The notes under the pieces: generated by a model | Database searches by the model: none | Seen by the model: only the letters and a program-made list of their open reading frames with translations | Told to the model about the DNA's origin: nothing | Position numbers and translations under genes: made by a program | From: Candidatus Krumholzibacteriota bacterium | GTDB taxonomy: Bacteria; Krumholzibacteriota; Krumholzibacteriia; LZORAL124-64-63 | Direction: 5' to 3' | DNA: 64,000 nt | Assembly: GCA_024275485.1 (NCBI GenBank) | Contig: JAJRZA010000076.1 | Span: forward strand, 1 to 64,000 | Shown: piece after piece, positions 1 to 64,000 of the stretch | Position numbering within the stretch: the stretch's first letter is position 1 | How the letters are laid out: each line of letters opens with the position of its first letter

Positions 1-140
1 CCTCTCCCGGAACCTCGGGTAACAGTTCAGATCTGGGGTTAGAAATCATGAGCCACGACAACGGAAGAGCCGGATGGTGGAAATCTCCTAGTCCGGATCT
101 GGAGAGGGGCCCGGTCGGGAGACCGCCGGGTCTACTCGAC
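1..140 (+). mobile_element. 3' end of a group II intron (domains V and VI)
   Basis: Seen: 67-100 is a 34-nt element that begins GAGCCGG, has a GAAA loop near 80-83 and ends GTCCGGATCT, which is the layout and exact length of group II intron domain V. 110-130 folds as a domain-VI-like hairpin (GGTC/GACC around a GGGA loop, with CCC/GGG outside). The intron-type terminus TCTACTCGAC ends at 140. Known: domain V carries the AGC catalytic triad (68-70 here) and domain VI the branch-point A. One oddity is that the triad-pairing strand reads GATC rather than the usual GTTC, leaving a G-A mismatch. The intron-encoded reverse transcriptase would lie left of the window, so I cannot tell whether this is a full intron or a fragment. 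Exon sequence would resume at 141. Confidence 0.72.
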
Positions 141-217
141 TGAAAACTCTCAATCCTGACGGGCAAAATTCCATTTTATCTTCTATATCTTCCTCCAAAT
201 AACTCGCACACTCACCT

Positions 218-246
218 AATTACTAATTTAAAACAAATTAGTAATT
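218..246. promoter_or_regulatory. Perfect inverted repeat upstream of the fic promoter (operator candidate)
   Basis: AATTACTAATTT (218-229) and its exact reverse complement AAATTAGTAATT (235-246) are separated by five bases. The right arm abuts the -35 box at 248. A third copy, AATTAGTAAT (301-310), sits between the promoter and the ribosome binding site, facing an imperfect partner at about 285-294. Two dyads bracketing a promoter suggest autoregulation, plausibly by the C-terminal winged-helix region of the Fic protein itself. The regulator is inferred; the repeats are seen. Confidence 0.7.
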
Positions 247-247
247 C

Positions 248-276
248 TTGACTTGGGCCCGATTTCTCCGTATCAT
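248..276 (+). promoter_or_regulatory. Sigma-70-type promoter of the fic gene
   Basis: TTGACT (248-253) and TATCAT (271-276) are separated by exactly 17 bases; each matches the consensus at five of six positions. The start point should be near 283, so the longer reading frame opening with TTG at 248 cannot be the real start. Translation should begin at ATG 329, which has AAAGGA (317-322) just upstream. Confidence 0.75.
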
Positions 277-328
277 CATCCAAACTACTAAATTTACAGG
301 AATTAGTAATAAAACAAAAGGACCCATC

Positions 329-1696
329 ATGCGTCGGCCACCCACAGCTCCAACAATGTTGGAACTACTTACAAAACATATACATAACGACACTCCCGAC
401 AATGATCTGTTCTTACGCATCAACCGTGACTTCAACACCCCTGCACCGGAAGGCCGTTACCGGCATTGGCACAAACTCCAACATCTGAACCCACCAAACG
501 GATTGACACATGAAACATGGTGGATGGCCATCAAGTTGGCTCGAAGTGCAACCCTCAGGACATGGCCGCTGCAAGACACCAAAGGTCAGACATTCAATTT
601 CACCATGCCTGAAATCCTTCTCAAAATGGTGCACAGAATTGATCGGCGTGCCTCAGGTTCCATTGAAGGTGGCGACTTCCTGCCAGGTGAAACTGACAAG
701 CGTGCATTTCTGATGCGATCACTTCAAGAAGAAGCCATCACCTCCAGCCAACTGGAGGGAGCCGCCACCACCCGTAAAATTGCCAAAGAATTACTGCGCC
801 TGGAGAAAACCCCAAAAGACACAAGCCAACAAATGATTCTGAATAATTATCGCGGTATGCAATTCATCATCAACAATGCAAAACACCGGGCTCTTGATCC
901 GGAGATGATCTTCGAACTCCACGGTCTCCTGACCGAAGAAACCCTGGATGACGCTTCCGCCGTGGGCAGGTTTCGTCGGGACTCGGAAGAAATCGCAGTT
1001 GTTGACAATGATGGCACGGTGCTTCATGACCCACCGTCAGCCAGGGAACTCCCCACACGTCTTCAGGCCATGTGTGACTTTGCCAATGACGATACCGAGG
1101 AACCCTTTGTCCATCCAGTGATTCGATCGATCCTGCTGCATTTCTGGCTGGCCTATGACCATCCCTTTGTCGATGGAAATGGACGCACCGCCCGTGCCTT
1201 GTTCTATTGGTCCATGGCACGGCGAGGGTACTGGTTGATTGAATTCACTTCGATTTCGCGATTGCTGCTGCGCGCACGCGCACAGTACAACAGGTCTTTC
1301 CTGTATGTCGAATCCGACGAAAATGATGCAACCTATTTCATCCTGCACCAATGTCGAACCATCCAAAAGGCCATTGATGAATTGCACGACTATTTGGAAA
1401 ACAAGATGAAGGCGGCCCAGCGCAGTCGAAAAATATTACGCCACAGCGGGGCGATTGATCTCGGACTGAACCACCGTCAGCTGGCCCTGATCCGTCACGC
1501 TGTTGATCACCCGGGTATGCAATATTCCATCAGGTCGCACCGCATATATCACAACGTGAGCTACCAAACCGCTCGAACTGATCTTCTGCAAGTGGCGAAA
1601 CTTGATCTCCTGATCCAGACCAAAGTCGGTAAGGCTTTCTATTTTCTGGCTCCTGATGATCTGCACCAACGACTCAAACTGGATGGTGGAAGTTGA
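329..1696 (+). CDS. Fic family protein with N-terminal inhibitory motif and C-terminal HTH-like region
   Basis: A 455-residue Fic-domain protein. Fic enzymes usually transfer AMP (or another nucleotide) from a nucleotide donor to target hydroxyls. The signature HPFVDGNGR is at residues 278-286, with catalytic His278. S139-x-x-x-E143-G144 matches the (S/T)xxxE(G/N) autoinhibitory helix, here N-terminal to the core (class II), so the enzyme is probably kept in check in cis. The last 80 or so residues resemble the winged-helix tail common in stand-alone Fic proteins, which fits the palindromes around the promoter. The start at ATG 329 is chosen because the promoter lies over the longer N-terminus. 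No antitoxin-sized partner gene is adjacent. Target unknown. Confidence 0.9.
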   Translation: MRRPPTAPTMLELLTKHIHNDTPDNDLFLRINRDFNTPAPEGRYRHWHKLQHLNPPNGLTHETWWMAIKLARSATLRTWPLQDTKGQTFNFTMPEILLKMVHRIDRRASGSIEGGDFLPGETDKRAFLMRSLQEEAITSSQLEGAATTRKIAKELLRLEKTPKDTSQQMILNNYRGMQFIINNAKHRALDPEMIFELHGLLTEETLDDASAVGRFRRDSEEIAVVDNDGTVLHDPPSARELPTRLQAMCDFANDDTEEPFVHPVIRSILLHFWLAYDHPFVDGNGRTARALFYWSMARRGYWLIEFTSISRLLLRARAQYNRSFLYVESDENDATYFILHQCRTIQKAIDELHDYLENKMKAAQRSRKILRHSGAIDLGLNHRQLALIRHAVDHPGMQYSIRSHRIYHNVSYQTARTDLLQVAKLDLLIQTKVGKAFYFLAPDDLHQRLKLDGGS

Positions 1697-1961
1697 GGGA
1701 ATGACTCAATGCCATCTGACATGACCACATCGCCACCCCAATAGGCAGTGAACCAATAGAAACCGGCGTTTATGCCCGGTCCCCGCTGGTTCATGATCAG
1801 GTTATCCAACGAGACACGCGTTCAGCCGCAGCTTCAGCGCTCACATAGTCCGCAAAAACAATCTCCACGCAGCCCGAATGCATGCGTGGCGGAATGCGAC
1901 CGTTGATTTTGCCAGGCAGGGGGGCTTTATCCGGCGGTATGTCAATTGGAAAACAGTCAAT
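1697..1961. other. Intergenic stretch, no clear gene
   Basis: Between fic and the clpB terminator I see no gene with a start and ribosome binding site. On the minus strand, 1797-1940 reads as an open, coding-like tail (…GCVEIVFADYVSAE…) with no convincing start. It could be a gene remnant, but I do not recognise it. Confidence 0.4.
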
Positions 1962-2037
1962 GGAAAAACAACGAACCCCCCGACTGGAGTCTGGTTGACG
2001 GCTGTAAATCAACCACGCTCCAGCGGTGGGGGGTTCG
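1962..2037 (-). terminator. Long three-part hairpin terminator of clpB
   Basis: CGAACCCCCC (1972-1981) pairs perfectly with GGGGGGTTCG (2028-2037). Inside it TGGAG (1985-1989) pairs with CTCCA (2018-2022), and TGGTTGA (1992-1998) pairs with TCAACCA (2009-2015), leaving a ten-base loop. Read on the minus strand the hairpin is followed by TTGTTTTTCC, a T-rich exit, and it lies 52 bases past the clpB stop. It is far larger than a normal intrinsic terminator. Confidence 0.7.
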
Positions 2038-2089
2038 CATTTCAGTTCACGGCCTGAAGGGTCGCCGAAACCTTCATCTTGAATCCATC

Positions 2090-4630
2090 TTAATCGGCAT
2101 CCAGGACTATGGTGTTTTCCGGCCGCAATTTGCCGGCCAGAATCAAATCCGCCAAACGATCCTGAACCTCGCGCTGAATCACACGCTTGACCGGCCGCGC
2201 CCCGAATTGTGGATGGAAACCCTCGGCCGCCAGCCGCGCCACCGCGGCATCGGTGGCCTCCAGCTTCAACTCCTGCTCGCTCAGATCCCGATTCACCTTG
2301 GCCAACTCCAGCCTGACGATACCGGCAATGAGTTCTTCACTCAAACTGTTGAACCGTACAATGGCGTCCAGCCGGTTCAAGAACTCGGGCCGGAAATGTC
2401 CGGCCAGTCCCTGCAGGATAGTGGCCTCGGTGGCGCCGTTGTTCATCTCGTACTGCGAATCCTGACAAAGATTGCTCGTAAGGATGACCACCGTATTGCT
2501 GAAATCAACCACCCGTCCCTTGCCGTCGGTCAGCCGGCCGTCGTCCAGCAGCTGTAACAGCACGTTCATCACTTCGGGATGGGCTTTTTCCACCTCGTCC
2601 AGCAGCACCACGCTGTAGGGATGACGCCGCACCGCTTCGGTGAGTTGTCCTCCCGCTTCGTGGCCCACATAACCCGGAGGCGAGCCGATCATGCGACTGA
2701 CCGCGTGGCGCTCCATGTACTCGGACATGTCCAGCCGCACCAGCTGCGTATCGTCGCCGAACATTTGCTCGGTCAGGGCCTTGGCGAGTTCGGTTTTTCC
2801 CACCCCGGTCGGACCAAGGAAGAGGAACGATCCCAGGGGCCGATTCCGATCCGTCAGTCCCGCTCGGGACCGGCGAATGGTGCGCGCCACCTTTTCCACG
2901 GCTTCGTTCTGGCCGACCACCCGAGCCGAGATCCTGTTCTCCAGCTCTCGCAGTTTCGCCATCTCGTCCTCGACCAACCTCTGGGCAGGGATGCCGGTCC
3001 ACTTGGAGACCAGCTGAGCAATGTCATCTTCCTCGACATGCTCTCTCAGCAGCGCATGAACGCCTTGAATGCGTTCCAGTTCCGCCCTGGCCGCAGAAAG
3101 TTCCGCTTCCAGGGTCGCCTGGGCGCTGTATTTCAACTCCGAGGCCCGGGCCAGATCGCCCTCCCGCTCGGCTTTTTCAGTCTCGTACAACAATTCATCC
3201 TGACGCTTCTGCACCGCGCGTATGGCTTCGATGGCGTCTTTTTCCATCTGCCAGCGCGCGCTGACCTGGTCCAGCTGATCGCGTTGCTCGGCGATCTGGT
3301 GTTCGATGATTTCGCGCCTGGCCACCGCCGAACGGTCGGTTTCTTTTTCCAGGGCCAGTTTTTCCATTTCCAGCTGATTGAGACTGCGTTGCAGGTCGTC
3401 AACCTCCGTCGGTACCGAATCGATTTCCATGCGCAGACGGCTGGCCGCTTCGTCCATCAGGTCGATGGCCTTGTCCGGCAACATGCGATCAGAGATGTAG
3501 CGCTGGCTCATCTTCACCGCCGCCACCAAGGCCCCGTCACTGATCTGGATACCGTGGTGAACTTCGTACTTCTCCTTCAATCCCCGCAGGATGGCCACCG
3601 CCTGTTCCCAGGTCGGCTCTTCCACCATCACCGGCTGGAACCGCCGTTCCAGGGCGGGGTCCTTTTCGATGTGCTGGCGGTACTCGTCGATGGTGGTGGC
3701 GCCCACGCAGTGCAATTCACCCCGGGCCAGGGCCGGTTTCAGGATGTTGGAAGCATCCATGGCTCCACCGGTGGCGCCTGCTCCCACCAGGGTGTGCATT
3801 TCATCAATGAACAAAAGCACGTCGCCTTGGCTGTCGGTCACTTCCTTGATCACTTTTTTCAGGCGGTCCTCAAATTCTCCACGGTATTTTGTCCCCGCAA
3901 TGAGGGCTCCCATATCCAGGGCAAAAACACGTTTGTCCCGCAAGCCCTCAGGCACGTCACCGGCCACCAGCCGCTGGGCCAGACCTTCGGAGATCGCTGT
4001 TTTCCCAACCCCTGGAGCACCAATCAAAACCGGATTGTTTTTGGTCCGACGGCTGAGAATCTGGATCACCCGGCGAATCTCTTCATCGCGCCCGATGATG
4101 GGGTCAATTTTCCCGTCCCTGGCCGCCGCGCACAAATCAGAAGCGTATTTTTCCAGGGCAGAATCGTTGTTGTTGTCCAGGTCGTTTTCGTCCTGACTTG
4201 TATAGTGGGCATCACTCCCGTTTTGCTTCAAAGCCACCGCGATTTTCCTGCCGGTTACGTCATATGTTTTCAACACCGAACCAGCCCGACCCTGGTCCTC
4301 GGCCAAAGCCAGCAGCAACTCCCTGGTGCCTACCAACCCGCCCGAACCTGCCTGGCTTGTGGCCTCCAGGAAGAGTTTTTGCAATTCATTGCTGGGGTTG
4401 GGCACATCCTTGACCTGCACCTGGGGCATGCTCTTCAATTCATTTTCGGCGGTACGAGCCACCAGCCCCGGATCCAACTCCAGGGTCTTCAAAGTCTGTG
4501 CAGCCAGCCCTGTTTCACTCAACAAGGCCCACAAAAGATGCAAGGGAGTGAGTTCGGCATGACTCATTTCATAAGCTTTTCCCTGGGCCTTGTTCAAGGT
4601 TTCCATGGCATTGACAGTCCAGTTTTTCAT
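2090..4630 (-). CDS. clpB: ATP-dependent disaggregase ClpB
   Basis: An 846-residue Hsp100 chaperone, close to the family's usual 850-870. ClpB hexamers thread aggregated proteins through a central pore and hand them to DnaK. Visible domains are the N-domain (1-145), nucleotide-binding domain 1 with Walker A GAPGVGKT (204-211) and Walker [11 protein letters not shown], a long coiled-coil middle domain (about 390-520), and nucleotide-binding domain 2 with GPTGVGKT and LLDEVEKAH. No ClpP-binding loop is seen, as expected for ClpB. It is a single gene ending in a strong terminator. I saw no CIRCE element and no obvious sigma-32 box upstream; a dyad at 4772-4791 is the only candidate control site. 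Confidence 0.97.
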
Positions 4631-4771
4631 GGCATTTCTCCTTCTATCGGTATTTCCACGACCGGTTTGATTTGATCCAGACAGACCTCGGCCATTTGTT
4701 TTGCTTTTATGGAATCAATACGCAGGGAATATACCAATCCTGAGAAATCGACATAAAATGTTTTATTTAAA

Positions 4772-4791
4772 AATGTTACACTATGTGTATA
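4772..4791. promoter_or_regulatory. Dyad upstream of clpB (possible operator)
   Basis: TGTTACACTATGTGTATACA contains the perfect inverted repeat TACAC (4775-4779) / GTGTA (4783-4787), extended imperfectly on both sides. It lies about 140 bases before the clpB start in an AT-rich stretch. It is a possible heat-shock repressor site, but nothing identifies the regulator. Confidence 0.35.
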
Positions 4792-4820
4792 CAGTATTCA
4801 GAAAACTTTAGCCCAATACA

Positions 4821-4861
4821 AAACCGCCTTGTCATGTCAATTTGGCATAACGCGGCGGTTT
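4821..4861 (-). terminator. Hairpin after the hybrid kinase gene
   Basis: AAACCGCC (4821-4828) pairs with GGCGGTTT (4854-4861). On the minus strand it lies 33 bases after the kinase stop and exits through TTTTGTATT. A plausible intrinsic terminator separating the kinase gene from clpB. Confidence 0.55.
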
Positions 4862-4894
4862 GGTGACAGTTCTGTCAGATCAGGCCAGGCCAGG

Positions 4895-7012
4895 TCAAAC
4901 CAGACAATCCATGGCCTTCAGCTCATCGAGCAGATCTTCCACCAGGGATGTGGCGTATTCCTGCTGCTTGGCGCCGGCCGCCAGAACCAGATCCTGGGCC
5001 AAAGCCACAATGGTGCCGGCGTGCACATTCAGGGCCCCACCCTCCAGGCTTTTGGCTTCCTGGGCCACGAAACCGAAATCATAGTTGTCAATGGCTCCGA
5101 CGATGGTCTTGAGTCGTTCCCGGGAATCACTCATGAACAATCCCACAATTTCAACAGCCAGATCCACGTCCCCGTCCATTTGGGTCAGGAGGTTGGCCAT
5201 GGTAAATGGCAGGGGTTCGCCCTTGTTGGCAACCAGTTCGCCCGTGGCCATCACCCGAAGCATGGCCTCGTGGATGAGCTCGGTGCTGATGGGTTTGGGG
5301 ATATAGTCGTTCATCCCCGCGGCCAAACAGTTTTTCCGGTCCTGTCGGGTGGCATGAGCCGTCATCGCAATGATGGGTACCTCGGTGTTGAATTCTCCAG
5401 CCTCGCCCGCACGGATCTTTTTGGTGGCCCCAAGGCCCCCAAGACCCGGCATTTGAATGTCCATAAAGACCAGATCGAATTCATCCTCCGATAGGATATC
5501 CAGAGCTTCCTGTCCGCCGTTGACCGACTGGGCCGAGTAGCCCAGTTTGCGCAGCATGCCCAAGGCCACCTTTTGGTTGACGATATTGTCCTCCACCAGG
5601 AGGATTCTCATTTCAACGATCGGTGCAGCCGCTGGCTCCTCGACCTTGGCCCGGGGTTCTTCCACCTCATTATTAACCGCCACCTGATCCTGGCTGGCCA
5701 AATCGAACCGCGTCACAAAACCAAACACCGAACCTTTTCCCAGCTCGCTGCTTACGGTCAAGGATCCACCCATTATTTCCGCCAATTGTCTGCTGATGAC
5801 CAAACCCAGCCCGGAACCGCTCGACTCACGGTTCACTGGGGAATCGCCCTGGGAAAAAGTTTGGAACAGGGTTTCAATTTTATCGGGCGCAATACCGCAA
5901 CCTGTATCTGCAACCTGGAATTCAATGCTCGTCAACTGGCCTTGGTCCTCAATCTGGTTCAATGATACGGTCACACTCCCGGAGGAGGTGAAATTCAAGG
6001 CATTGGCCACCAGATTGACCAGGATTTGCCTCACTCGATCAGGATCTCCCACCACACATTCCGGCAAATCGTCAGGCATTTCCAAATTCAGGTCCAAGCC
6101 CTTTTCCCTGGCTTGAAAACGATATGTTTCGATCACTTCATTGACCAAACCCGGCAAAACGAAAACCACCTTTTCCAGCTCCAGCTTTCCGGCTTCGATT
6201 TTTGAAAAATCCAGAATATCGTTGACCACGCGCATCAAGGATTTGGCGCTGCGCTGGGCAATTTCCGCCGTTTCTTTCTGTTTTTCGTTGAGGTCCATAT
6301 CCACCAACAGCTCTATCATGCCAATGACCGCATTCAAGGGCGTGCGGATTTCATGGCTCACATTGGCCACAAACTGGCTTTTGGCCTGGTTGGCGCCGCA
6401 GGCATCTTCGGCCTGGCGATTGACCTGCCTCATGGCTTCTTCCAGCTCTTCATATGATTGGCGGATTTCTTTGGTGCGTTCTTCAACCCTGGCTTCCAGG
6501 GTGGCATTGAGGTCTTCCAGTTCGGCCTGGGCGGTAACCTGGTTCGAAATATCCCGTACAAAAGCAACCACCAGATCCTGCTCAGAGTCGCCCAAACGAA
6601 AAGCGGAAATGTTGACGGCAAGAACCTCACCCGATGCGGTCACGGTCTGAACTGGAAACTTGTTGAGGGTTCCATCATGCAAGACATCGTGCATGGCCTT
6701 GCGAAACTCCTGCACCTTGTCCTCGGGAAAAAGGTTCTCCTGCTTCATGCCCAGCAAGTCGTCTTCGCTGTAGCCCAGCAGCTCGCAGGCAGCCTTGTTG
6801 ATGAGCTGGATAATACCAGTCTGGCCTTCAACAAGGAAAATGGCGTCCTGGGATTCCCGAAATACACTCTCATAGATGGTGTCCGAACCCTTGGCGGTTT
6901 TCAAATGGTCCATGAGGGATTGATAGTGGTTGTCAACATCCCCACGAGCGGTCTCCAGGGATGCTATCAAACGTTCCAGTGGTTCAACGGGAATTTGGGC
7001 GTCATCCCACAT
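4895..7012 (-). CDS. Cytoplasmic hybrid sensor histidine kinase (PAS-HK-REC-degenerate Hpt)
   Basis: A 705-residue hybrid kinase with no membrane segment or signal peptide. In order: short N-terminal helix, PAS domain (about 45-160), coiled coil, HisKA with phospho-acceptor His220 in [10 protein letters not shown], HATPase (N box near 337, DTGCGIA, GSGLGL), receiver with Asp518 in FMDIQMP and Lys573, and an Hpt-like four-helix tail (about 600-705). The Hpt signature HSLKG is replaced by K654-SLEG, so the expected phosphorelay His is missing. ATG 7012 is preferred over TTG 7039 because AGGAAA lies just ahead of it. The gene follows the feo operon on the same strand after about 100 bases. No partner regulator is adjacent. 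Confidence 0.92.
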
Positions 7013-7117
7013 AGGTTTCCTGCTTTCATCAACGTGCAAGGGACAGGTTGCCGCTTCCGGCTCCTTATCCTGTCCCCAAAAAATATGTACTTTGATATCG
7101 ACAGAAAGGGAGAGAAC

Positions 7118-7369
7118 TTAAGTTTTAGCTTTGTCTTTGGGAGAATTCACCGCTTGGGATGGACACACCGGTGAGCTCGGGCTGTGCTGCCCCATTTCCC
7201 CGAGTTCCTGCAACATTTCCGGGTTGTTTTCTACCGGACAGTCCCCTGAACTGGTGCAACTGGTGCAGGCGTTTCCTTTGCGCACCGAATTCCAGATTGC
7301 CCGCACCGCCCAGAACAAGGCCACGCCCACCACAACCCCAACGAGCACCATTTCGGTCATTGAAGACAT
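7118..7369 (-). CDS. FeoB-associated Cys-rich membrane protein
   Basis: An 83-residue protein with one N-terminal membrane helix (about 7-27) followed by a cytoplasmic Cys-rich segment, CTSCTSSGDC at 35-44. This is the layout of the FeoB-associated small protein family (FeoB_associated, PF12669). Its ATG shares one base with the feoB stop (TGATG), so translation is coupled. The likely role is assisting FeoB, by inference from context; the function of the family is poorly known. A further Cys69 and a hydrophilic tail follow. Confidence 0.8.
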   Translation of the reverse strand: MSSMTEMVLVGVVVGVALFWAVRAIWNSVRKGNACTSCTSSGDCPVENNPEMLQELGEMGQHSPSSPVCPSQAVNSPKDKAKT

Positions 7370-9597
7370 CAGCCACCTCCAACCATGGTTCCGATGTCCA
7401 GAAACTGGCCCGCCCGAAACACCACAAAAGTGAATACCCAGGCCAACAAGGTCAGCCCCCAGGTTTGGGCCAGAGCCCACCACACGGAACCACTTTCGGC
7501 CCTGGTAATGGCAAAAGTGGCAATGCAGGGAGTTGAAATCAGGACAAACAACATGATGCACAGACCCACCAGTGGCGAGTACCGTGACTGGAGTTGGGTG
7601 CGCAGGTCGTCGGATTCTTCATCCGCTTCACCCACCGCGAAAACCACGCCCATTTGAGCCACGAAAACTTCCTTGGCGGCGATGGCCCCAATCAACGCGG
7701 TGCCGATTCGCCAGTCGAAACCCAAGGGGGCAATGATCGGTTCCAGCAAACGGCCAACCCGGCCTGCTATGCTGTAGGACAACTCGGCCGACTGAATCAT
7801 ATTCGGATCGGTGAGATGCCCATAGTTTGTTTCGGTACTGTACCCTGCGCCCACCTGGTCAAAACCAGCCGGCGGAATGTATTCGGCGGGTGGTTTGGGA
7901 TAGAAAGTGAGAAACCAGAGCAGAACGGCGGCGCCAAGAATAACCGTTCCCGCCTTTTGCACATAAAGCCAGGCCCGGGTCCACATCTGGACCAAAAGGC
8001 TGCGCGGCGTCGGCATTCTGTAGGGAGGCAGCTCCATCAGGAATGGTGAATTCTCTCCACGAAAAACCGTTGCCCGTAGCAACCTCGCCATCACCAGAGC
8101 CAATACAATACCTGTGACATAAAGGCCCCACAGGATCGGTCCCTGCCAGCGGGAGGCAAAAAAAGCGGGAATCATCAGGGCAAAAATCGGCAGCCGCGCC
8201 CCACAACTCATCAGGGGCAAAATCATCATGGTGATCAGACGGTCCCGACGTGTTTCCAGGGTACGTGTCGCCATGATCGCAGGCACCGTGCATCCGAAAC
8301 CAATGAGCAAGGGGATGAAACTTTTGCCGTGCAACCCGACCTTGCTCATCAGGCGATCCATTACGAAAGCGGCCCGGACCATATACCCGGTACCCTCCAG
8401 GATGGCGATGGCCATAAAGAGCAGAACAATATTTGGCAGAAAAACCAGGACCCCGCCAACGCCGCCAATGATGCCGTCGACCAGCAAGGAACGCAGGGGA
8501 CTGTCACTGCTGGGAGACCAGAATCCGTTGATGGTGGCGGCAAGCCAGGAGAAGCCGCTGTCGATGAGGTTCATGCCCGGATTGCCCAGGGTAAAGGTGG
8601 CGGTGAACACCACGTACATCAGTGTCAAAAAAATGGGCACTCCAAATACCGGGTGCATGACAATGCGGTCAATGCGATCACTGCGGGAACTTTTCTTGTA
8701 GCCTTTCGTCAGACACACCAATTCACAGACAGCACTGATAAAATCATAGCGTCCCTGGGCAATCACCGTATCGGTTTCGCCCTCGCACTCTTCGGCAAAT
8801 GAGGCTGCGGTCGCTTGCACCGCGGTGCGTGCATTGGGGTCGGCCACTTCCTTGAGGGCTTCATCATCGCCGTCGAGCAACTTGGTGGCGAGCCAGCGTT
8901 GGTACTGGCTCTCGGGAAGATGCTCGCTGATGCGGCTGAGCGCACCTTCCACCCGGTCTGCATAAACAACCCGGCCGGGATGGGATGCCTGACGGGCCGC
9001 CTGGGAGGCACGGGGTGAAGGACTGGTGATTTTGCAAATTCTGGCCGGGCCGGGAAAATTCGAGCTGTGGGCCACGAGCTGGGCGACCGCTTCCACGATA
9101 TCCGCAGTGCCTTCATTGCGGTGACCCACCGCCGCCACAACCAGCACACCCAATTCATCGGCCAGGCGATTCATGTCTATACCGAGGCCATGGTCCCGGG
9201 CCACATCGGACATGTTCAGAACCACCACCACCGGCACACCTAGCTCCAGCAGCTCGGTGGTCAAAAAGAGATTGCGTTCGAGGTTGGAAGCATCCACCAC
9301 ATTGATCACCACATCAGGGGCGTGATGCAACAGATAGTCGCGGGCCACCAATTCTTCTTCAGAGAAAGGAGCCAGGCTGTAGGTTCCGGGCAGGTCGACA
9401 ATCTTCAGGTCCAGATCACCGCGCTTGAGGTAGCCTTCTTTCCATTCAACGGTTACGCCGGGATAGTTGCCCACGTGTTGACGGGCGCCCGTCAGGTTGT
9501 TGAAGATGGTGGTCTTGCCGGAATTGGGATTGCCGGCAACCGCTACGGTAATTTGGGAGGGTCCCTGGGGATTCAAGATCTTGTCCCGGGTTGGCAT
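7369..9597 (-). CDS. feoB: Ferrous iron transporter FeoB
   Basis: A 742-residue inner-membrane Fe(II) transporter. The N-terminal G domain has G1 GNPNSGKTT (from about residue 22), G3 DLPGTYS and G4 NMSD, followed by the helical GDI-like region (about 185-290). The polytopic part contains the two Gate motifs (around GFGCTVPAIMATR and the repeat region ending GLCIMLFVLISTPCIATFA). Length is normal. It lies 34 bases after feoA and overlaps the small Cys-rich gene downstream. Transcription is probably controlled by the DtxR-type gene at the head of the operon. Confidence 0.97.
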   Translation of the reverse strand: MPTRDKILNPQGPSQITVAVAGNPNSGKTTIFNNLTGARQHVGNYPGVTVEWKEGYLKRGDLDLKIVDLPGTYSLAPFSEEELVARDYLLHHAPDVVINVVDASNLERNLFLTTELLELGVPVVVVLNMSDVARDHGLGIDMNRLADELGVLVVAAVGHRNEGTADIVEAVAQLVAHSSNFPGPARICKITSPSPRASQAARQASHPGRVVYADRVEGALSRISEHLPESQYQRWLATKLLDGDDEALKEVADPNARTAVQATAASFAEECEGETDTVIAQGRYDFISAVCELVCLTKGYKKSSRSDRIDRIVMHPVFGVPIFLTLMYVVFTATFTLGNPGMNLIDSGFSWLAATINGFWSPSSDSPLRSLLVDGIIGGVGGVLVFLPNIVLLFMAIAILEGTGYMVRAAFVMDRLMSKVGLHGKSFIPLLIGFGCTVPAIMATRTLETRRDRLITMMILPLMSCGARLPIFALMIPAFFASRWQGPILWGLYVTGIVLALVMARLLRATVFRGENSPFLMELPPYRMPTPRSLLVQMWTRAWLYVQKAGTVILGAAVLLWFLTFYPKPPAEYIPPAGFDQVGAGYSTETNYGHLTDPNMIQSAELSYSIAGRVGRLLEPIIAPLGFDWRIGTALIGAIAAKEVFVAQMGVVFAVGEADEESDDLRTQLQSRYSPLVGLCIMLFVLISTPCIATFAITRAESGSVWWALAQTWGLTLLAWVFTFVVFRAGQFLDIGTMVGGG

Positions 9598-9631
9598 CGA
9601 CCAGCTTCAGGCTGATCCAATGCCGAACCAG

Positions 9632-9859
9632 TTAAGGTGCTGTCACTTCCACTTGGGAGGCCATGCCTCGCCCGATGACGATTCGGCTGCCCCGGACAGA
9701 AACCACAAAAGGCCCTTTGCCGGAGTTTTGAATGACTTCAATTTCGGTGCCCGGCAACAAACCGAGTGCTGCCAAACGAGTGCGCAATTGCCGTCCACCG
9801 TTGATGGCCTGGAGCTTGGCCTTGACGCCTTCTTTGATATTTGTCAGCGGCATGGTCAT
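9632..9859 (-). CDS. feoA: FeoA, SH3-like partner of FeoB
   Basis: A 75-residue FeoA-domain protein (SH3-like fold) with the family pattern L..LGL.PGTEIEVI. It is required for FeoB-dependent iron uptake in bacteria where it has been tested. Its ATG overlaps the stop of the upstream regulator gene by four bases (ATGA), so the two are coupled. It is a single-domain form of normal length. Confidence 0.95.
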   Translation of the reverse strand: MTMPLTNIKEGVKAKLQAINGGRQLRTRLAALGLLPGTEIEVIQNSGKGPFVVSVRGSRIVIGRGMASQVEVTAP

Positions 9860-10416
9860 TCCTTTTTGCTACCCTCGGTTGGGGCGTTGAATTGGCGCGC
9901 CTTGTGGCTGCAAACATCTCGACCACAGGTTTCTTGGGATGAGTTGTCTGAATTTCTGCCGGAAATATTCCCATCGGCTCCACAGAAAAATCCTTCATCT
10001 TCATCCCAGTAGATGTTGCTCATGGGACAAGTCTTGAAGTACTCCACAAATTGGATGAGACGCTCAAGAATGGGACGATTGATGGAATGCTCCATGATGC
10101 AGGCATTCTTATCCGCTTCATCATGGGGCAAGCCGAGCACCTGGCTGAGGAATTTTTCCAGAACTTCGTGGCGTTGAATTACGTCATTGGCAATCAACTG
10201 GCCCTGACCGGTAAGGGTGATCACCTCATAAGGCGCGTAGTTCACCAGATTTTTTTCAGCGAGAGAGCGCAAAGCCTGGGTGACCGAGGCGTTTTTCACC
10301 TTCATGGCCAAAGCAATGTCCTTGGCCCGGGCGGCACCGTTGGAGGCTACGATATGATGGATGGCTTCTAGGTAGTCTTCCAAGCTGGCACTGACCATGG
10401 TTTGGCCGGCTTTCAT
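9856..10416 (-). CDS. DtxR/MntR-family metalloregulator with Cys-rich tail
   Basis: A 186-residue regulator. An N-terminal winged helix (about 5-65, SLEDYLEAIHHI…) is followed by the DtxR dimerisation and metal-binding domain, with the family's HEVLEKFL and C-x-MEH elements. There is no SH3 domain in the protein; feoA immediately downstream supplies one as a separate gene. The last 60 or so residues carry four cysteines (Cys in TCPMSN, FFCGAD, ETCGRDVC) that could form a metal or Fe-S site. ATG 10416 is chosen for its GGAGG; the longer frame to 10452 lacks one. Likely represses the feo operon in response to iron; the effector is inferred. Confidence 0.88.
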   Translation of the reverse strand: MKAGQTMVSASLEDYLEAIHHIVASNGAARAKDIALAMKVKNASVTQALRSLAEKNLVNYAPYEVITLTGQGQLIANDVIQRHEVLEKFLSQVLGLPHDEADKNACIMEHSINRPILERLIQFVEYFKTCPMSNIYWDEDEGFFCGADGNISGRNSDNSSQETCGRDVCSHKARQFNAPTEGSKKE

Positions 10417-10464
10417 GGTGCCTCCTTCCTTTGTTGGCTGGTGAAAGCCCAATGGCTAAAAAAG

Positions 10465-10478
10465 TTTGTCATGACTAA
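10465..10478. promoter_or_regulatory. Palindrome upstream of the feo operon
   Basis: TTTGTCATGACTAA, with the perfect core GTCATGAC (10468-10475), lies about 50 bases before the regulator's ATG in an AT-rich stretch. The position suits an operator for the DtxR-type protein. It does not match the classic DtxR consensus, so assignment is tentative. Confidence 0.45.
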
Positions 10479-10819
10479 ATTAGGAAAAAAATTGAGGATG
10501 TCCAGGGTTTTTGTTGGGTTTGTGGGGGAAATATCAGCATTGGGACCCTTGGAAGGGTCGGTGGGTAGGGCTGCTCTTTTGAATATCAGGAAGCCCTGGT
10601 CATTTCCATTTTTATTGGGGCACTCCCTGAGTGGGTTGGAAATGGGTATTTTCGGTTGGGTTGTTGAGCGATTTTTGAAAGGATGGTCGATAGTTTTTTT
10701 GCTTCTATCGGGATTTTCACCTTTACTTGTTTAATTGCATTGTTTTACCTTGCCTTTTCGTCCTATTTTCGCTATGTTATATGAAAGACTCCGAGAACTC
10801 CAGTTAAAGGTTTAAAAAT
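10479..10819. other. AT-rich intergenic region between feo and the HNH gene
   Basis: No gene is supported. A 110-codon open frame on the plus strand starting inside the regulator gene has no ribosome binding site and an atypical composition. The stretch is more AT-rich than its neighbours, consistent with acquired DNA beside the HNH gene. A candidate promoter for that gene is at 10750-10778. Confidence 0.5.
10750..10778 (+). promoter_or_regulatory. Candidate promoter of the HNH gene
   Basis: TTGCCT (10750-10755) and TATGTT (10773-10778) with a 17-base spacer, about 40 bases before the ATG at 10820. AAAGGT precedes that ATG as a ribosome binding site. Confidence 0.5.
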
Positions 10820-11956
10820 ATGGGTATTCTACCAAAATTCTGCCCTGAAAAGTCCGCTACTGAAGCCCATGTCGCTCTGAAAGCCGCCCTGAAAATCAAG
10901 GATGCGGCCCACCAATGTTCTCTCGATTGGTTCGGGGATATTTTTGAGCGAAAACTCTACCAGGAACTCGGGTTCAGTTCCATAAATCGGTATGCCAGGG
11001 AAGCTCTGGGGTTTTCAGATACCAAAATCGGGGACTATCTGAAACTTACCCGGGATCTGAAAAGGTTGCCGCTTTTGAAAGAAACCCTGAGCAACGGAAA
11101 ACTCGGCTATACGGTGGGGCGTGCGCTCTCAGTAATTGTGGACTCGAAAACTTAAAAAGAGTGGGTTGGATTTGCGTTGGAGAATTCCCGGCGGGTTGTT
11201 GAGGAAGAAATAAAACGAGCCAAACAAGAGACCAAAGACCAGGCTGCCGGTCAGCCATCATTGCTGCCTGCTCCGAAGAAAAAAATGCCGGCTGCCGTGG
11301 TGCCGGTTCATGTTCACCTGGAAATGTCGCCGACTCAATTTGCGCGGTACGAATCCGTGTGGGAGCAGGTGCGCAAGCGGCGGGATCTGCCAACTGAAAA
11401 AGTCGAAGCGTTGCTGAAAATCATGGCTTCTTTTTTGGAGGATGATGTTCAAAATCCATCCCCCCGGGGGGAGATCACCGGAAATTCCAGACCTCCCGCC
11501 CAAATCCATATACATCATTGTCCGGAGTGTGAATCGGCAGTAGTTCAAACGAGTAAAGGCGAACTCGAAATTGGCAAACAGGCCCTCCAGCGCGCGCAAT
11601 GCGATTGCCAGGTCAACAAACCAGGCCAGCGCAATACTACATCAATTCCCCCAGCTACCAGGCGCCGAGTATTTTCCAACGCCCGCCATAAATGCCAAAC
11701 GCCCGGCTGCAATCATACTCGGTTTTTGGAGGTTCATCACAAAATCCCCCGTGCTCGAGGAGGTACCAACGATCCGGAAAATCTCCAGGCGTTGTGCTCC
11801 GCGTGCCATGCCTTGATTCATAATACGGGAGCCGGTTTCCTGGTGAAATCACCATCTATTATCTATGCCTGGAATTCCCACCACCCAACCAATTCACCTA
11901 TTGCCCGCCAAACTGAACCATCACCCCGGCATGAAAGCCTAACAACCTTCCCCTGA
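10820..11956 (+). pseudogene. HNH endonuclease interrupted by one in-frame stop
   Basis: A 378-codon frame encodes one protein except for TAA at 11153-11155. The code on both sides is in the same frame: …VDSKT, stop, KEWVGFALENSRRVV…. A GAA-to-TAA change at a Glu codon would explain it. The N-terminal part (codons 1-111) is the helical, ParB-like or DUF222-like region often fused to HNH nucleases. The C-terminal half has an apparently intact HNH site: C-x4-C near codon 292, EVHHKIPRARGG, then LCSACH. It could be a pseudogene, a readthrough product, or a downstream restart at TTG 11177 giving 259 residues. Neighbouring AT-richness suggests transfer. Confidence 0.8.
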
Positions 11957-12035
11957 TGATGGCCCGTGGGCTGTCTGGAGCAATTTCCCTGATGCAGGTC
12001 AAGGATATGGCCACTCCACAATGTTGAATTGAAAA

Positions 12036-13292
12036 TCATGGAATCCTGTTCAAAAGTTCTCTCGCCAATTTTTCCTGGCCGACAAATTCGGCCGCCATCT
12101 GCAATTTCCGGCGGGCTTCGGTATTTTCTCCCAATTCCAGGCTGCAATAACCGCCCATCAGCCAGCCCCGTCCGTAGTTCGAGTCAAGCTCCACGCTACG
12201 ATTGAAAGCCTGGCGTGCGGCTTTGAAATTTTCTTCGGAATAGTTCAAATCGCCCAAAAGGGCCAACAGCCGGACAGATTCGCCCGAAGCTATTCCACGA
12301 TCAATAACCCGCCGGGCCTCATCCAAACGATGGGCCGCCATCCAGGCCGAAGCCAGGCGTACAAAATCCTCCGACCGAGGGGCTGTCTCGGGATATTGCA
12401 CTGCCTGCTGGTAATATCGGGCTGCTTGCAGGGGCACTCCACTGCCGGCGTACAAATCGCCCAGCTGCAGAAACTCGTTGCGATTCAACGGGCGCAGATG
12501 ACCCACCACCGTCAGCATCACCGCCGCTGTTTCAAAATCCTCATCGGCGGCGGCCAGCTGGTAGGCCATGTACCAGGCTTGGGGATCGGATTCGAAATCA
12601 ACCAGGCAGTTTTCCATCCAGGGCCAGGCGGCAGAAATATTGTCTGCTTCAACAGCCGCCGCCACCAGGGCCTGGTACCAATCCAGGATGGCGGAATTGC
12701 GGTGGTCCTTGAGCAGAACGGTCAGGGTGTTCAGGGATTTCCGACCCTGATCCGCCAGCAACCAGGCTACTGCCGAGTAATAGACAATCTCGGGCTTGGG
12801 GTCGGGCATCAGATCATACCCGCGACCAAAAGCTTCGGCCGCGCGGGAGTATTGCCGCAGGTCGTAGGCCGCCTCGCCAAGACGCAACCAGGCTCGGGCA
12901 AATCGTGGTTCCAAGGCCACGGCCTGCTCCAGGCTGGCCATGGCTTCAGCGGACTGCCCAAGACTCAGTTGGCTCACCGCCCAATTGAAATACAGAAGAT
13001 GATGCGTATCATCAGGATGGCCGGTAATCCATTTTTCCATCACCGCGGCGGCGGCGGCGTCCTCACCCCTGTCCTGTTTGTTGCGGCTGGCGAACAGGGT
13101 TTTTCGGGCACGGGAGCTGAGTCCCTCACCGGATTCGATGGAATTCTGGAGCTTGGTCCTTTCTTTCGTGGGTATGGTATCGTCCACTGCGGCCGCCTGG
13201 CCAAAGGCGAAAAGGAGAAGACACAGCAGACAAACCACCCACTTTCCGGTGGAATTCACCAGCACATACCTGCCTTCAAACAGCCAGCCCAC
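12036..13292 (-). CDS. Exported TPR protein of the TonB2-like operon
   Basis: A 418-residue protein with a signal peptide (about 14-35) followed by TPR-like helical repeats along its length (clear units at about 96-165 and 340-405). Starts at GTG 13292, with GGGAG seven bases upstream and eleven bases after the tonB stop. In Vibrio-type TonB2 operons a periplasmic TPR protein occupies this same last position and is thought to assist transport. That comparison rests on gene order and domain type. No enzymatic motif seen. Confidence 0.8.
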   Translation of the reverse strand: MGWLFEGRYVLVNSTGKWVVCLLCLLLFAFGQAAAVDDTIPTKERTKLQNSIESGEGLSSRARKTLFASRNKQDRGEDAAAAAVMEKWITGHPDDTHHLLYFNWAVSQLSLGQSAEAMASLEQAVALEPRFARAWLRLGEAAYDLRQYSRAAEAFGRGYDLMPDPKPEIVYYSAVAWLLADQGRKSLNTLTVLLKDHRNSAILDWYQALVAAAVEADNISAAWPWMENCLVDFESDPQAWYMAYQLAAADEDFETAAVMLTVVGHLRPLNRNEFLQLGDLYAGSGVPLQAARYYQQAVQYPETAPRSEDFVRLASAWMAAHRLDEARRVIDRGIASGESVRLLALLGDLNYSEENFKAARQAFNRSVELDSNYGRGWLMGGYCSLELGENTEARRKLQMAAEFVGQEKLARELLNRIP

Positions 13293-13303
13293 TCAAGTCT
13301 CCC

Positions 13304-13930
13304 TTAATTGGTCAGGACAAAGGTCACGGTAGTCACCACCCAGGATGGCACCGCCTTGCCGTCGATACGCCCCGGTGAAAATTTCCACCGGGGAACCGCT
13401 TTTTCCACCGCCGCATCGAACACGCCCTTGGGTCGGGAATCCAAGATGGTCACATTGGCCACCGTGCCATCGGCACGCACCAGCAACTTCACTTTCACTT
13501 CACCATCAATTCCCCGTTGTCGAGCTCGGTAAGGGTACACGGGATTTGTGCGAACCATTTGACGGGGAGGTTGATCCAAATCATCACTATTGAAGATGAA
13601 ATCCCCGCGGGTCGGCCTGCCGGTAAACAAATCAGGATCCAGGGAAATCTGAATATCCATGGGGTCCGGTCCCGACAAATTCGGGCTCGCCAATTCAGGC
13701 ATGAAATCCAACTGGGGTTTTTCTTCGGGTTCGGGAATCTCCCGTTCGGGTTCCGGCGGAGGCGGCGCGGTCTCCTTCAACCTGATCAGGCTGACGGCCT
13801 GGGGCTCGCTGATGTCCTGGGCCAAGGGGCGCTCCGATGTCATCAGGGCAGCCGTGGCCAACAAGCCGGCGTTCAGCACGATGGCCACCACCAGCACCAC
13901 AACGAATCGCATGCCGCGGTGAAAACTCAT
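13304..13930 (-). CDS. tonB: TonB energy-transducing protein
   Basis: A 208-residue TonB-family protein: one N-terminal membrane helix (about 10-30), a short Pro/Glu-rich linker (ETAPPPPEPE…), and a C-terminal TonB domain (about 130-208) with the pattern YP..AR..GI.GEV.VK…VG-type and PRWKF. The short linker is typical of TonB2-type proteins. Its ATG overlaps the exbD stop by four bases (ATGA), so an upstream ATG in the same frame is rejected. It should pass proton-motive energy from ExbB/ExbD to outer-membrane receptors; no TonB-dependent receptor is in this window. Confidence 0.92.
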   Translation of the reverse strand: MSFHRGMRFVVVLVVAIVLNAGLLATAALMTSERPLAQDISEPQAVSLIRLKETAPPPPEPEREIPEPEEKPQLDFMPELASPNLSGPDPMDIQISLDPDLFTGRPTRGDFIFNSDDLDQPPRQMVRTNPVYPYRARQRGIDGEVKVKLLVRADGTVANVTILDSRPKGVFDAAVEKAVPRWKFSPGRIDGKAVPSWVVTTVTFVLTN

Positions 13931-14346
13931 TGGCTTTCCAGTTTCTTGGCGGCCAAACTCACGTTTTTGGCACCTGCCAACCGGCACTGATCCATGGCCT
14001 GCACCACAACCCCGGTGGGACAATCCTTGTCCGCCACCAGCACCACACCGCTTTCAGGATCTTCGGCCAAGGCCCGTTCCATGTGGGCCCGAACACTGCG
14101 CACGTCGATGCGCTTGCCCTCGTAATAAACCAGGCCGTCGGCATTCAACCCCAGCATGATGTTGCCGCGATCCTTCACCTCGGCAGTGGCCGCAGTGGAA
14201 CGATGCACATCAATTCCGGTCTCCTTGACGAAGCTGGTGGTGACCACAAAGAAAATCAGCAACAGGAAAACCATGTCGACCAATGGCCCCATGTTGATGT
14301 CGACGTTGCCGGAGCCGCCGCGCAGAGTATTGCGAACGTTGATCAC
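13927..14346 (-). CDS. exbD: ExbD/TolR proton-channel subunit
   Basis: A 139-residue ExbD. A single membrane helix (about 20-40) carries the conserved proton-handling Asp24 in PLVDMVFLLLIFF; the C-terminal periplasmic domain (55-139) has the family's VVLVADKD strand. Overlaps exbB by four bases upstream and tonB downstream. Works with ExbB as the proton-driven motor for TonB. Confidence 0.95.
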   Translation of the reverse strand: MINVRNTLRGGSGNVDINMGPLVDMVFLLLIFFVVTTSFVKETGIDVHRSTAATAEVKDRGNIMLGLNADGLVYYEGKRIDVRSVRAHMERALAEDPESGVVLVADKDCPTGVVVQAMDQCRLAGAKNVSLAAKKLESQ

Positions 14347-14912
14347 GAGGACCCTCCTTCGGCCATTTTCAATTTTCCGCTGCTGATTTGTCCTGATAAA
14401 GTAGCGACGGATTCATCCAGGCCGGTTTTCAAATTGCGCGACATGCGGGCCAGACGGTTACTCATCAGCATGCCGGGAATGGCCACCAGCAACCCGGTTT
14501 GGGTGGTGATCAAGGCCACTGAAATTCCCCCGGCCATGGCCCTGGCGTTGCCCGTTCCAAACAGGGAAATCACGTCAAAAGTTTCAATCATGCCCAGCAC
14601 CGTCCCCAGCAAACCAAGCAACGGGGCGATGGCAGCCAACACACCGATCAAAGCCAGACGATGGTCCAAACGACGACGCAAGCGCAACGCCACCTCCTGC
14701 AGAATTTCCCCATCCAAAGGCGCGTGGCCGGAATGCTTCCGCCGGAAATCGTCTTCCAGGATTTGATTCAGGGTACCGCCCGAAAGTCGGCGGTATTCCC
14801 CCAGACGATCCACGATCATGGTCCACATGGCCACCGAAACGGCCAGCAACGGACCCATGATCCAACCACCCTGGCCGAAGTAATCCACGGTCTGCCAATA
14901 AAGATCCATCAC
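14343..14912 (-). CDS. exbB: ExbB/TolQ proton-channel subunit
   Basis: A 189-residue MotA/TolQ/ExbB protein with three membrane helices and the family signature APLLGLLGTVLGMIETF (about 105-122), followed by GGISVALITTQTGLLVAIP. It overlaps the TtpC-like gene upstream by four bases. Length suits the compact ExbB2 type. Forms the pentameric channel around ExbD. Confidence 0.95.
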   Translation of the reverse strand: MMDLYWQTVDYFGQGGWIMGPLLAVSVAMWTMIVDRLGEYRRLSGGTLNQILEDDFRRKHSGHAPLDGEILQEVALRLRRRLDHRLALIGVLAAIAPLLGLLGTVLGMIETFDVISLFGTGNARAMAGGISVALITTQTGLLVAIPGMLMSNRLARMSRNLKTGLDESVATLSGQISSGKLKMAEGGSS

Positions 14913-16345
14913 TGGCTCGCCGCCGGTGAAATGGCCAGCTTGTGTTTTTCAATGATATTCGTCAGCTGCACCGCTTTTTCTTCCATGTCGCCGATGAGAT
15001 GATCGCTGCGTCGGGACAAGATCGTGTGCAAAAGCATGATGGGAATGGCCACCACCAGACCCACTTCGGTGGTCACCAAGGCTTCGCTGATTCCACCGGA
15101 CATGAGCTTGGGATCGCTGGTGCCGAACAGGGTGATGATGCGAAAGGTATCGATCATTCCGGTAACTGTTCCCAGCAGTCCCAGCAAAGGCGCCACCGCC
15201 CCCAGCACGGCCAGAATGGCGATGCCCCGCTGCACCTCGGGCAACTCGCGCAGAATGGATTCCTGCAAAACACTTTCCAGGGTTTCACGTTTTTCGTTCC
15301 TGGCGGCCAGCCCGGCCTTCAACATGCGAACAACCGGCCATTTTTGACCCTTGTGGCGATCCACCACCTGCTCACAACCCACCCAGTCGCCCTGGTCGGC
15401 CAATTCAGTCACTTCGCCCATGATGCGATCCGTATTGCCATGCAGCCGATGCAGATAAATGAATTTGTAGATGACCAGCACCAGCGCCACCACGGCGATC
15501 AAAAGAATGGGCCAGACCACCGGCCCGCCGGCCTGCAACTGATCCATCAGACTGGCACCATGGGTGAACTGGCGCAAAGCCGCGCCATGGCTCATATCCA
15601 TCGGGGCGCGGTCGGAATCTCCGGACAAATAGCTCTCAATGGACCTGGTCACACGGCGCGGCGGTAATTCACCCAGGGCAAAAAACCGCCGTCCATCGGG
15701 GGACCAGTTGAGAAATCCGGTTTCCTGGGAGGTCTGATAAATGGTTGTGAATTTTCCCAGGTGATAAATCCGGCCCGTGGTGGGTTCACCATCACGACCG
15801 ACAAAGGTACCCTCTTCGAGAGAGACCTCGCCCCCGCGTTTCATTTCATCAAAGAAGACGCCTGCCATGCCGGTTATGTCGTCGATGTCCGGAAAATAGC
15901 CCGTATCGAGCAGGGGACTGATCACTTCAAAACGCCAGTCCTGACCGCCACTCAAGGGTGACGCTTTCAGCAGGGATTCCAGGTCCCGGGCAGCCACCCG
16001 TACGTTGCCGCTGATCTCACGGAAGCCCAGCTCGCGGGTGGACCATTGATGTTCCAGTTTTTCCCGTTTGAGGTTGCCATCCACCAGGCGCCGGTTCAAT
16101 TCTCCCAGTTGGGCCTCCAGGTCGGCCTGTTCTTTTTCCAGGCGCAAGACTTCAGCCATCAGTGTGTCGCGATCAGCGATGATGTCGGCTTCCGACTGTT
16201 TCGCTTCGGTCAGCGAAGCGGCGCGGTCGGCTTCGGCCTTCTGAACCGCCTGGCGGATATCGCCGGCTAGGGACGACGTCGCCACCGCCACAAAAATCAG
16301 CAGGGCGGCCAGATAAACGAGGAAATATGGGGATCGCAATTTCAT
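14909..16345 (-). CDS. TtpC-like MotA/TolQ/ExbB protein with periplasmic coiled coil
   Basis: A 478-residue ExbB relative with a large N-terminal extension. A signal or membrane segment (6-25) is followed by a coiled coil (about 28-110), a periplasmic domain (to about 280), a membrane helix (292-312) and a C-terminal ExbB domain with APLLGLLGTVTGMIDTF and GGISEALVTTEVGLVVAIP. The same architecture defines TtpC, an extra component needed by the Vibrio TonB2 system. GGAGGGG precedes ATG 16345, which begins just after the DUF3450 stop. It probably extends the ExbB2/ExbD2/TonB2 complex into the periplasm. Confidence 0.88.
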   Translation of the reverse strand: MKLRSPYFLVYLAALLIFVAVATSSLAGDIRQAVQKAEADRAASLTEAKQSEADIIADRDTLMAEVLRLEKEQADLEAQLGELNRRLVDGNLKREKLEHQWSTRELGFREISGNVRVAARDLESLLKASPLSGGQDWRFEVISPLLDTGYFPDIDDITGMAGVFFDEMKRGGEVSLEEGTFVGRDGEPTTGRIYHLGKFTTIYQTSQETGFLNWSPDGRRFFALGELPPRRVTRSIESYLSGDSDRAPMDMSHGAALRQFTHGASLMDQLQAGGPVVWPILLIAVVALVLVIYKFIYLHRLHGNTDRIMGEVTELADQGDWVGCEQVVDRHKGQKWPVVRMLKAGLAARNEKRETLESVLQESILRELPEVQRGIAILAVLGAVAPLLGLLGTVTGMIDTFRIITLFGTSDPKLMSGGISEALVTTEVGLVVAIPIMLLHTILSRRSDHLIGDMEEKAVQLTNIIEKHKLAISPAASQ

Positions 16346-16347
16346 TG

Positions 16348-17136
16348 TCAATCCCCTCCAATCCGACCAATAGGCAGATCGATCAACTCGACGGGACGCA
16401 TGCGGGTGGCCATCTCGATGGCCCGGCCGATGTTCCGTTTTTCGCCAGAAGGAAGATTCGTCCACTGACCCGAAGCCTGATCAAAAAGCCCCACCCGCTC
16501 GCGATCCGGCGTCTGCCAGAAAAGAGCCACTCGCCCAATGCGCAGAATGTCCGCGTACAGCTCCTGGCCCGACACTTCAATGTTCCCCTGATAGACCTCG
16601 ATGCTGTTGGCGTAATCGGTTTCCACCTGCAAGACCTCCAACACCCGACGCAGCTTTTCCGCAGCGGTGAAATCGGGCCGGGCCAGCTCGCCCGCCACCA
16701 CGGTCAGCCGTTGGTCTCTTTCTTCAGGGAGAAAAGGCAGTCCCAGGTTTCGGGATTTTTCAACCCGTTTGAGAATCACCAGTAAAGTATCCTGCATGCT
16801 GCTCTCGAGGCGATCAGCCTCGCTCAGGCGGCGGGCCAGTTCATGAAGACGGCCTTCGAGGGATTCAACCCTCGCACTCTCGGCAGACTTTCGTTCCTCC
16901 AACCATTTCACCGCAGCCCGGGCCGATCGCAACCGCCCCACCAGCCCGGCTTTTTCCGCCGACCACTGGTCAAGCTCCTGCTGGGTCAGCAGCCGGTTTT
17001 GCAACGCATCGCGGGTATTGCTTTCGACGGCGACCTTGCCGGCACCCTTGTCCTGGGCCCACGGTGTTCCTGCGCCCAGCATCAGCACCAAGAGCAAAAC
17101 CCCTGGAATCGAATTCCTGATCATTGGTTTTCCCAT
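16348..17136 (-). CDS. DUF3450 periplasmic coiled-coil protein
   Basis: About 262 residues: signal peptide (to about 28), coiled coil (about 50-120), then the conserved DUF3450 region with LPFLPEERDQRL and RIGRVALFWQTPD. DUF3450 genes sit immediately upstream of ttpC-exbB-exbD-tonB in gammaproteobacterial TonB2 operons, so this is a likely periplasmic partner. The start could be ATG 17136 or 17124; both leave the signal peptide intact. The biochemical role of the family is not established. Confidence 0.87.
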   Translation of the reverse strand: MGKPMIRNSIPGVLLLVLMLGAGTPWAQDKGAGKVAVESNTRDALQNRLLTQQELDQWSAEKAGLVGRLRSARAAVKWLEERKSAESARVESLEGRLHELARRLSEADRLESSMQDTLLVILKRVEKSRNLGLPFLPEERDQRLTVVAGELARPDFTAAEKLRRVLEVLQVETDYANSIEVYQGNIEVSGQELYADILRIGRVALFWQTPDRERVGLFDQASGQWTNLPSGEKRNIGRAIEMATRMRPVELIDLPIGRIGGD

Positions 17137-17155
17137 CTCGACACCAACCCTGCGG

Positions 17156-17770
17156 TCAGTCGGAGGCGCCGGGCTGAAAGGAGTTGAAGAAGTTTTGGAA
17201 ATCGGGATCATCCCATAGTCGGCCCGTATTTTTCCAAGCCACCATCACATAGATATCACCCTCGTAAAGCAGCCCCCTGACCCAGGTCTGGCCCGCTCCA
17301 GACGGATCAGAGGCAAGCACATCGATGCCTTCGATGACGGTGCCGTCGGGGAGTTCTTTCCGGACTGGTGCTTCATGGTTGATGGCCACCTTCATCGTTT
17401 TCAAAAAGCGAACCACTCGCTCGACGACCTGTTCGGCGCCTGGTGAACCGCCATCTTCACCCAGCACATTAAAAAACGAGGAAACCGAGCAACCCTCGCC
17501 CTTTTTCTGGTACCGATCACAAAAAGTAAGGGTGACGGCCACTGCGGGAAGGCCATCCTCCATGGCGGGCTCCTCTTTGGGAACCTTGGTTACCAGTTTG
17601 CCGCAACCTACGGGGAAAATGACCCTGAATTCTCCGTGCTCCGAAGAGTACGACACCGTGTCCTGGCTCAAGGTGGTCGGATTTTCCTGAGAACTCTCCA
17701 GCACCGGGTCTTTCATCTGACCCAAAACCACCGTGGGCAGGAGAAGGCCGATCAACAGCAAATACTTCAA
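17156..17770 (-). CDS. Small exported protein of unknown function upstream of the TonB2-like operon
   Basis: About 204 residues starting at TTG 17770, with a hydrophobic signal peptide (LKYLLLIGLLLPTVVLG). I do not recognise a family. A three-Cys region (VGCGK, TFCDRY, GCSVS) and a mixed beta-strand body are visible. It lies between oligoendopeptidase F (29-base gap) and DUF3450 (19-base gap) on the same strand, so it is probably in the transcript. The start is uncertain: AAAGG lies 14 bases before the TTG, and the frame is open further upstream into pepF. Confidence 0.6.
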   Translation of the reverse strand: MKYLLLIGLLLPTVVLGQMKDPVLESSQENPTTLSQDTVSYSSEHGEFRVIFPVGCGKLVTKVPKEEPAMEDGLPAVAVTLTFCDRYQKKGEGCSVSSFFNVLGEDGGSPGAEQVVERVVRFLKTMKVAINHEAPVRKELPDGTVIEGIDVLASDPSGAGQTWVRGLLYEGDIYVMVAWKNTGRLWDDPDFQNFFNSFQPGASD

Positions 17771-17798
17771 TTTTGCACCGTTTACCTTTTCTCTTTTC

Positions 17799-19652
17799 TC
17801 AGTCCAAAAGACCTTCAACCTGATCCATGAGGGAGCCAAACAGGGCCACCACATCCTGCATGGGTCCGCTACTGGTCATATCCACCCCGCCGAGACCAAC
17901 CGTTTCCACGGGATATCGGCTACACCCGGAACGTAAAATATCCAGGTACTGTTCCCGATCATTTTCATCACCGGCCAAAACCTTGCGTGAAAGCGCAACG
18001 GCCGCAGAGTAGGCGGTGGCGTACTGGTACACGTAGTAGTTATAGAAGAAGTGGGGAATTCGAGACCAGGTCAAGGGACTCAGTTCAGGATCCAGGACAG
18101 CCAAAGGGCCCCAGTATTTGACCATAATCTCCCGGTAGAGCTCACCGAGAGCGTCGGCGGTGAGGGTTTCCCCGGCTTCGCCCATGCCGTGAATACGGTA
18201 CTCGAACTCGGCAAACATGGTCTGCCGGAAAACGGTGTTGTTGATCTGGGCCAGATGATGGTCCAGCAGGAATAGTTTTCGTTGCCGATCCTCACTGGAT
18301 TTCAGCAAGTGGTCCATCAGCAACAGTTCATTGAAGGTGGAGGCCACTTCCGCCGTGAATATTGGGTAACTGCCATAAACAAACGGTTGGTTTTCGACCG
18401 CCAACCACGAATGCATGGAGTGACCCAGCTCATGGGCAAAGGTAAAGGTATCGTTCAACTGATCGGCCCAGTTCAGCAGGATGTAGGGCTGGGTGTCATA
18501 CACGCCGTTGCTGTAGCCGCCGCTGCGTTTGCCGGCGGTTTCGTGCACATCAATCCAGCCACCATCGATGCCTTTTTCCACCTCTCGCACATAATCCGGG
18601 CCCAGGGGCGCAAAGGCTTTCAGGAGCACCCCACAAGCCTCATCGTAGTCGAATGTAAACTCCCCTTCGGGAAACAGGGGAACGGCCAGATCGTACTCGT
18701 GCAATTCGTCCAGCTTGAGCACCCGTTTTTTCAGGGCCGTGTATCGATGCAAGGTGTCGATGTTGTCGCCAACAGTTTCGATGAGACTGTGAAAGACGGA
18801 GGGCGCAACCCCATCCGGATGCAGACTGGCCTCCAGGGTTCCTTCAAATTTCCGGGCCCGGGCAAAAAAGACGTGGTTTTTGACATTGGCGTCCAGGTTG
18901 GCGGCCAAGGTGTTCTTCAACTTGCCGTAAGCACCAAGGAACAACTCAAAAGATTCCTTACGCACGCGACGGTCGTTTCCTTTGAGAAATTTGTAATAAC
19001 GCCCTTTGGTCAAGGTGACGAGATTGCCGTTCTCGTCTTCAATCTGGCCCAGCTCCAAATCAGCGTTGTCGAAAGCATTAAAAATTTGCGCCGCGCCCCG
19101 GGCCATCAGCCCCGCACCAGCCAACAGGGCTTCCTGCTCCGCAGGCAGGGTGTGCTCACGAGCGCGTTGAATGTTGTGGATGAAATGCTCGTATATGCCC
19201 AGCCCCGGCTCCTCGGCCCTCAATTCGGCCAGGCGCTCGGGCTTGATGGCCAGCAACTCGGAATCGAACCAGCTGACGGCCTCGCTGAACCCCACGGCCA
19301 GGCTGCCAATTCGCCCCTTGCGGCCCGTGTTCTCGCCGATACGGGTATCCTCGTCGCTTTTCATGCCCGCAAATACAAAGGTCTTTTCCAGAAGACGCCG
19401 GGAAGCATGAACCGCTTCAATGGTTTCCAGTAGATCCCGACCCGATTGTTCCAGCGTTCCCTGACGAGCCGACAGTTTCGGCAAATCGGCCTCCAACTGG
19501 GCAAAGGCTTTCTCCCAGCTATCCCAATCCGGGAAAATAAGGTCCAGTTGCCATTTGTATTTGTTGTCGATTTCGGAGCGCTCCATGGGGGCGCTGCCTG
19601 ATTCAGCCCCGGAAACATAACAGGTATGGGAGTGATCAGTCCTCGGGAACAT
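17799..19652 (-). CDS. pepF: Oligoendopeptidase F (M3 metallopeptidase)
   Basis: A 617-residue cytoplasmic zinc endopeptidase that cleaves short peptides. The zinc site HELGH is at residues 407-411, inside FTFAHELGHSMHSW, and a third-ligand Glu lies in the downstream FTAEVASTFNE. Length matches PepF (about 600). ATG 19652 has AAAGGCGG upstream; an internal ATG at 19586 begins closer to the conserved domain but lacks a ribosome binding site. It heads the strand that continues into the TonB2-like operon, although a functional link is not evident. Confidence 0.93.
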   Translation of the reverse strand: MFPRTDHSHTCYVSGAESGSAPMERSEIDNKYKWQLDLIFPDWDSWEKAFAQLEADLPKLSARQGTLEQSGRDLLETIEAVHASRRLLEKTFVFAGMKSDEDTRIGENTGRKGRIGSLAVGFSEAVSWFDSELLAIKPERLAELRAEEPGLGIYEHFIHNIQRAREHTLPAEQEALLAGAGLMARGAAQIFNAFDNADLELGQIEDENGNLVTLTKGRYYKFLKGNDRRVRKESFELFLGAYGKLKNTLAANLDANVKNHVFFARARKFEGTLEASLHPDGVAPSVFHSLIETVGDNIDTLHRYTALKKRVLKLDELHEYDLAVPLFPEGEFTFDYDEACGVLLKAFAPLGPDYVREVEKGIDGGWIDVHETAGKRSGGYSNGVYDTQPYILLNWADQLNDTFTFAHELGHSMHSWLAVENQPFVYGSYPIFTAEVASTFNELLLMDHLLKSSEDRQRKLFLLDHHLAQINNTVFRQTMFAEFEYRIHGMGEAGETLTADALGELYREIMVKYWGPLAVLDPELSPLTWSRIPHFFYNYYVYQYATAYSAAVALSRKVLAGDENDREQYLDILRSGCSRYPVETVGLGGVDMTSSGPMQDVVALFGSLMDQVEGLLD

Positions 19653-19703
19653 GCTGGCATCCGCCTTTCAGGGAGAATTCAAATTGTTTTCAACAGGGGA
19701 ACT

Positions 19704-19970
19704 TTAAGACAAGAAAGACCCCTTGCCAACCATCGTCAGTCCCGACGAAGGATATTTGGCAAGAGACCCCATGGAGAACTTCGGCAGACAGCCGTCAAGA
19801 AGGTACGCGCAGATATCAGTGATCATCAGATCAAATACCTTGTTGCAGCGCGGGGCATCCAGGGAGTGGATAACATCACTGGCAAAAAATGCGGTCAACT
19901 CCAAGGGGGCCACGGCCTTGGCCAATCGCTTCCTATCACAGGATCGTCGTTCACAATCAGGATCTTCAGT
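19704..19970 (-). pseudogene. Decayed response-regulator receiver domain
   Basis: Just past cheR, one frame reads LKILIVNDDPVI, the standard receiver beginning with its acidic pair. Then, one base out of frame near 19933, it continues RKRLAKAVAPLELTAFF… into VFDLMITDI with the phospho-acceptor Asp, ending at TAA 19704. Restoring a single A would join the two parts. The natural ATG also appears to have become CTG (about 19967), and the Lys-containing end is absent. So: probably a broken copy of a CheY-like gene, once the third gene of this cluster, or a sequencing indel in part. Confidence 0.7.
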
Positions 19971-19991
19971 ATTTGATTCTCTCTGCCGGGC

Positions 19992-20855
19992 CTACTTTTT
20001 GTAGACCGCCGGCATGACATAATTGAACTGCGAATCATCCCGACCCAGAGTTTCGGAATGACCGATAAACAGGTACCCTCCGGTTATCGTGTGCTGGTAG
20101 TACTTTTCCACCAGGGTATTGCGGGTTTCCCGATCGAAATAAATCATGACGTTCCGGCAGAAGATCGCGTCGAATTGCTTCTTAAAAGGAAACGTACCGT
20201 CCATCAGGTTATGACGTCGGAAGAAAATTCGATTGCGGACCATGTCCTTCACTACCATGGTGCCGTCGGGCAGCTTCTTGAAATATTTGTGCCTCAGAGG
20301 TACCGGCAGCTGGGCAACCTTGTCGGTGGGGTACACTCCCGTCATGGCCGTTTTCAGGGCCGTGGCGGAAATATCCGTTGCCAGCAGCACGGGGTTCCAT
20401 TGCCCAAATGAGCTGCCAAAGTGCTCCATCATGAGCATCATCAGCGTGTAGGGCTCCTCCCCAGAAGAACAACCCGCACACCAGATCCTCATCTCGGTTT
20501 GCCCGAGTTGCTGCCGTCGGGCCGCAAGCTCCGGCAAAACGTTATTCGAAAAGAATTCGAAATGCGCCTTCTCCCGGTTGAAGAAGGTGTGGTTTGTCGA
20601 AATCCGGTTGGCCAACTCATCAAGACCTTCGCTTGTTTTGTCCGAGGTCAGCCAGGATAAATACTCCTTGAAGGATGTAAAGTTTCTTTGGCGCAGAACC
20701 TTCTGCAATCGCCCAACCACCAGGGTCTTTTTCTGGTCCGTCAGGTTGATGCCAAACTTGTCATATACCAGCTTGCGGATGGCGCGAAATTCCTTATCGG
20801 AAATTCTGGCCGCCACGGAACTCCCGGAAGAAGCAGTCATTGTTTTGTTTGCCAT
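19992..20855 (-). CDS. cheR: Chemotaxis protein methyltransferase CheR
   Basis: A 287-residue CheR that methylates glutamates on chemoreceptors using S-adenosylmethionine. The N-terminal helical domain (20-85) ends in the conserved NHTFFNRE; the Rossmann domain shows the AdoMet-binding WCAGCSSGEEPYTL (about 124-137), an ATDIS motif, FDAIFCRNVMIYFD and GHSETL. It sits 17 bases after a CheY-like gene. No receptors or CheA are in the window, so the rest of the pathway is elsewhere. Confidence 0.96.
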   Translation of the reverse strand: MANKTMTASSGSSVAARISDKEFRAIRKLVYDKFGINLTDQKKTLVVGRLQKVLRQRNFTSFKEYLSWLTSDKTSEGLDELANRISTNHTFFNREKAHFEFFSNNVLPELAARRQQLGQTEMRIWCAGCSSGEEPYTLMMLMMEHFGSSFGQWNPVLLATDISATALKTAMTGVYPTDKVAQLPVPLRHKYFKKLPDGTMVVKDMVRNRIFFRRHNLMDGTFPFKKQFDAIFCRNVMIYFDRETRNTLVEKYYQHTITGGYLFIGHSETLGRDDSQFNYVMPAVYKK

Positions 20856-20872
20856 TGAGCGGACTGCCTTTC

Positions 20873-21280
20873 CTAGAGAGGGATCTCGAATTTCAGACCA
20901 ATTTCACTGAGCGTGGCCAGGAATTTACTTTTCTCAACGGGCTTGACCACGTAACTGTCGGCCGAGGCCTTGAAGGCTTCCCGGATGCTCTTGTGATCCT
21001 CAATGCTCGTGGTCATAATGATCTTGGACCCCATGCCCAGGGAGACACCGTTTTTTTCTTCATGTTTCCTGATCTGCTTGAGGGTTTCATGACCGTCCAT
21101 TCCGGGCATCATGATATCCAGGCAGATAAGGTCATAATAAATCCCTTGCGCAATGGCCTGTTTCACTGCTTCCACGGCTTCTTCACCGTTGACAGCGATA
21201 TCGCATTCACCAAAGGGTTCCAGATAACGGCAAAGAAGTCGGCGACTGATAAAATCGTCCTCAACGACAAGAATGTGCAT
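20873..21280 (-). CDS. CheY-like single-domain response regulator
   Basis: A 135-residue stand-alone receiver. Acidic residues 7-9 (EDD), phospho-acceptor Asp55 (CLDIMMPG), Thr90 or Thr91, and Lys113 (VVKPVEK) are all present, so it should be phosphorylatable. There is no output domain. ATG 21280 has GGAG eight bases upstream. It precedes cheR and is divergent from the DjlA-like gene. It may act in chemotaxis or in the neighbouring relay. Confidence 0.93.
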   Translation of the reverse strand: MHILVVEDDFISRRLLCRYLEPFGECDIAVNGEEAVEAVKQAIAQGIYYDLICLDIMMPGMDGHETLKQIRKHEEKNGVSLGMGSKIIMTTSIEDHKSIREAFKASADSYVVKPVEKSKFLATLSEIGLKFEIPL

Positions 21281-21462
21281 GATTCCACTCCATATGATTT
21301 GACTTAGGTAAAGCGAGTTATTTGATCTCGTCTCCTGACAGTCAATTCTTCGGCCAATTGAAAATTGACTTGAATATTTCTTTAGTCCCCGAGGTATCTT
21401 TGGCGTCTTTTTGTTGAAAAGCGTATTTTGGGTAATCGACTTCACACTGAAAGCGGGAAAAC

Positions 21463-22248
21463 ATGGGATTGCTGGGAACGATTATCGGCGGCGGTTTGGG
21501 TATGCTCCTGGGAGGGCCCTTTGGGGCCATCATTGGCGGCGCCCTGGGCTCGAACATCAACATCTCGGCTGGAAAAGTGCATCCTGGTGTCCGTTCTCAA
21601 TATGGAGGACCCGGTACCGGAACCACGGGTTACTCTCCCCTTCAGGATCAGCAAACCTTTATGCTGGCCATGATCAGCCTGGCGGCGAAAGTGGCCAAGG
21701 CCGACGGCAAGGTCACCGCCGAGGAGGTCAAAACCTTCGACGATTTCCTGCGCAACAACCTGGGCATGGACAAGGTGGAACGCCAGGTGGCCGCCCGAAT
21801 ATTCAATGAAGCGCGCGACTCGGATATTCCCGCTGAAGAATTTGCCGGCCAGATTCGCCGGCTCATGGGACACCGGCAAGATCGCTTGCGGGACCTGATT
21901 TCCCTGTTGATGATGATCGCCATGGCGGATGGACATTTCCATCCGGCCGAAGAAAGATTGATCCGCAGCATTTCTTCAAGCCTGGGGTTGAGGGCCTCCG
22001 ACTATGAAGCCGCCGCCGCCATGTTCAACCCCGTCCACAACCTGGACGCGTCCTACTCCGTGCTGGGAATCGCCAAATCGGCCACCGACGGTGAAGTCAA
22101 AAAGGCCTACCACAAACTGGCCCGGGAATACCATCCCGATGTGCTGGCCAGCAAAGGCATGGGGGAAGAGTTCAAGACCTTCGCCGAAGAAAAAATGAAA
22201 TCCATCAACGGGGCCTATGAAGAAATCAAGATCGCCCGGGGAATGTAG
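21463..22248 (+). CDS. DjlA-like co-chaperone (Gly-rich membrane segment, TerB domain, J domain)
   Basis: 261 residues. A glycine-rich hydrophobic N-terminus (2-30) probably inserts in the inner membrane; a TerB-like helical domain follows (about 65-180, [11 protein letters not shown] and [11 protein letters not shown] repeats); and a C-terminal J domain (about 193-261) contains the HPD motif in REYHPDV. E. coli DjlA has the same order and length (271) and stimulates DnaK. The gene overlaps nothing but is followed after one base by mutM. Confidence 0.9.
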
Positions 22249-22249
22249 A

Positions 22250-23068
22250 ATGCCCGAATTGCCAGAGGTTGAAAACGTGGCTCTTGCTTTGCGCGCACAC
22301 CTGACCGGGCGCAAACTGACCGGGCTGAAAGTGGGGTATCCCGGAATTCTGGGCCAAAGTGTTGCAGCCACACGCCGGGCCATAGTGGGATGCACCATCG
22401 ATGGTGTCCATCGCCACGGCAAATACATCATCATCAACTTTACCGATGGCCGACAACCCGACTCTCACCTGATGATTCACCTGCGCATGACCGGGCAAAT
22501 TTTTATTCTCGATGATTATATTGCCGACAAGCACGTGCACCTGACTTTTGATTTTGACGGGTTGACGGTGCACTACCGGGATATTCGCAAATTTGGTCGC
22601 CTGCAGTTGGTTGACCATGCTGTTCATCCCTCGATTATCGCCCATGTGGGGCCGGATATGCTTGAGGTGAGATTCAAGGTCTGGCACGGTCGCATCAGCC
22701 ACCGACGGGCACCCATGAAGGCCTTGTTGCTGGATCAGGGAATCGCCGCGGGGCTGGGCAACATCTATGTGGACGAGTCGCTGTTTCTGGCTGGTGTTCA
22801 TCCATTGGCAAAACCGCAGGACCTGAGCAAAGAAAAGCTGCATGACGTGTGGCGCCTTGCCAAACGGGTGCTGCGCAATTCCATCAAGCATGGTGGAACA
22901 ACTTTTATGGATTTCAAGAACTTCCACGGCAAACCAGGAAATTTTCGCAGGAAGTTGCGGGTTTATGGACGGGCTGGAGAGGGTTGTTCTGTCTGTGGGT
23001 GTGAAATTGAAAGTTTGCGGGTGGCTGGCCGGTCGAGTTGTTTTTGTCCCGAGTGTCAGGTAATTTAG
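22250..23068 (+). CDS. mutM: Formamidopyrimidine-DNA glycosylase (Fpg/MutM)
   Basis: 272 residues, the usual length. It excises 8-oxoguanine and nicks the strand. After Met removal, Pro2 and Glu3 (PELPEVE) form the active-site start; Lys58 is in the HGKYI motif. The helix-two-turn-helix region precedes a C-terminal zinc finger with Cys246, Cys249, Cys266 and Cys269. The start at 22250 is fixed by the mature PELPE N-terminus and lies one base after the upstream stop. Confidence 0.96.
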   Translation: MPELPEVENVALALRAHLTGRKLTGLKVGYPGILGQSVAATRRAIVGCTIDGVHRHGKYIIINFTDGRQPDSHLMIHLRMTGQIFILDDYIADKHVHLTFDFDGLTVHYRDIRKFGRLQLVDHAVHPSIIAHVGPDMLEVRFKVWHGRISHRRAPMKALLLDQGIAAGLGNIYVDESLFLAGVHPLAKPQDLSKEKLHDVWRLAKRVLRNSIKHGGTTFMDFKNFHGKPGNFRRKLRVYGRAGEGCSVCGCEIESLRVAGRSSCFCPECQVI

Positions 23069-23088
23069 TGTCCAGTACTTAAGGCACA

Positions 23089-23406
23089 TCAAACACAGGA
23101 ATCAGGCCTCGGCAACCCCGCCACCCGGCAGGCACCCTTGGCCGGTCCGTTTTCAAACAATTCATAGATATACATCAGGGTAAAACCCGTTTCCCGGCAA
23201 AGCACCCGAATCATGGGGGCCTTGTCGTGTTCCTCTTGAAACTCCCGCAGGAAATCGATGATCTTCCAATGGTCCTCGCTCAGCTCTTCAATGCCCTCGT
23301 CAAGGGCCAGGGCCTCGGCGACTTTGTCATTCCATTGGTCCGCATCCAGCATGAACCCCTGATCATCCAGGTCCACCCGGATTTTTCCTTTTTCAAACAA
23401 AGACAT
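23089..23406 (-). CDS. DsrC/TusE-family sulfur carrier with both conserved cysteines
   Basis: A 105-residue DsrC-fold protein. The flexible C-terminal arm ends GACRVAGLPRPDSCV: Cys93 and the penultimate Cys104 are separated by exactly ten residues, the signature of true DsrC; TusE normally keeps only the last Cys. DsrC carries sulfur as a trisulfide between DsrAB and DsrMKJOP, but none of those genes are nearby. ATG 23406 has GGAAAGGA upstream. It is transcribed convergently with mutM and follows the 23467 secreted-protein gene on the same strand. A sulfur-trafficking role is inferred. Confidence 0.9.
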   Translation of the reverse strand: MSLFEKGKIRVDLDDQGFMLDADQWNDKVAEALALDEGIEELSEDHWKIIDFLREFQEEHDKAPMIRVLCRETGFTLMYIYELFENGPAKGACRVAGLPRPDSCV

Positions 23407-23466
23407 TTTTTCCTTTCCCGTACGGGAAGAGCGGAGCCATCCCCCCGGCAATCTCGTCGTCGGGAA

Positions 23467-26400
23467 TTATTTCATCAGGGTCATCTTGTGAACCGCGCTG
23501 TGCGGGCCGGCCTCAATCCGATAGAAATAAGTACCCGAAGCCACGGTTTGGCCAGCATCGTCTCGGCCGGGCCAGATCACTTCGTGCAAACCCGCGTTGC
23601 GGACCTCATTGATCAGGGTTGCCACCTTGCTGCCGTCAATTGCGTAGACATTCAGCCGCACATCCTGGGCTTCGGGCAGGCTGAAACTGATCTTCGTCCT
23701 GGGGTTGAACGGGTTGGGATGGTTGGCCTTCAGGGCAAACACCCGGGGAGTCACCACACCACTTGACTGGTCCAAGCTGACTTGGATTTCGCTGTTGTCG
23801 TGGCCGCGGACGGTGATCTCCAGGCTCGAAGCAGCGATGGCCTTGGAGCTGTTGACAATGAACAAATCGCCGGTGCCGTCGAAGCCATTGCCTTGACCCA
23901 TGACCGCCACACTTACATCCAGCCCGTTGCCGATGTTTTTCAGGAAGGTCATTTCATCCTGGCCATCCAGCAATTGGCCGGCAGTTACGCCAATATTGCC
24001 CGTCGGCGGATTGGCTCGTACACGAACGCCTTTGATCCCGTCGCCTTCAACCAGGCGCAGGGCATACTTGCCTTCGCTGCCTTCGACCCAACCCAGGCGG
24101 GCGATACTTGAAAGATGGTCCTGGCTCTTGTTGGTGCCCGAAACCACGCCAAAATTCATGGAGAAGACCATGAGATCCTCGAAGTCGATGCTGTCGTCGG
24201 TGGTGGGGATGCCGATGCTGCTCCAGTCGTTGGTAGGGCCAACGTCGATCATGGGGTCGTAGTTGGCATCTCCGACGGACTCGCCCAGGGCATCACCCAG
24301 GGTGGTCATATCCATGGCGTCGACCGTTCCACTGATAAAGGGAGGCACATCACCCAGCCAATAGTTTATTGCAGCATGGTTCTCGGCCGCCACCGGGCTG
24401 ACGTTGCCCACCCCATCGACGGCAAAGACCTCGTAGAAATATACGCCGCGTTTGCTTGAATCAGACCAGGTCTCATCCATGGACAAAACAGCCGTATCGC
24501 CCAGAGGCACCCATTCACCCAGGGCATTGGCAATGATTTCGGAGTAGTCGGCCGGTCGAGTGGGAATGGTATTGCCGATCACATCATCATACTCGGGATA
24601 GACCGAGGCGTGGGCGCCGTCGTGCCACAAACCCGAGAAGACTTCGTAGTGGTCCACATCCAGGCTGTCATGGTTCCAGGACACAGCAGTGCGGTTGTGG
24701 TGCGGGGCGACTGAAATGCCGGAAACCGGGGCCGGGGCCACGCAGTCGGCATAAAACTCACTGAAGGAGATGGTGGTGGGAATGGTGTTGTTCGAGGGAT
24801 CCCGCAAAGTTACGTCTTCCAGATAAGCTACCCCCCCACTGTCGGCGTAGGCGCTTATCTCGATGGTGAACAGATCGTAACTTCCCGGTCCAACCAAAGG
24901 TTGCGGATTGCCGCCAACGGTGGAACCGGTGACCGTGTAACTTCCGTCGCCGTTGTCATAGTGCAGGAATTGTTCGGTTCCTCCCCAGGGATTGAACGAA
25001 ACAGGTGAATTTGGTGTGTTCAGGCCATCGCCCCCTCGAATCTCGATGTTGTACAGAAAAAGGTCAGGGGTGGTTGGCCCCGCAACATAGGTCACCGTAA
25101 AAACTACCGAATTGCCGCAAGCCACTGGTCCAGCCAGTTCAGGGGTGATTATCACACCCGCCCCACCGTTGAAAGGGCTGTACCTGACAAAATCATACAC
25201 CCTGGTGCCCAAACCCGTAGGATTGGTGTCCGGATGGAACGGCCCGCTGGGATCACCCCAATCGTTGTAACGGGCATCGAAATGAACTGTCGTATTGGAA
25301 AATGCAGACAGGAGCTCGTTGTCAAAAAAGTTGCAGTTGCGCGCCTTGCCGGTTACCACCCCATATCCTTCGTAAGTCACAAGCCCCATGGCGAAGTGAC
25401 TGATATCCACATTGTCAATTTCAACATGGATCTGGTTGTCCGAAAGAACTGCCACACCCCAGCTGGTGGGCTCATCGATACCGATGAGGGTGATGTCGGT
25501 CAAAGTCATGTCAAGAGCGCCATTGGCGGTTGCCAACTCACTGCCGACCACAAGGGGTTGGGCCGGCAGATCATCCAGTCCGGTTTTGTTGGCGAAACTT
25601 TTTCCCATGATGCCGTTGAGAACCGGATTGGTCACCAGGCCTCCGGTGTAAACCGCCGTATTTCCAATGGCGTAAAAGCCCACATCACAGGCATCAAAAT
25701 CACAATTGGTCAGAGTCATCTTGGTATCTGTAATACCCAGCATTCCGGTGGCAACGTAAACGCTGTTCAAATTTGAGATGTCGGAAGAATTGCAACCGGT
25801 GGCCGTCAACTGGGCCTGGCCGGAAACCTGCCAACCATTTTGAACCGGAGCGACGATGGGGCCCTGGCCCACCACCTGAACGTTGGTGGAAGTGGACGTC
25901 AAGCCCAAGCCATGCAGCAGAATTCCTGTTTTCTGGAAATCATCAACCAGGATATTGTTCAGGATCATTTCATGTGGGCCCCCGTCGAAAGCCACCACAA
26001 ACATGCCATTTCCGTGCAATTCGTAACTGACCGGATCCTCCCGCATTCCGGTTACGTGAACGTCCTGGATGGTTCCGCCGGAATCGAAATACCCAAAGCC
26101 GTGAAACGGGACGTTACCAACGCCCTTGTCACGACCGTCCAGCGTCAGGTTGAAAAAATTGATACCGTCGCAATTGGAGATCAAAACAACGGGAAATTGA
26201 GGAAACCCGTTGAGGTCATACGATTGGGCCAGGGTGTCGGGCGAATCCAGGTAGGTCGTGCCAGACCCTGAACCGACAAGGGATATATCCAGCATGTTTT
26301 CAAAAACAAGCTGCTCGACATAGTGGCCCATGGCAATTTGGATTGTATCGCCATCCAGCGCCACATCAATGGCTTCCTGGATGGTGATGTAGTCGGCGGT

Positions 26401-26505
26401 CCCGTCCTGATTGACAAACCAGGTTGTTGCCTGGGATTGACCGACCAACAGGAAAACCATCGAAAGAACCAGGCAAAATGGAGCTATACACCTAAAGTAC
26501 AACAT
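23467..26505 (-). CDS. Large secreted beta-helix protein with cohesin/dockerin-like tail and FlgD-like sorting domain
   Basis: About 1012 residues with a signal peptide (1-26). A right-handed beta-helix (about 28-450) is followed by a cohesin-like domain (about 455-588), an FN3-like domain (590-730), a dockerin-like module (about 735-800: DVGPTNDWSS…SIDFEDLMVF), a second cohesin-like domain (to about 920) and a C-terminal FlgD-like Ig fold (YPNPFN-type start, RKMTLMK-type end, here HKMTLMK). ATG 26505 with GGGGGGA upstream is chosen over 26559. The tail is shared with the genes at 27550 and 30617. Export across the outer membrane by a type-IX-like route is inferred from the C-terminal domain only. 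No catalytic motif seen. Confidence 0.85.
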   Translation of the reverse strand: MLYFRCIAPFCLVLSMVFLLVGQSQATTWFVNQDGTADYITIQEAIDVALDGDTIQIAMGHYVEQLVFENMLDISLVGSGSGTTYLDSPDTLAQSYDLNGFPQFPVVLISNCDGINFFNLTLDGRDKGVGNVPFHGFGYFDSGGTIQDVHVTGMREDPVSYELHGNGMFVVAFDGGPHEMILNNILVDDFQKTGILLHGLGLTSTSTNVQVVGQGPIVAPVQNGWQVSGQAQLTATGCNSSDISNLNSVYVATGMLGITDTKMTLTNCDFDACDVGFYAIGNTAVYTGGLVTNPVLNGIMGKSFANKTGLDDLPAQPLVVGSELATANGALDMTLTDITLIGIDEPTSWGVAVLSDNQIHVEIDNVDISHFAMGLVTYEGYGVVTGKARNCNFFDNELLSAFSNTTVHFDARYNDWGDPSGPFHPDTNPTGLGTRVYDFVRYSPFNGGAGVIITPELAGPVACGNSVVFTVTYVAGPTTPDLFLYNIEIRGGDGLNTPNSPVSFNPWGGTEQFLHYDNGDGSYTVTGSTVGGNPQPLVGPGSYDLFTIEISAYADSGGVAYLEDVTLRDPSNNTIPTTISFSEFYADCVAPAPVSGISVAPHHNRTAVSWNHDSLDVDHYEVFSGLWHDGAHASVYPEYDDVIGNTIPTRPADYSEIIANALGEWVPLGDTAVLSMDETWSDSSKRGVYFYEVFAVDGVGNVSPVAAENHAAINYWLGDVPPFISGTVDAMDMTTLGDALGESVGDANYDPMIDVGPTNDWSSIGIPTTDDSIDFEDLMVFSMNFGVVSGTNKSQDHLSSIARLGWVEGSEGKYALRLVEGDGIKGVRVRANPPTGNIGVTAGQLLDGQDEMTFLKNIGNGLDVSVAVMGQGNGFDGTGDLFIVNSSKAIAASSLEITVRGHDNSEIQVSLDQSSGVVTPRVFALKANHPNPFNPRTKISFSLPEAQDVRLNVYAIDGSKVATLINEVRNAGLHEVIWPGRDDAGQTVASGTYFYRIEAGPHSAVHKMTLMK

Positions 26506-26657
26506 ACAATCCCCCCATTCAGTGAAAGGTTGGCCCATACCGGGACCAAGTGACTTCATTCCACTCCCCCAGAGTCAGAAGTCAAACCAGACAGGATTAT
26601 CAAGAAACAAAAAAGCGGCGACAAGCACAACACCCACCGCCACCCAGAGAAAAAGAT

Positions 26658-27455
26658 CTACTTCATCAAGGTCATCTTCCGAACCTGGCTGTAGAGACCA
26701 GCCTCAATGCGGTAGAAATACACACCCGAGGCTTGAACCTGCCCGGAATCATTCTGTCCATTCCAGATCACTTCGTGCAGACCAGCACCGCGGGTATCGT
26801 CGACCAGGGTTGCGATCAACCTACCATCGATCCCGTAAACCTTCAAGCGCACAGGTTGCTGTTCCGGCAGGGTGAAACTGATCCGGGTATGGGGATTGAA
26901 TGGATTGGGGTAACAATCGAGGGAATGTCCCGACCATGGATTATTCTGGGTCGGGCTCAGGTCGTTTCCCACTGTAACTGTTGTGGAACCAAGGGTTACA
27001 TCGGGAATAATGATGGACCCGGGAGCAACCAGCACGATACTGACTGAAGTTATGGGCGATACCCCATCAACCAGTCCTTCGAATTCCCAATATAACAACT
27101 CACCCGGCGATACAACGAAATCGTAGGCTCCCATCACCACACAATAGCCGTGCCACACATTGGGTTCGGTCAGCTCGAATCCTTGAAAAAGGTTGTAGCC
27201 CGGATCGGTGAAAAGAGTACCTGGACCGCCGGAAACCGAACCAATCACTTCGGGATCGAATTCCACGAAAAGTTCAATGGTGCGCAAATCCAAGGTGTCG
27301 TCGCAGACGACGGACAACCTGGAAATGGAACCCACATCCACAGTGGTATCGGCTGGACTGAATCGCAGGGTGACACCCGCAAAAACGGGAGCGACCACCA
27401 GGAACAGGAAGGCCATCAGAACGAGATTTTTCAGGTTGCGAATCAACATGTGCAT
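26658..27455 (-). CDS. Small secreted cohesin-like protein with FlgD-like C-terminus
   Basis: 265 residues: signal peptide (to about 27), one cohesin-like domain (about 28-165, with the FDPEVIG and GELLYWEFEGLV patterns), and a C-terminal FlgD-like fold ending VRKMTLMK. It is a minimal version of the tail of its larger neighbours. ATG 27455 and 27449 are both possible. It lies between two of the large paralogues on the same strand. It might bind dockerin-like modules of those neighbours; that is speculation from domain type. Confidence 0.8.
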   Translation of the reverse strand: MHMLIRNLKNLVLMAFLFLVVAPVFAGVTLRFSPADTTVDVGSISRLSVVCDDTLDLRTIELFVEFDPEVIGSVSGGPGTLFTDPGYNLFQGFELTEPNVWHGYCVVMGAYDFVVSPGELLYWEFEGLVDGVSPITSVSIVLVAPGSIIIPDVTLGSTTVTVGNDLSPTQNNPWSGHSLDCYPNPFNPHTRISFTLPEQQPVRLKVYGIDGRLIATLVDDTRGAGLHEVIWNGQNDSGQVQASGVYFYRIEAGLYSQVRKMTLMK

Positions 27456-27499
27456 TTCTTTCTATTCATTCTTCTATTCGGTTTTCTCTTGGTTGTGGC

Positions 27500-27536
27500 G
27501 GGAGCAGGCGGAAATATCGAAGATCCACCTGCTCCC
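27500..27536. terminator. Strong hairpin between two secreted-protein genes
   Basis: GGGAGCAGG (27500-27508) pairs with CCTGCTCCC (27528-27536), and the pairing continues inward to about 13 bp. It sits in the 94-base gap after the stop of the 27550 gene (minus strand). No T-run follows on that strand, so it may protect the mRNA 3' end or attenuate rather than terminate. Confidence 0.5.
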
Positions 27537-27549
27537 CCCGGGAGCATTG

Positions 27550-30465
27550 CTATTTCATCAAGGTCATCTTCCGCACCTGGCTGTAGGGTCCAGCCTCGAT
27601 CCGGTAGAAGTACGTGCCCGAAGCCACTGATTGGCCGGCGTCGTCGCGACCAGTCCAGATGATTTCGTGCAAGCCCGCGCCGCGGGTCTCATTGATCAGG
27701 GTCGCTACCTTGGTACCGTCGATACCGTAGACGTTCAGACGCACATCCTGCGTTTCGGGCAGGCTGAAGCTGATCTTGGTCATGGGGTTGAACGGGTTGG
27801 GGTAGTTGGCCTTCAAGGCAAACACACGAGGTGTCACGGTGCCGCTGGATTCGTCCAGGCTGACCTGGATATCGCTGTTGTCGTAACCCCGAACCTCGAT
27901 GGCCAGGTCGGAAACCGCGATCGGGGCACTGCTGTGAACCACAAACAGGTCACCACTGCCGGCGAATCCGTTGTCCACGCCCATGACGGCAACGCTGACG
28001 TCTAGGGAGTTGCCGATGTTCTTAAGGAAGGTCATTTCATTCTGGCTGTCCAGCAGATCGCCGGCGATCACGCTGCCGAGGGATCCCTCGGGTAGGCTGG
28101 CGCGCACGTGCACACCCTTGATGCCGACACCGTCCATGAGACGCAGGGCGTACTGGCCTTCCGCGACTTCAACCCAGGCCAGTTGCACAGTGGTGGAAAT
28201 GTTGTTGTTGGCTTTGGTTGGAGTAACAACACCGAAGTTCATGGAGAAGACCATGAGATCCTCGAAGTTGATGCTGTTGTCGGTGGTGGGGATACCGAGG
28301 CGGCTCCAGTCGTCGGTGGGGCCTACGTCGGTGTATGGGTCGTATTGGCCATCACCGGATGTCGTGCCGAAGGCATTGCCCAGGACATCTATATCCAAAA
28401 CGCCAACCGATCCATCGAATGGGCTCCAAACATCGCCCAACCAGTAGTTGGTCGACCGGTTCATGGGACCAAAGCCCGCGCCAATATTGGCGGCTGCATC
28501 AACGGCGAACACTTCGTAGTAATACACACCGCGGGGAGTGTAGCTATCTTCGAAGGTCACGGCGGTTCCGGGAACCGCACTATTGATCATGGTCCATTCG
28601 GCGCTGGCATCGGCCGCGGCGCGGTCGGCAGGCCATATCGGTTCAGTGGGGTTGTCATCGTCGTATTCAGGATAAGCCGAAGTCACATTATCGCCGGTAT
28701 GCCAAACGGCACGCCAGATCTCGAAGTGGTCCACGTCCGAAGCGTCGGCCATGGTCCAATCGAGGGTGACTTTTTCGTGGCCGGGTGCGGACACGAGATC
28801 TGTGATGGCAGGAGGCGAGGTGCAATCGACCGTGAAGCCGGCACCGGAGACGTCGCCGAAGATGAAGACATTACCGGGGCCACGCAGGTTGTAGCCGGTT
28901 ACCGCCACGTCGACCGCACCTTCAACCAGGGTGCTGAAGGTGACGGTGAAGAGGCTGGTGCCATCGACGCTGATACCGTTGCCGCCGTAGAAGGTACCAT
29001 TGACAGAGTAGGGGCCGGTGCCCGTTACCTGGAAGTAGTCGGCACCAAGGCCTGTCGCTTCGGCGATAACCACGGTGGTTCCGACCGGAACCGTGACGTC
29101 GATAACTACTTCGAAACCGATGACCAACGGAGTGGCATCGCCGATGTTCAGCTTGAAGGTCATGACGTTGGTATCGGAGCAATTGACCGGGTCGCTGTCG
29201 GCGTTGGCGGAGATGTTGCCGCTGGCGTTGTTGGCTGCCATGGCCAAAGCCGCGGTGCACTCACTGCCGACTTCTGGAACATGCGTTAAGTTACTATAAA
29301 GGAAACCACCCGAAGTATTGGCCGAACCCGAGTTTTCCTGCACCGATCCCAACCACACGGCGCCGTTATATAGACCCGCTAACGTAGCCGCTGTCGGGCT
29401 GTCGGTTAAGTTTAGTGCCCACACTGCGTAAGCACTATCCTGGTAACCCCGGTCATTGATTTCGGGAGCGGCACCATACTGGTAACTGAAAGCACCGTCA
29501 TCATACTGGCACTCAAGCAACAAATTTTGGAGCAGGAGTATCTTGTCCAAGTGCTGGCCCGTAACGGAGAATGATCTAATCAGGCCTGATACACCGAGTG
29601 TGTAGATTTCGAATTCGGGGTTGCTGTAATCAACCGTGTAACCCTTGTTGTGGCCGTTCGGTTCAAAGATCCCGTCTCCAGGCACCGCAGGGAAGCTGTC
29701 GTCATGCGAAACATCCGCCAGCGAAGCAGCCAGGGCATCGTAGCCATCGGCTGGAAAGTTGGCATGAAGTTTCATAAGAGCTTCCGTCCAAAGTGCCATG
29801 TCCCAGGCGATCAGCCCGTTGGGATAGGCCGGTTGGCGGCTGTCAATAACCCACTGACCAAAGTCAAGGATGGATGTATTTCCAGGAGCAGGCCGATTGG
29901 CAAGATCGTAGTCCCAAATGGCCACCGCCGCAGCCTGGTAAGCTGCCGCGCTCAGGGCAAGCGGGTCGGTGCCTGCAATAACTTCGGGCAGGCTGGCGAA
30001 GTCCAGAAGGAAATTAATATTCGGTGCGGAAGTTACGTCCGAAGGCAATGAGGCCGCAAGGCCATTGGCTGCGTCTCGCATGGCAACGTAAACACCGTTG
30101 CTGGGCTCCAGCAGATAGGCCTGGTACAGCCCGTTGGCGGTGATTCCCCACACATTGCCGTAGGTTGTCCCCGTGTTCTCGAAGGCGGTAGTTGTCCAAC
30201 CGTAGCCGCCGTTATCCGGGTCCGCATCGGGATCCCCGTTTCCAGCATTATCCTCAGTGAAATCAGCCTGCATGTAGCGCAGGTAGTTGGCACCAGCCAG
30301 GGCCGCGGCCTTGAAATCGGTGGGGTCACCGAAGGCCTTGTTCGACGGTGCGATGGTTTGGTGTTTCTGAATATCCATCACTCCACCCTCGGGTGAAGCA
30401 GCCATAGCTGTCAGGGACCAAAGTCCCATAATCAGAACGACCAAAAGAACATGGCGAAGTTTCAT
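27550..30465 (-). CDS. Large secreted alpha-toroid protein with cohesin/dockerin-like tail and FlgD-like sorting domain
   Basis: About 971 residues with a signal peptide (1-22). The N-terminal 25-420 is helical and resembles alpha/alpha-toroid folds of the terpene-cyclase/prenyltransferase or glycosidase type (repeated A…AYAVWALNL…-like helices); I see no diagnostic catalytic motif. The rest follows the shared tail: cohesin-like (about 420-555), FN3-like (555-672), dockerin-like (672-748), cohesin-like (748-878) and FlgD-like (878-971, ending VRKMTLMK). ATG 30465 is used; a start at 30480 would add five residues. The last 250 residues are nearly identical to those of the 30617 gene. Confidence 0.83.
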   Translation of the reverse strand: MKLRHVLLVVLIMGLWSLTAMAASPEGGVMDIQKHQTIAPSNKAFGDPTDFKAAALAGANYLRYMQADFTEDNAGNGDPDADPDNGGYGWTTTAFENTGTTYGNVWGITANGLYQAYLLEPSNGVYVAMRDAANGLAASLPSDVTSAPNINFLLDFASLPEVIAGTDPLALSAAAYQAAAVAIWDYDLANRPAPGNTSILDFGQWVIDSRQPAYPNGLIAWDMALWTEALMKLHANFPADGYDALAASLADVSHDDSFPAVPGDGIFEPNGHNKGYTVDYSNPEFEIYTLGVSGLIRSFSVTGQHLDKILLLQNLLLECQYDDGAFSYQYGAAPEINDRGYQDSAYAVWALNLTDSPTAATLAGLYNGAVWLGSVQENSGSANTSGGFLYSNLTHVPEVGSECTAALAMAANNASGNISANADSDPVNCSDTNVMTFKLNIGDATPLVIGFEVVIDVTVPVGTTVVIAEATGLGADYFQVTGTGPYSVNGTFYGGNGISVDGTSLFTVTFSTLVEGAVDVAVTGYNLRGPGNVFIFGDVSGAGFTVDCTSPPAITDLVSAPGHEKVTLDWTMADASDVDHFEIWRAVWHTGDNVTSAYPEYDDDNPTEPIWPADRAAADASAEWTMINSAVPGTAVTFEDSYTPRGVYYYEVFAVDAAANIGAGFGPMNRSTNYWLGDVWSPFDGSVGVLDIDVLGNAFGTTSGDGQYDPYTDVGPTDDWSRLGIPTTDNSINFEDLMVFSMNFGVVTPTKANNNISTTVQLAWVEVAEGQYALRLMDGVGIKGVHVRASLPEGSLGSVIAGDLLDSQNEMTFLKNIGNSLDVSVAVMGVDNGFAGSGDLFVVHSSAPIAVSDLAIEVRGYDNSDIQVSLDESSGTVTPRVFALKANYPNPFNPMTKISFSLPETQDVRLNVYGIDGTKVATLINETRGAGLHEIIWTGRDDAGQSVASGTYFYRIEAGPYSQVRKMTLMK

Positions 30466-30616
30466 TTCTAACCCTCCCAAAAAAAAGGTAAACGATTCGG
30501 GCTGGGCGAAGCCCCTGGTATTGCTGTTGGACGAAAACCACCCTCTGCTCCTTTCCGATGGTCACTTGGAACGGCGAGGTCATCCAAAACCCCCGCCGCC
30601 CCGAATTATTCTTTCC

Positions 30617-33600
30617 CTACTTCATCAAGGTCATCTTCCGCACCTGGCTGTAGGGTCCAGCCTCGATCCGGTAGAAATACATGCCCGAAGCGACGGTTTG
30701 GTCGACGTCGTTGCGGCCATTCCAGATGATTTCGTGCAAGCCCGCGCTGCGGGTCTCATTGATCAGGGTTGCTACCTTTGCACCGTCGATGCCGTAGACA
30801 TTCAGCCGCACATCCTGAGCTTCGGGTAGGCTAAAGCTGATCTTGGTCATGGGGTTGAACGGGTTGGGGTAGTTGGCATTAAGGGCAAACACACGAGGTG
30901 TCACCGTGCCGGTGGTTTCATCCAGGGTGAACTGGACGTCGCTGTTGTCGTAACCACGAACCTCGATGGCCAGGTCGGTAGCCATGATCGGAGTGCTGCT
31001 GTTGACTATCAACAAATCACCGGTACCGATGAAGCCGTTGTTCTGACCCATAACAGCCAGGCTGACATCAAGGGAGTTGCCGATGTTCTGCATGAAGGTC
31101 ATTTCACTTTGGCTGTCCAACAACTGGCCGGCAGTCACCCGACCGAGGGAACCTTCGGGCAGGTTGGCACGCAGGTGCACACCCTTGATTCCGACACCGT
31201 CCACCAAGCGCAGGGCGTATTGGCCTTCACCGGCTTCAACCCAGGCCAGACCGGCCGTGGTCGAAATATTTCCCAGGTCCTTGTTGGTGTCTGTTACAAC
31301 GCCGAAGTTCATGGTGAAAACCATGAGATCTTCGAAATCGATGCTATTGTCGGTGGTAGGAATACCAACACGACTCCAGTCGTCGGTAGGGCCGACATCG
31401 CACAAGTTGTTGTAACCAGTGGTTCCGTCGGTCAAGCCGAAGGTGTTGGCAAGAACGTCAATGTCATCGACGGGAGTAACATGACCATCACCGCTGACAT
31501 CACCCAACCAGTAGTTGGTGGCGCGATCGTTGGCGGCGGCGGCAAGAGGGTTGTTGCCGATGGGCAGGGCTGCATCCACGGCAAAGACCTCGTAGTAATA
31601 AACTCCTCGACCGGCAGTGAACGGGCCGATGTCGTCAAAGGTGAAAACTCCGGCGAGCACTGTGCCGGCAAGTTCCCACTCGGTGTTGGACTGAGCCGCT
31701 GTGCGGCTGCCCGGACGGGTGGGAATTACGTCATTGGCAAGGTCGTCGTATTCAGGATAGGCGGATGTTCCCACTGTCGTGTCATACCACAAGCCGCGAT
31801 AAATCTCGTAGTGGTCCGTGTCGAGGTTGTCGTGGCTCCAGGTAAGGGCAACCTTGTCGTGGTGCGGGGCGGCGGTAATATCCGCCACTGCGGTCGGAGC
31901 CATGCAATCCACATCGATGGTGGCTCCGGTAGGTGAAGCTGCGATAGGCTGGTTGGCCGGGTCACGTAGACTGAAGCTGTCGAAAGTGATATCGGCAGTG
32001 CCGTCGGCAGCCGTGGTGAATGTGATTTCGAACAACCCATAGGTCCCGGCTCCACTGATCGGCTGAGTCGGACTTCCCTGGGTGGTTCCTGAAATCATGA
32101 ACGAGCCGTCGCCGTTGTCAAAGGTGAGGAACTGGGTTGTGCCCCCGAAGACGTTCAGGTTGGTGATGCCGTTCCAGTCAACTTCACTGGTGGCGCGCAC
32201 CATGGCGTTGAAGCCGAAAACGTCAGGAGTGTAGGCGTCCATGGTAAGATTGAAGGTCAGCGTGACGTTCTGGCCACAAACCAACGGACCGCTGGTGGAT
32301 GGAGCCACCGTCATGATGGCCATGCCGGTCCAGGGCTCGAACAGGATGTTGTCGTCAACCTCGTTGCCGGTGCCTGCGGGATTGAGGGTCGGGTGGAAGG
32401 GGCCGCTGGCGTCGCCCCACCAGTTGTGGAGAAAGTCGACGATGTTCGGCGCGCTGTTGCTCACGCCGTACGTGTCGTTGCCGGACAGGTTGTTGCCCCG
32501 GCCAACCACAACCGAGGTGTCAAGAGCATCATAGCCACAGGCAACACCCGTGCTGTTGCCGGTAATAATGTTGTCGTTGAGAGTCATCGTCGTGCCGGGA
32601 GCAAAGTAGGTTGAAATGAGCAACCCCGCAGAGGTCGACCCGTCGCTGGAAGCAACGCCCTGGCAAGCGGTGATGGTGTTGTTCTCCACTGTCATCACCG
32701 CACCGGCGCTGATGTCGCAGGCATAGTCGAGCCAGTCCCCGACACCCTTGCCGGTGTAGGTGTTACCGCTGAACGAGCTGTTGCTAAGACCGGTACCGAA
32801 TGCCAAGAAGCCGATACGGCCGATGTTGTCGAAGGTGCAGCCGGTGACGTCCCAGTTGCCTGCACCGAAGGCGGCAAGGGCCACGCCCCCGTAGGTCGGA
32901 CCCGACTCGTTGTAGGTGATGTTGCGCAGCGCGCAATTGTCCAACACCCCGCTGCCATGGGACCGGATTCCCTGATAAACCAAGTAGCCGGCACCATCCA
33001 GCTCCAGGTTGCGCAGCTCCAGGTGGGTGCCTGCCGTTTGCAGGAACCAGCCACGAGGATCGCCGCTATTTCCAGTGTCACTGTCCGTCATGATGATCGG
33101 GCGGTTTCCGGGATCGCCAATAATATTGATGTCCTTGTCGACAAGAATCTGGCCTGCCTCGACATAAGTGCCGGGCATGACGTTAACTGTATCACCACTG
33201 TTGGCCAGATTGATCGCGTCCTGGACAGAGTCATTGGTGCCAAGAGTCATCGGAACGGTGCCCAGAGCGAGACCGTACCAAGGGCTGAAATCAAGGGTGC
33301 CGGAGATCTTGGCCGTAGGATCAAGAGACCCCCAGTAGTTGGCCTCGGCATCCTGAACGGTGACGGCGTTGGAAAAACCATCGTAGGTCAAATTGTCGAA
33401 AATCGTATTGTCGTGGGCAACCGTGGTGAGGGTGGCCCCGCCAAAATCATAGACAACGTAACCCCAATCAAATTGCGAGATTTCACAATTGGTCATGGTG
33501 CAGTTGACTACATCATCACCGTAGGGAGAAACGCCCCAGGTATCCACCAGGGCCGGACTGGCTCCTGTAAAAGAACTATTGGCCAGTGAAACGTTTACTG

Positions 33601-35332
33601 TTCCCTTGTTCGGGGCCTTCGTTCCCGAATCGAAAGGCTGAGCCAATCCCCTGGTTGAATTCACGGAAGACTTGGCGGCCCAGGATGTGACATACATGGC
33701 ATCGAACGTGGAATTGGTCACGGTGCAACCATCAACACTGCCACTGGTGTCCTGCAACCAGATGCTAACCTGAACATTGTCGGCTGTGCAATTGTTCAGA
33801 TCCCAATTGGTACCGGAGACTCCCAAAAAGCCACTTGCAGCCCAGGGGGTGCCAATCCAATGAATGTTCTGAACGGAACAATTGCTGGAGGTGGCAGATG
33901 CTCCACCGCTGACCTGGATACCATTCTGGGCCGTGATCGTCGTTTGCCCTTGTCCGGTGGCAGAAACGAAATCCATGGTCGCAGTCAGGCCGGCACCTGA
34001 AATCACAACCCCGGTTTTCTGAAAGTCATCCACGCTGATCTGCATCATGTCGAAGGCATGAGGGCCTCCGTCATCGGTGATGCAGTAGATGCCATTGCCG
34101 TGCTGGGCACCACTGAAAGTCGTGTCCATGATGTTGTCCACGTCCACGTTGGTCAGTGATCCCCCCGAGTTGAAATAACCAAATCCCTGGAAGCGGTAAT
34201 TGGCGGTACCCCGGTTCAATCCATCCAGGGTCATGTCGGCAAAATTTACTCCGTCGGCGTGATCCACAAATACGACGGGGAAATTATTGTTCGTGCCGGT
34301 GGCGAAGGAGAGCGCCAGAGTCGGAGGTGAATCGATATACGTTGCATCCACACCTGCGCCCAAAATACTCAGGTTGTCCGTGGTCACGTGCAGTTGCTCT
34401 TCATAGTGTCCCACGCCAACTACGATATCATCGCCGGCACTGGCTGCGTCGATGGCAATTTGAATGGACATCCCGCTGGCCACCAAAAAGCGGCCGTCAG
34501 CGATGTCGATTATGTAGGATCCAGGACTGGCCAATGCGGCCGTCACTGCATCAGTTTCAGTATCTTTGTAGAAGGTGTAACCGGGGGCGAAAATATTCCG
34601 CACCATGTAGCCGTAACCGCTGACCACGATGTTGGTGTTGAAGAGCCCGAATTCATCCTGGTTGTAGAGGTTTTGTTCTCCCAGGCTGAGGGTGGTGCCG
34701 TCGATGGCGACATTGTCCGACCCGCGATTCAGGTAACTGGAACTCGAACTGTAAATGGCGATGCTGCCCCAGGTGTTGTTGCTGGTGGTGATGTTGTTCA
34801 TGACAACGTCAATGCAACCGGTAATCTGCAGGCCGTTGCCGCCGGTGGCGTCGCTGCTGGTCAGGTGGGACAAGACGACGGTGTTGTACCCATGAACATC
34901 GAAACCGGTGCGCTGATGAGCGCCGGAGATGGTGACGTTCTGAATGGTCAGATTGTCATAACCGTTGGCAGGATTGCCCGTACCACTGGCATGGATGGGG
35001 TAATTGATATTGCCGACATTGGCAACCAGGGTGAAGTTTTCCAGGATAACGTCGTGGGACGCCACGGAAAAACCATAACCACCGGCGGCCGGGATGTTGA
35101 TCAATACCCCCGATTCACTCTGGCCGGTCACTGTTTGGGCCTGGTTGACGTAAAGTGTTCCCACCGGAGTGTATGTGCCATCAAGGATATAAACGGTATC
35201 ACCAGGCAGGGCTGCCGTCAGAGCGGCTTCAATGGTACCAAAATCCGTCGGCACCGTGATCGTGGCGGCAAACGCACCGGCTGCCCAAAGCATCAATGCC
35301 AGGGCGAGCAGCATGGTCTTCTTCATAGTCAT
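30617..35332 (-). CDS. Giant secreted multi-beta-helix protein with dockerin-like module and FlgD-like sorting domain
   Basis: 1571 residues; GGAGG seven bases before ATG 35332; signal peptide 1-22. Three successive right-handed beta-helix blocks (about 23-290, 290-700, 700-1000) are followed by the shared tail: cohesin-like (1000-1144), FN3-like (1144-1267), dockerin-like (about 1267-1354, with the best-preserved first loop of the family, GDVSGDGHVTPVDDID), cohesin-like (to about 1477) and FlgD-like. The second helix block is paralogous to the head of the 23467 protein (shared GNGI/GGPH and VDDFQKTG). Beta-helix proteins of this type often bind or cleave polysaccharides, but no lyase or hydrolase residues could be assigned. 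Confidence 0.85.
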   Translation of the reverse strand: MTMKKTMLLALALMLWAAGAFAATITVPTDFGTIEAALTAALPGDTVYILDGTYTPVGTLYVNQAQTVTGQSESGVLINIPAAGGYGFSVASHDVILENFTLVANVGNINYPIHASGTGNPANGYDNLTIQNVTISGAHQRTGFDVHGYNTVVLSHLTSSDATGGNGLQITGCIDVVMNNITTSNNTWGSIAIYSSSSSYLNRGSDNVAIDGTTLSLGEQNLYNQDEFGLFNTNIVVSGYGYMVRNIFAPGYTFYKDTETDAVTAALASPGSYIIDIADGRFLVASGMSIQIAIDAASAGDDIVVGVGHYEEQLHVTTDNLSILGAGVDATYIDSPPTLALSFATGTNNNFPVVFVDHADGVNFADMTLDGLNRGTANYRFQGFGYFNSGGSLTNVDVDNIMDTTFSGAQHGNGIYCITDDGGPHAFDMMQISVDDFQKTGVVISGAGLTATMDFVSATGQGQTTITAQNGIQVSGGASATSSNCSVQNIHWIGTPWAASGFLGVSGTNWDLNNCTADNVQVSIWLQDTSGSVDGCTVTNSTFDAMYVTSWAAKSSVNSTRGLAQPFDSGTKAPNKGTVNVSLANSSFTGASPALVDTWGVSPYGDDVVNCTMTNCEISQFDWGYVVYDFGGATLTTVAHDNTIFDNLTYDGFSNAVTVQDAEANYWGSLDPTAKISGTLDFSPWYGLALGTVPMTLGTNDSVQDAINLANSGDTVNVMPGTYVEAGQILVDKDINIIGDPGNRPIIMTDSDTGNSGDPRGWFLQTAGTHLELRNLELDGAGYLVYQGIRSHGSGVLDNCALRNITYNESGPTYGGVALAAFGAGNWDVTGCTFDNIGRIGFLAFGTGLSNSSFSGNTYTGKGVGDWLDYACDISAGAVMTVENNTITACQGVASSDGSTSAGLLISTYFAPGTTMTLNDNIITGNSTGVACGYDALDTSVVVGRGNNLSGNDTYGVSNSAPNIVDFLHNWWGDASGPFHPTLNPAGTGNEVDDNILFEPWTGMAIMTVAPSTSGPLVCGQNVTLTFNLTMDAYTPDVFGFNAMVRATSEVDWNGITNLNVFGGTTQFLTFDNGDGSFMISGTTQGSPTQPISGAGTYGLFEITFTTAADGTADITFDSFSLRDPANQPIAASPTGATIDVDCMAPTAVADITAAPHHDKVALTWSHDNLDTDHYEIYRGLWYDTTVGTSAYPEYDDLANDVIPTRPGSRTAAQSNTEWELAGTVLAGVFTFDDIGPFTAGRGVYYYEVFAVDAALPIGNNPLAAAANDRATNYWLGDVSGDGHVTPVDDIDVLANTFGLTDGTTGYNNLCDVGPTDDWSRVGIPTTDNSIDFEDLMVFTMNFGVVTDTNKDLGNISTTAGLAWVEAGEGQYALRLVDGVGIKGVHLRANLPEGSLGRVTAGQLLDSQSEMTFMQNIGNSLDVSLAVMGQNNGFIGTGDLLIVNSSTPIMATDLAIEVRGYDNSDVQFTLDETTGTVTPRVFALNANYPNPFNPMTKISFSLPEAQDVRLNVYGIDGAKVATLINETRSAGLHEIIWNGRNDVDQTVASGMYFYRIEAGPYSQVRKMTLMK

Positions 35333-35815
35333 GGAATAACCTCCGGGTTTACCGTGATGGGGGTAATGAGAAATGTGTGGAGTGTCATGTGAACTCTCCC
35401 AATAAGCTGGATTCCTATGGTGTAAAACTGGGAAGTTGACGGGCGAAGTGATTTCCCCTTGTTAATAATTTTTTAAAGCCCCCCTCTCCATCAAAACCAA
35501 ACAACCATGGACCTTGAGAACAAGGCAACAAAGAACCAACCTCTGGAATAAGCAGAGGCTTGACGGGAATAGACTTACCCCGTCAATTGTATATGTATCT
35601 AGACGAAAAAACTGCCCGGGCGAGTGGACATATTGGACGAATCGGGATTGTTACAGATTCTACTAAGATTGTCAAGAGAGTTGTTGTCTTTTGCAATGTT
35701 TGGAGTTGTTGAAACAAATTAAATCCCCAAAACAGGACACATTTGATATAGAAATGCAAAAACCGACTGCCGGGGAATGAAGGTAGATCACCCGAAAAAA
35801 GTTTCAGGCGGTGGG
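35333..35815. other. Divergent AT-rich intergenic region between two secreted-protein genes
   Basis: About 550 bases separate the divergent starts at 35332 and 35887. No gene is supported on either strand. The middle is AT-rich with several A and T runs. Promoters for the 30617 gene (leftward) and the C25 gene (rightward) must lie here; only the latter is convincing. Confidence 0.5.
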
Positions 35816-35846
35816 TTGGACAGGCAAGGCCATGGTCCTGTATACT
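35816..35846 (+). promoter_or_regulatory. Candidate promoter of the C25-HDAC-CPBP-decarboxylase operon
   Basis: TTGGAC (35816-35821) and TATACT (35841-35846) with a 19-base spacer, 40 bases before the ATG at 35887, which itself has GGAG eight bases upstream. Confidence 0.45.
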
Positions 35847-35886
35847 AACCCATCTGTTGTGCCCTCTTTTGTTTCAGGAGTATTCC

Positions 35887-38800
35887 ATGAATGCCCATCT
35901 GCGTAATTTCGCATTTGCCCTGTTTATCATTCTCTTCTGTTTCAAAGGAGCGACCCTGGCTGTTTCCGTATCATCTCAATTGACATCACTTCAATTGACA
36001 GAGGATCCGGTCCCGGTCGCCCTCAAGCTGATATCCGAAGACCGACTTGGCTGCGAAATCCAGTTTGAGCTGAATCAGCTCTCCCGTGACATCATCACCG
36101 TGAATGGAACCACCTTCCAGGCCCTGACCATCCTCGGTGGAGGTCTTTCCGGGCAGAATGGGGCGCCCGGCCTGCCAACCTATTCAGGAATGATCGCCGT
36201 GCCTGCAGGGCATACCGTGGACGCAGTGGTCGTCAATTCCGAATTGCGGGTATTTCCCGACATGAAAATATTCCCCGTGCAACCGGAGAAGGCGGAGTCT
36301 TTCCACATTGATCACAACGCCTACAGCCCCCAATCCGGCTCTCGGTCTCAGGTCTCTTTCACCATCAGTCTGGGTGAACCGGCCATCCTGCACGGTCAAC
36401 CCGTGGTTTCCTTCACCGTCAATCCTGTGCATTTCAGAGCCGAAGACAATTTGGTCACCGTTGCGTCCAGGTTGTCCCTCAGGTTCCAATTCAAGGCCGA
36501 TGGAAAGGGAAAAACGTCACGACGGGTCTTCAACAGCACTCCCAGGTCATTTTCCCGGTTGTTTGATGATGTTCTGATCAACAGCCTGCCGTCGGAAAAA
36601 TCCGGTTCCACCAATGATCTGGGAACCTACCTGGTGATCACCCCGCCCAGTGGTCAAAGTTCACTGGCCCCCCTCCTGGATTGGCGGCGGCGACAGGGAT
36701 ACAATGTTTTGGTGGGCAACACCGGCACCATCGGACCGTCTGCAGTCGATATCAAAAGCTACATCCAGAATATTTACGACACCGTGGAGCCTCCCCTGGA
36801 ATATGTGGTGATGATTGGTGATGCCAATGGCTCCCTCACCACCCCAACCTTCATTGAATACATTTCCGGCTATCATGGAGAAGGTGATCACTATTACACC
36901 ACCCTGGATGGAGGGGATATTCTTTCGGATATTCACATCGGTAGGCTCACGGCCCGGGACCCTACGGAATTGTCGGCCATCATCACCAAAATCATCACCT
37001 ACGAAACCAATCCGCCCACACTTCAGGATCCCGACTGGTTCAACCGTGCTTCGGTGGTTGGCGACCCGTCGTCTTCGGGCATCACCACGATTTACGTGAA
37101 CCAATGGCTGAAAGAACAGCTTCAGACCCTGGCCTTCACTCAGGTGGATTCTATTTTCGGTGGGAATTTTCCCGGCTTGATGTACACCTCCATCAACCAG
37201 GGCCTCAGTGTGTTCGGTTATCGTGGTTTTTACGACATGAGCGGGTTCTCCCTGGCTCATATCACCACCCTGTCCAATGAATCCAAACTGCCTTTTGCCG
37301 TCATTCCAACCTGTGATACCGGGTCATTCCTGACCCAGACAACCTGTCGGTCGGAAGCTTTTTTGCGCAATCCGGGCGGGGGGGCCATCGGGGCCATCGG
37401 AATGTCCACTCTTGGCACTCACACGCGCTACAACAACTGCCTTTACCACGGAATTTGGGAAGGCGCCCTGAATTCCGGTGACCACCACCTCGGCGCGGCT
37501 CTTTCCCGCGGCAAACTTGAAGTTTACAATAATTATTTCCTAGCCGAGCCTGGCATAACCGAAACCTGGGCTGTTTGGGCCAACCTGATGGGCGATCCGG
37601 CCACTGACCTTTGGCTGGATACGCCCTCAATTTTGCTGGCTGAATTCCCGACCGAATTGCCAGTGGGTGCAGGATCAGTTCCCGTAATGGTCACCAGTAA
37701 TGGAAATCCGGTGGCCGGAGCCCTTGTCGCCCTGTACAAAGCCAATGAAATCCGGGTCACCGGCACCACCGATGACTTCGGGCAGGTCAACCTACCCATT
37801 CACGGGCCAACCGAAGGCACTTTGCTGGTGACCGTCACCAAACACAATTGCAAACCCGTGCGCGGCTGGTTGTCCCTGGGTGAAGTGAGCGCTCACGCAA
37901 CTTTGACCGAGATCGCCCTGGACGACGGATCCTCAAGTGGATCTGGAAATGGCGATCTGCTGCCAAACCCGGGTGAATCCCTGAACATTCGCTGTGCCCT
38001 GACCAACGAGGGAATCAATCTGGCCGCCAATGTGACCGCCAGCCTTATCAGCCGCGATCCCATGGTGACCATCGTCGATGGCAACGACAGTTTTGGGGAC
38101 ATTCCCGCCGGACAAACGGTTTGGAGCCAGGACAGTTTTGAAGTTCTTGTTTCCGGTCAGGTGTCCGACCAGTATGCCGTGGCGATGGACCTGGTGGCCA
38201 TCAACGACGATACAGGAACTTTCGGTCCCCTCGAACCAGGCGAACTGTTCAGCAACGCCGTCAATCACTTCACCCTGAAATTTGCTGACGATTGCTTTGC
38301 CGGCCATCTGGCCACTTTTGAATTGCGCCTCACCCTGCCCGATGGGCTGATCCGCACCACGGTGTTCCAAATGACCGTGGGTGAAATTTCGCACACCGAT
38401 CCGATTGGGCCCGACAACCATGGCTATTATGCCATCGACAACACCGATACCTCCTACGACCAGGCGCCGGTATACGATTGGGTGGAGATCAATCCCGCAT
38501 ATGGCGGCCCCGGTACCGACACCGGTATGTCCGACGACTACTTTGAACAGGACAAAACCAGCATCTTCGACCTGCCCTTCCCTTTCAGCTATTACGGCAC
38601 CGAATTCAACAAAATTTCCATCTGCACCAACGGTTGGATTGCCATGGGGGCGACCAATCTTCGACATTACCGAAACTTCACCCTGCCCAGCGCCGGCAGT
38701 CCCGACGCCATGATCGCCCCCTTCTGGGACAATCTCTACACCAGTGGGGACCACAAGGTTTATTACTGGTACGACGAAGCCAACGGGCGTTTCATCGTCG

Positions 38801-40428
38801 AATGGAGCCGGATGCACATCTACTATGGCAACTATCACTACTCCGGATTGCAGGACTTCCAGGTCATACTTCATGATCCGGCGGTTCACCCCACCAGCAA
38901 TGGCGACGGTGAAATCCTCTTCCAGTACGCCACCGTCACCAACGAAGACAACATCAACGGATACGCCACTGTGGGCATCCAGAATCTTACCGGCGACGAC
39001 GGATTGCTCTACACCTACTGGAACCAGTACGCATCTGGAGCCGCCCCACTTGAGGCTGGTCGGGCTATCCTGTTCACTCCTGGCCCCAGCGTTCAGTTCA
39101 CAACCTGTGAGGTTTCACCAAACCACTTCACGCTGACCATGGCTCCGGATCAAACACGACAGGAAACCCTGGTCATTTCCAACAACGGCGACCCGGATTC
39201 CGAGCTCTCTTATTTGATCCAAAAAACCGACCCCAACGCCCCCATGGTCAACGGCGCGGCAAAAGACCTGACCGGTTCAGTCATGACCTGCAGCCAGTCG
39301 GTGTACCCGATTGGGGAAATTGTAGACTTGGAGTTCTCGGCCACCAACAACAGCCCGGACAACGAGTACCTGGTTTTTGTGAGCCTTGACTTCCCCGCGG
39401 GGGTTTCGGTCATCGGCAGCACCAACCTGGTCAACAGCTATTTGCAGACTTTGACCTATAACCAAGCCTCCGGCAATGGTGCCGAGGTGGTGTGGGAGGA
39501 CGGTTTTGTTATCGGCGGCAACACTGCCATCTGCACCATGACTCTGGATTTCAGCAATTATTCCGGCGCTCTCGTTCTGCCCTACACCATGACCGGTGAT
39601 AATTTTGGTGGTGAACCACACACGGTGCAGGGCACTATTTCCCTGCTTCCATCTGGACCCTCGGTTTCCTTGCAGAGTCCCAATGGCGGGGAGCAATGGG
39701 CCATCGGCGACGTAGTTGAAATCCAGTTCCTTGCCGGTGGCGGACCTGAACTATTGGAGCTGGCCCTGGATCGAAACGACGGCAACGGTTGGCAAACCAT
39801 CATTGAAAACATTCCAGCCACGGAAACCAGCGCCACCTGGCTGGTGGACGGCCCCATCAGCGCCCAGTGCAGGATGCGCCTGAGCGACTCGAATGACGCG
39901 ACCCTGTTCGATATCAGTGACAACTATTTCACCATCGGTCGCGACCTGGGCTGGGTGATGCTGGACCATGACGCCGGAGTTGTCGTGGCCGGTACTCCCA
40001 ACGAGGTGATCCTCACTTTCAACACCCAGGGACTGGAGCCCGGCTCCTACCTGGTTGATCTCCAGATCTGGCAAATGGCCAATGGCCTGGTGATGGTGCC
40101 CATCGTGCTGATAATCAGCGATGATTTGTCCGGAAGTGCGGAGTTGCCACCAATCACCGGATTGAAACAAAACCGACCCAACCCGTTCAACCCCCAAACC
40201 GAGATAGGATTCTCCATTGAGGCCGGCGGCAACGTCAAACTCAGTATTTACAATGCACGTGGCCAACTGGTCAGAAGCCTGGTCAATCGTTTCCTGGAGA
40301 TGGGAGAGCACAAGGTTATCTGGCAGGGCCGGGATGACTCGGGACGCCTTTTGTCTTCAGGAGTTTATTACTATCGCCTGGAAACCACCGCTGGAAAAGA
40401 GGTCAAGAAAATGGTTTATGTGAAATGA
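35887..40428 (+). CDS. Gingipain-like (C25) secreted protein with FlgD-like C-terminus
   Basis: 1513 residues with a signal peptide (1-25). A propeptide-like N-terminal domain is followed by a C25 peptidase-like domain (about 230-580: YLVITPPS, VVMIGDANG, DIHIGRLTARDP, IPTCDTGSFL, GDPATDLW). The catalytic Cys position is kept (Cys476), but the usual GHG catalytic His segment reads YRGFYDMSG, with Phe448 where His would be. Ig-like domains, a beta-sandwich (about 840-1070) and a FlgD-like fold with an …KKMVYVK end follow. The gene overlaps the deacetylase gene by four bases. It may be an inactive or altered member of the family, with surface export inferred from the tail. Confidence 0.85.
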   Translation: MNAHLRNFAFALFIILFCFKGATLAVSVSSQLTSLQLTEDPVPVALKLISEDRLGCEIQFELNQLSRDIITVNGTTFQALTILGGGLSGQNGAPGLPTYSGMIAVPAGHTVDAVVVNSELRVFPDMKIFPVQPEKAESFHIDHNAYSPQSGSRSQVSFTISLGEPAILHGQPVVSFTVNPVHFRAEDNLVTVASRLSLRFQFKADGKGKTSRRVFNSTPRSFSRLFDDVLINSLPSEKSGSTNDLGTYLVITPPSGQSSLAPLLDWRRRQGYNVLVGNTGTIGPSAVDIKSYIQNIYDTVEPPLEYVVMIGDANGSLTTPTFIEYISGYHGEGDHYYTTLDGGDILSDIHIGRLTARDPTELSAIITKIITYETNPPTLQDPDWFNRASVVGDPSSSGITTIYVNQWLKEQLQTLAFTQVDSIFGGNFPGLMYTSINQGLSVFGYRGFYDMSGFSLAHITTLSNESKLPFAVIPTCDTGSFLTQTTCRSEAFLRNPGGGAIGAIGMSTLGTHTRYNNCLYHGIWEGALNSGDHHLGAALSRGKLEVYNNYFLAEPGITETWAVWANLMGDPATDLWLDTPSILLAEFPTELPVGAGSVPVMVTSNGNPVAGALVALYKANEIRVTGTTDDFGQVNLPIHGPTEGTLLVTVTKHNCKPVRGWLSLGEVSAHATLTEIALDDGSSSGSGNGDLLPNPGESLNIRCALTNEGINLAANVTASLISRDPMVTIVDGNDSFGDIPAGQTVWSQDSFEVLVSGQVSDQYAVAMDLVAINDDTGTFGPLEPGELFSNAVNHFTLKFADDCFAGHLATFELRLTLPDGLIRTTVFQMTVGEISHTDPIGPDNHGYYAIDNTDTSYDQAPVYDWVEINPAYGGPGTDTGMSDDYFEQDKTSIFDLPFPFSYYGTEFNKISICTNGWIAMGATNLRHYRNFTLPSAGSPDAMIAPFWDNLYTSGDHKVYYWYDEANGRFIVEWSRMHIYYGNYHYSGLQDFQVILHDPAVHPTSNGDGEILFQYATVTNEDNINGYATVGIQNLTGDDGLLYTYWNQYASGAAPLEAGRAILFTPGPSVQFTTCEVSPNHFTLTMAPDQTRQETLVISNNGDPDSELSYLIQKTDPNAPMVNGAAKDLTGSVMTCSQSVYPIGEIVDLEFSATNNSPDNEYLVFVSLDFPAGVSVIGSTNLVNSYLQTLTYNQASGNGAEVVWEDGFVIGGNTAICTMTLDFSNYSGALVLPYTMTGDNFGGEPHTVQGTISLLPSGPSVSLQSPNGGEQWAIGDVVEIQFLAGGGPELLELALDRNDGNGWQTIIENIPATETSATWLVDGPISAQCRMRLSDSNDATLFDISDNYFTIGRDLGWVMLDHDAGVVVAGTPNEVILTFNTQGLEPGSYLVDLQIWQMANGLVMVPIVLIISDDLSGSAELPPITGLKQNRPNPFNPQTEIGFSIEAGGNVKLSIYNARGQLVRSLVNRFLEMGEHKVIWQGRDDSGRLLSSGVYYYRLETTAGKEVKKMVYVK

Positions 40429-41351
40429 CCATGAATGGATTGCTTCATGACCCTGATTTTTTTTCCCGGCACAACCGGACCCAGCATCCGGAAAACGCCA
40501 ACCGGCTGAGTTTGCTGGGTGACTTGGCGTTTGGTGAGCCCGTTGAGCATAGGCCTGCCACCGATGAGGAGTTGCTGGCTGTCCATACGACGGGTCATTT
40601 GCATACTGTCGCTTCCTCTTGCCGCAATGGCGGTGGATTCCTGGATCCGGACACTTATTGCTGTCCCGAAAGCGAGACCGTTGCCCGAGCCGCCTCGGGT
40701 GGTCTCGTTGACCTGTGTTTCGGAGTATTGGCCGGTACTTTTGCCAATGGATTGGCCCTGATTCGTCCTCCCGGTCACCATGCCACCTGCGACCAGGCCA
40801 TGGGGTTCTGTCTTTACAACCATATCGCCGTGGCTGCGGCGGCCTTGAAAACCCGTGGGGTTTCCAGGGTATGCATTGTGGATTTTGACGTCCATCACGG
40901 CAACGGCACCCAGGATATTTTTTATGAAGATGATTCGGTGCTTTATATGTCCAGCCATCAGTATCCACATTATCCTGGAACCGGCTCCGTTGCCGAGATT
41001 GGGCGGGGAAAGGGCGCCGGGTTCACCCTAAACCATCACCTTGAAGCCGGGTCGGGTGATGATGAATTGTTGACCGGGTATCGGGATCATCTCCTGCCCC
41101 GATTGGTTGATTTCGAACCTGGTTTTATACTGGTTTCCGCCGGCTTCGATGGTCATGCCGATGATCCCCTGGCGGGCCTCAACACAACCACTGCCGGATA
41201 CCGAAAGCTTGTGGATTTGTTGATTCAGAAAGCCGGCCGTTTGTGTGAAGGCAAGATTGTTTTTGTGCTGGAAGGCGGGTATTATCCGCGTGCCCTGGCC
41301 GATTGTCTGGGTGAAACCATGCGATCCCTGAAAGACGGCTCTTCTGAATGA
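40425..41351 (+). CDS. HDAC/acetylpolyamine-amidohydrolase family deacetylase
   Basis: A 308-residue zinc deacetylase of the arginase/HDAC fold. Visible motifs are RPPGHHA with the catalytic His pair, DFDVHHGNGTQDIF (zinc Asp and His), GFDGHADDPL (zinc Asp) and LEGGYYP (transition-state Tyr). The family includes histone-deacetylase-like, AcuC and acetylpolyamine deacetylases; substrate cannot be read from the sequence. Its ATG overlaps the C25 stop (ATGA) and its stop overlaps the CPBP start. A polyamine decarboxylase-type gene two positions downstream makes acetylpolyamine a reasonable guess. Confidence 0.92.
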   Translation: MTMNGLLHDPDFFSRHNRTQHPENANRLSLLGDLAFGEPVEHRPATDEELLAVHTTGHLHTVASSCRNGGGFLDPDTYCCPESETVARAASGGLVDLCFGVLAGTFANGLALIRPPGHHATCDQAMGFCLYNHIAVAAAALKTRGVSRVCIVDFDVHHGNGTQDIFYEDDSVLYMSSHQYPHYPGTGSVAEIGRGKGAGFTLNHHLEAGSGDDELLTGYRDHLLPRLVDFEPGFILVSAGFDGHADDPLAGLNTTTAGYRKLVDLLIQKAGRLCEGKIVFVLEGGYYPRALADCLGETMRSLKDGSSE

Positions 41352-41977
41352 ACCGGCGTTCGGTAATATCCCGTTGGTCTCTTCCGCTCATCGCTTATGT
41401 GTCGATGGTGCTGGGCTTGCATGTCTTTCACAGCGCATGGGTGGCCTTCGGGTTTTATCACGGGTTGATTCTGCTGGTGATGCTCTCTGCCGCCAATAGG
41501 ACTTTTTGGCGTGAGCTGGTAGCTGGATGGGATTGGCGAGTGGGCACGGCCGCCATTGTGTTTGGGCTCGGTGGTGGCGTGGTCTTGTATTTGCTTGCTC
41601 CTTTTGCCGAAATCGATTCTTCAACCATTGGGCCCGTACTTTCCCGGCTGGGTCTTCAGGGTGGATCATGGCTGATGTTCGTCATCTACCATTCGTTGGC
41701 GAACCCCTGGTTTGAAGAAGTTTTCTGGCGTGGGCGGCTGGGCAGCAACAACAACCTCCCGGTGTGGAATGATGTATTTTTTGCGGGTTATCATCTTCTT
41801 GTCTTGGCCTTGTTTCTGGATTGGATTTGGCTCATTGTCGCAGCAGTTATATTAACTCTTGCCGGTTGGCTGTGGAGACAAATCAGACGGCAGCGCAAGG
41901 GATTGCTGCTGCCGGTCATCAGCCACCTGAGCGCGGATGCCAGCATCATGGCCGTGGTTTACTGGCTCAACCAATAG
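41348..41977 (+). CDS. CPBP-family intramembrane protease
   Basis: 209 residues, six or so membrane helices. The CPBP (Abi/Rce1-like) motifs are visible: EEVFWR (Glu123, Glu124, Arg128), then FFAGYH and finally SHLSAD. These glutamyl proteases act within the membrane; bacterial substrates are mostly unknown. Its start overlaps the deacetylase stop, and the decarboxylase begins seven bases after its end. Confidence 0.85.
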   Translation: MNRRSVISRWSLPLIAYVSMVLGLHVFHSAWVAFGFYHGLILLVMLSAANRTFWRELVAGWDWRVGTAAIVFGLGGGVVLYLLAPFAEIDSSTIGPVLSRLGLQGGSWLMFVIYHSLANPWFEEVFWRGRLGSNNNLPVWNDVFFAGYHLLVLALFLDWIWLIVAAVILTLAGWLWRQIRRQRKGLLLPVISHLSADASIMAVVYWLNQ

Positions 41978-41983
41978 GAGCGG

Positions 41984-43141
41984 ATGATGAATCCCTTTGA
42001 ATTGCCCATCGAAACCATTGAAAAGCTGGTCCGGGAGCACGGCACACCCATCTATGTGGTGAGCCGGAAAAAGATTCGCGAGAATTTCGAGATGCTGGAT
42101 TCCGGGTTGCCCGCGGTGAAGTTTTTCTACGCCATGAAGGCCAACCCCCAGCATGAGATTCTGGAGGCCCTGGTGGCGGCCGGAGCCGGGTTTGATGTGG
42201 CCTCCAAGGGTGAGATTCTTGCCGCCGTAGCTGCCGGCGCCCACCCCAAGAACGACCTGATTTTTGCCGACACGGTGAAGGACCCCAAACAAATCGCCTT
42301 CGCCCATTCCATTGGTCTGGACGACTTCACTTTTGACAATCACTCGGAGCTGACACAAATCGCGAGACATGCCCCCGGTGCAAAAGTACATTTGCGCATT
42401 GTGGTTTCCAATGAAGGAAGCGTGGCCCATTTGAGCCACAAGTTCGGGGCCGATGTTGCTGATGCCATCGGCCTGATGTTGCAGGCCCGGGCTCTGGGAT
42501 TGATTCCACGAGGAGTCAGTTTTCATGTGGGGAGTCAGTGTCTGGATGCGCAACGGTATGTTGAAGCACTGGATACGACGAAAGATGTTTTTGTGGAAGC
42601 AGCCAAGGCGGGCATTGAGTTGAAGTCCATAGATATCGGCGGGGGATTTCCGGTACGGTATATTGATGAGGATATTGATATTCCGGAAATGTGCCGGACC
42701 ATTCGAGAGCACTATGGAAAGCTCTTCTGTGATGAGAATGGTGACGGTTGCGACCTTGTGGCCGAACCGGGTCGGGCTATTGTGGGAGACGCCATGATTC
42801 TGGTTACCAAGGTTATTTCGGAGTCGGTTCGCAACGGGAAGAACTGGTTGTATTTTGATGACGGGACTTATGGAAGTTTCATGGAGGTCCTGCTTTACAA
42901 GATGAAATTCCCCTGGCGAACCAATACCAACGGGCCCGTCAAGGAATACGTTTTGGCGGGGCCCACCTGCGATTCGATTGATGTTTTTTCCCGGGATGGC
43001 GCCGGGGAAATTTGCGGGGTTGAGTTGCCGCAGATGCATTTGGATGATTTGCTGATTGCCGGGAGCATGGGAGCTTACACTTTTTCCGAGAGCACTCGGT
43101 TCAATGGGTTTGAACCGGCCAAGTTTGTTTTTTGGGATTGA
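41984..43141 (+). CDS. Fold-type III PLP decarboxylase (ornithine/lysine decarboxylase-like)
   Basis: 385 residues, alanine-racemase-like barrel plus beta domain. PLP Lys52 is in FFYAMKAN; His181 (HVGSQ), the phosphate-binding GGGFP (219-223), EPGRA and the second-subunit active-site GPTCDSID (Cys329, Asp330) match eukaryotic-type ornithine decarboxylases. The length and the CD pair favour ODC or lysine/ornithine decarboxylase over diaminopimelate decarboxylase. Product would be putrescine or cadaverine. Start ATG 41984 with AGGAGCGG upstream; a second ATG follows directly. Confidence 0.9.
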   Translation: MMNPFELPIETIEKLVREHGTPIYVVSRKKIRENFEMLDSGLPAVKFFYAMKANPQHEILEALVAAGAGFDVASKGEILAAVAAGAHPKNDLIFADTVKDPKQIAFAHSIGLDDFTFDNHSELTQIARHAPGAKVHLRIVVSNEGSVAHLSHKFGADVADAIGLMLQARALGLIPRGVSFHVGSQCLDAQRYVEALDTTKDVFVEAAKAGIELKSIDIGGGFPVRYIDEDIDIPEMCRTIREHYGKLFCDENGDGCDLVAEPGRAIVGDAMILVTKVISESVRNGKNWLYFDDGTYGSFMEVLLYKMKFPWRTNTNGPVKEYVLAGPTCDSIDVFSRDGAGEICGVELPQMHLDDLLIAGSMGAYTFSESTRFNGFEPAKFVFWD

Positions 43142-43178
43142 GAGTTGTGTCTCCTGTTTTATAACCCCCCAACCGAGA

Positions 43179-44000
43179 TCACCGGTAAAGCGCCTTCAAG
43201 CCATCCCAGGAATGCTCTTCGGTGGCGACCGTACCCTGATTCACGTCGAGCAAATACAGTGTGTCGAGATCGCCGCTCCAGACCAGATTCGACATCCAGG
43301 CCAAGCCCCACGGGTGACCGGAGGCCGCACCACAGCTTGAGGTAATATTTCCGTCAGCCGGATTGATGATGTAGATCTCGTGGGAGTAGCAGTCCGCCAG
43401 GACGAGCACTTCCCCGGATGCCAAATAGCCCAATCCTGAAGCACAATTCCCAGGTGAGGCAAAGGAATCGAGAATCGCGCCATCGGCCGGGTCCAACTTG
43501 TAGATCATGTTGTGACCATAATCGGCGTGCCAAAGATAAGTACCATCAAAGGCCAGCCCGGCCGAGTTGGGGTCACTGTCATCATGGCCGGGAGCCGGGA
43601 TCTCCGACATGATTGTGCCATCGGTGGGATCAAGTTGATAGATGGTGCCGTTCTGCTCATGGCAAGCCCAGAGTGTCTGTCCGTCCCAGGCCAGCCCGGC
43701 TATGCCCGGGGAGGTGGGGCCTGGTATGGAGTGGACGACGGAACAGGATTCCGGATCAATCTGAAAGATTCTGCTGGTGTCGAAGTAAAAGGCCAGCCAG
43801 ATGTAAGTGCCGTCGTAGGCGACTCCTCCAGGGAGCAGGTAATCCAACGGACAGTTGCTGGCAATTCCACAGGCATCACGGCCAGGTGCGGCATGGTCCG
43901 TGGATGATCCGCCGTCAACGCCGCGGATGGTGATTGCCTCAGATGGTGCAATTGCGGAGAAGCAGAGCACGAGTACGGAGATGATGATTATGAAACGCAT
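43179..44000 (-). CDS. Secreted beta-propeller-like protein
   Basis: 273 residues with a signal peptide (1-22). Repeated blades of about 45 residues share G.A.DG.YLW…..IYQLDP.DG.I, resembling SMP-30/NHL-type or YVTN-type propellers; about five blades are visible, so the ring may be incomplete or closed by dimerisation. No FlgD-like tail. ATG 44000 has GGGGGG just upstream. It lies convergent with the decarboxylase and downstream of the radical-SAM gene on the same strand. Possible ligand-binding or lactonase-like role is not supported by motifs. Confidence 0.7.
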   Translation of the reverse strand: MRFIIIISVLVLCFSAIAPSEAITIRGVDGGSSTDHAAPGRDACGIASNCPLDYLLPGGVAYDGTYIWLAFYFDTSRIFQIDPESCSVVHSIPGPTSPGIAGLAWDGQTLWACHEQNGTIYQLDPTDGTIMSEIPAPGHDDSDPNSAGLAFDGTYLWHADYGHNMIYKLDPADGAILDSFASPGNCASGLGYLASGEVLVLADCYSHEIYIINPADGNITSSCGAASGHPWGLAWMSNLVWSGDLDTLYLLDVNQGTVATEEHSWDGLKALYR

Positions 44001-44170
44001 TGTCCCCCCCATTTTGTGATATTTGCAGTGAGCAGCCCCTGGTAGATTTTTGATGACCCGCTACTTTATCATAACCAAGCGATCGGTAAAAGTTTGTTGT
44101 CGCAAAAGACATAAAAAGCCCTTCTTTCTTTTCCACCACCGTAAAAAAAGAAACCTTTGCTAACCCCTGC

Positions 44171-45691
44171 TCACACAACCACCGACTCCTCCAAAAACCT
44201 CCGCCTGTCCTCGGGCAACTTCAAAATTTCTACCAACATTTTCAATGTCACCTCCCTGTCCCTGCGCACCGACCGGCAAACCGCCTCGGGAACGGGCCTC
44301 TCACCTGATTCCGACTTGACATGCTCGGCCTGAACGGCAAAACAAACCCCGCACAATCTCAGCGCCCAGCAATCCGTGCACTTGTCTTTCACTGCATCAT
44401 GAAACTGATCCTGAAGGTCGAGAACCTGGGGCGATTCAATCCCCGCCTGCAAACTCCCTAGTTCCATGACGCAGCCAGTTCGCTCACATGGCTGAAACCG
44501 GCCATCGACTGTTACGTGGAGTTTCCGTTGGCCCGGTCGGCAATTTCCGCCTGGGGTAAATTTGTGGGCCAACGTCCCTCTGGATCGGTGATGGAGCTTG
44601 ATGATCTCCGGCTCGAACAACTCACGGATGACCGGACTGAGTTTGTCCCTTGTTCCATTTGTCACCGCCTCCAGGTATTGCTTTCGGGCCTGCTCCACCT
44701 GCTTCCCAAGGGCCAGGAAGTCTTCCTTTGAAGCAGACCAGTCCTGTCCTTTGAGGTTGGCGCTGTTGACCCGGACTGACGGAGGGGAGGGGATTCCATG
44801 TTTGACAAAGGGAGGGAAGTCGGCAAAGAAGTCGGCCAGCTCAAACAGATCTGTCGGTGGAGCCATTGTTGCGACGAAGGAAAGGCGCTTGTAGGTGGTC
44901 GGGTCACGGCCAAGCAGTTTGTCCAGGTTTGCGAGGACCTTGTCGAAGGTGCCGTTCCCATGGGCATCAACCCGGTTTTGATCATGCCACATGGCCGGGC
45001 CGTCAATGCTGATCTGGAGAAAAACCTTTTTTCGAATCACCAAATCAATGGCGCGGTCCGTTAGCAGTACCCCATTGGTGTCGATGATGAACATCGCATC
45101 TTTACCCCTGGGATGTTCCCTGCCTTCTTCGATGACTATTTCAATCAGGTCCAGTTCGAGGAGGGCCTCGCCTCCATAGAATGAGATCATCGGCTTCTTG
45201 CCTGGTTCTACTCTGTCCAGAAAGTACTTCAGGCTCTCAAGCGCGGTTTCGGGGGACATGGATTCGTCTTCATGGCCTCGCACCCAACCGAGGTCGGCCC
45301 CATGCACACAATACCGGCATCGTAGGTTGCACCGTTCGGTAACGGTCAGAACTAGGTGTTGGAAGTTGGAATCGCACTCTCCGGGCCTGGCGAGTTTGGG
45401 GTCCGGCGGGGCCAGGAGAGGCCGGAAGGCGAGGAACAGTCCTTCCTCTTTTCGGGCGGTTTCGATTATGGCGCATGCTTCGAGGATTTTGGGTTCCGGC
45501 CAGGTCTCTTTCAAGGACTGGACAAGGTCCTCCTGGCTCATGGTCCCGAAAAGAGGGATAACCGCGGCCAGTTCCGGGTCTATCTCCAGGATTTGGTTTG
45601 TGTTTACGTCGTAGTAGAAATGAAGGTCTTTGGTTTGAAAGACATGGCCGAAGACCTGGTTTGGGCGAGGAGGGGACAAGGGGTTCTCCAT
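44171..45691 (-). CDS. Radical SAM/SPASM peptide maturase
   Basis: 506 residues. An N-terminal region (about 15-85, HFYYDVNTNQILEIDPELAAV) resembles the PqqD-like peptide-recognition domain. The radical SAM core has CNLRCRYC (Cys121, Cys125, Cys128) and an SFYGGEALL loop. A SPASM-type tail provides Cys384, Cys402, Cys407, Cys438, Cys441, Cys447, Cys450 and Cys472, enough for two auxiliary [4Fe-4S] clusters. Such enzymes install thioether, C-C or related crosslinks in ribosomal peptides. A short Cys-rich peptide gene starts 214 bases upstream on the opposite strand. Exact chemistry is not readable from the sequence. Confidence 0.93.
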   Translation of the reverse strand: MENPLSPPRPNQVFGHVFQTKDLHFYYDVNTNQILEIDPELAAVIPLFGTMSQEDLVQSLKETWPEPKILEACAIIETARKEEGLFLAFRPLLAPPDPKLARPGECDSNFQHLVLTVTERCNLRCRYCVHGADLGWVRGHEDESMSPETALESLKYFLDRVEPGKKPMISFYGGEALLELDLIEIVIEEGREHPRGKDAMFIIDTNGVLLTDRAIDLVIRKKVFLQISIDGPAMWHDQNRVDAHGNGTFDKVLANLDKLLGRDPTTYKRLSFVATMAPPTDLFELADFFADFPPFVKHGIPSPPSVRVNSANLKGQDWSASKEDFLALGKQVEQARKQYLEAVTNGTRDKLSPVIRELFEPEIIKLHHRSRGTLAHKFTPGGNCRPGQRKLHVTVDGRFQPCERTGCVMELGSLQAGIESPQVLDLQDQFHDAVKDKCTDCWALRLCGVCFAVQAEHVKSESGERPVPEAVCRSVRRDREVTLKMLVEILKLPEDRRRFLEESVVV

Positions 45692-45905
45692 TGGTGAATG
45701 GGCGCTGTTTCAATTCCTACCTGATCGGGCAATCCCCCCTGCTATAAAGGGTAAGTCTCAAAAGGTCGATTTGGATGCAGGAAACGCTAATATTTTTTAT
45801 GAGAAAATTGGTAGGCGGAAATTTTTGTGGACAAGAATTTCCTGAGTGGCAAGATGCTGCTACGTCTCATATCCGCGTTGCGCCCACCTTTGCTGGAGGA
45901 ATGGC
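45692..45905. other. Divergent spacer between the maturase and the peptide gene
   Basis: 214 bases, AT-rich in its second half. Rightward, TATAAA at 45743-45748 has no matching -35 box. Leftward, TCGACC and TATAGC with a 17-base spacer is a weak promoter candidate for the maturase. GGAGGA at 45895-45900 is the ribosome binding site of the peptide gene. Confidence 0.4.
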
Positions 45906-46079
45906 ATGTATCGGAAATTGGAAAAGGATGATTTGGCAAAGGTTCAGGCCAAGAAAAGCGGACCTGAAAATATTTGTGAGTGCGTATGCAAATCTGAAAA
46001 AAACAATCCCGATGAAGAGAAAGCAGAGACAAACTTGGCCATCAACCAAGTAAGAATAGATTGGGACATTAACGGATAG
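45906..46079 (+). CDS. Candidate RiPP precursor peptide (57 residues, C-x-C-x-C core)
   Basis: A 57-residue peptide opposite the radical-SAM maturase. The charged leader-like N-terminus KLEKDDLAKVQAKK resembles leaders of Bacteroidota-type RiPPs, followed by CECVC (Cys24, Cys26, Cys28) and a Lys/Glu/Asn-rich tail with acceptor-type residues. GGAGGA is five bases ahead of ATG 45906. A longer frame opening at GTG 45846 would add Cys-rich residues but bury the ribosome binding site. The 3' end overlaps the convergent anti-sigma gene by 11 bases, which is a reason for caution. Role as the maturase substrate is inferred from layout. Confidence 0.5.
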   Translation: MYRKLEKDDLAKVQAKKSGPENICECVCKSEKNNPDEEKAETNLAINQVRIDWDING

Positions 46080-46788
46080 GCTTCCCCTTAAAGTAGGAAA
46101 CCTGCCCATATTTTTTTGTTGTCAAAACCCAGCCTTGAATTTGAAATGAAACTCCATCAAGCTGTTTTTCCTGGAAAATTGTCGGACTAATCGTTCCTGT
46201 TTCTATTTGTTCATTAAAATCACTCCAGTCTTCTAAAATAAAATTGCCAATGTCTTCATTTCTGGATGATGGGGGGACCAGAGAAGGGCGACCCGTTTCT
46301 GAATTTTTCCCATTGATAATATACTCCCGTCGTACAATCCAGCGGGTATTCCCTTTGATCATCCACCCTTCAACCCCAATGATAACCCCCAGGTCGGCAA
46401 GAAATTGTTGGTTTTTTTCATGGATATCCGCTTCACTATCACCCTCCAGTACATTAAACCCATCCCCGCGAAACTCGTTCTTCACAATCCGCCAAGGCCC
46501 CTTCGAATTCTCAACTTCAACCATATCAAACCCGTCACTACCCAAATCTGAAATATTGAATGCCAAAACACACAAAACGGCCAAGGACAACACAGACGCT
46601 ACCCGCTTGATATTCCGTCTCTCCCGTTTTTTCCGCACCAGCTGGTCGGCATACATCTTATCCCGGAAGTCGCTTAGAAATGCCTCCATGTCCTGATTAC
46701 AATCAGGAACAGATGGTCTCATCCCCCGAAGCCACTGATCAATCGGCTCATTGAATTCCTGGGTGTTGGTGTTTTTATTGTTCTTCAT
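46069..46788 (-). CDS. Membrane anti-sigma-like protein next to an ECF sigma factor
   Basis: 239 residues: a cytoplasmic N-terminal region (1-60) with a helical, charged character, one membrane helix (about 65-85) and an extracytoplasmic domain (90-239). That topology, and the overlap of its start with the sigma gene's end (14 bases), point to an anti-sigma factor. No zinc-binding ZAS motif is seen and I do not recognise the outer domain. ATG 46788 is chosen. It would hold the sigma factor until an envelope signal arrives. Confidence 0.65.
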   Translation of the reverse strand: MKNNKNTNTQEFNEPIDQWLRGMRPSVPDCNQDMEAFLSDFRDKMYADQLVRKKRERRNIKRVASVLSLAVLCVLAFNISDLGSDGFDMVEVENSKGPWRIVKNEFRGDGFNVLEGDSEADIHEKNQQFLADLGVIIGVEGWMIKGNTRWIVRREYIINGKNSETGRPSLVPPSSRNEDIGNFILEDWSDFNEQIETGTISPTIFQEKQLDGVSFQIQGWVLTTKKYGQVSYFKGKPIR

Positions 46789-47521
46789 TATTTCTGGGCC
46801 CCCTTCCCTTGCCCTCAAACACTTTCCAGCCGTCTTCCTTCAACGATGCGCTCCTGGCCAACTGCAATATCCCGGCGAATGCCGTTTGATCCAGACCCAG
46901 CTCGGTCAAATGCTCCAGTATTTTTTTCCTGCCCCGTTGCAAAATGGATTTCACGGTGGATTCTTTCTCTCCCATAACTATTGATATTTTGCTGGTAGTC
47001 AACTCCATCCGATAGTGATGAAAAAGGACCTCTTGCTGGATTTCACTTAAAGAAGCAAAACACGAAAACAACAGCTTGGCTTCTTCTTCCAACAGCATTT
47101 GATCATCAGGTTGACGGTTATCTATGAATTCAATGTTTTCCGGATCCAGGACGATTTCGCTGTTGCTGTTTTGCCGTTTCCATTGCGTATTTATGCAATT
47201 CCTTGCAATTTGAAACAGATACGCGCCAATCGAAACCCCACGCAATTGGAATTTTGGCAAGCCATCCCAGGCTTTGGTGAATGTTTCATTGGTGATCTCA
47301 TTTGCCAGATCATGGTCATGGGTCCTCTTGAAAACATACCCGAAAATTTTTCCATAGAACTTGCGTACAACTTTCTCGTATTCCTCGGGATCTTGCTTTA
47401 TGCGCTTGAGCCATTCCCTTTCAATTTCAAGATCAATAGATTCCTGTCTTCCTTCCCGAACATTTTGATCCACCCGGACCTGATCAACGACCTTTTCCTG
47501 CTTCTTTTTTTGCGGCTTCAT
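46775..47521 (-). CDS. ECF-type sigma-70 family factor
   Basis: About 248 residues. Region 2 is visible as YEKVVRKFYGKIFGYVF…DLANEITNETFTKAWDGL, and region 4 as LSEIQQEVLFHHYRMELTTSKISIVMGEKESTVKSILQRGRKKI, the helix-turn-helix that binds -35 elements. An extra C-terminal stretch (about 205-248) is longer than usual. ATG 47521 is used; the frame stays open to 47662 without a ribosome binding site. Co-transcribed with the anti-sigma-like gene, so it is probably signal-activated. Its regulon could include the maturase locus, which is inference. Confidence 0.88.
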   Translation of the reverse strand: MKPQKKKQEKVVDQVRVDQNVREGRQESIDLEIEREWLKRIKQDPEEYEKVVRKFYGKIFGYVFKRTHDHDLANEITNETFTKAWDGLPKFQLRGVSIGAYLFQIARNCINTQWKRQNSNSEIVLDPENIEFIDNRQPDDQMLLEEEAKLLFSCFASLSEIQQEVLFHHYRMELTTSKISIVMGEKESTVKSILQRGRKKILEHLTELGLDQTAFAGILQLARSASLKEDGWKVFEGKGRGPRNNEEQ

Positions 47522-47754
47522 ATAAGAAGCACCACAGGGATATCCACTGGTTCTATAATCATTAATCCTTTCAGAAAGGTTTTGGATGCACAATAATAGC
47601 ATAAATATTTGGGGCGCAGGAAAATCTGGGACTTGTTTTTTGAATAACCTGTTGCAATACAATTAATTTGGATGATGTTTGATTCCGTAATTATTTTTTT
47701 TGTTATTGGGGATTTTTTGATTTGTCCCCCCCGGCAGAAGGATAGGGGAAGCAC

Positions 47755-48561
47755 TCAGGGCCTTGGCCGGGTTTTCAAACTCACCTGACACCCCAACAAT
47801 GCCGCCCCATCCTGCCTGGCCAACACCCAACAAACCCCATCCAACACCCCAACCCGCTCTTTCACTGCAGCCAAAGCCACCCCCGCATCATTGTTTTTGT
47901 CACTCAAATGCGCCAACATTATCCCCTTCAGGTTTGGCGACCCGGCAGCCAAAATTTTTATCAAATCCCCACATTGCCCGTTGTTCAAATGCCCCCCATC
48001 ACCAACAATACGCTGCTTCAAAAAATATGGATAAGGCCCGGCGCGAAGCATTTCTTCATCATGGTTGGCCTCCACGAACAGATAATCAAGATCCCGCAGC
48101 AACTGAAAATCAAGCCCGTCCAGCGTGCCGATATCCGTGGCGAAAAACGTACGCACTGCGGCCACTTCAACCAGGAAAGCGCAGGGTTCTTTTGTATCAT
48201 GGGAAATCTTGATGGGAGTAACGGCAAAACCTTCATGCTCTATGGTTTCGCCGCACCGAACAGTCCGCGTCTGCAACGACTCAAGCCCCCCGCCGCTGAT
48301 GGTGCCGGCGGTTGCCAGCACCGGTGCCGCAAAATTACGGCTGCATTTCAACGCGCCCTTGATATGATCGCCGTGTTCGTGGGTGATCAAAATGCCGCAA
48401 ACCGTTTGGGGATTGACGTCTTGCTCGGTCATCCGCAAAACCGTTTGACGATGTGAAAAACCACAATCCACCATCAAGGTTTTGCCTCCATGGCAGATCA
48501 CGGTTGAGTTGCCCCGACTGCCGCTGCCGAGGTTGATGATTCTTATGGGTGGGGTGGACAT
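47755..48561 (-). CDS. MBL-fold metallohydrolase (YycJ/WalJ-like)
   Basis: 268 residues of the metallo-beta-lactamase fold with the binuclear zinc motif THEHGDH (His61, His63, Asp65, His66), the conserved N-terminal GSGSRGNST, and later His and Asp ligands (SHDT, ATDIG, LAHLS). This pattern fits the YycJ/WalJ single-domain group, linked to DNA or nucleic-acid metabolism in other bacteria. It lies 41 bases after the last gene of the eight-gene envelope operon on the same strand and may be read from it. Confidence 0.88.
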   Translation of the reverse strand: MSTPPIRIINLGSGSRGNSTVICHGGKTLMVDCGFSHRQTVLRMTEQDVNPQTVCGILITHEHGDHIKGALKCSRNFAAPVLATAGTISGGGLESLQTRTVRCGETIEHEGFAVTPIKISHDTKEPCAFLVEVAAVRTFFATDIGTLDGLDFQLLRDLDYLFVEANHDEEMLRAGPYPYFLKQRIVGDGGHLNNGQCGDLIKILAAGSPNLKGIMLAHLSDKNNDAGVALAAVKERVGVLDGVCWVLARQDGAALLGCQVSLKTRPRP

Positions 48562-48602
48562 TGTTCTCGCTTGGTGGGTTGGCTAACAGGAATCAAGGCA
48601 AA

Positions 48603-49544
48603 TCATTTCCCACCAATATACACCGTATCGACCCGGCTGTCCTTAACCACCATCAGATCCACATAACTGTGATAGGCGGTGACCAGAGTGTCGGTCACCG
48701 AAACGGTCAGCAGATCGTTTCGGCCACTGCCGTCGCCCATGCTCAGGAACTCGAATCCCAGGTCCCGGCCGTCGTATCCCCAAAATTCAATGGTCGTGGT
48801 GCTGTCGTCGCGGGCGAAATACATTTCCATGGTGCCGCGGCCGTATTGCTTGTCCACGGCGCGGTGAACGTCGCCCCAGATTCCGCGCAGGGCACGATCA
48901 TCTTCTTCTTCCGGGGTCATTTCGGGCATGGGGGCTTCCCAGTCGAAATATTCCGGGGGTTCCAGCGAGGTGACCAGCTCGTCCATCCAGCCGGTTTCCC
49001 GGTGGAAGGCACGGTAGAGCAACAGTTGCGAATTTTCCCATCTTGCGGCCGAGTCGAGGAAATCAACGTCCAGGGCGTCGAGGATGTAGCTGTTGCCCGA
49101 CGGGTGGGCCACCATCAGGTCGCCGTTGCTGAAACCCGAGCGGCTGAAGTCGTAGATCTCGATGAACTTGATCGAGTCGGGATGAACTTCATCATAAGCG
49201 CAGCAGTCGAAGAGGTAGTTCAGGGCGTTGCGGTCCGTGATAACAACACGGGGAATGACCGGTCTGGTCAAGCGGACGGAGTCGCTTTCCACGGTGCCGT
49301 CGAAGCCGGCGGTGCCCACGTATCGCGTGTATTCTTCCCGGCTGATGGGGCCGGCCATGCGTCGGGAGGCGGGCGCCTCGGTGGAGCCGCCGGTGTTTGC
49401 GTCGTCCTGCAAGTGCTGCTGGGCCATTTTCTTCAGTTCTTCCAGATAGTCGGGCAATGGCTCCGGGATTTCATCCTGACTCCAGGCCAGGGCGGCGAGA
49501 AACAACACCATCAGGACCAGCCAACTGCGGGCGAACAGTCTCAT
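48603..49544 (-). CDS. Exported protein of unknown function, last gene of the envelope operon
   Basis: 313 residues with a signal peptide (about 1-22). Mostly beta-strand, with DYLEELKKMAQQ near the N-terminus and a C-terminal half rich in strands (GTMEMYFARDDSTTTIEFWGYDGRDLGFEF). Not recognised; I looked for a GWxTD pattern and did not find one. Its ATG overlaps the TPR lipoprotein stop by four bases, so it belongs to the ExbB/ExbD operon and is probably a periplasmic or outer-membrane component. Confidence 0.65.
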   Translation of the reverse strand: MRLFARSWLVLMVLFLAALAWSQDEIPEPLPDYLEELKKMAQQHLQDDANTGGSTEAPASRRMAGPISREEYTRYVGTAGFDGTVESDSVRLTRPVIPRVVITDRNALNYLFDCCAYDEVHPDSIKFIEIYDFSRSGFSNGDLMVAHPSGNSYILDALDVDFLDSAARWENSQLLLYRAFHRETGWMDELVTSLEPPEYFDWEAPMPEMTPEEEDDRALRGIWGDVHRAVDKQYGRGTMEMYFARDDSTTTIEFWGYDGRDLGFEFLSMGDGSGRNDLLTVSVTDTLVTAYHSYVDLMVVKDSRVDTVYIGGK

Positions 49545-52255
49545 GGGCCGACCTCCTGGCCGCGGCCCGGGCTCAACGACGCCTGGTCCATCAGGCCACG
49601 CAAAGTCCTGGCTTCGTCGCGGGCCTTGACCGCCTCCTGGAACATTCCCAGTTCGCCGGCCAAACCCTGCCTCAATTCATACATGGAAATCAGTGTTTCC
49701 AAATCAAAATCAGCGGGATCGTTGCCGATGACCCGCAGGGCTTCGGTGATGGCGGCGCGCACCAGACCGAGGGCGCCGCGCTTGTTGCCGTCGGCCAGAA
49801 CAGAGGCGGCGCTGTAGCGGGCCGTGGCTACTGTCTTCAAATCGGTGGCGTATTCTTCAGCCACGCCCAGGAAGCAGTAGAACGCCTCCTGGCGCTTGCC
49901 TTCCTGTTGGTAGAACGTGCCCCGGTTGTAGAGGAAAACCGGATAAACGGCAATGATGGTCGAGTCGATCTGGCCGACTTCCGGGTTCATGTTCGGGTGC
50001 GCAGCTACATTCTTCAAAAGTCCGTGCATCCGGCCCAGACCTGCATCGTAATGGCCGGTTTTCAGGAATTCGGTGGCACCGGCCGACCAGTTGATTTGAC
50101 GACGGGCGCCGGGGGTGCGGGCGTCCAGGCCCAGGGCCACCAGGGAGTCGCGTTTGACGATGGCTGCGGCCACGGTTGAATCGGGCAATTGGTTGATGCT
50201 GCTCCAGCGTTGGCGCAACTCAAGGTTGCCGTTGTCCCAGGACCAGTGCTGGAGCAAGGCCATAACCGTAGCGGCCTCAAGGTCTTCACTCAGCATCGCC
50301 TGACGACTGTAACGATATAGAAAGTCGTCCCCATCACCGGTTTCAAAGGCCAACCGCTTGCGCAGAGTATCAATATTCAACATCCAGCGACGCACATCAG
50401 TGTCCGCCAGGGCTGAATCCAACTGGCTCAAATCATCCCGGGCCTTGACGACGAAACGACGGAAATACCAGCGGCGATCCGCAGGCAGAAACGCTCCCGA
50501 ACGGGCCACCGGTGAGTTTGTTGAAGCGACCACCAGTGCCGCTTCGTCTGTTTTCTCACCAGACAAAACAGCCTGGGCTGCATCCATGTCCGCATCAAAT
50601 TGATGACGCTTCAGCAAAACATCTTCGCATTGGTCCAGCCACAACCGGGCCTGTTTCTGGGACCGGGCCGCTGTATCCAGGGTATCGTTTTGCGCCCAGG
50701 ATTCCAGGGAGCGGCTCCAGGCCAGGCTCGCCATCTGATAATACCAGGTGTGCTGACCGGGTTGGCTCTCGGCCATGTCCTGATAGCCCCTGATGGCGGC
50801 GGTGTAATCCTGCGATTCACCGAGCACGCGGGCCCGGTTGTATAAATCTGCGGCGAGGGCGGCCGATACACCCTGGCTCAGGCGATCATGGCCTTCAACT
50901 TTTTTCAGATGAGCCCGGCGAAGTTCCAGCAGCCGGTCCGACGATTGCCGATAGGTGCGCAAAAGATCCGACCGTTCACGAATCTGAACCGCACCACCTG
51001 CGCGGGCCACCATTTGTTCCAGGGACGCGTACAGTTGCTCGCGCTCCTCTTTTACGCTGGCCACCTGACCCAGGCGGTCTTTCCAATAACGAGCCGCCAG
51101 ACGTCCGTAGGCGCCGTTCAGATTGCGGTTGCGCTCCTTCAAATCCACCAGGGTTTTTTGCACCTGTTTGACATACTCTTCGGCCTTGCGACGACTCTCC
51201 AGCTCCGTCTGGAAGGTGCCTGCGCTGTCCAGATCGGTCGCCCGGATCGAAGCCAGTGTCGCCAGATAACCGAGGTCTTTTTCCATTTGCTGCAAAAGGC
51301 CGACCATGCGCCGGGAATTGTAGGGCGTGGCGGGGTTGGCCAGATCCAAGCTGCCGGTCTCTTCGAATTGAACCCAGCGGGCTTCGAATTCCAGCAGGGT
51401 CGAGCGCCGGCTTTCCAGATTTTGCTGCAAGCCGCGCAAGGATTCGGGAGACAGTGCGCCGGCGGAAAGGTTGCGCGAGGCGCGGCCCATTTCGTTGATC
51501 ATTTGATCCAGGTCGGCGCTGAATTCCTGCACCAGGCGTCCAACCGATTGTTGCGTGCGGGCGGAATCCGCAGTCATGGAGGCCATGTCCAACCCGGATT
51601 GCAGCCGGACCAATTGATCCCGCAGCTCCACGCTGCGTTGGCTGAATCCGAGCACGGCAACCTTCACTTCGCGCGACTGGATCTGTCGGGAAGGATCCAG
51701 GCTGTCCCACTCCAGAACCGTACCCAGGGAATCGGCGGTCACCACCATGCGGTCCAGATGGCGCACGGTTTCTTCCAGGCCCAGCATGAGTGCCGCGCCG
51801 TCGTCGTTGTCGGCCATGCCGACCAATATCAAGTGACCCACCGCCTGACTATCGGCCGCGCTCAGGGCAAAACGATCGTCGCCGGTGGCGGCCAACTGAA
51901 TGAAGCGTGCCACCGCTGCCAGGGTATCGACAACCTGCTCACGGAATTCGATGGTCTTGGTCTCATGCTCCAGCACCGCCAGGGTATCGGCATTCAGGAC
52001 TACGCCGAATGACATGTCGGTTGCCATCACAAATGATGTGTCGATGCCTACCGGAACCAAGGGAGGGGGCGCGGGTTCGGCTTCAACCACCGCAACCGTA
52101 TCAATGACGGCAGTTCCATCATTGACGGCTACCCGAGTGCTCTCCGTCTCCACCGCGGGACCGGATCCGGAACACCCGTAAAGGGCCAGGCCGGCCAGCA
52201 GAAGCAGCCAAAGCGCGAGCTGGGATTTGTTTATTCGGACATACACGGTCATCAC
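49541..52255 (-). CDS. Large TPR/coiled-coil lipoprotein of the envelope operon
   Basis: 904 residues with a lipobox LALYGC (Cys28). A long helical body follows: predicted coiled coil (about 90-390) and TPR-like repeats in the C-terminal half (for example about 470-540 and 790-850). Outer-membrane or periplasmic anchoring is expected. It overlaps the TonB-like gene upstream by four bases and the small exported gene downstream by four. It could be a structural arm that links inner-membrane motor and outer membrane; that is inferred from layout. Family not recognised. Confidence 0.7.
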   Translation of the reverse strand: MMTVYVRINKSQLALWLLLLAGLALYGCSGSGPAVETESTRVAVNDGTAVIDTVAVVEAEPAPPPLVPVGIDTSFVMATDMSFGVVLNADTLAVLEHETKTIEFREQVVDTLAAVARFIQLAATGDDRFALSAADSQAVGHLILVGMADNDDGAALMLGLEETVRHLDRMVVTADSLGTVLEWDSLDPSRQIQSREVKVAVLGFSQRSVELRDQLVRLQSGLDMASMTADSARTQQSVGRLVQEFSADLDQMINEMGRASRNLSAGALSPESLRGLQQNLESRRSTLLEFEARWVQFEETGSLDLANPATPYNSRRMVGLLQQMEKDLGYLATLASIRATDLDSAGTFQTELESRRKAEEYVKQVQKTLVDLKERNRNLNGAYGRLAARYWKDRLGQVASVKEEREQLYASLEQMVARAGGAVQIRERSDLLRTYRQSSDRLLELRRAHLKKVEGHDRLSQGVSAALAADLYNRARVLGESQDYTAAIRGYQDMAESQPGQHTWYYQMASLAWSRSLESWAQNDTLDTAARSQKQARLWLDQCEDVLLKRHQFDADMDAAQAVLSGEKTDEAALVVASTNSPVARSGAFLPADRRWYFRRFVVKARDDLSQLDSALADTDVRRWMLNIDTLRKRLAFETGDGDDFLYRYSRQAMLSEDLEAATVMALLQHWSWDNGNLELRQRWSSINQLPDSTVAAAIVKRDSLVALGLDARTPGARRQINWSAGATEFLKTGHYDAGLGRMHGLLKNVAAHPNMNPEVGQIDSTIIAVYPVFLYNRGTFYQQEGKRQEAFYCFLGVAEEYATDLKTVATARYSAASVLADGNKRGALGLVRAAITEALRVIGNDPADFDLETLISMYELRQGLAGELGMFQEAVKARDEARTLRGLMDQASLSPGRGQEVGP

Positions 52256-53352
52256 TCCTTTCCCTTGATTTCAAGCCAGTCGAGCACCAACTGGAACATG
52301 TCGGGTACTTCGGACGGAATTTCGGACACCGACTCCAGGGCCACCTCAATCACCGATCCGGGGGCAAAAGGATCGTTTTCGGGCGGCGGGCCACGGAACA
52401 CCCGGCCAGCCTTCACGTGGTTCGCTTCCAGATAGAAATCCGGCAGATCGATGCGGTAGGCCTGGTTGCCCAGGACCACCAGAATTCGCAACAAATTATT
52501 CTGAAGGCGGTGCAGGAAATAGAACTGGTACAACTTGCCGTTTTCATCCACCACCGAACCGGTGCTGGTGCGGTCGGCTTTTTGAGCGCTGAAATCCAAG
52601 GCTTCGGCCACCGCCGGTGGCAGCGATCTGGGGTGCCCCAGAATCCAGCCCGTCAGATCCTGTTTTTCCTGGCTTGCCGGCTTGCTCAGGCCCACGCCCT
52701 TGCCTGCCTGGCGTTCGCTACGTTTGATAACCACGGCCTGCTCCACACCCTCTTCCGCGGTGATGTCGCCGCTTTTGTCCTGACCCAGGACTGCGCCTCC
52801 GGGCTGGTTGGAGGTTGCGTCCACGTTGGCCGGTTGAGCCGGGCCCGAGCCGCCGGTGCGGCGCAGGGTAGCGTCCAGGTCCGGACTGTCGTCGCGGGTA
52901 ATTTCCCGAACACTGGGGTCGTTGAGAATGGCGCCCGGCACATCGGCAGCAGATTCTTCGAAATCCCAGGCCGCCTTGGCGTTGGGGGTTTCGCTCATGG
53001 CCACTTCGGTATTGATCGGCTCGCGCACCGGTTCGATTTCGGGAATATCCTTGGTGGCGTCGGGAATGGAGAACAAGACCACTTCGTTGGCCTCGAATTC
53101 CTCGAAGGAGGTTTGGAATTGGCCGTTGGGTCCTGCTACCATGTCTTCAAAATTGACTTGTTCTTCCTGCCGGACCTTGGGCGGAGTCAGGATTTTTTCG
53201 ATGATGGGCGCGGCCTGTTTTCCCACCGTGTAAGTGATGCTTCCCAAAAAGATGATAGCCAACAAAAAAGGAACGACGGCCGCGGCCCCGGCCCAGGAGG
53301 AGGCCTTGTTGTCGAGAATCTTTTCCAGTGTCTCTTTGCTGGCCAAAATCAT
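52252..53352 (-). CDS. TonB-like rod protein of the envelope operon
   Basis: 366 residues: one N-terminal membrane helix (about 21-44), a long low-complexity acidic/Pro-rich linker (about 60-230), and a C-terminal folded domain (about 265-366). That is the TonB/TolA/AgmX layout, in the usual position after ExbD. No classic TonB-box sequence is visible, so I name it by architecture only. It overlaps ExbD upstream by four bases. It probably spans the periplasm and couples the motor to the large lipoprotein downstream. Confidence 0.65.
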   Translation of the reverse strand: MILASKETLEKILDNKASSWAGAAAVVPFLLAIIFLGSITYTVGKQAAPIIEKILTPPKVRQEEQVNFEDMVAGPNGQFQTSFEEFEANEVVLFSIPDATKDIPEIEPVREPINTEVAMSETPNAKAAWDFEESAADVPGAILNDPSVREITRDDSPDLDATLRRTGGSGPAQPANVDATSNQPGGAVLGQDKSGDITAEEGVEQAVVIKRSERQAGKGVGLSKPASQEKQDLTGWILGHPRSLPPAVAEALDFSAQKADRTSTGSVVDENGKLYQFYFLHRLQNNLLRILVVLGNQAYRIDLPDFYLEANHVKAGRVFRGPPPENDPFAPGSVIEVALESVSEIPSEVPDMFQLVLDWLEIKGKE

Positions 53353-53807
53353 CCTTCACCACCGGCCTTGGGCTCGGTCAGCTGGAAACAGGTGATTGAT
53401 TTTTGCATGCCGAGATCCTTGCAGATGTCCAGCATGTCCACGGTGAACTGGGTGGGCGCGTTGAACTCGGCCTGGATGGCCACCGGGATTTTACCGGGGT
53501 TGGCCTCATCGACCAGGCTTTTTAGTTCGTTGTATTTGATCATGGCAAAGCCGGGGTCGCTGTTGTCCAGGGGCATCTGCACCTGGTATTTGCTGTCAAT
53601 CCAACCGCACTGAATGCGGCCGTCGGCACGGATGAAAACATCAAAGACTTCCTTGTCCATTTGGGCCGCCAGGTTTTCGCCCTTGCTGTGGGGAAGCGGG
53701 ATGTCCACCTGCTGCTGAATTTTCGAGATCATCAGAAAGCCGAACAGGACGATCAGAACAACGTCCACCAGGCGGATGATCATGCCATTGCTTCGGTTCT
53801 TTTGCAT
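53349..53807 (-). CDS. ExbD/TolR-family protein of the envelope operon
   Basis: 152 residues with one membrane helix (about 10-30) carrying the proton-pathway Asp15 in RLVDVVLIVLFGFLMIS, then a periplasmic domain. Two Cys in the C-terminal domain (DICKDLG, SITCFQL) are unusual for ExbD and could form a disulfide. Paired with the ExbB-like gene 15 bases upstream. Distinct from the exbD of the TonB2-like operon at 13927-14346. Confidence 0.86.
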   Translation of the reverse strand: MQKNRSNGMIIRLVDVVLIVLFGFLMISKIQQQVDIPLPHSKGENLAAQMDKEVFDVFIRADGRIQCGWIDSKYQVQMPLDNSDPGFAMIKYNELKSLVDEANPGKIPVAIQAEFNAPTQFTVDMLDICKDLGMQKSITCFQLTEPKAGGEG

Positions 53808-53822
53808 GATGTTCGGTCCCTC

Positions 53823-54617
53823 CTAGGCCGCGCGGCCGATGTCCTTGATCAGCATTTCACGATAGTCTTCAACTTTTTCCAATGCCTGCATGATCTGGCC
53901 ACGGAACGAGGCACCCATCTCGGTGCTCAACCAGTTCAGGATCACCGAAACCACAATACCCATGAAGGTGGTCACCAGGGCGATGCCCATGGCTGCCAGC
54001 AAGTCGTCATTGCCCGCTGAAATGCTCTTGGCGGCGAAACCCCGGTAAATTCCCCACACCGTGCCGAGCAGCCCGAGACCACCGGAAGTATCGGCCAGGA
54101 AGAACATGCGGGCCTCGAAAGTATTGAAGCGATGCTCTTCTTTTTGACGATAGAAATCCGCTTCACTGCTGATGAGGCTCATGTCCGCACTCTGGCGATA
54201 CACCCGCGCGACATCCTTCAGCAGACGGCCGACCTTGCTGGTGCTGTTTTGTTCCACCAGCGTATCGACCGCTTTGATCTCCATGACGGCGAGGTCCGCT
54301 TTGTAGATGTCGCCGCCACGAACCTTCTCCAGCAACTGCCGACGCACCTGGTCCATCACGAAGAAAACACCAATGATCAGCAAAACGATGATCACGTGGC
54401 CGATCGGCTTTCCTTTGTCTATGAAGGCCTTCACCGACTCGCTGACCTCGATTTCCTCGTTGGCATCGGCCTCGACGAAGGCACCGGTCATCTGGGCCAA
54501 CCGCGAATTTTGCAGTTCGTTGTCTTCGGGTGTTTGGGCCAACGCCACCTGCCACAGCCCTGTCCCCGCAACCAGCAGCACTGCGGCCGTCATCATGATT
54601 TTTCCCCACCTGAACAT
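53823..54617 (-). CDS. ExbB/TolQ/MotA-family protein of the envelope operon
   Basis: 264 residues. A cleavable-looking N-terminal hydrophobic segment (8-28) is followed by a periplasmic linker and three membrane helices (about 72-92, 178-200, 218-238), with the family's GLGLLGTVWGIYRGF and AMGIALVTTFMGIVVSVI. The long N-terminal extension resembles some gliding-type TolQ homologues such as AglR. Its ATG shares one base with the barrel gene's stop (TAATG). Confidence 0.88.
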   Translation of the reverse strand: MFRWGKIMMTAAVLLVAGTGLWQVALAQTPEDNELQNSRLAQMTGAFVEADANEEIEVSESVKAFIDKGKPIGHVIIVLLIIGVFFVMDQVRRQLLEKVRGGDIYKADLAVMEIKAVDTLVEQNSTSKVGRLLKDVARVYRQSADMSLISSEADFYRQKEEHRFNTFEARMFFLADTSGGLGLLGTVWGIYRGFAAKSISAGNDDLLAAMGIALVTTFMGIVVSVILNWLSTEMGASFRGQIMQALEKVEDYREMLIKDIGRAA

Positions 54618-56581
54618 TATTGGTTTCCTCCTGTTTGGGTCTGGTCCTTTTCTTCATTTTTTATTTGAGTCTCGCCCACCGACAAGCCCTTGCGGCCAGG
54701 ATCCAGAATCAGCATCGGTTGCCGCTTTTCCAGATCTCGCAGTGGTGTTTTTTGCACACCGAATTCCAGAGTGCGCTGCATCACCTGGCGCACGATGATG
54801 ATCTCACGGGCGATGGTCTGGTGCAGATTGTTCCGAGAGTCCCGCCAACGCAGTTGATAGGTGTACTGGTCAACATCCACGATGAGACCCCGGCTGTCAC
54901 GCCAATCCCATCTCACTTCCAGCGGTGGGTTGCCGCGTCCCTTGAATTGGCGCACGGGACGGCCAAGGCTGTCGAGGATTTCCAGGGTCCAGGCCCGGGT
55001 TCCGGTCACATCACCCAGTCGGTGCAAACGGATGGGGATGGCCGGGTATTGGTACAGTGTGATTTCTTCCAGTGCCGGGATGCTGTCGTTGCCCACCGGT
55101 CGGGTGAGCTGACGGCGCAATTTTTCGTTGTTCAGCGGGCCCAGGAGCTTGATACTCACCCGGCCGGCCGAAAGACTGTCCGCACCCACCTTGCGGGCCA
55201 GATAACGGGCCCGGTCCAGTTGGTCTTCTCCGGCAACAATAACCAGATCCCCGCCCACGCCCTTTTTCAGGTTCCCGCCCAGGGAATCCATGCTGGCGCG
55301 ATACTCGTCGCTGTAGTTGCCTCGGGGCAGATCGTTTTCCGGATAGGCGTCGGTCATGCCTTCGGTAATGTCCCAGGTGATGCGATCGCTCCAGGTGCTG
55401 TCCATCACACCAATGCGCCAGCGGGGCAAACGCCGGACCTGGGCCATGTCCACCCCTTCGCCAAAGATACGGCGGAGACGCTTGATGCGCACCAATGCGG
55501 TATCTGAGGCCGCCTTAACCGTGAAGAAACCATGAGTGGGTTCCACCGGAGCCACCGCCACCGCTTCGGCTTCGGGGAAGAAATCCACGGAGCCGAGGCT
55601 CAGATTGGGATTGTACGGAGCATCGTCCAGGCGGTCATGGCTGTAGCGCACCACAGGCTTGGCCCGACCACTGGCGTGCCAACTTATGATGATGCCGTGG
55701 GATCCGCTGGTCAGATCGGCCAGGTCGCTTCGAGGTTGAGTGTAGGTGTATTCCAACCAGGCCCGCTCACCAATGCTGAATCTGGCTCCTAGAACCCATT
55801 GATCGGACTCCAGCCGTGCCTGTAAGCTGTGCCGGCCGTAAATATAGCCTCGGGCCGAGGTGGCGTAAGTGGTGCGCCAGCGACGATCCACCACCCCGGC
55901 GTTCAGCATGAAGAGTTCGCGCTCCCATGAAGCGCCCGCACGCATGGTCGCCGGCAAATAAACACTGTCGTCGTGACCACCAAGGGAGATATTCGGTTGA
56001 TGCGGATTCTCCAGCACCGCGCCAAGGGTGAGGCCCTGCAGGGGAAAGCTGTAGGCCGCCGCCAGGCTTGTCGTGCCAACGGTGCGGCTCAAACCTCCTA
56101 TCAGCAAAGGATCAACATAGGACCCCTGGCTCAAATCCGCATCGCTCAAATCGAAAGCGCGTTGGTCGATGCCGAGGGAAAACCCCAGGGACAATCCGGC
56201 AAACACCCGTCGTCCATAGCCGGCCCGGAATTTTTTCAAACCCCAAAGTGGGGTCTTCAAATAATTGGCATCCAGACTCAGGCCGCCGCCAAACTTGCGG
56301 ATGGTGTAGATCAGGCCGCCGGTGTTGAGATCGGACGAATTCTCCAGCAAGCCCAGATGCAACACCTGAAAGCCTGCCGTGATCTGTCGCCTGGTCATTT
56401 CGCCGAGAGCCGGGTTCAATCCGTAGGCAAACGGGTCGTTGAGGTCGGCCACCTGGCTGGTGGAACCGAAAATCGGTTCGTTTTGGGCCTGTGCCCAGTT
56501 AAACGTGAGTGAAAGAGTGCCCAGAACAATCAATGAACCTAAAACAAGCCGAGTTGAATGGGTTTTACGGATAACGGTCAT
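54617..56581 (-). CDS. Outer-membrane beta-barrel protein with C-terminal FlgD/Ig-like domain
   Basis: 654 residues: signal peptide (to about 33), then about 300 residues of alternating strands typical of PorV/FadL-type outer-membrane barrels (NDPFAYGLNPALGEM, LDANYLKTPLWG…YGRRVFAGLSLGFSLG, repeated strand pairs), and a periplasmic C-terminal part (about 340-654) with an Ig/FlgD-like fold near 545-610. Its ATG overlaps the giant protein's stop (ATGA). In type IX systems PorV is a barrel that receives CHU_C proteins; a similar role here is speculative but fits the neighbouring C-terminal domain. Confidence 0.7.
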   Translation of the reverse strand: MTVIRKTHSTRLVLGSLIVLGTLSLTFNWAQAQNEPIFGSTSQVADLNDPFAYGLNPALGEMTRRQITAGFQVLHLGLLENSSDLNTGGLIYTIRKFGGGLSLDANYLKTPLWGLKKFRAGYGRRVFAGLSLGFSLGIDQRAFDLSDADLSQGSYVDPLLIGGLSRTVGTTSLAAAYSFPLQGLTLGAVLENPHQPNISLGGHDDSVYLPATMRAGASWERELFMLNAGVVDRRWRTTYATSARGYIYGRHSLQARLESDQWVLGARFSIGERAWLEYTYTQPRSDLADLTSGSHGIIISWHASGRAKPVVRYSHDRLDDAPYNPNLSLGSVDFFPEAEAVAVAPVEPTHGFFTVKAASDTALVRIKRLRRIFGEGVDMAQVRRLPRWRIGVMDSTWSDRITWDITEGMTDAYPENDLPRGNYSDEYRASMDSLGGNLKKGVGGDLVIVAGEDQLDRARYLARKVGADSLSAGRVSIKLLGPLNNEKLRRQLTRPVGNDSIPALEEITLYQYPAIPIRLHRLGDVTGTRAWTLEILDSLGRPVRQFKGRGNPPLEVRWDWRDSRGLIVDVDQYTYQLRWRDSRNNLHQTIAREIIIVRQVMQRTLEFGVQKTPLRDLEKRQPMLILDPGRKGLSVGETQIKNEEKDQTQTGGNQ

Positions 56582-59500
56582 CGGACCACCCCGCAGGTGC
56601 CGGTGCGGAATTCACGATCGTCGTTGTAAACCACGTATAGATAAGTGCCCGGCGGCATGGCCTCGCCGTTTTGGTTGCGGCCGTCCCAGGTAAGGCTGCG
56701 TGTGCCGTCTAGGGTTTCGGATTCATAAACCAGATGCCCGCTCAATTCAAAGATGCGGATGCGCGGGCGCTGCATGGTCTGGTTTTGGAACCTGAAGACA
56801 ATGACATCGTTGTGGCCATCGCCGTTGGGTGTGGCCACATTGGGACTGACCACGAAAGGACCGGCCGCCACCGGGAAACAAACACGGTCGGTGTTGTTGT
56901 CCGGGTTCACATCACGGCCGTCGGTGATGGCTATGTAGGCACAATATTCGCCTGGTTGATCCACCTCGAACTGCACCTGGGGCAAGGTCACTGCGCTGCC
57001 GGACCCCAGACCGTCATATTGAACTTCACGTCCGGCAACCCTTACCCCATCAGGGTTCTCCAACCACATGTCGACAGTGAATGGCCCGGCGTCATAACCG
57101 AGGCCGTGGACCTGGCCGTTGAAGCGCACGATTTCGGCCAGGCCAGCGCTGGTTGGTACATTTCTCAATGTTGCCTGGAGGTCGGTGCCTTCCCACTTCA
57201 CGTATAGCGGGATCTCCACCACGGTTGTTTCAGGCATGGCCGAGCCGGTTTCGATGACCTGGAAGACAAGGGGGCCAAACTGTTCGCACACTTCCCGGGT
57301 AACGATGCCTTCGGGCGGCGTGATGTCGAATGAGACCATGGTGTCGCCCGTGGCGGTGGCCGTTACAAAGGGCGGCAACAGACCGACTATGAGACGGGTG
57401 TCGTCGCCATCACTGTCTCGTGAGTTCACGTCGAAAGTAAGATTGTTCTCTTCGCGCACGCCAAAGGCCTGTACCATGCCGCTGGATGATATCTGGTTAA
57501 GGGTAATGCCGCTTTGGCATGGTTCCAGGCCGGGGTCATCGGGGGTCAGCACCAGGTTTGAAATTTCGATGGCCGGGGCACGATTGGCGGCCACCAGGGC
57601 ACCCATGGTCAAGCTGTTGTCCGCTGGGTTGAAATCGCCGTCCAGGCCCTCGGGGGGTTCAATGCTGGCGGTGAAAGGACAGTCGCCCGCCTCACCGCAG
57701 CTTTCCACAACGAAGCGCACGGTATCGCGTTGGCCTTCCATCAAATTGATCTGGACATTTTCAAAGAGATCCACATAGCAAATGCAGGGCCCGCCCTCCA
57801 GGGCCATCAATGCGCCCTGCACTGGTTGACGCGTTACCTCCACCACCACGTCCACCAGGAAAGGATGCTGCTGCTGGATTTCACCACCGGATTGCATGGG
57901 CAGGAACATCATGTCGACGACGGTCAGATCCGGCCGGGACGGTTCAACAATCACCGTCAAAAGAAAAGACCGCATCACGGAAGGGTGTTGGCTGTCGCGC
58001 AATTCCAGCAACAGTTCGCCCCCTTCGGCGCCAATCAGGTCGCTGGTCAGGGCTATGGTCGGCCAGGTGCCGTCGGTTTCGGGAAGTTGCTGGATGTTCA
58101 GCCAGTCCAGGGTGTTTTCCACCACCTGTAACTCGGGCAGGGCGCCGGGCCAGCTCCAGCCAACCTGATTCAGGCAGTAGCTGAAAACGTCGTCTTCACT
58201 GACAACGACGGTGTCGGCGTCGGCACAAATGGCGGCCAGGCCGCTGCAGTCGGGATCCGCCGCCAGGCAGGGCGCAGCCGAGAGCAGGCGCACCGAAAGG
58301 CTTTGATTCAAGGTTTGCTCGGGTAGACAATTGAAGGTGGTCAAGGGACTGATGATCCAGTCTCCATCCACCAGCAAATCAACCGAATCGACACCGGCGG
58401 GAACCAGGTCCGCATAGGGGTTCACCTGGACGGTCCAGGTTTGAGTTTGGCCGGGAACCAAAGGCCGGGCCCCGGCGGGCAGAATAATAAAGGGTTCTGG
58501 CAAGAGGCCGGGCGGCGAGACCTGCACGGGGAAGTGACCGGTGTTGGTCAAGCTCACTGTGGTCGAGACGCTCACCTCGGCCAAGGCGGGCAGGGTCCCA
58601 AAATCAAGGGATGCCCCGCTGGTTTGATACCCCTGGGCACTGGACCAAACCAGGGAACCAATGCCGGAGCCGTTATCCTGCAACCGGTGAATGCCGCCGC
58701 TTCCCATCAACTGGAATTCACAAACGAGGGTCGTGTCGCCGCCGTCTGCGGCGGCACCGATCCAGTCCACCGTTACGGTCAGGTTGGCTGTGTAGGACAA
58801 AGTATCATCGGGGGCGAAATTCACCGGCAGCAGCACCGAGGCCGAAGGGCTGAGGCAACCATTTCCAAACCACTGGACGGGCCAGGACTCAACGGAGAAG
58901 ACATTATTCGGGTCGTCCAGGTCCACCTGGGTAATGCGCGAGGGCAACAGGCCGTCGTTGGTGAAGGGCAGGAAGGCCGGCTCGGCGGCAGTGGCGCAAA
59001 GTGCTTCGCGCACACCAAAGTCCATCGTCCCCCCGCAGACAACACCGTCGGAAACCGGTGCCTGTTGTGGCGAGCCACCGGGAGTTTGCAAAAGGATAAT
59101 GGCCGCATCATCGGCCGCCAGCAATGCCAGGTCGCCGTCACCATCAAAGTCGAAATCACCCACCTGCAAGGCCGAGATGGCCGTTTGCAGGTCAAGAGTT
59201 TGAATGCTCTGATTCGCATCGAGAGTGCGCGCGGTGAGGATTCCGGTTTGGGAATCGGCGTACCACAATTCCGGATAAAGATCCAGAATGTGCGCTGCAA
59301 CGATGAGGCCGGTTTGGGTGTTCAGTCCGGCGCCGGTCACACAGCCGTCCGGAGTGACGGGCCAGCTGCCGTCGAAACTGAAGCCGCAAATATTGCCGCC
59401 ACCCTGGTCGGGTGTTGTGTTGAGAATACTCGGTGGGGTGTTGGAGTTGTCCCAGGGATCAAGCAGGCGTCCAAAGAGCAGGCCCCGACTGAACTCCGGG

Positions 59501-60672
59501 GTCTCGTTCACCACCCCGGCGGTTTCGAAGCTGCCATCGCCCAGGCCCCGGGCCAGGCGCAGGCGGTAGGATGATTGTTCCTGATACTCCGCCGTCCAGA
59601 TCAGATCGACCAGGCCATCGCCATCGGCATCCTTCAAGAGGGCGTGGATTGGCCAGGGCAGGCTTTTGTCCGCTGGCTCCAGGGCGGAGACAACCTGGAC
59701 GGTCTGAATTTGAAATTGGCCCTGGCCGTCGTTCAGCGCCACCAGGTAATTGAGACCAAAGAGACCAAACACCACCAGATCGTCGTCGCCATCGCTATCC
59801 ACATCACCACAGACTAAAGTGCGGGAAATGAAACCGGCGGGGAAATCCACCTCGAGGGCCTGGGATCCGTTGGGAGAGAACTCGGCCCCGGGATTGGCCC
59901 ATACCTGCAGACCGTTCAAGGACAATAATACCAGATCCTGATTGGGATCACCGTCCAGGTCGATGGTTTTAAGGTCCACGGGATTGTCGGTGGTGCAGAT
60001 GGCGGGAGCGCGCACCAGCCAATCGTCCAGGCCGTTTTGCCAGTCATATCGACGGGCCATGGTTGTCAGGTAATGGGCTCCTCCGGAGGACGCCAGCAAA
60101 ACACCTTCCAAATCACGATCGGCGTTCAGGTCGGCCCAGGTCCAGGCCAGGAATTCCAGATCACCGGACGGGAAGGCGGCAGCCAGGCTGATGGTGCGCG
60201 GCTGCATGGCGGCCAGATTTCCGGTCAAGTGTTCATCTGTGGGTGTGATAATCGTTTGCCAGGTATGGCCCTGATCGCCCTTGAGGGTGATGGTCACCTC
60301 TTCGCCCGGGCCAAATGGGATCGCCGGGGTGAACAGCAGTGTATCGCCGGCGATAGAGAAATGCAGGTCGCCACGTTTTCGCAGGCCCGTGGCCGAACCA
60401 CGAACCACCAGGGCGTCCTGATACTGGGTCAGGGACCCTGGTTGCAGGCGCACGCCAAAAGGTCCGCAGGGTTGGGTTTGAACCGAACCTCGGGGTGGGA
60501 ATGTTTCCAGTACGATGGGTTGTTCGGCCACGGCCGGCTGGGGCAACAATAACAAAAGGATGAACAGGGCGGCGACAATCAAAGGCCTGGTGTGGTGGAT
60601 GCCGTTGGAGAAATGGTTGCCCCCGCAACTAAAACAACGACCGGAATGGTTGCCCCCGCAACAATTTCTCAT
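56578..60672 (-). CDS. Giant secreted FG-GAP/VCBS protein with CHU_C-like (gliding/T9SS-type) C-terminus
   Basis: 1364 residues. A signal-like segment (about 28-50) follows a Cys-rich leader (MRNCCGGNHSGRC…). Five FG-GAP/VCBS calcium-loop repeats are visible in 140-560 (DLNADRDLE, DLDGDPNQDL, DVDSDGDDDL, DADGDGLVDL, DFDFDGDGDL). CARDB-like and Ig-like domains follow to about 1265, and the end is a CHU_C-like domain (VSPNVATPNGDGHNDVIVF … YNDDREFRTGTCGVVR). The start at 60672 overlaps the upstream lipoprotein stop by four bases; the unusual leader is therefore translated, but a later start is possible. Likely a surface protein moved or secreted by the operon's machine. Confidence 0.82.
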   Translation of the reverse strand: MRNCCGGNHSGRCFSCGGNHFSNGIHHTRPLIVAALFILLLLLPQPAVAEQPIVLETFPPRGSVQTQPCGPFGVRLQPGSLTQYQDALVVRGSATGLRKRGDLHFSIAGDTLLFTPAIPFGPGEEVTITLKGDQGHTWQTIITPTDEHLTGNLAAMQPRTISLAAAFPSGDLEFLAWTWADLNADRDLEGVLLASSGGAHYLTTMARRYDWQNGLDDWLVRAPAICTTDNPVDLKTIDLDGDPNQDLVLLSLNGLQVWANPGAEFSPNGSQALEVDFPAGFISRTLVCGDVDSDGDDDLVVFGLFGLNYLVALNDGQGQFQIQTVQVVSALEPADKSLPWPIHALLKDADGDGLVDLIWTAEYQEQSSYRLRLARGLGDGSFETAGVVNETPEFSRGLLFGRLLDPWDNSNTPPSILNTTPDQGGGNICGFSFDGSWPVTPDGCVTGAGLNTQTGLIVAAHILDLYPELWYADSQTGILTARTLDANQSIQTLDLQTAISALQVGDFDFDGDGDLALLAADDAAIILLQTPGGSPQQAPVSDGVVCGGTMDFGVREALCATAAEPAFLPFTNDGLLPSRITQVDLDDPNNVFSVESWPVQWFGNGCLSPSASVLLPVNFAPDDTLSYTANLTVTVDWIGAAADGGDTTLVCEFQLMGSGGIHRLQDNGSGIGSLVWSSAQGYQTSGASLDFGTLPALAEVSVSTTVSLTNTGHFPVQVSPPGLLPEPFIILPAGARPLVPGQTQTWTVQVNPYADLVPAGVDSVDLLVDGDWIISPLTTFNCLPEQTLNQSLSVRLLSAAPCLAADPDCSGLAAICADADTVVVSEDDVFSYCLNQVGWSWPGALPELQVVENTLDWLNIQQLPETDGTWPTIALTSDLIGAEGGELLLELRDSQHPSVMRSFLLTVIVEPSRPDLTVVDMMFLPMQSGGEIQQQHPFLVDVVVEVTRQPVQGALMALEGGPCICYVDLFENVQINLMEGQRDTVRFVVESCGEAGDCPFTASIEPPEGLDGDFNPADNSLTMGALVAANRAPAIEISNLVLTPDDPGLEPCQSGITLNQISSSGMVQAFGVREENNLTFDVNSRDSDGDDTRLIVGLLPPFVTATATGDTMVSFDITPPEGIVTREVCEQFGPLVFQVIETGSAMPETTVVEIPLYVKWEGTDLQATLRNVPTSAGLAEIVRFNGQVHGLGYDAGPFTVDMWLENPDGVRVAGREVQYDGLGSGSAVTLPQVQFEVDQPGEYCAYIAITDGRDVNPDNNTDRVCFPVAAGPFVVSPNVATPNGDGHNDVIVFRFQNQTMQRPRIRIFELSGHLVYESETLDGTRSLTWDGRNQNGEAMPPGTYLYVVYNDDREFRTGTCGVVR
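60620..60672 (-). repeat. Two GTTGC-GGGG-GCAAC hairpins at the start of the giant FG-GAP gene
   Basis: The first 50 or so coding bases contain GTTGCGGGGGCAACCAT twice in tandem, each a 5-bp stem with a G-rich loop, producing the repeated CGGNH in the leader peptide. The hairpins lie immediately behind the overlapping start codon and could slow re-initiation or alter message stability. Confidence 0.55.
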
Positions 60673-62105
60673 GGGTGCGCACCCCCAGCCGCTTCAAAAA
60701 TCAAATCCCGGGCCTGGGCCAGCATTCGTTGGGCATCGGCATTGGCTGGTTCGCGTTCCGTAGCCAAAGTCGCCAACAATTCCATCTCCTGAAACTGGTC
60801 CTGACTGAAGGCAATACGCGCTTTTTTCAAGATCAGGGAAACGGAGTTATCACCCCAGAACTGGGCTTTGTTGAACCAATGCCTGGCTTCCTCGTAATGG
60901 CTTTGAGCCAAAAGCACATCGCCGAGAATGATCGCCTCGGCAGGAAGCTGGTCGCCGGAAGCCAAAAGGGCACGCAAGTCATCGCGGGTTTGATCCAGGT
61001 TTCCGATGGAACGGGAAAACGCCAGACGCACCCGCAGGGCCTGGCTTTTTTCATAAGAGGAAAGCGATTCGGGGCGGCGCAGCAACTCATTGGCCACCAT
61101 CCCCGCATCCCGCATTCGGCCCCGGGCATAGAGACGCGACATCCAGAAGGTGAGCCATCGTTGGTCCAGATCTCCGGTGGAAAGGATTTGCGCCACCTGG
61201 CTGCCGGTTTGTGCGCGGTTAAGAGCGATCATGTTGCGGCGGGCCTGAAAAACATCGGCCCGATCGGGATCCACCATGTTGGCAGTGTCGAGTTTTGCCA
61301 GAGCCGCCGGCACCTGGTTTTTGGACCAGCGAGCCAGGGATTGTTGCAACAACCCGGTGGCCACCTGACTGCGGGCGGTGGTTGTTTCCTTGCGCCAGGA
61401 AACCCCCGCCTGTCGGTAATACTTGTCCATGCCGGTCCAGTCGCCGTCAAGGCGGCACAACTCGCCCACCACATAGGCGGCCAGCTCGTCACCATTTTCC
61501 CGATTGGTTCCCGACAACTGGGAGCCCAGTCGAACCCGGACTTCGAGGCGAACATCGTCTTCATCAGTAGCGGCAGCCATTTCCAGCCAGCGGTAGACCG
61601 CTTCAGGCCGGTCGGCTGTCACCAGGGTGCGGATTTCTTCCAGGCCCGGGCCGAAAGCCATCAAACGGGCCTCCAGCCAGCGCAACCTGGTTTCTTGTTT
61701 TTCAGGCACCGCGGCCAGGGCTTTTTCTAGGTGGGCGGCGGCCAAAGCCCAGTCACCCTGAGCAGCGGCACTGTCTGCCTTTTCGGATTCATCCCGCCAA
61801 TGCCCCAGCCGGTTGTATTCGATATCCTGGTCCAGCTCCGTGCTCATTTTGTGGCACTGCTGGAACCATTTATTCATGTTTTCATACTGCCCGTCAGCGC
61901 CATAAAGCACGCCAAGGCTGTAGGCCAGCCATGGTTCGGGCTGATTTTGTAGTTGTTCCTGCAGTGATTCAATGGTGCCCTGACGATGGGCCAGATCCAA
62001 TTCCAGGAGTTGCCGGGTGCGATCGATGGGAGCAGCACAGCCGGCAGCCAGGGTCAATGCCAACAGCCCCAACAAAGCCTGACGGATCCTGAGCACCGGC
62101 GGCAA
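60669..62105 (-). CDS. TPR lipoprotein, first gene of the envelope operon
   Basis: 478 residues from TTG 62105, which has GGGGG nine bases upstream and gives a proper lipobox LTLAAGC (Cys23). The longer frame opening at GTG 62249 adds an unlikely 48 residues. The remainder is helical with TPR-like repeats (for example about 45-110, 240-300, 380-460). Probably an outer-membrane-anchored scaffold for the downstream ExbB/ExbD machine. The stop overlaps the giant gene's ATG by four bases. Confidence 0.72.
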   Translation of the reverse strand: MPPVLRIRQALLGLLALTLAAGCAAPIDRTRQLLELDLAHRQGTIESLQEQLQNQPEPWLAYSLGVLYGADGQYENMNKWFQQCHKMSTELDQDIEYNRLGHWRDESEKADSAAAQGDWALAAAHLEKALAAVPEKQETRLRWLEARLMAFGPGLEEIRTLVTADRPEAVYRWLEMAAATDEDDVRLEVRVRLGSQLSGTNRENGDELAAYVVGELCRLDGDWTGMDKYYRQAGVSWRKETTTARSQVATGLLQQSLARWSKNQVPAALAKLDTANMVDPDRADVFQARRNMIALNRAQTGSQVAQILSTGDLDQRWLTFWMSRLYARGRMRDAGMVANELLRRPESLSSYEKSQALRVRLAFSRSIGNLDQTRDDLRALLASGDQLPAEAIILGDVLLAQSHYEEARHWFNKAQFWGDNSVSLILKKARIAFSQDQFQEMELLATLATEREPANADAQRMLAQARDLIFEAAGGAHP

Positions 62106-62426
62106 TAAATTGATCCCCCAGTTTGAACCGCACTCATCAAGTCTGCGTATTTGACCAACCAGCCTTTTGAGTAACTTATTTCCCCACAACAGGTTGTACA
62201 CGGCTGCCTTTCTTTTCCGGATTCCGGAACAAGGGGTTCTCAACAACACATGTCATGGGGTTGCATGATTTGTTCCCGGGGCAGTGAATTTCAGAGGTCC
62301 CCCGCTTGACCTCTCGCAAGGCCCAATCGAGGGGACATTTACCAGAAAATCACCCACTTCATCCTCCCAAAAGTTATGGCTACTGGCGGTATTTTATGGC
62401 AGGCAGGAAAGGTCGACCAGAAAAAT

Positions 62427-63779
62427 TTATTGGAGGATGTTCCTGATCGTCACCAGCAAGTCCTCCAGGTCAAAAGGTTTATCCACCCGTGCCAAAAAAC
62501 CATAAGCAAGATAGTTTGCCAAAACCGGGTTGTTGGAATACCCGCTGGCAACCAGGATTACGGCCTTCGGGTCCAGGGCAAGAATATGTTCGGTGGCCTC
62601 CACGCCACCCATTCCGCCCGAAACCGTCAAGTCCATAATGGTGGCGGAAATTGGTTGGCCGGTGTTCATGTGATCGCCGTAAAGACTGATGGCCTCTTCG
62701 CCGTTTTTGGCCAAAAGAACGTCGTATCCGCCCCGCTCCAGCATCAATTTTGTTGTTTTTCGTACCAGGCGGTCGTCATCCATGACCAGGACCAGGCCCG
62801 TGGAAACAAGACCCTGACCCAAAGGACGGGGGCCCGCATCCAGAGACCCCGGGACATCTGAAAATTGGTCTGTCGGTTTGATCATTCCACTTGTACCCTG
62901 AAGGATAATCAAAATTCCTGCGTGTTGACCAAATCCATCCAACAGTGGGATTATTTTTTGTACCAGTTCCCGGGCCTGTCCGTTTTCCGTGATCAGTTTA
63001 ACGTTCTGCACCGAATGTTTGTCCGCAGTTTGATAATCCTCGCCTGGATTCAAGTGCACCCCGGCGCCCGACTTGGCGTCCTGCGCCTGGTACACGTCAT
63101 CCAGATCGAGGCCGATGGCTGCTGTTTTGGACTGGTCGGTCAGCTCCGCGGCTTTGCGGTTGAACATGGTAACTCGCCCATTGGCATCGGATGTTATGAT
63201 CCCAACGTCCAAATGTTGCAAAACCGTATCCAACCGATTCTGCTCTGTGCTCAAGCGGTCTTCGGCGGCTTTTAGCTGGGTGATGTCGGTGCAGATACCA
63301 CCAAGGGCGTAAATACTCCCCTGGTCATTGGTGAGGGGGAATTTGAAAGTATCAAAAGTAATAATTCCGCTTGGCAGGGGAACGGTTTCCTCGAATGTTT
63401 TGGGCCTTCCTTCTCCCATGACTTCCTGGTCCTGTTCCCGGAACAAATCAGCCACTGGTGCTGGGAAAATTTCGTAATCGGTTTGCCCTATTAATTCAGA
63501 CCGGCGTTTGCCGGCCAGGGTTTCAAAATGGACATTGGCCCAGATGTATCGGTGTTCCTTGTCTTTGAGATAGATGGGAAGAGGAATAGTCGAGACCAGC
63601 CGGTGCAGATTGTCGGAGTGGTCCTTTTCTTCCTGCACCACAGTCAGTTGCCGGTCCAGCTCTTCGGCGGCATCATCCAGCTCGGCGCATTTGCCCAACC
63701 ACTTCTTTCGATTAAAACCAACAAAGAGGCCAATCGAAAGGCCCACCAAAGACAGAAATACCATATACCCGAATCTCAT
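62427..63779 (-). CDS. Membrane PAS-PAS-receiver protein lacking a kinase domain
   Basis: 450 residues from ATG 63779. One N-terminal membrane helix (4-22), a coiled coil, PAS1 (about 58-170, DITQLKAAEDRL end), PAS2 (about 180-295) and a receiver (about 328-450) with DDD334-336, phospho-acceptor Asp383 and Lys434. In the usual relatives a HisKA/HATPase pair sits between the second PAS and the receiver; here only a roughly 30-residue linker does. It may sense through PAS and be phosphorylated by another kinase. The start at 63797 is possible but has no ribosome binding site. It follows atpC after 55 bases. Confidence 0.85.
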   Translation of the reverse strand: MRFGYMVFLSLVGLSIGLFVGFNRKKWLGKCAELDDAAEELDRQLTVVQEEKDHSDNLHRLVSTIPLPIYLKDKEHRYIWANVHFETLAGKRRSELIGQTDYEIFPAPVADLFREQDQEVMGEGRPKTFEETVPLPSGIITFDTFKFPLTNDQGSIYALGGICTDITQLKAAEDRLSTEQNRLDTVLQHLDVGIITSDANGRVTMFNRKAAELTDQSKTAAIGLDLDDVYQAQDAKSGAGVHLNPGEDYQTADKHSVQNVKLITENGQARELVQKIIPLLDGFGQHAGILIILQGTSGMIKPTDQFSDVPGSLDAGPRPLGQGLVSTGLVLVMDDDRLVRKTTKLMLERGGYDVLLAKNGEEAISLYGDHMNTGQPISATIMDLTVSGGMGGVEATEHILALDPKAVILVASGYSNNPVLANYLAYGFLARVDKPFDLEDLLVTIRNILQ

Positions 63780-63834
63780 GGGGTACCCTGAAATCATTTG
63801 GTTCAAAAATACCAGAAACAGAAAAAGAACCCGG

Positions 63835-64000
63835 TTAGCCTTCTTCGCTCGCTTTGATGCGCGCTTCGGCCCGGTTGACAGCATCCCGCGCACGTTCGCG
63901 GTCCAAATCGATTTCTATGCTTTTAAGACGCCCGCGGGCCCGATCAAGGGCTTCCTTGGCGCGCACGATGTCGATTTCACTGGCCAGTTCACAGGTGTCC
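63835..64000 (-). CDS. atpC: ATP synthase epsilon subunit, C-terminal part
   Basis: Only the last 54 codons are in the window (stop TAA at 63835-63837). The sequence ELASEIDIVRAKEALDRARGRL… and the following Glu/Arg-rich helix match the C-terminal helical hairpin of F1 epsilon, the part that inhibits ATP hydrolysis. The rest of the gene, and presumably the atp operon, lies beyond the right edge. Confidence 0.8.
   Translation of the reverse strand, partial: DTCELASEIDIVRAKEALDRARGRLKSIEIDLDRERARDAVNRAEARIKASEEG

Follow-up and report, generated by a model that had tools for sequence, protein, structure and literature searches.

The fic gene of a Candidatus Krumholzibacteriota bacterium appears to be limited twice, a reading given roughly 80% probability: an inhibitory helix would restrain the activity of the Fic protein, and a Fic dimer bound to two upstream dyads, O1 and O2, would repress the gene's own promoter. 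The DNA analysed, referred to below as the window, is a stretch of 64,000 nucleotides, and fic is the first gene of its contig. Autorepression is well supported by sequence comparison, and in this branch of the family the C-terminal domain very probably represses its own gene in a sequence-specific manner, through a code that can be read.

The gene occupies positions 329-1696 of the forward strand (ATG at 329, stop codon at 1694-1696) and encodes a protein of 455 residues, P0001. Both hallmarks of class II Fic proteins are present: HxFx(D/E)GNGRxxR as HPFVDGNGRTAR (residues 278-289; 1160-1195, forward strand) and, N-terminal to it, (S/T)xxxE(G/N) as SSQLEG (residues 139-144; 743-760, forward strand). 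In an alignment of 44 rows, the key active-site residues and S139, E143 and G144 of the inhibitory motif are invariant. Pfam Fic matches with E 4e-19, Fic_N falls below its cut-off, and the PADLOC SoFic profile matches residues 125-440 with E 5.4e-39. The NCBIfam SoFic equivalog NF046030 reaches 39.6 bits, far below its curated cut-off of 550, so the protein is SoFic-like and not SoFic. By its sequence it belongs to the SoFic-like class II Fic proteins, as a single-chain enzyme in which the active-site motif and the autoinhibitory motif are both intact. The AlphaFold2 model (mean pLDDT 88.5, pTM 0.83) places a winged helix at residues 382-440 (1472-1648, forward strand); within it, model and sequence comparison locate a recognition helix at residues 412-424 (1562-1600, forward strand) that begins with Tyr412-Gln413. 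The winged-helix-like C-terminal region and the autoinhibitory motif that the initial annotation had read into the protein are both borne out, the former as a prediction of the model.

Upstream of fic, the DNA is AT-rich. It holds a promoter-like TTGACT-N17-TATCAT at 248-276 of the forward strand (-35 TTGACT from 248, -10 TATCAT at 271-276; 10 of 12 matches), which taken alone is at chance level (2 found against 2.0 expected), and a likely ribosome-binding site, AAGGA, read from the sequence at 318-322 of the same strand. O1 (218-246) has perfect 12-bp arms at 218-229 and 235-246 around a 5-nt loop and ends one base upstream of the -35 box. It contains TACTAA (221-226) and TTAGTA (238-243), separated by 11 nucleotides. 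O2 (284-310) lies at the expected transcription start and has TACTAA at 286-291 and TTAGTA at 303-308. The two dyads are therefore the same element, TACTAA-N11-TTAGTA, at 221-243 and 286-308, with half-sites 17 bp apart centre to centre within each dyad and dyad centres 65 bp apart. The promoter sits between them. The initial annotation was right about the perfect repeat one base before the -35 box and about dyads bracketing the promoter, which is clear here, with O1 before TTGACT and O2 after TATCAT. It also placed the second dyad correctly, but in calling it imperfect it missed the exact half-sites that make it the same element as O1.

Chance palindromes in AT-rich DNA are an extremely unlikely explanation. 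The base composition of the region and the chance-level promoter match are compatible with it, but not even one exact TACTAA-N11-TTAGTA arose in 20,000 dinucleotide shuffles of 151-328, and the twin sites are kept in relatives, as described below. Across the whole window, O1 and O2, both exact, are the only sites with up to two mismatches (0.18 expected), and two sites were reached in 2 of 100 shuffles. In the 4-Mb genome to which the window belongs, they are the sole exact copies. Allowing two mismatches yields 12 sites there (two exact, none with one mismatch and ten with two), against 192 for the reversed control. The element is private to fic in this genome, and a regulon reaching beyond fic was discarded, as these counts give no sign of other targets.

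Reading O1 or O2 as RNA hairpins, acting as terminator or attenuator, is very improbable too. O1 folds well as RNA (-7.7 kcal/mol, z -6.6), but its place is ahead of the promoter; shuffled sequences fold as well as O2 with the leader does (z 0.13), and a search for a terminator-like site there found none. Beside the window's fic, where a small antitoxin gene as in VbhT/VbhA or Sofic/AS1 was looked for, there are only short, unsupported open reading frames. A group II intron end may lie at 65-140 (Rfam RF00029, 35.2 bits, below the gathering score of 40; E 1e-4), and the contig may break just upstream of fic because of it.

Close Fic relatives are rare in the phylum: at E 1e-60, four of 80 genomes have one, counting that of the window; a fifth, distant relative appears at 1e-20 (G033). 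The three other close relatives (L004, L005 and L006/L008, the last two being one gene) show 44-69% core identity. The initial annotation had proposed looking for the same dyads upstream of orthologues as a check on autorepression, and the idea survived it. Upstream of fic, L004, L005 and L008 each have a pair of TACTAA-N11-TTAGTA dyads; one member of each pair is exact and its partner has 0, 1 or 2 mismatches, so that the four phylum genes together carry six exact dyads, one with one mismatch and one with two. In L004 the dyads bracket a TTGACA/TTGACT promoter, as in the window. L005 has its upper dyad far ahead of a -35-like box and its lower dyad overlapping the -10; around the L008 dyads, no sequence was convincing as a promoter. 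Over 58 genomes the exact pattern has seven sites, and six lie ahead of these fic genes. The control, with the pattern reversed, has eight, all elsewhere; since it is as frequent, the evidence lies in the placement of the dyads and not in their number. The one exact site away from fic (G052, L062), inside an open reading frame with no fic nearby, was taken as chance. A fixed DNA loop between two repressors was also rejected: the dyads are 65, 57, 64 and 81 bp apart in the four members, so helical phase is not constant. Separately, the closest relative (L006/L008, G030) lacks about 27 residues ahead of the Fic active site (query 212-238), with the frame unbroken.

The wider comparison drew on 52 relatives from a search of genome contigs and on 393 genomes from one Bacteroidota order, which gave 20 matches, L031 among them for a second time. 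Left out before dyads were counted were L002 and L003 (weak matches from the window's own genome), L007 (distant), L032 (broken frame) and the fragments L056, L058 and L059; the counts cover 52 loci, the window's clade included, and with the 19 new loci 71. A dyad score of 12 is reached upstream of 27 of the 52 fic genes, compared with 8 of the 126 remaining genes of these loci, related loci being non-independent, and the best dyad is equalled by at least one of 40 shuffles in 21 of the 52. Dyad sequence varies by clade. The core of the window's operator, CTAA-N11-TTAG, occurs ten times in 8 of the 52 loci (0.23 in shuffles, at most 2), and all other spacings of 3 to 19 bp together give four occurrences.

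Those eight loci are exactly the ones whose recognition helix starts with Tyr-Gln or Asn-Gln. Tyr412 pairs with TTAGTA in 16 of 16 half-sites and Asn412 with TTAGGA in 20 of 24. Mycobacterial and actinobacterial members with Lys-Gln helices (L010, L011) are without the element. The second sample of 19 loci agrees with this relation and separates less sharply: at the ten specified bases, its four Asn-Gln loci have 1, 1, 2 and 2 mismatches, and 6 of the 15 others also fall within two (the Gln-Met locus L098 exactly, one with one mismatch and four with two). Pooled over all 71 loci, the discovery set included, the association has p 9e-8.

Relatedness explains part of this link. Across 40 loci, the similarity of operators is tied more closely to identity in the Fic core (partial 0.44) than to identity in the helix (partial 0.24, permutation p 0.001). 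When the tree is built from the Fic core only (residues 40-360), Asn-Gln appears in scattered places, with six changes, at least four of them forced. Within a mixed Bacteroidota clade, CTAA-N11-TTAG stands upstream of all three Asn-Gln genes and none of the six Asn-Phe genes, all six of which have a TTGAAACTTC-type dyad within one mismatch; core identity between the two groups is 71-85%, no lower than the 73-83% found among the Asn-Phe proteins themselves. The window's protein has only 39-42% core identity with the eight Asn-Gln proteins, yet the half-site core is common to them. Dyad and recognition helix change together, which makes Fic itself the likely binder and is the best evidence available; it points to the dyad being read by Fic's own recognition helix. 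The initial annotation's suggestion that expression and activity may both be self-limited draws support from this co-variation, the conserved dyads, the intact motifs and the precedent of CccR, considered below.

Another DNA-binding protein of the cell could instead bind the dyads and control fic, leaving the Fic winged helix to regulate the enzyme only. In favour of such an arrangement, which is rather unlikely here, the available text on EcSofic reports that its C-terminal domain controls toxicity through contacts with the catalytic domain (PMC12249575). A separate regulator, however, would have to accompany fic across phyla and shift its site with each change of recognition helix, and the exact element occurs in the window's genome at fic only.

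In many spirochaete and Bacteroidota relatives, the dyads also mark the edges of the gene. Upstream dyad DNA is repeated in direct orientation in 24 of the 71 loci, as exact words of 16-48 nt (for example in L019, L020, L034, L041, L044 and L054), and, counted from the end of the fic stop codon, 23 of the 24 repeats begin between -23 and +21. The final fic codons of Treponema bryantii (L019), EIRGN and the stop, lie within the repeat. Ten of 13 genomes tested contain a 22-bp core; eight of the ten have it as a pair spaced by 1353-1374 bp, a distance matching the length of fic, and G482 has one solo copy in addition. In Treponema the core occurs in 31 of 196 genomes. The control gave zero in both cases. 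The solo copy in G482 (L116), a spirochaete-type dyad just upstream of another gene with fic elsewhere in the genome, may be a scar or a second target.

L125 comes from a genome with no Fic at 1e-30 (G633). Its left flank matches L012 up to and including the first dyad (81%), and its right flank does so from the second dyad onwards (82%); between these L012-like flanks L125 has a single dyad and no fic. L125, L127 and L128, all from Treponema, are empty sites with flanks joined at one dyad, ahead of the type I restriction gene hsdR. Type I restriction neighbours are frequent overall, HSDR_N being present in 7 of the 66 neighbours on the downstream side and N6_Mtase in 8 of the 69 on the upstream side. 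In L122 and L142, another gene, which we take to be AAA ATPase-like (L148 1768-3171), follows the dyad where L019 has fic, and accessory genes have possibly been swapped at the dyad there. Thirteen of 30 Treponema dyad loci are without a Fic motif. Among these, L141 matches the fic 3' end and is cut by the contig edge, and L124, L128 and L135 lie near contig ends, which leaves nine interior loci; in eight of the nine genomes concerned, as assembled, no Fic relative was found at E 1e-30. These patterns suggest that the operator has a second role in other clades, as the boundary of a fic gene that is gained and lost.

Concerted evolution of the 5' and 3' dyad copies was rejected, as within-locus similarity exceeds the best between-locus similarity in only 14 of 36 loci. 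Two further loci deserve mention. In L034, the promoter, dyad and terminator of fic are present a second time at 6207-6391, 2 kb downstream of the intact unit, but with no fic between them; this resembles a deletion scar. On a Vibrio alginolyticus plasmid (L069), a family member sits beside a gene annotated as a baseplate protein; this is perhaps a phage-plasmid.

It might be argued from the direct repeats at the stop codon and from the empty L012-like site that the window's dyads, too, are ends or target sites of a mobile fic unit and not operators. This is improbable. No 3' dyad copy was found at the window's fic or at its three phylum relatives, so the boundary role does not explain the window dyads, both of which lie at the promoter. 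A mobile unit would also leave the recognition-helix link unexplained, and the roles of operator and mobile end are compatible.

Under the preferred reading of double self-limitation, the SSQLEG helix would be expected, from its effect in the family, to obstruct ATP binding in an active site that is otherwise intact. The C-terminal winged helices of a Fic dimer would bind each TACTAA-N11-TTAGTA dyad and, with O1 abutting the -35 box and O2 covering the expected start, occupied dyads would exclude RNA polymerase. Repression would be lifted when Fic is titrated or reshaped; by analogy with Sofic, AMPylation of a host target and growth arrest would then follow, probably directed against phage. 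A phage-defence role of the window's protein is an inference from that analogy. The available text on EcSofic reports that ATP binding moves the C-terminal domain and that this domain is required for toxicity (PMC12249575); a movement of this type could couple DNA release to activation.

A broader proposal is more tentative, possible though doubtful as a whole. It holds that this Fic family has a private operator under a code in which the first two recognition-helix residues set the half-site, helix and operator having switched together several times, and that among spirochaete and Bacteroidota members the palindrome doubles as the boundary of a unit that is inserted and lost precisely (palindrome-fic-palindrome, with one palindrome left at the empty site). 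If the code is true, neighbouring fic genes need not cross-repress; if the reading of the palindrome as a cassette edge is true, the repressor recognises the ends of its own cassette. A readable code would make operators findable by sequence and permit a direct test by a two-residue swap. The matter bears on how single-gene defence Fic enzymes stay silent and are then released, and raises the question of whether phage DNA or nucleotide state lifts repression. The 2025 EcSofic paper, in its available text, calls for work on activation during infection (PMC12249575).

An autorepressing Fic protein is already known from one experimental case, CccR; what is new here is the operator layout and the helix-operator relation. 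In the literature searched, which covers few subscription journals, neither the N11 twin dyads nor the helix relation nor the 3' copies were found described. SoFic/Sofic (PADLOC SoFic; EcSofic, PMC12249575; 3EQX, 3ZCN), from the available descriptions, is likewise a class II Fic protein with a C-terminal domain, and the window's model matches its fold over residues 82-442, C-terminal part included (Z 27.8, rmsd 5.0). In contrast to the window, no operator is described for Sofic in the accessible text, and a paper of 2023 (PMC10628234) states that SoFic had not been shown to bind DNA. CbFic2 of Coxiella burnetii (PMC10628234; 8CIL) is described in the same text as a class II Fic with a C-terminal DeoR-type HTH, in which DNA binding favours dimerisation and alters activity. 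The window's model matches it over 82-444, again with the C-terminal part (Z 26.0, rmsd 7.6). CbFic2 differs in that it was assayed with random DNA, and the accessible text describes no promoter operator.

The nearest parallel in working is CccR of Yersinia pseudotuberculosis, a class II Fic protein whose C-terminal HTH, according to the available text (PMC9755527), binds inverted repeats near its own -35/-10 and represses, as supported by EMSA, footprinting and 3.3-fold derepression. The same text describes CccR as a secreted T6SS effector acting on FtsZ. The window's protein shares the order of Fic domain and then, in the model, C-terminal HTH, together with inverted repeats at its own -35/-10 region. 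Its Fic model matches CccR (7XUX) over 82-360 (Z 27.5, rmsd 2.5), a match of the Fic core only, with the C-terminal domain outside it. The CccR operator is one pair of 10-bp boxes, AGATAATCAT-N26-ATGATAATCT, whereas the window has two complete TACTAA-N11-TTAGTA dyads; because half-site and spacing differ, the window's Fic protein is CccR-like in working and not a CccR.

Follow-up and report, generated by a model that had tools for sequence, protein, structure and literature searches.

The nearest described relative of the locus reported here is the CcpM (TIGR04068) or CLI_3235-type system, rather than the common SCIFF ranthipeptides. Precursors of the CLI_3235 type begin with a Lys-rich KL-type segment, carry a C-x-C Cys run in the middle and end in a Cys-free tail, and the Krumholzibacteria precursors described below share this plan. 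In the SacP23 cluster of Paenibacillus polymyxa, an ECF sigma factor is found alongside a TIGR04068 maturase (PMC10731318), and our cassette likewise carries an ECF sigma; beyond the SacP23 paper, nothing relevant was found in the literature on CcpM and CLI_3235. A SPASM maturase with an RRE is also present in RumMC/ruminococcin C and other hairpin sactipeptides as well as in the SCIFF system (CteB), and the relatives of known chemistry form Cys thioethers (PMC8326336). With regard to regulation, RiPP clusters controlled by a dedicated ECF sigma and a membrane-bound anti-sigma have precedents in microbisporicin and planosporicin (PMC6001450). In the methanobactin clusters, a peptide natural product is accompanied by ECF and anti-sigma genes (MbnI/MbnR, PMC9601215), and in CnrH/CnrY/CnrX the cytosolic part of the membrane anti-sigma is short and made of two helices. 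Our literature searches found no radical SAM RiPP of Krumholzibacteria and no description of the peptide or anti-sigma families. To our knowledge, the natural products of this phylum are almost unstudied.

The locus lies in a window of 64 kb (the whole stretch of DNA analysed) and is probably a complete four-gene RiPP cassette composed of a precursor, a thioether-forming CcpM-related SPASM maturase and a dedicated ECF/anti-sigma switch. Judged from sequence, this set of four genes is real and conserved in uncultured Krumholzibacteria, and comparison between genomes establishes its conservation, co-inheritance and domain architectures. The cassette represents a new branch within a known kind of modified peptide, and what sets it apart is the near-constant presence of the switch.

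Organisation of the locus and its maturase

The maturase, peptide, GGAGGA site, ECF sigma factor and anti-sigma-like protein of the initial annotation were all recovered where it had placed them (Table 1), as was the 214-base gap that separates the maturase start from the peptide gene on the opposite strand. The ECF sigma gene shares 14 bases with the start of the anti-sigma gene. The peptide and anti-sigma genes overlap tail-to-tail, as they also do at three loci of relatives (L043, L044 and L045).

Table 1. Coordinates of the cassette features in the window
Feature	Position	Strand	Evidence
CcpM-like radical SAM/SPASM peptide maturase, 506 aa	44171..45691	-	ORF, NCBIfam/Pfam profiles, fold
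RRE (PqqD-like wHTH), maturase residues 14-85, predicted leader-binding	45437..45652	-	AF2 model, CteB match
CX3CX2C radical SAM cluster motif (C121, C125, C128)	45308..45331	-	invariant, 24 sequences
SPASM region, 7 invariant Cys, two auxiliary Fe-S clusters expected	44276..44542	-	alignment
GGAGGA ribosome binding site, 5 bases ahead of the peptide ATG	45895..45900	+	sequence
RiPP precursor peptide, 57 aa, MYRKLEKDDLAKVQAKKSGPENICECVCKSEKNNPDEEKAETNLAINQVRIDWDING	45906..46079	+	ORF, conservation, selection
MYRKLE leader start, probable RRE-binding element	45906..45923	+	alignment; function inferred
CECVC (C24-x-C26-x-C28)	45975..45989	+	invariant in 16/16 aligned precursors
DWDING tail, possible site of cross-link acceptors	46059..46076	+	alignment; role inferred
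Membrane anti-sigma-like protein, 239 aa	46069..46788	-	layout, topology
Peptide/anti-sigma gene overlap, 11 bases, tail-to-tail	46069..46079	.	sequence
ECF sigma factor	46775..47521	-	TIGR02937, PF04542, PF08281

The maturase has the features of a radical SAM/SPASM enzyme, namely the CX3CX2C motif, a seven-Cys SPASM region and a TIM-like core with the CteB fold (55.5 bits against PF04055). Eight Cys had been announced after C121-X3-C125-X2-C128; all eight are present, but only seven of them are invariant among 24 relatives, the eighth showing no conservation. The seven invariant Cys are spaced C384-X12-G-X4-C402 ... C438-X2-C441-X5-C447-X2-C450 ... C472, so that the last spacing is CX2C; the textbook SPASM motif has CX3C at this place. 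The PqqD-like N-terminus is borne out by the AlphaFold model, which contains a beta3-alpha3 domain (E15-20, E23-28, E33-37, H39-47, H53-60 and H66-83), and by CteB, the best solved-structure match (E 6e-51 by profile and, for 5why, E 1.6e-22 by fold), whose profile and fold matches both extend over the RRE.

Searches against RiPP-class models, proposed by the initial annotation, placed the maturase close to known families and outside all of them. The best-scoring family is CcpM (TIGR04068; 240.2 bits over residues 15-486 of 506, cut-off 500), followed by RumMC (NF035951; 176.6 bits, cut-off 720), PapB (NF047865; 136.3 bits, cut-off 340), QhpD (TIGR03906; 133 bits) and SCIFF (TIGR03974; 111.7 bits, cut-off 425); every NCBIfam equivalog cut-off is missed, and the high-scoring families are peptide maturases without exception. 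In the tree, a 100/100 branch sets the Krumholzibacteria maturases apart from the Firmicute CcpM-like enzymes, and a 13-row set of Clostridia, Paenibacillus and Halodesulfovibrio maturases forms another 100/100 group.

Precursor peptide and its recurrence beside the maturase

The peptide is the sole M-started ORF of 35-100 aa with a CxCxC motif in the window. In relatives, 195.8 kb of DNA distant from maturases contains no such ORF, and at least one is found beside every maturase. Homologous peptides start with M[YF]xKL[ED], end in most of the window's clade with [YFW][DE]ING, and have purine-rich sites like GGAGGA before their ATG. The Cys run is either a short CxCxC or CxCxCxCxC (CxCxCxC variants also occur) in a middle region otherwise little conserved; CxCxC is invariant, and the window's clade has three Cys only. 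The tight C-x-C-x-C spacing highlighted by the initial annotation is thus present and constant, but is not in itself new, as it also occurs in Paenibacillus and Clostridia (Firmicutes), in precursors linked to CcpM. None of the 16 precursors matches an NCBIfam family at E <= 1. The Krumholzibacteria precursors differ from the CLI_3235 type by their M[YF]xKLE start, three Cys (window's clade), [DE]ING tail and lack of an NCBIfam family; compared with SCIFF, the peptide has three Cys and no six-Cys-in-45 arrangement, and it has no CX3D repeats of the PapB/freyrasin ranthipeptide kind.

The link between peptide and maturase had been drawn from layout alone, with loss of the peptide frame in maturase-keeping relatives named as the main argument against it. 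The pairing recurs in all the 27 related loci examined (26 genomes) and the frame is conserved, two close pairs giving dN/dS values of about 0.10 and 0.22 that indicate purifying selection, so that this argument falls. Of 38 family genomes, 18 were positive with a peptide HMM, and each of these 18 carries the maturase; none of the 13 genomes without the maturase was positive (Fisher p 1.6e-5). A short encoded precursor tied to a modifying enzyme, one of the general features of a RiPP, is therefore observed here. The view that the small frame does not represent a gene, or has no connection with its neighbour, is refuted by these conservation data (recurrence, conserved start, Cys and tail, purifying selection, no background CxCxC ORFs), and we give it practically no credence.

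ECF sigma factor and putative anti-sigma partner

The sigma protein consists of Sigma2 and sigma4 domains only, as expected of an ECF factor, and scores 80.5 bits against TIGR02937 (cut-off 42.9), with PF04542 and PF08281 also above cut-off; its first identification is thereby secured. The membrane anti-sigma-like protein also agrees with its first description: predicted helices H14-23 and H31-78, the latter holding the TM stretch, precede a confidently modelled ectodomain, giving a predicted architecture of a two-helix cytosolic part, a single TM helix and an extracytoplasmic alpha/beta sensor-like domain. These proteins matched no NCBIfam family, and only one of 24 members matches a known anti-sigma family in Pfam, marginally (CnrY, E 0.007); the putative anti-sigma identity is drawn from layout and topology. 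Among solved structures, no significant relative of the ectodomain was found; the best matches (E 5e-3) are dCACHE/PAS-like sensor domains with query TM-scores <0.25, and this similarity is hence a lead only.

Sigma and anti-sigma genes are present in the same cassette at 24 of the 27 maturase loci, the three others being one 3.3-kb contig and both loci of a single genome (G057), and the four genes recur jointly across genera. Among 80 genomes of the class, 25 have both maturase and anti-sigma, 2 and 3 have one alone and 50 have neither (p 2.8e-15, a value that ignores kinship among these genomes). In one genome (G003), sigma and anti-sigma are kept without maturase or peptide, which means that the pair can serve a different function. 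At 37 maturase loci outside Krumholzibacteria, a distant ECF sigma was found in two Paenibacillus loci only and no anti-sigma match was obtained. The cassette thus differs from CcpM systems by an anti-sigma family without a match at the CcpM-type loci searched, and by the lack of a recurring transporter or protease: no exporter, protease, immunity gene, TonB receptor, metal transporter or catalytic partner gene was found to recur in its neighbourhood. No exact gapped word was common to the sigma and maturase/peptide upstream regions (in at least 3 genomes), and a two-block Gibbs sampler scored barely above shuffles with inconsistent positions; without a common upstream motif, control of the cassette by sigma has no support from sequence.

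Proposed mechanism and alternative readings

The best reading of the sequence data is that the product would be a thioether-type (sacti- or ranthipeptide-like) RiPP. For leader binding, thioether chemistry, acceptor positions, sigma inhibition and the driving of cassette genes, we infer the following scheme. The MYRKLE start of the peptide would bind the N-terminal RRE of the maturase, and the radical SAM/SPASM enzyme would link the sulfurs of C-x-C-x-C to carbon atoms in other residues, those of the conserved C-terminal tail being the likeliest. With Cys donors on the N-terminal side and acceptors on the C-terminal side, the product would form the hairpin typical of most sactipeptides. In contrast to RumMC, whose cut-off is far above the score of our maturase, the Cys spacing here is C-x-C-x-C and any thioether is only predicted. 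The membrane anti-sigma would hold the ECF sigma inactive until an extracytoplasmic signal reaches its outer domain, and the freed sigma would then activate the cassette, possibly together with further genes. Microbisporicin and planosporicin belong to actinomycete lanthipeptide clusters, whereas the present switch accompanies four genes with predicted radical SAM chemistry in an unrelated phylum.

The locus can also be read in other ways. It is possible, if doubtful, that the exported mature peptide is itself the ligand of the anti-sigma outer domain, making the cassette a signalling loop and not a bacteriocin factory. Peptide, maturase and anti-sigma are co-inherited, the peptide and anti-sigma genes keep their convergent arrangement across most of the window's clade, including cases in which the maturase is reoriented, no immunity gene recurs, and planosporicin frees its own ECF sigma (PMC6001450); however, no exporter recurs beside the cassette, the sigma/anti-sigma pair of G003 exists without the peptide, and the ectodomain has no significant solved relative. 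The stronger statement, that a radical-SAM cross-linked CxCxC peptide serves as dedicated ligand for a membrane anti-sigma bearing a sensor ectodomain, with RiPP and ECF switch joined into one four-gene signalling unit in Krumholzibacteria, seems to us rather unlikely. A product that binds metal or senses redox through its CxCxC, under ECF/anti-sigma control like methanobactin or the cobalt-nickel systems, would suit the Cys runs in a poorly conserved middle, the ECF/anti-sigma genes of methanobactin clusters and the predicted resemblance of the anti-sigma to the two-helix CnrY type (class II); we regard it as improbable, given that neither TonB receptor nor metal transporter recurs nearby and that a SPASM maturase is expected to use up the thiols in thioethers. 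Unlike CnrH/CnrY/CnrX and MbnI/MbnR, the cassette has no TonB receptor, and its putative anti-sigma is one fused protein whose sensor-like ectodomain is large. The 133 bits to TIGR03906 could recall structural crosslinking of a small subunit of a larger enzyme, as by QhpD in quinohemoprotein amine dehydrogenase, but the CcpM and RumMC scores are higher and catalytic partner genes do not recur, which makes this role very improbable.

For the four-gene RiPP cassette that we favour, the near-constant coupling to ECF and anti-sigma genes, in a neighbourhood where neither an exporter nor an immunity gene recurs, suggests that its role extends beyond killing to sensing or stress. The cassette offers a directly testable case for the function of non-antibiotic RiPPs from this maturase family, and further members can be sought now with the M[YF]xKLE...CxCxC...DING signature and its CxCxCxC variants. 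Other recurring neighbours of the cassette are a PrkA/DUF444/SpoVR operon and a secreted-protein family; the remaining recurring components resemble spurious frames of GC-rich DNA.

Conservation of the precursor peptide

The initial annotation had proposed a maturase paired with a small divergent peptide, and the elements it described are indeed present in the sequence: the peptide frame with its CECVC, GGAGGA site and spacings, and the maturase frame (506 aa) with CX3CX2C (C121/125/128) and eight cysteines downstream. The peptide (57 aa) is the sole ORF of 35-100 aa containing CxCxC in the 64-kb window, and no such ORF was found in 195.8 kb of relatives' DNA distant from maturases. The suggested pairing recurs in related genomes, since at least one CxCxC peptide lies beside the maturase in all 27 loci (the window and L041-L066, 26 genomes). 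M1, C24, C26 and C28 are common to the 16 aligned precursors, most of which start with M[YF]xKL[ED], while most of those from the window's clade end in [YFW][DE]ING. For two close peptide pairs, dN/dS is 0.10 (L043/L044) and 0.22 (L048/L049), with substitutions concentrated at third codon positions. Of 38 family genomes, 18 are matched by a peptide profile; all 18 encode a maturase, and the 13 that lack the enzyme give no hit (Fisher p 1.6e-5). Maturase genomes missed by the profile encode diverged CxCxC or CxCxCxC(xC) versions (G007, G009, G010, G020, G027, G033) or, in G001, a broken maturase. Together, recurrence, conservation, purifying dN/dS and maturase-linked distribution argue against a frame that is not conserved where the maturase is kept.

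The G001 maturase (L068, same genus) is interrupted by stops and frame changes, reflecting either recent decay or an assembly error, and its sigma/anti-sigma genes lie at the opposite end of the contig. The precursors of L056, L058 (e.g. KCSCSCSCSCSCPS), L059, L060 and L061 are variants in which the alternating cysteines number four to six.

Features of the cassette and its surroundings
Feature	Location	Strand
Secreted-type protein ending W[GD]xxKxx[YF]R	window 43179-44012	-
Maturase	window 44171-45691	-
GGAGGA ahead of peptide start	window 45895-45900	
Precursor peptide	window 45906-46079	+
CECVC	window 45975-45989	
Anti-sigma-like protein	window 46069-46788	-
ECF sigma factor	window 46775-47521	-
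Tandem duplicate anti-sigma genes	L041 (G029) 2288-3881	

Maturase affiliation and proposed chemistry

Seven of the eight later cysteines are invariant in an alignment of 24 relatives. The AlphaFold model (mean pLDDT 93) has a beta3-alpha3 domain at the N-terminus, and profile and fold searches give CteB as the nearest solved structure. As the CteB leader sits on the RRE (PMC8326336), the MYRKLE start of the peptide should, by analogy, bind the PqqD-like RRE here. Relatives of known chemistry make Cys thioethers (PMC8326336), so that cross-linking of the CxCxC sulfurs would be the best-supported reaction. Most sactipeptides are hairpins with N-terminal Cys donors and C-terminal acceptors (PMC8326336); the conserved Cys-free tail would suit the latter role.

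The nearest described family is CcpM, but at 240 bits the maturase falls short of the family's cut-off of 500 and is not a member by this curated test. In a 53-sequence tree, Krumholzibacteria maturases form one side of a 100/100 branch, apart from a 13-row CcpM-like group (Clostridia, Paenibacillus, one Halodesulfovibrio). The C-x-C-x-C spacing highlighted initially is present here but is not by itself the novelty, because Firmicute CcpM-linked precursors already carry such runs (e.g. CGCSCYCPCSCYC). Unlike CcpM systems, the Krumholzibacteria cassette combines a different precursor family, a separate maturase clade and a near-constant ECF/anti-sigma partner, with no recurring exporter, protease or immunity gene beside it.

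The sigma/anti-sigma pair

Both regulators claimed initially were recovered: the ECF sigma exceeds curated model cut-offs, and the anti-sigma-like protein (239 aa) is modelled with two N-terminal helices, the longer of which contains a predicted TM stretch, and a confident alpha/beta ectodomain (pLDDT >90 over most of its length). Class II (CnrY-type) anti-sigmas wrap the ECF with two helices (PMC7406223); the CnrY model matches just 1 of 24 members here, which makes this likeness a lead. In a fold search the ectodomain matched CACHE/PAS sensors, but below significance.

Both genes lie within the cassette in 24/27 loci, counting G019, whose pair falls on separate contigs, one gene on each of two. 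The others are L056 (3.3-kb contig) and the two G057 loci (L064, L065), whose related maturases adjoin several divergent precursors of another type (M[IL]F[RK]IRLP...CxCxC). The anti-sigma is essentially single-copy. Among 80 class genomes, 25 have maturase and anti-sigma, 2 maturase only, 3 anti-sigma only and 50 neither (p 2.8e-15, which overstates the evidence because related genomes are not independent); outside the class, none of 37 maturase loci has an anti-sigma match. Two anti-sigma-only cases, G012 and G032, are contig ends, and G032 still has the peptide. G003 is a real case, with intact overlapping sigma and anti-sigma genes and neither maturase nor peptide, which weakly favours the peptide as the switch's output rather than its ligand.

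Control of the cassette by the ECF pair appears likely from the precedents of microbisporicin and planosporicin (PMC6001450) and SacP23, where an ECF sigma lies beside a TIGR04068 maturase (PMC10731318). No promoter common to the sigma and maturase/peptide genes was found in upstream regions.

Gene order and neighbourhood

Peptide and anti-sigma genes are convergent in most of the window's clade, overlapping by 11 bases in the window, L043, L044 and L045; the maturase gene either points away from the peptide gene (window, L042, L045) or precedes it on the same strand. Beside the L041 anti-sigma duplication, the peptide tail is AAAGGG instead of YDING.

A PrkA/DUF444 (YeaH)/SpoVR stress operon, not found beside the window's cassette, adjoins the cassette of several relatives or, in G003, the lone sigma/anti-sigma pair (L044, L046, L050-L053, L063, L068, L176), a possible hint at the sigma's regulon. 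Secreted-type proteins ending W[GD]xxKxx[YF]R (e.g. SWDGLKALYR) also occur in L042, L047, L048, L049, L052, L056 and L176; the corresponding DNA pattern has 21 matches in the window's own genome against 2 for a reversed control, and may represent an uncharacterised C-terminal sorting motif.

Public records label the relatives' contigs Candidatus Krumholzibacteriia or uncultured bacteria. Related maturases adjoin small Cys-containing peptides (CPCPCPP; GCSCMGCGC) on Woesearchaeota and Nanoarchaeota contigs (L099, L130).
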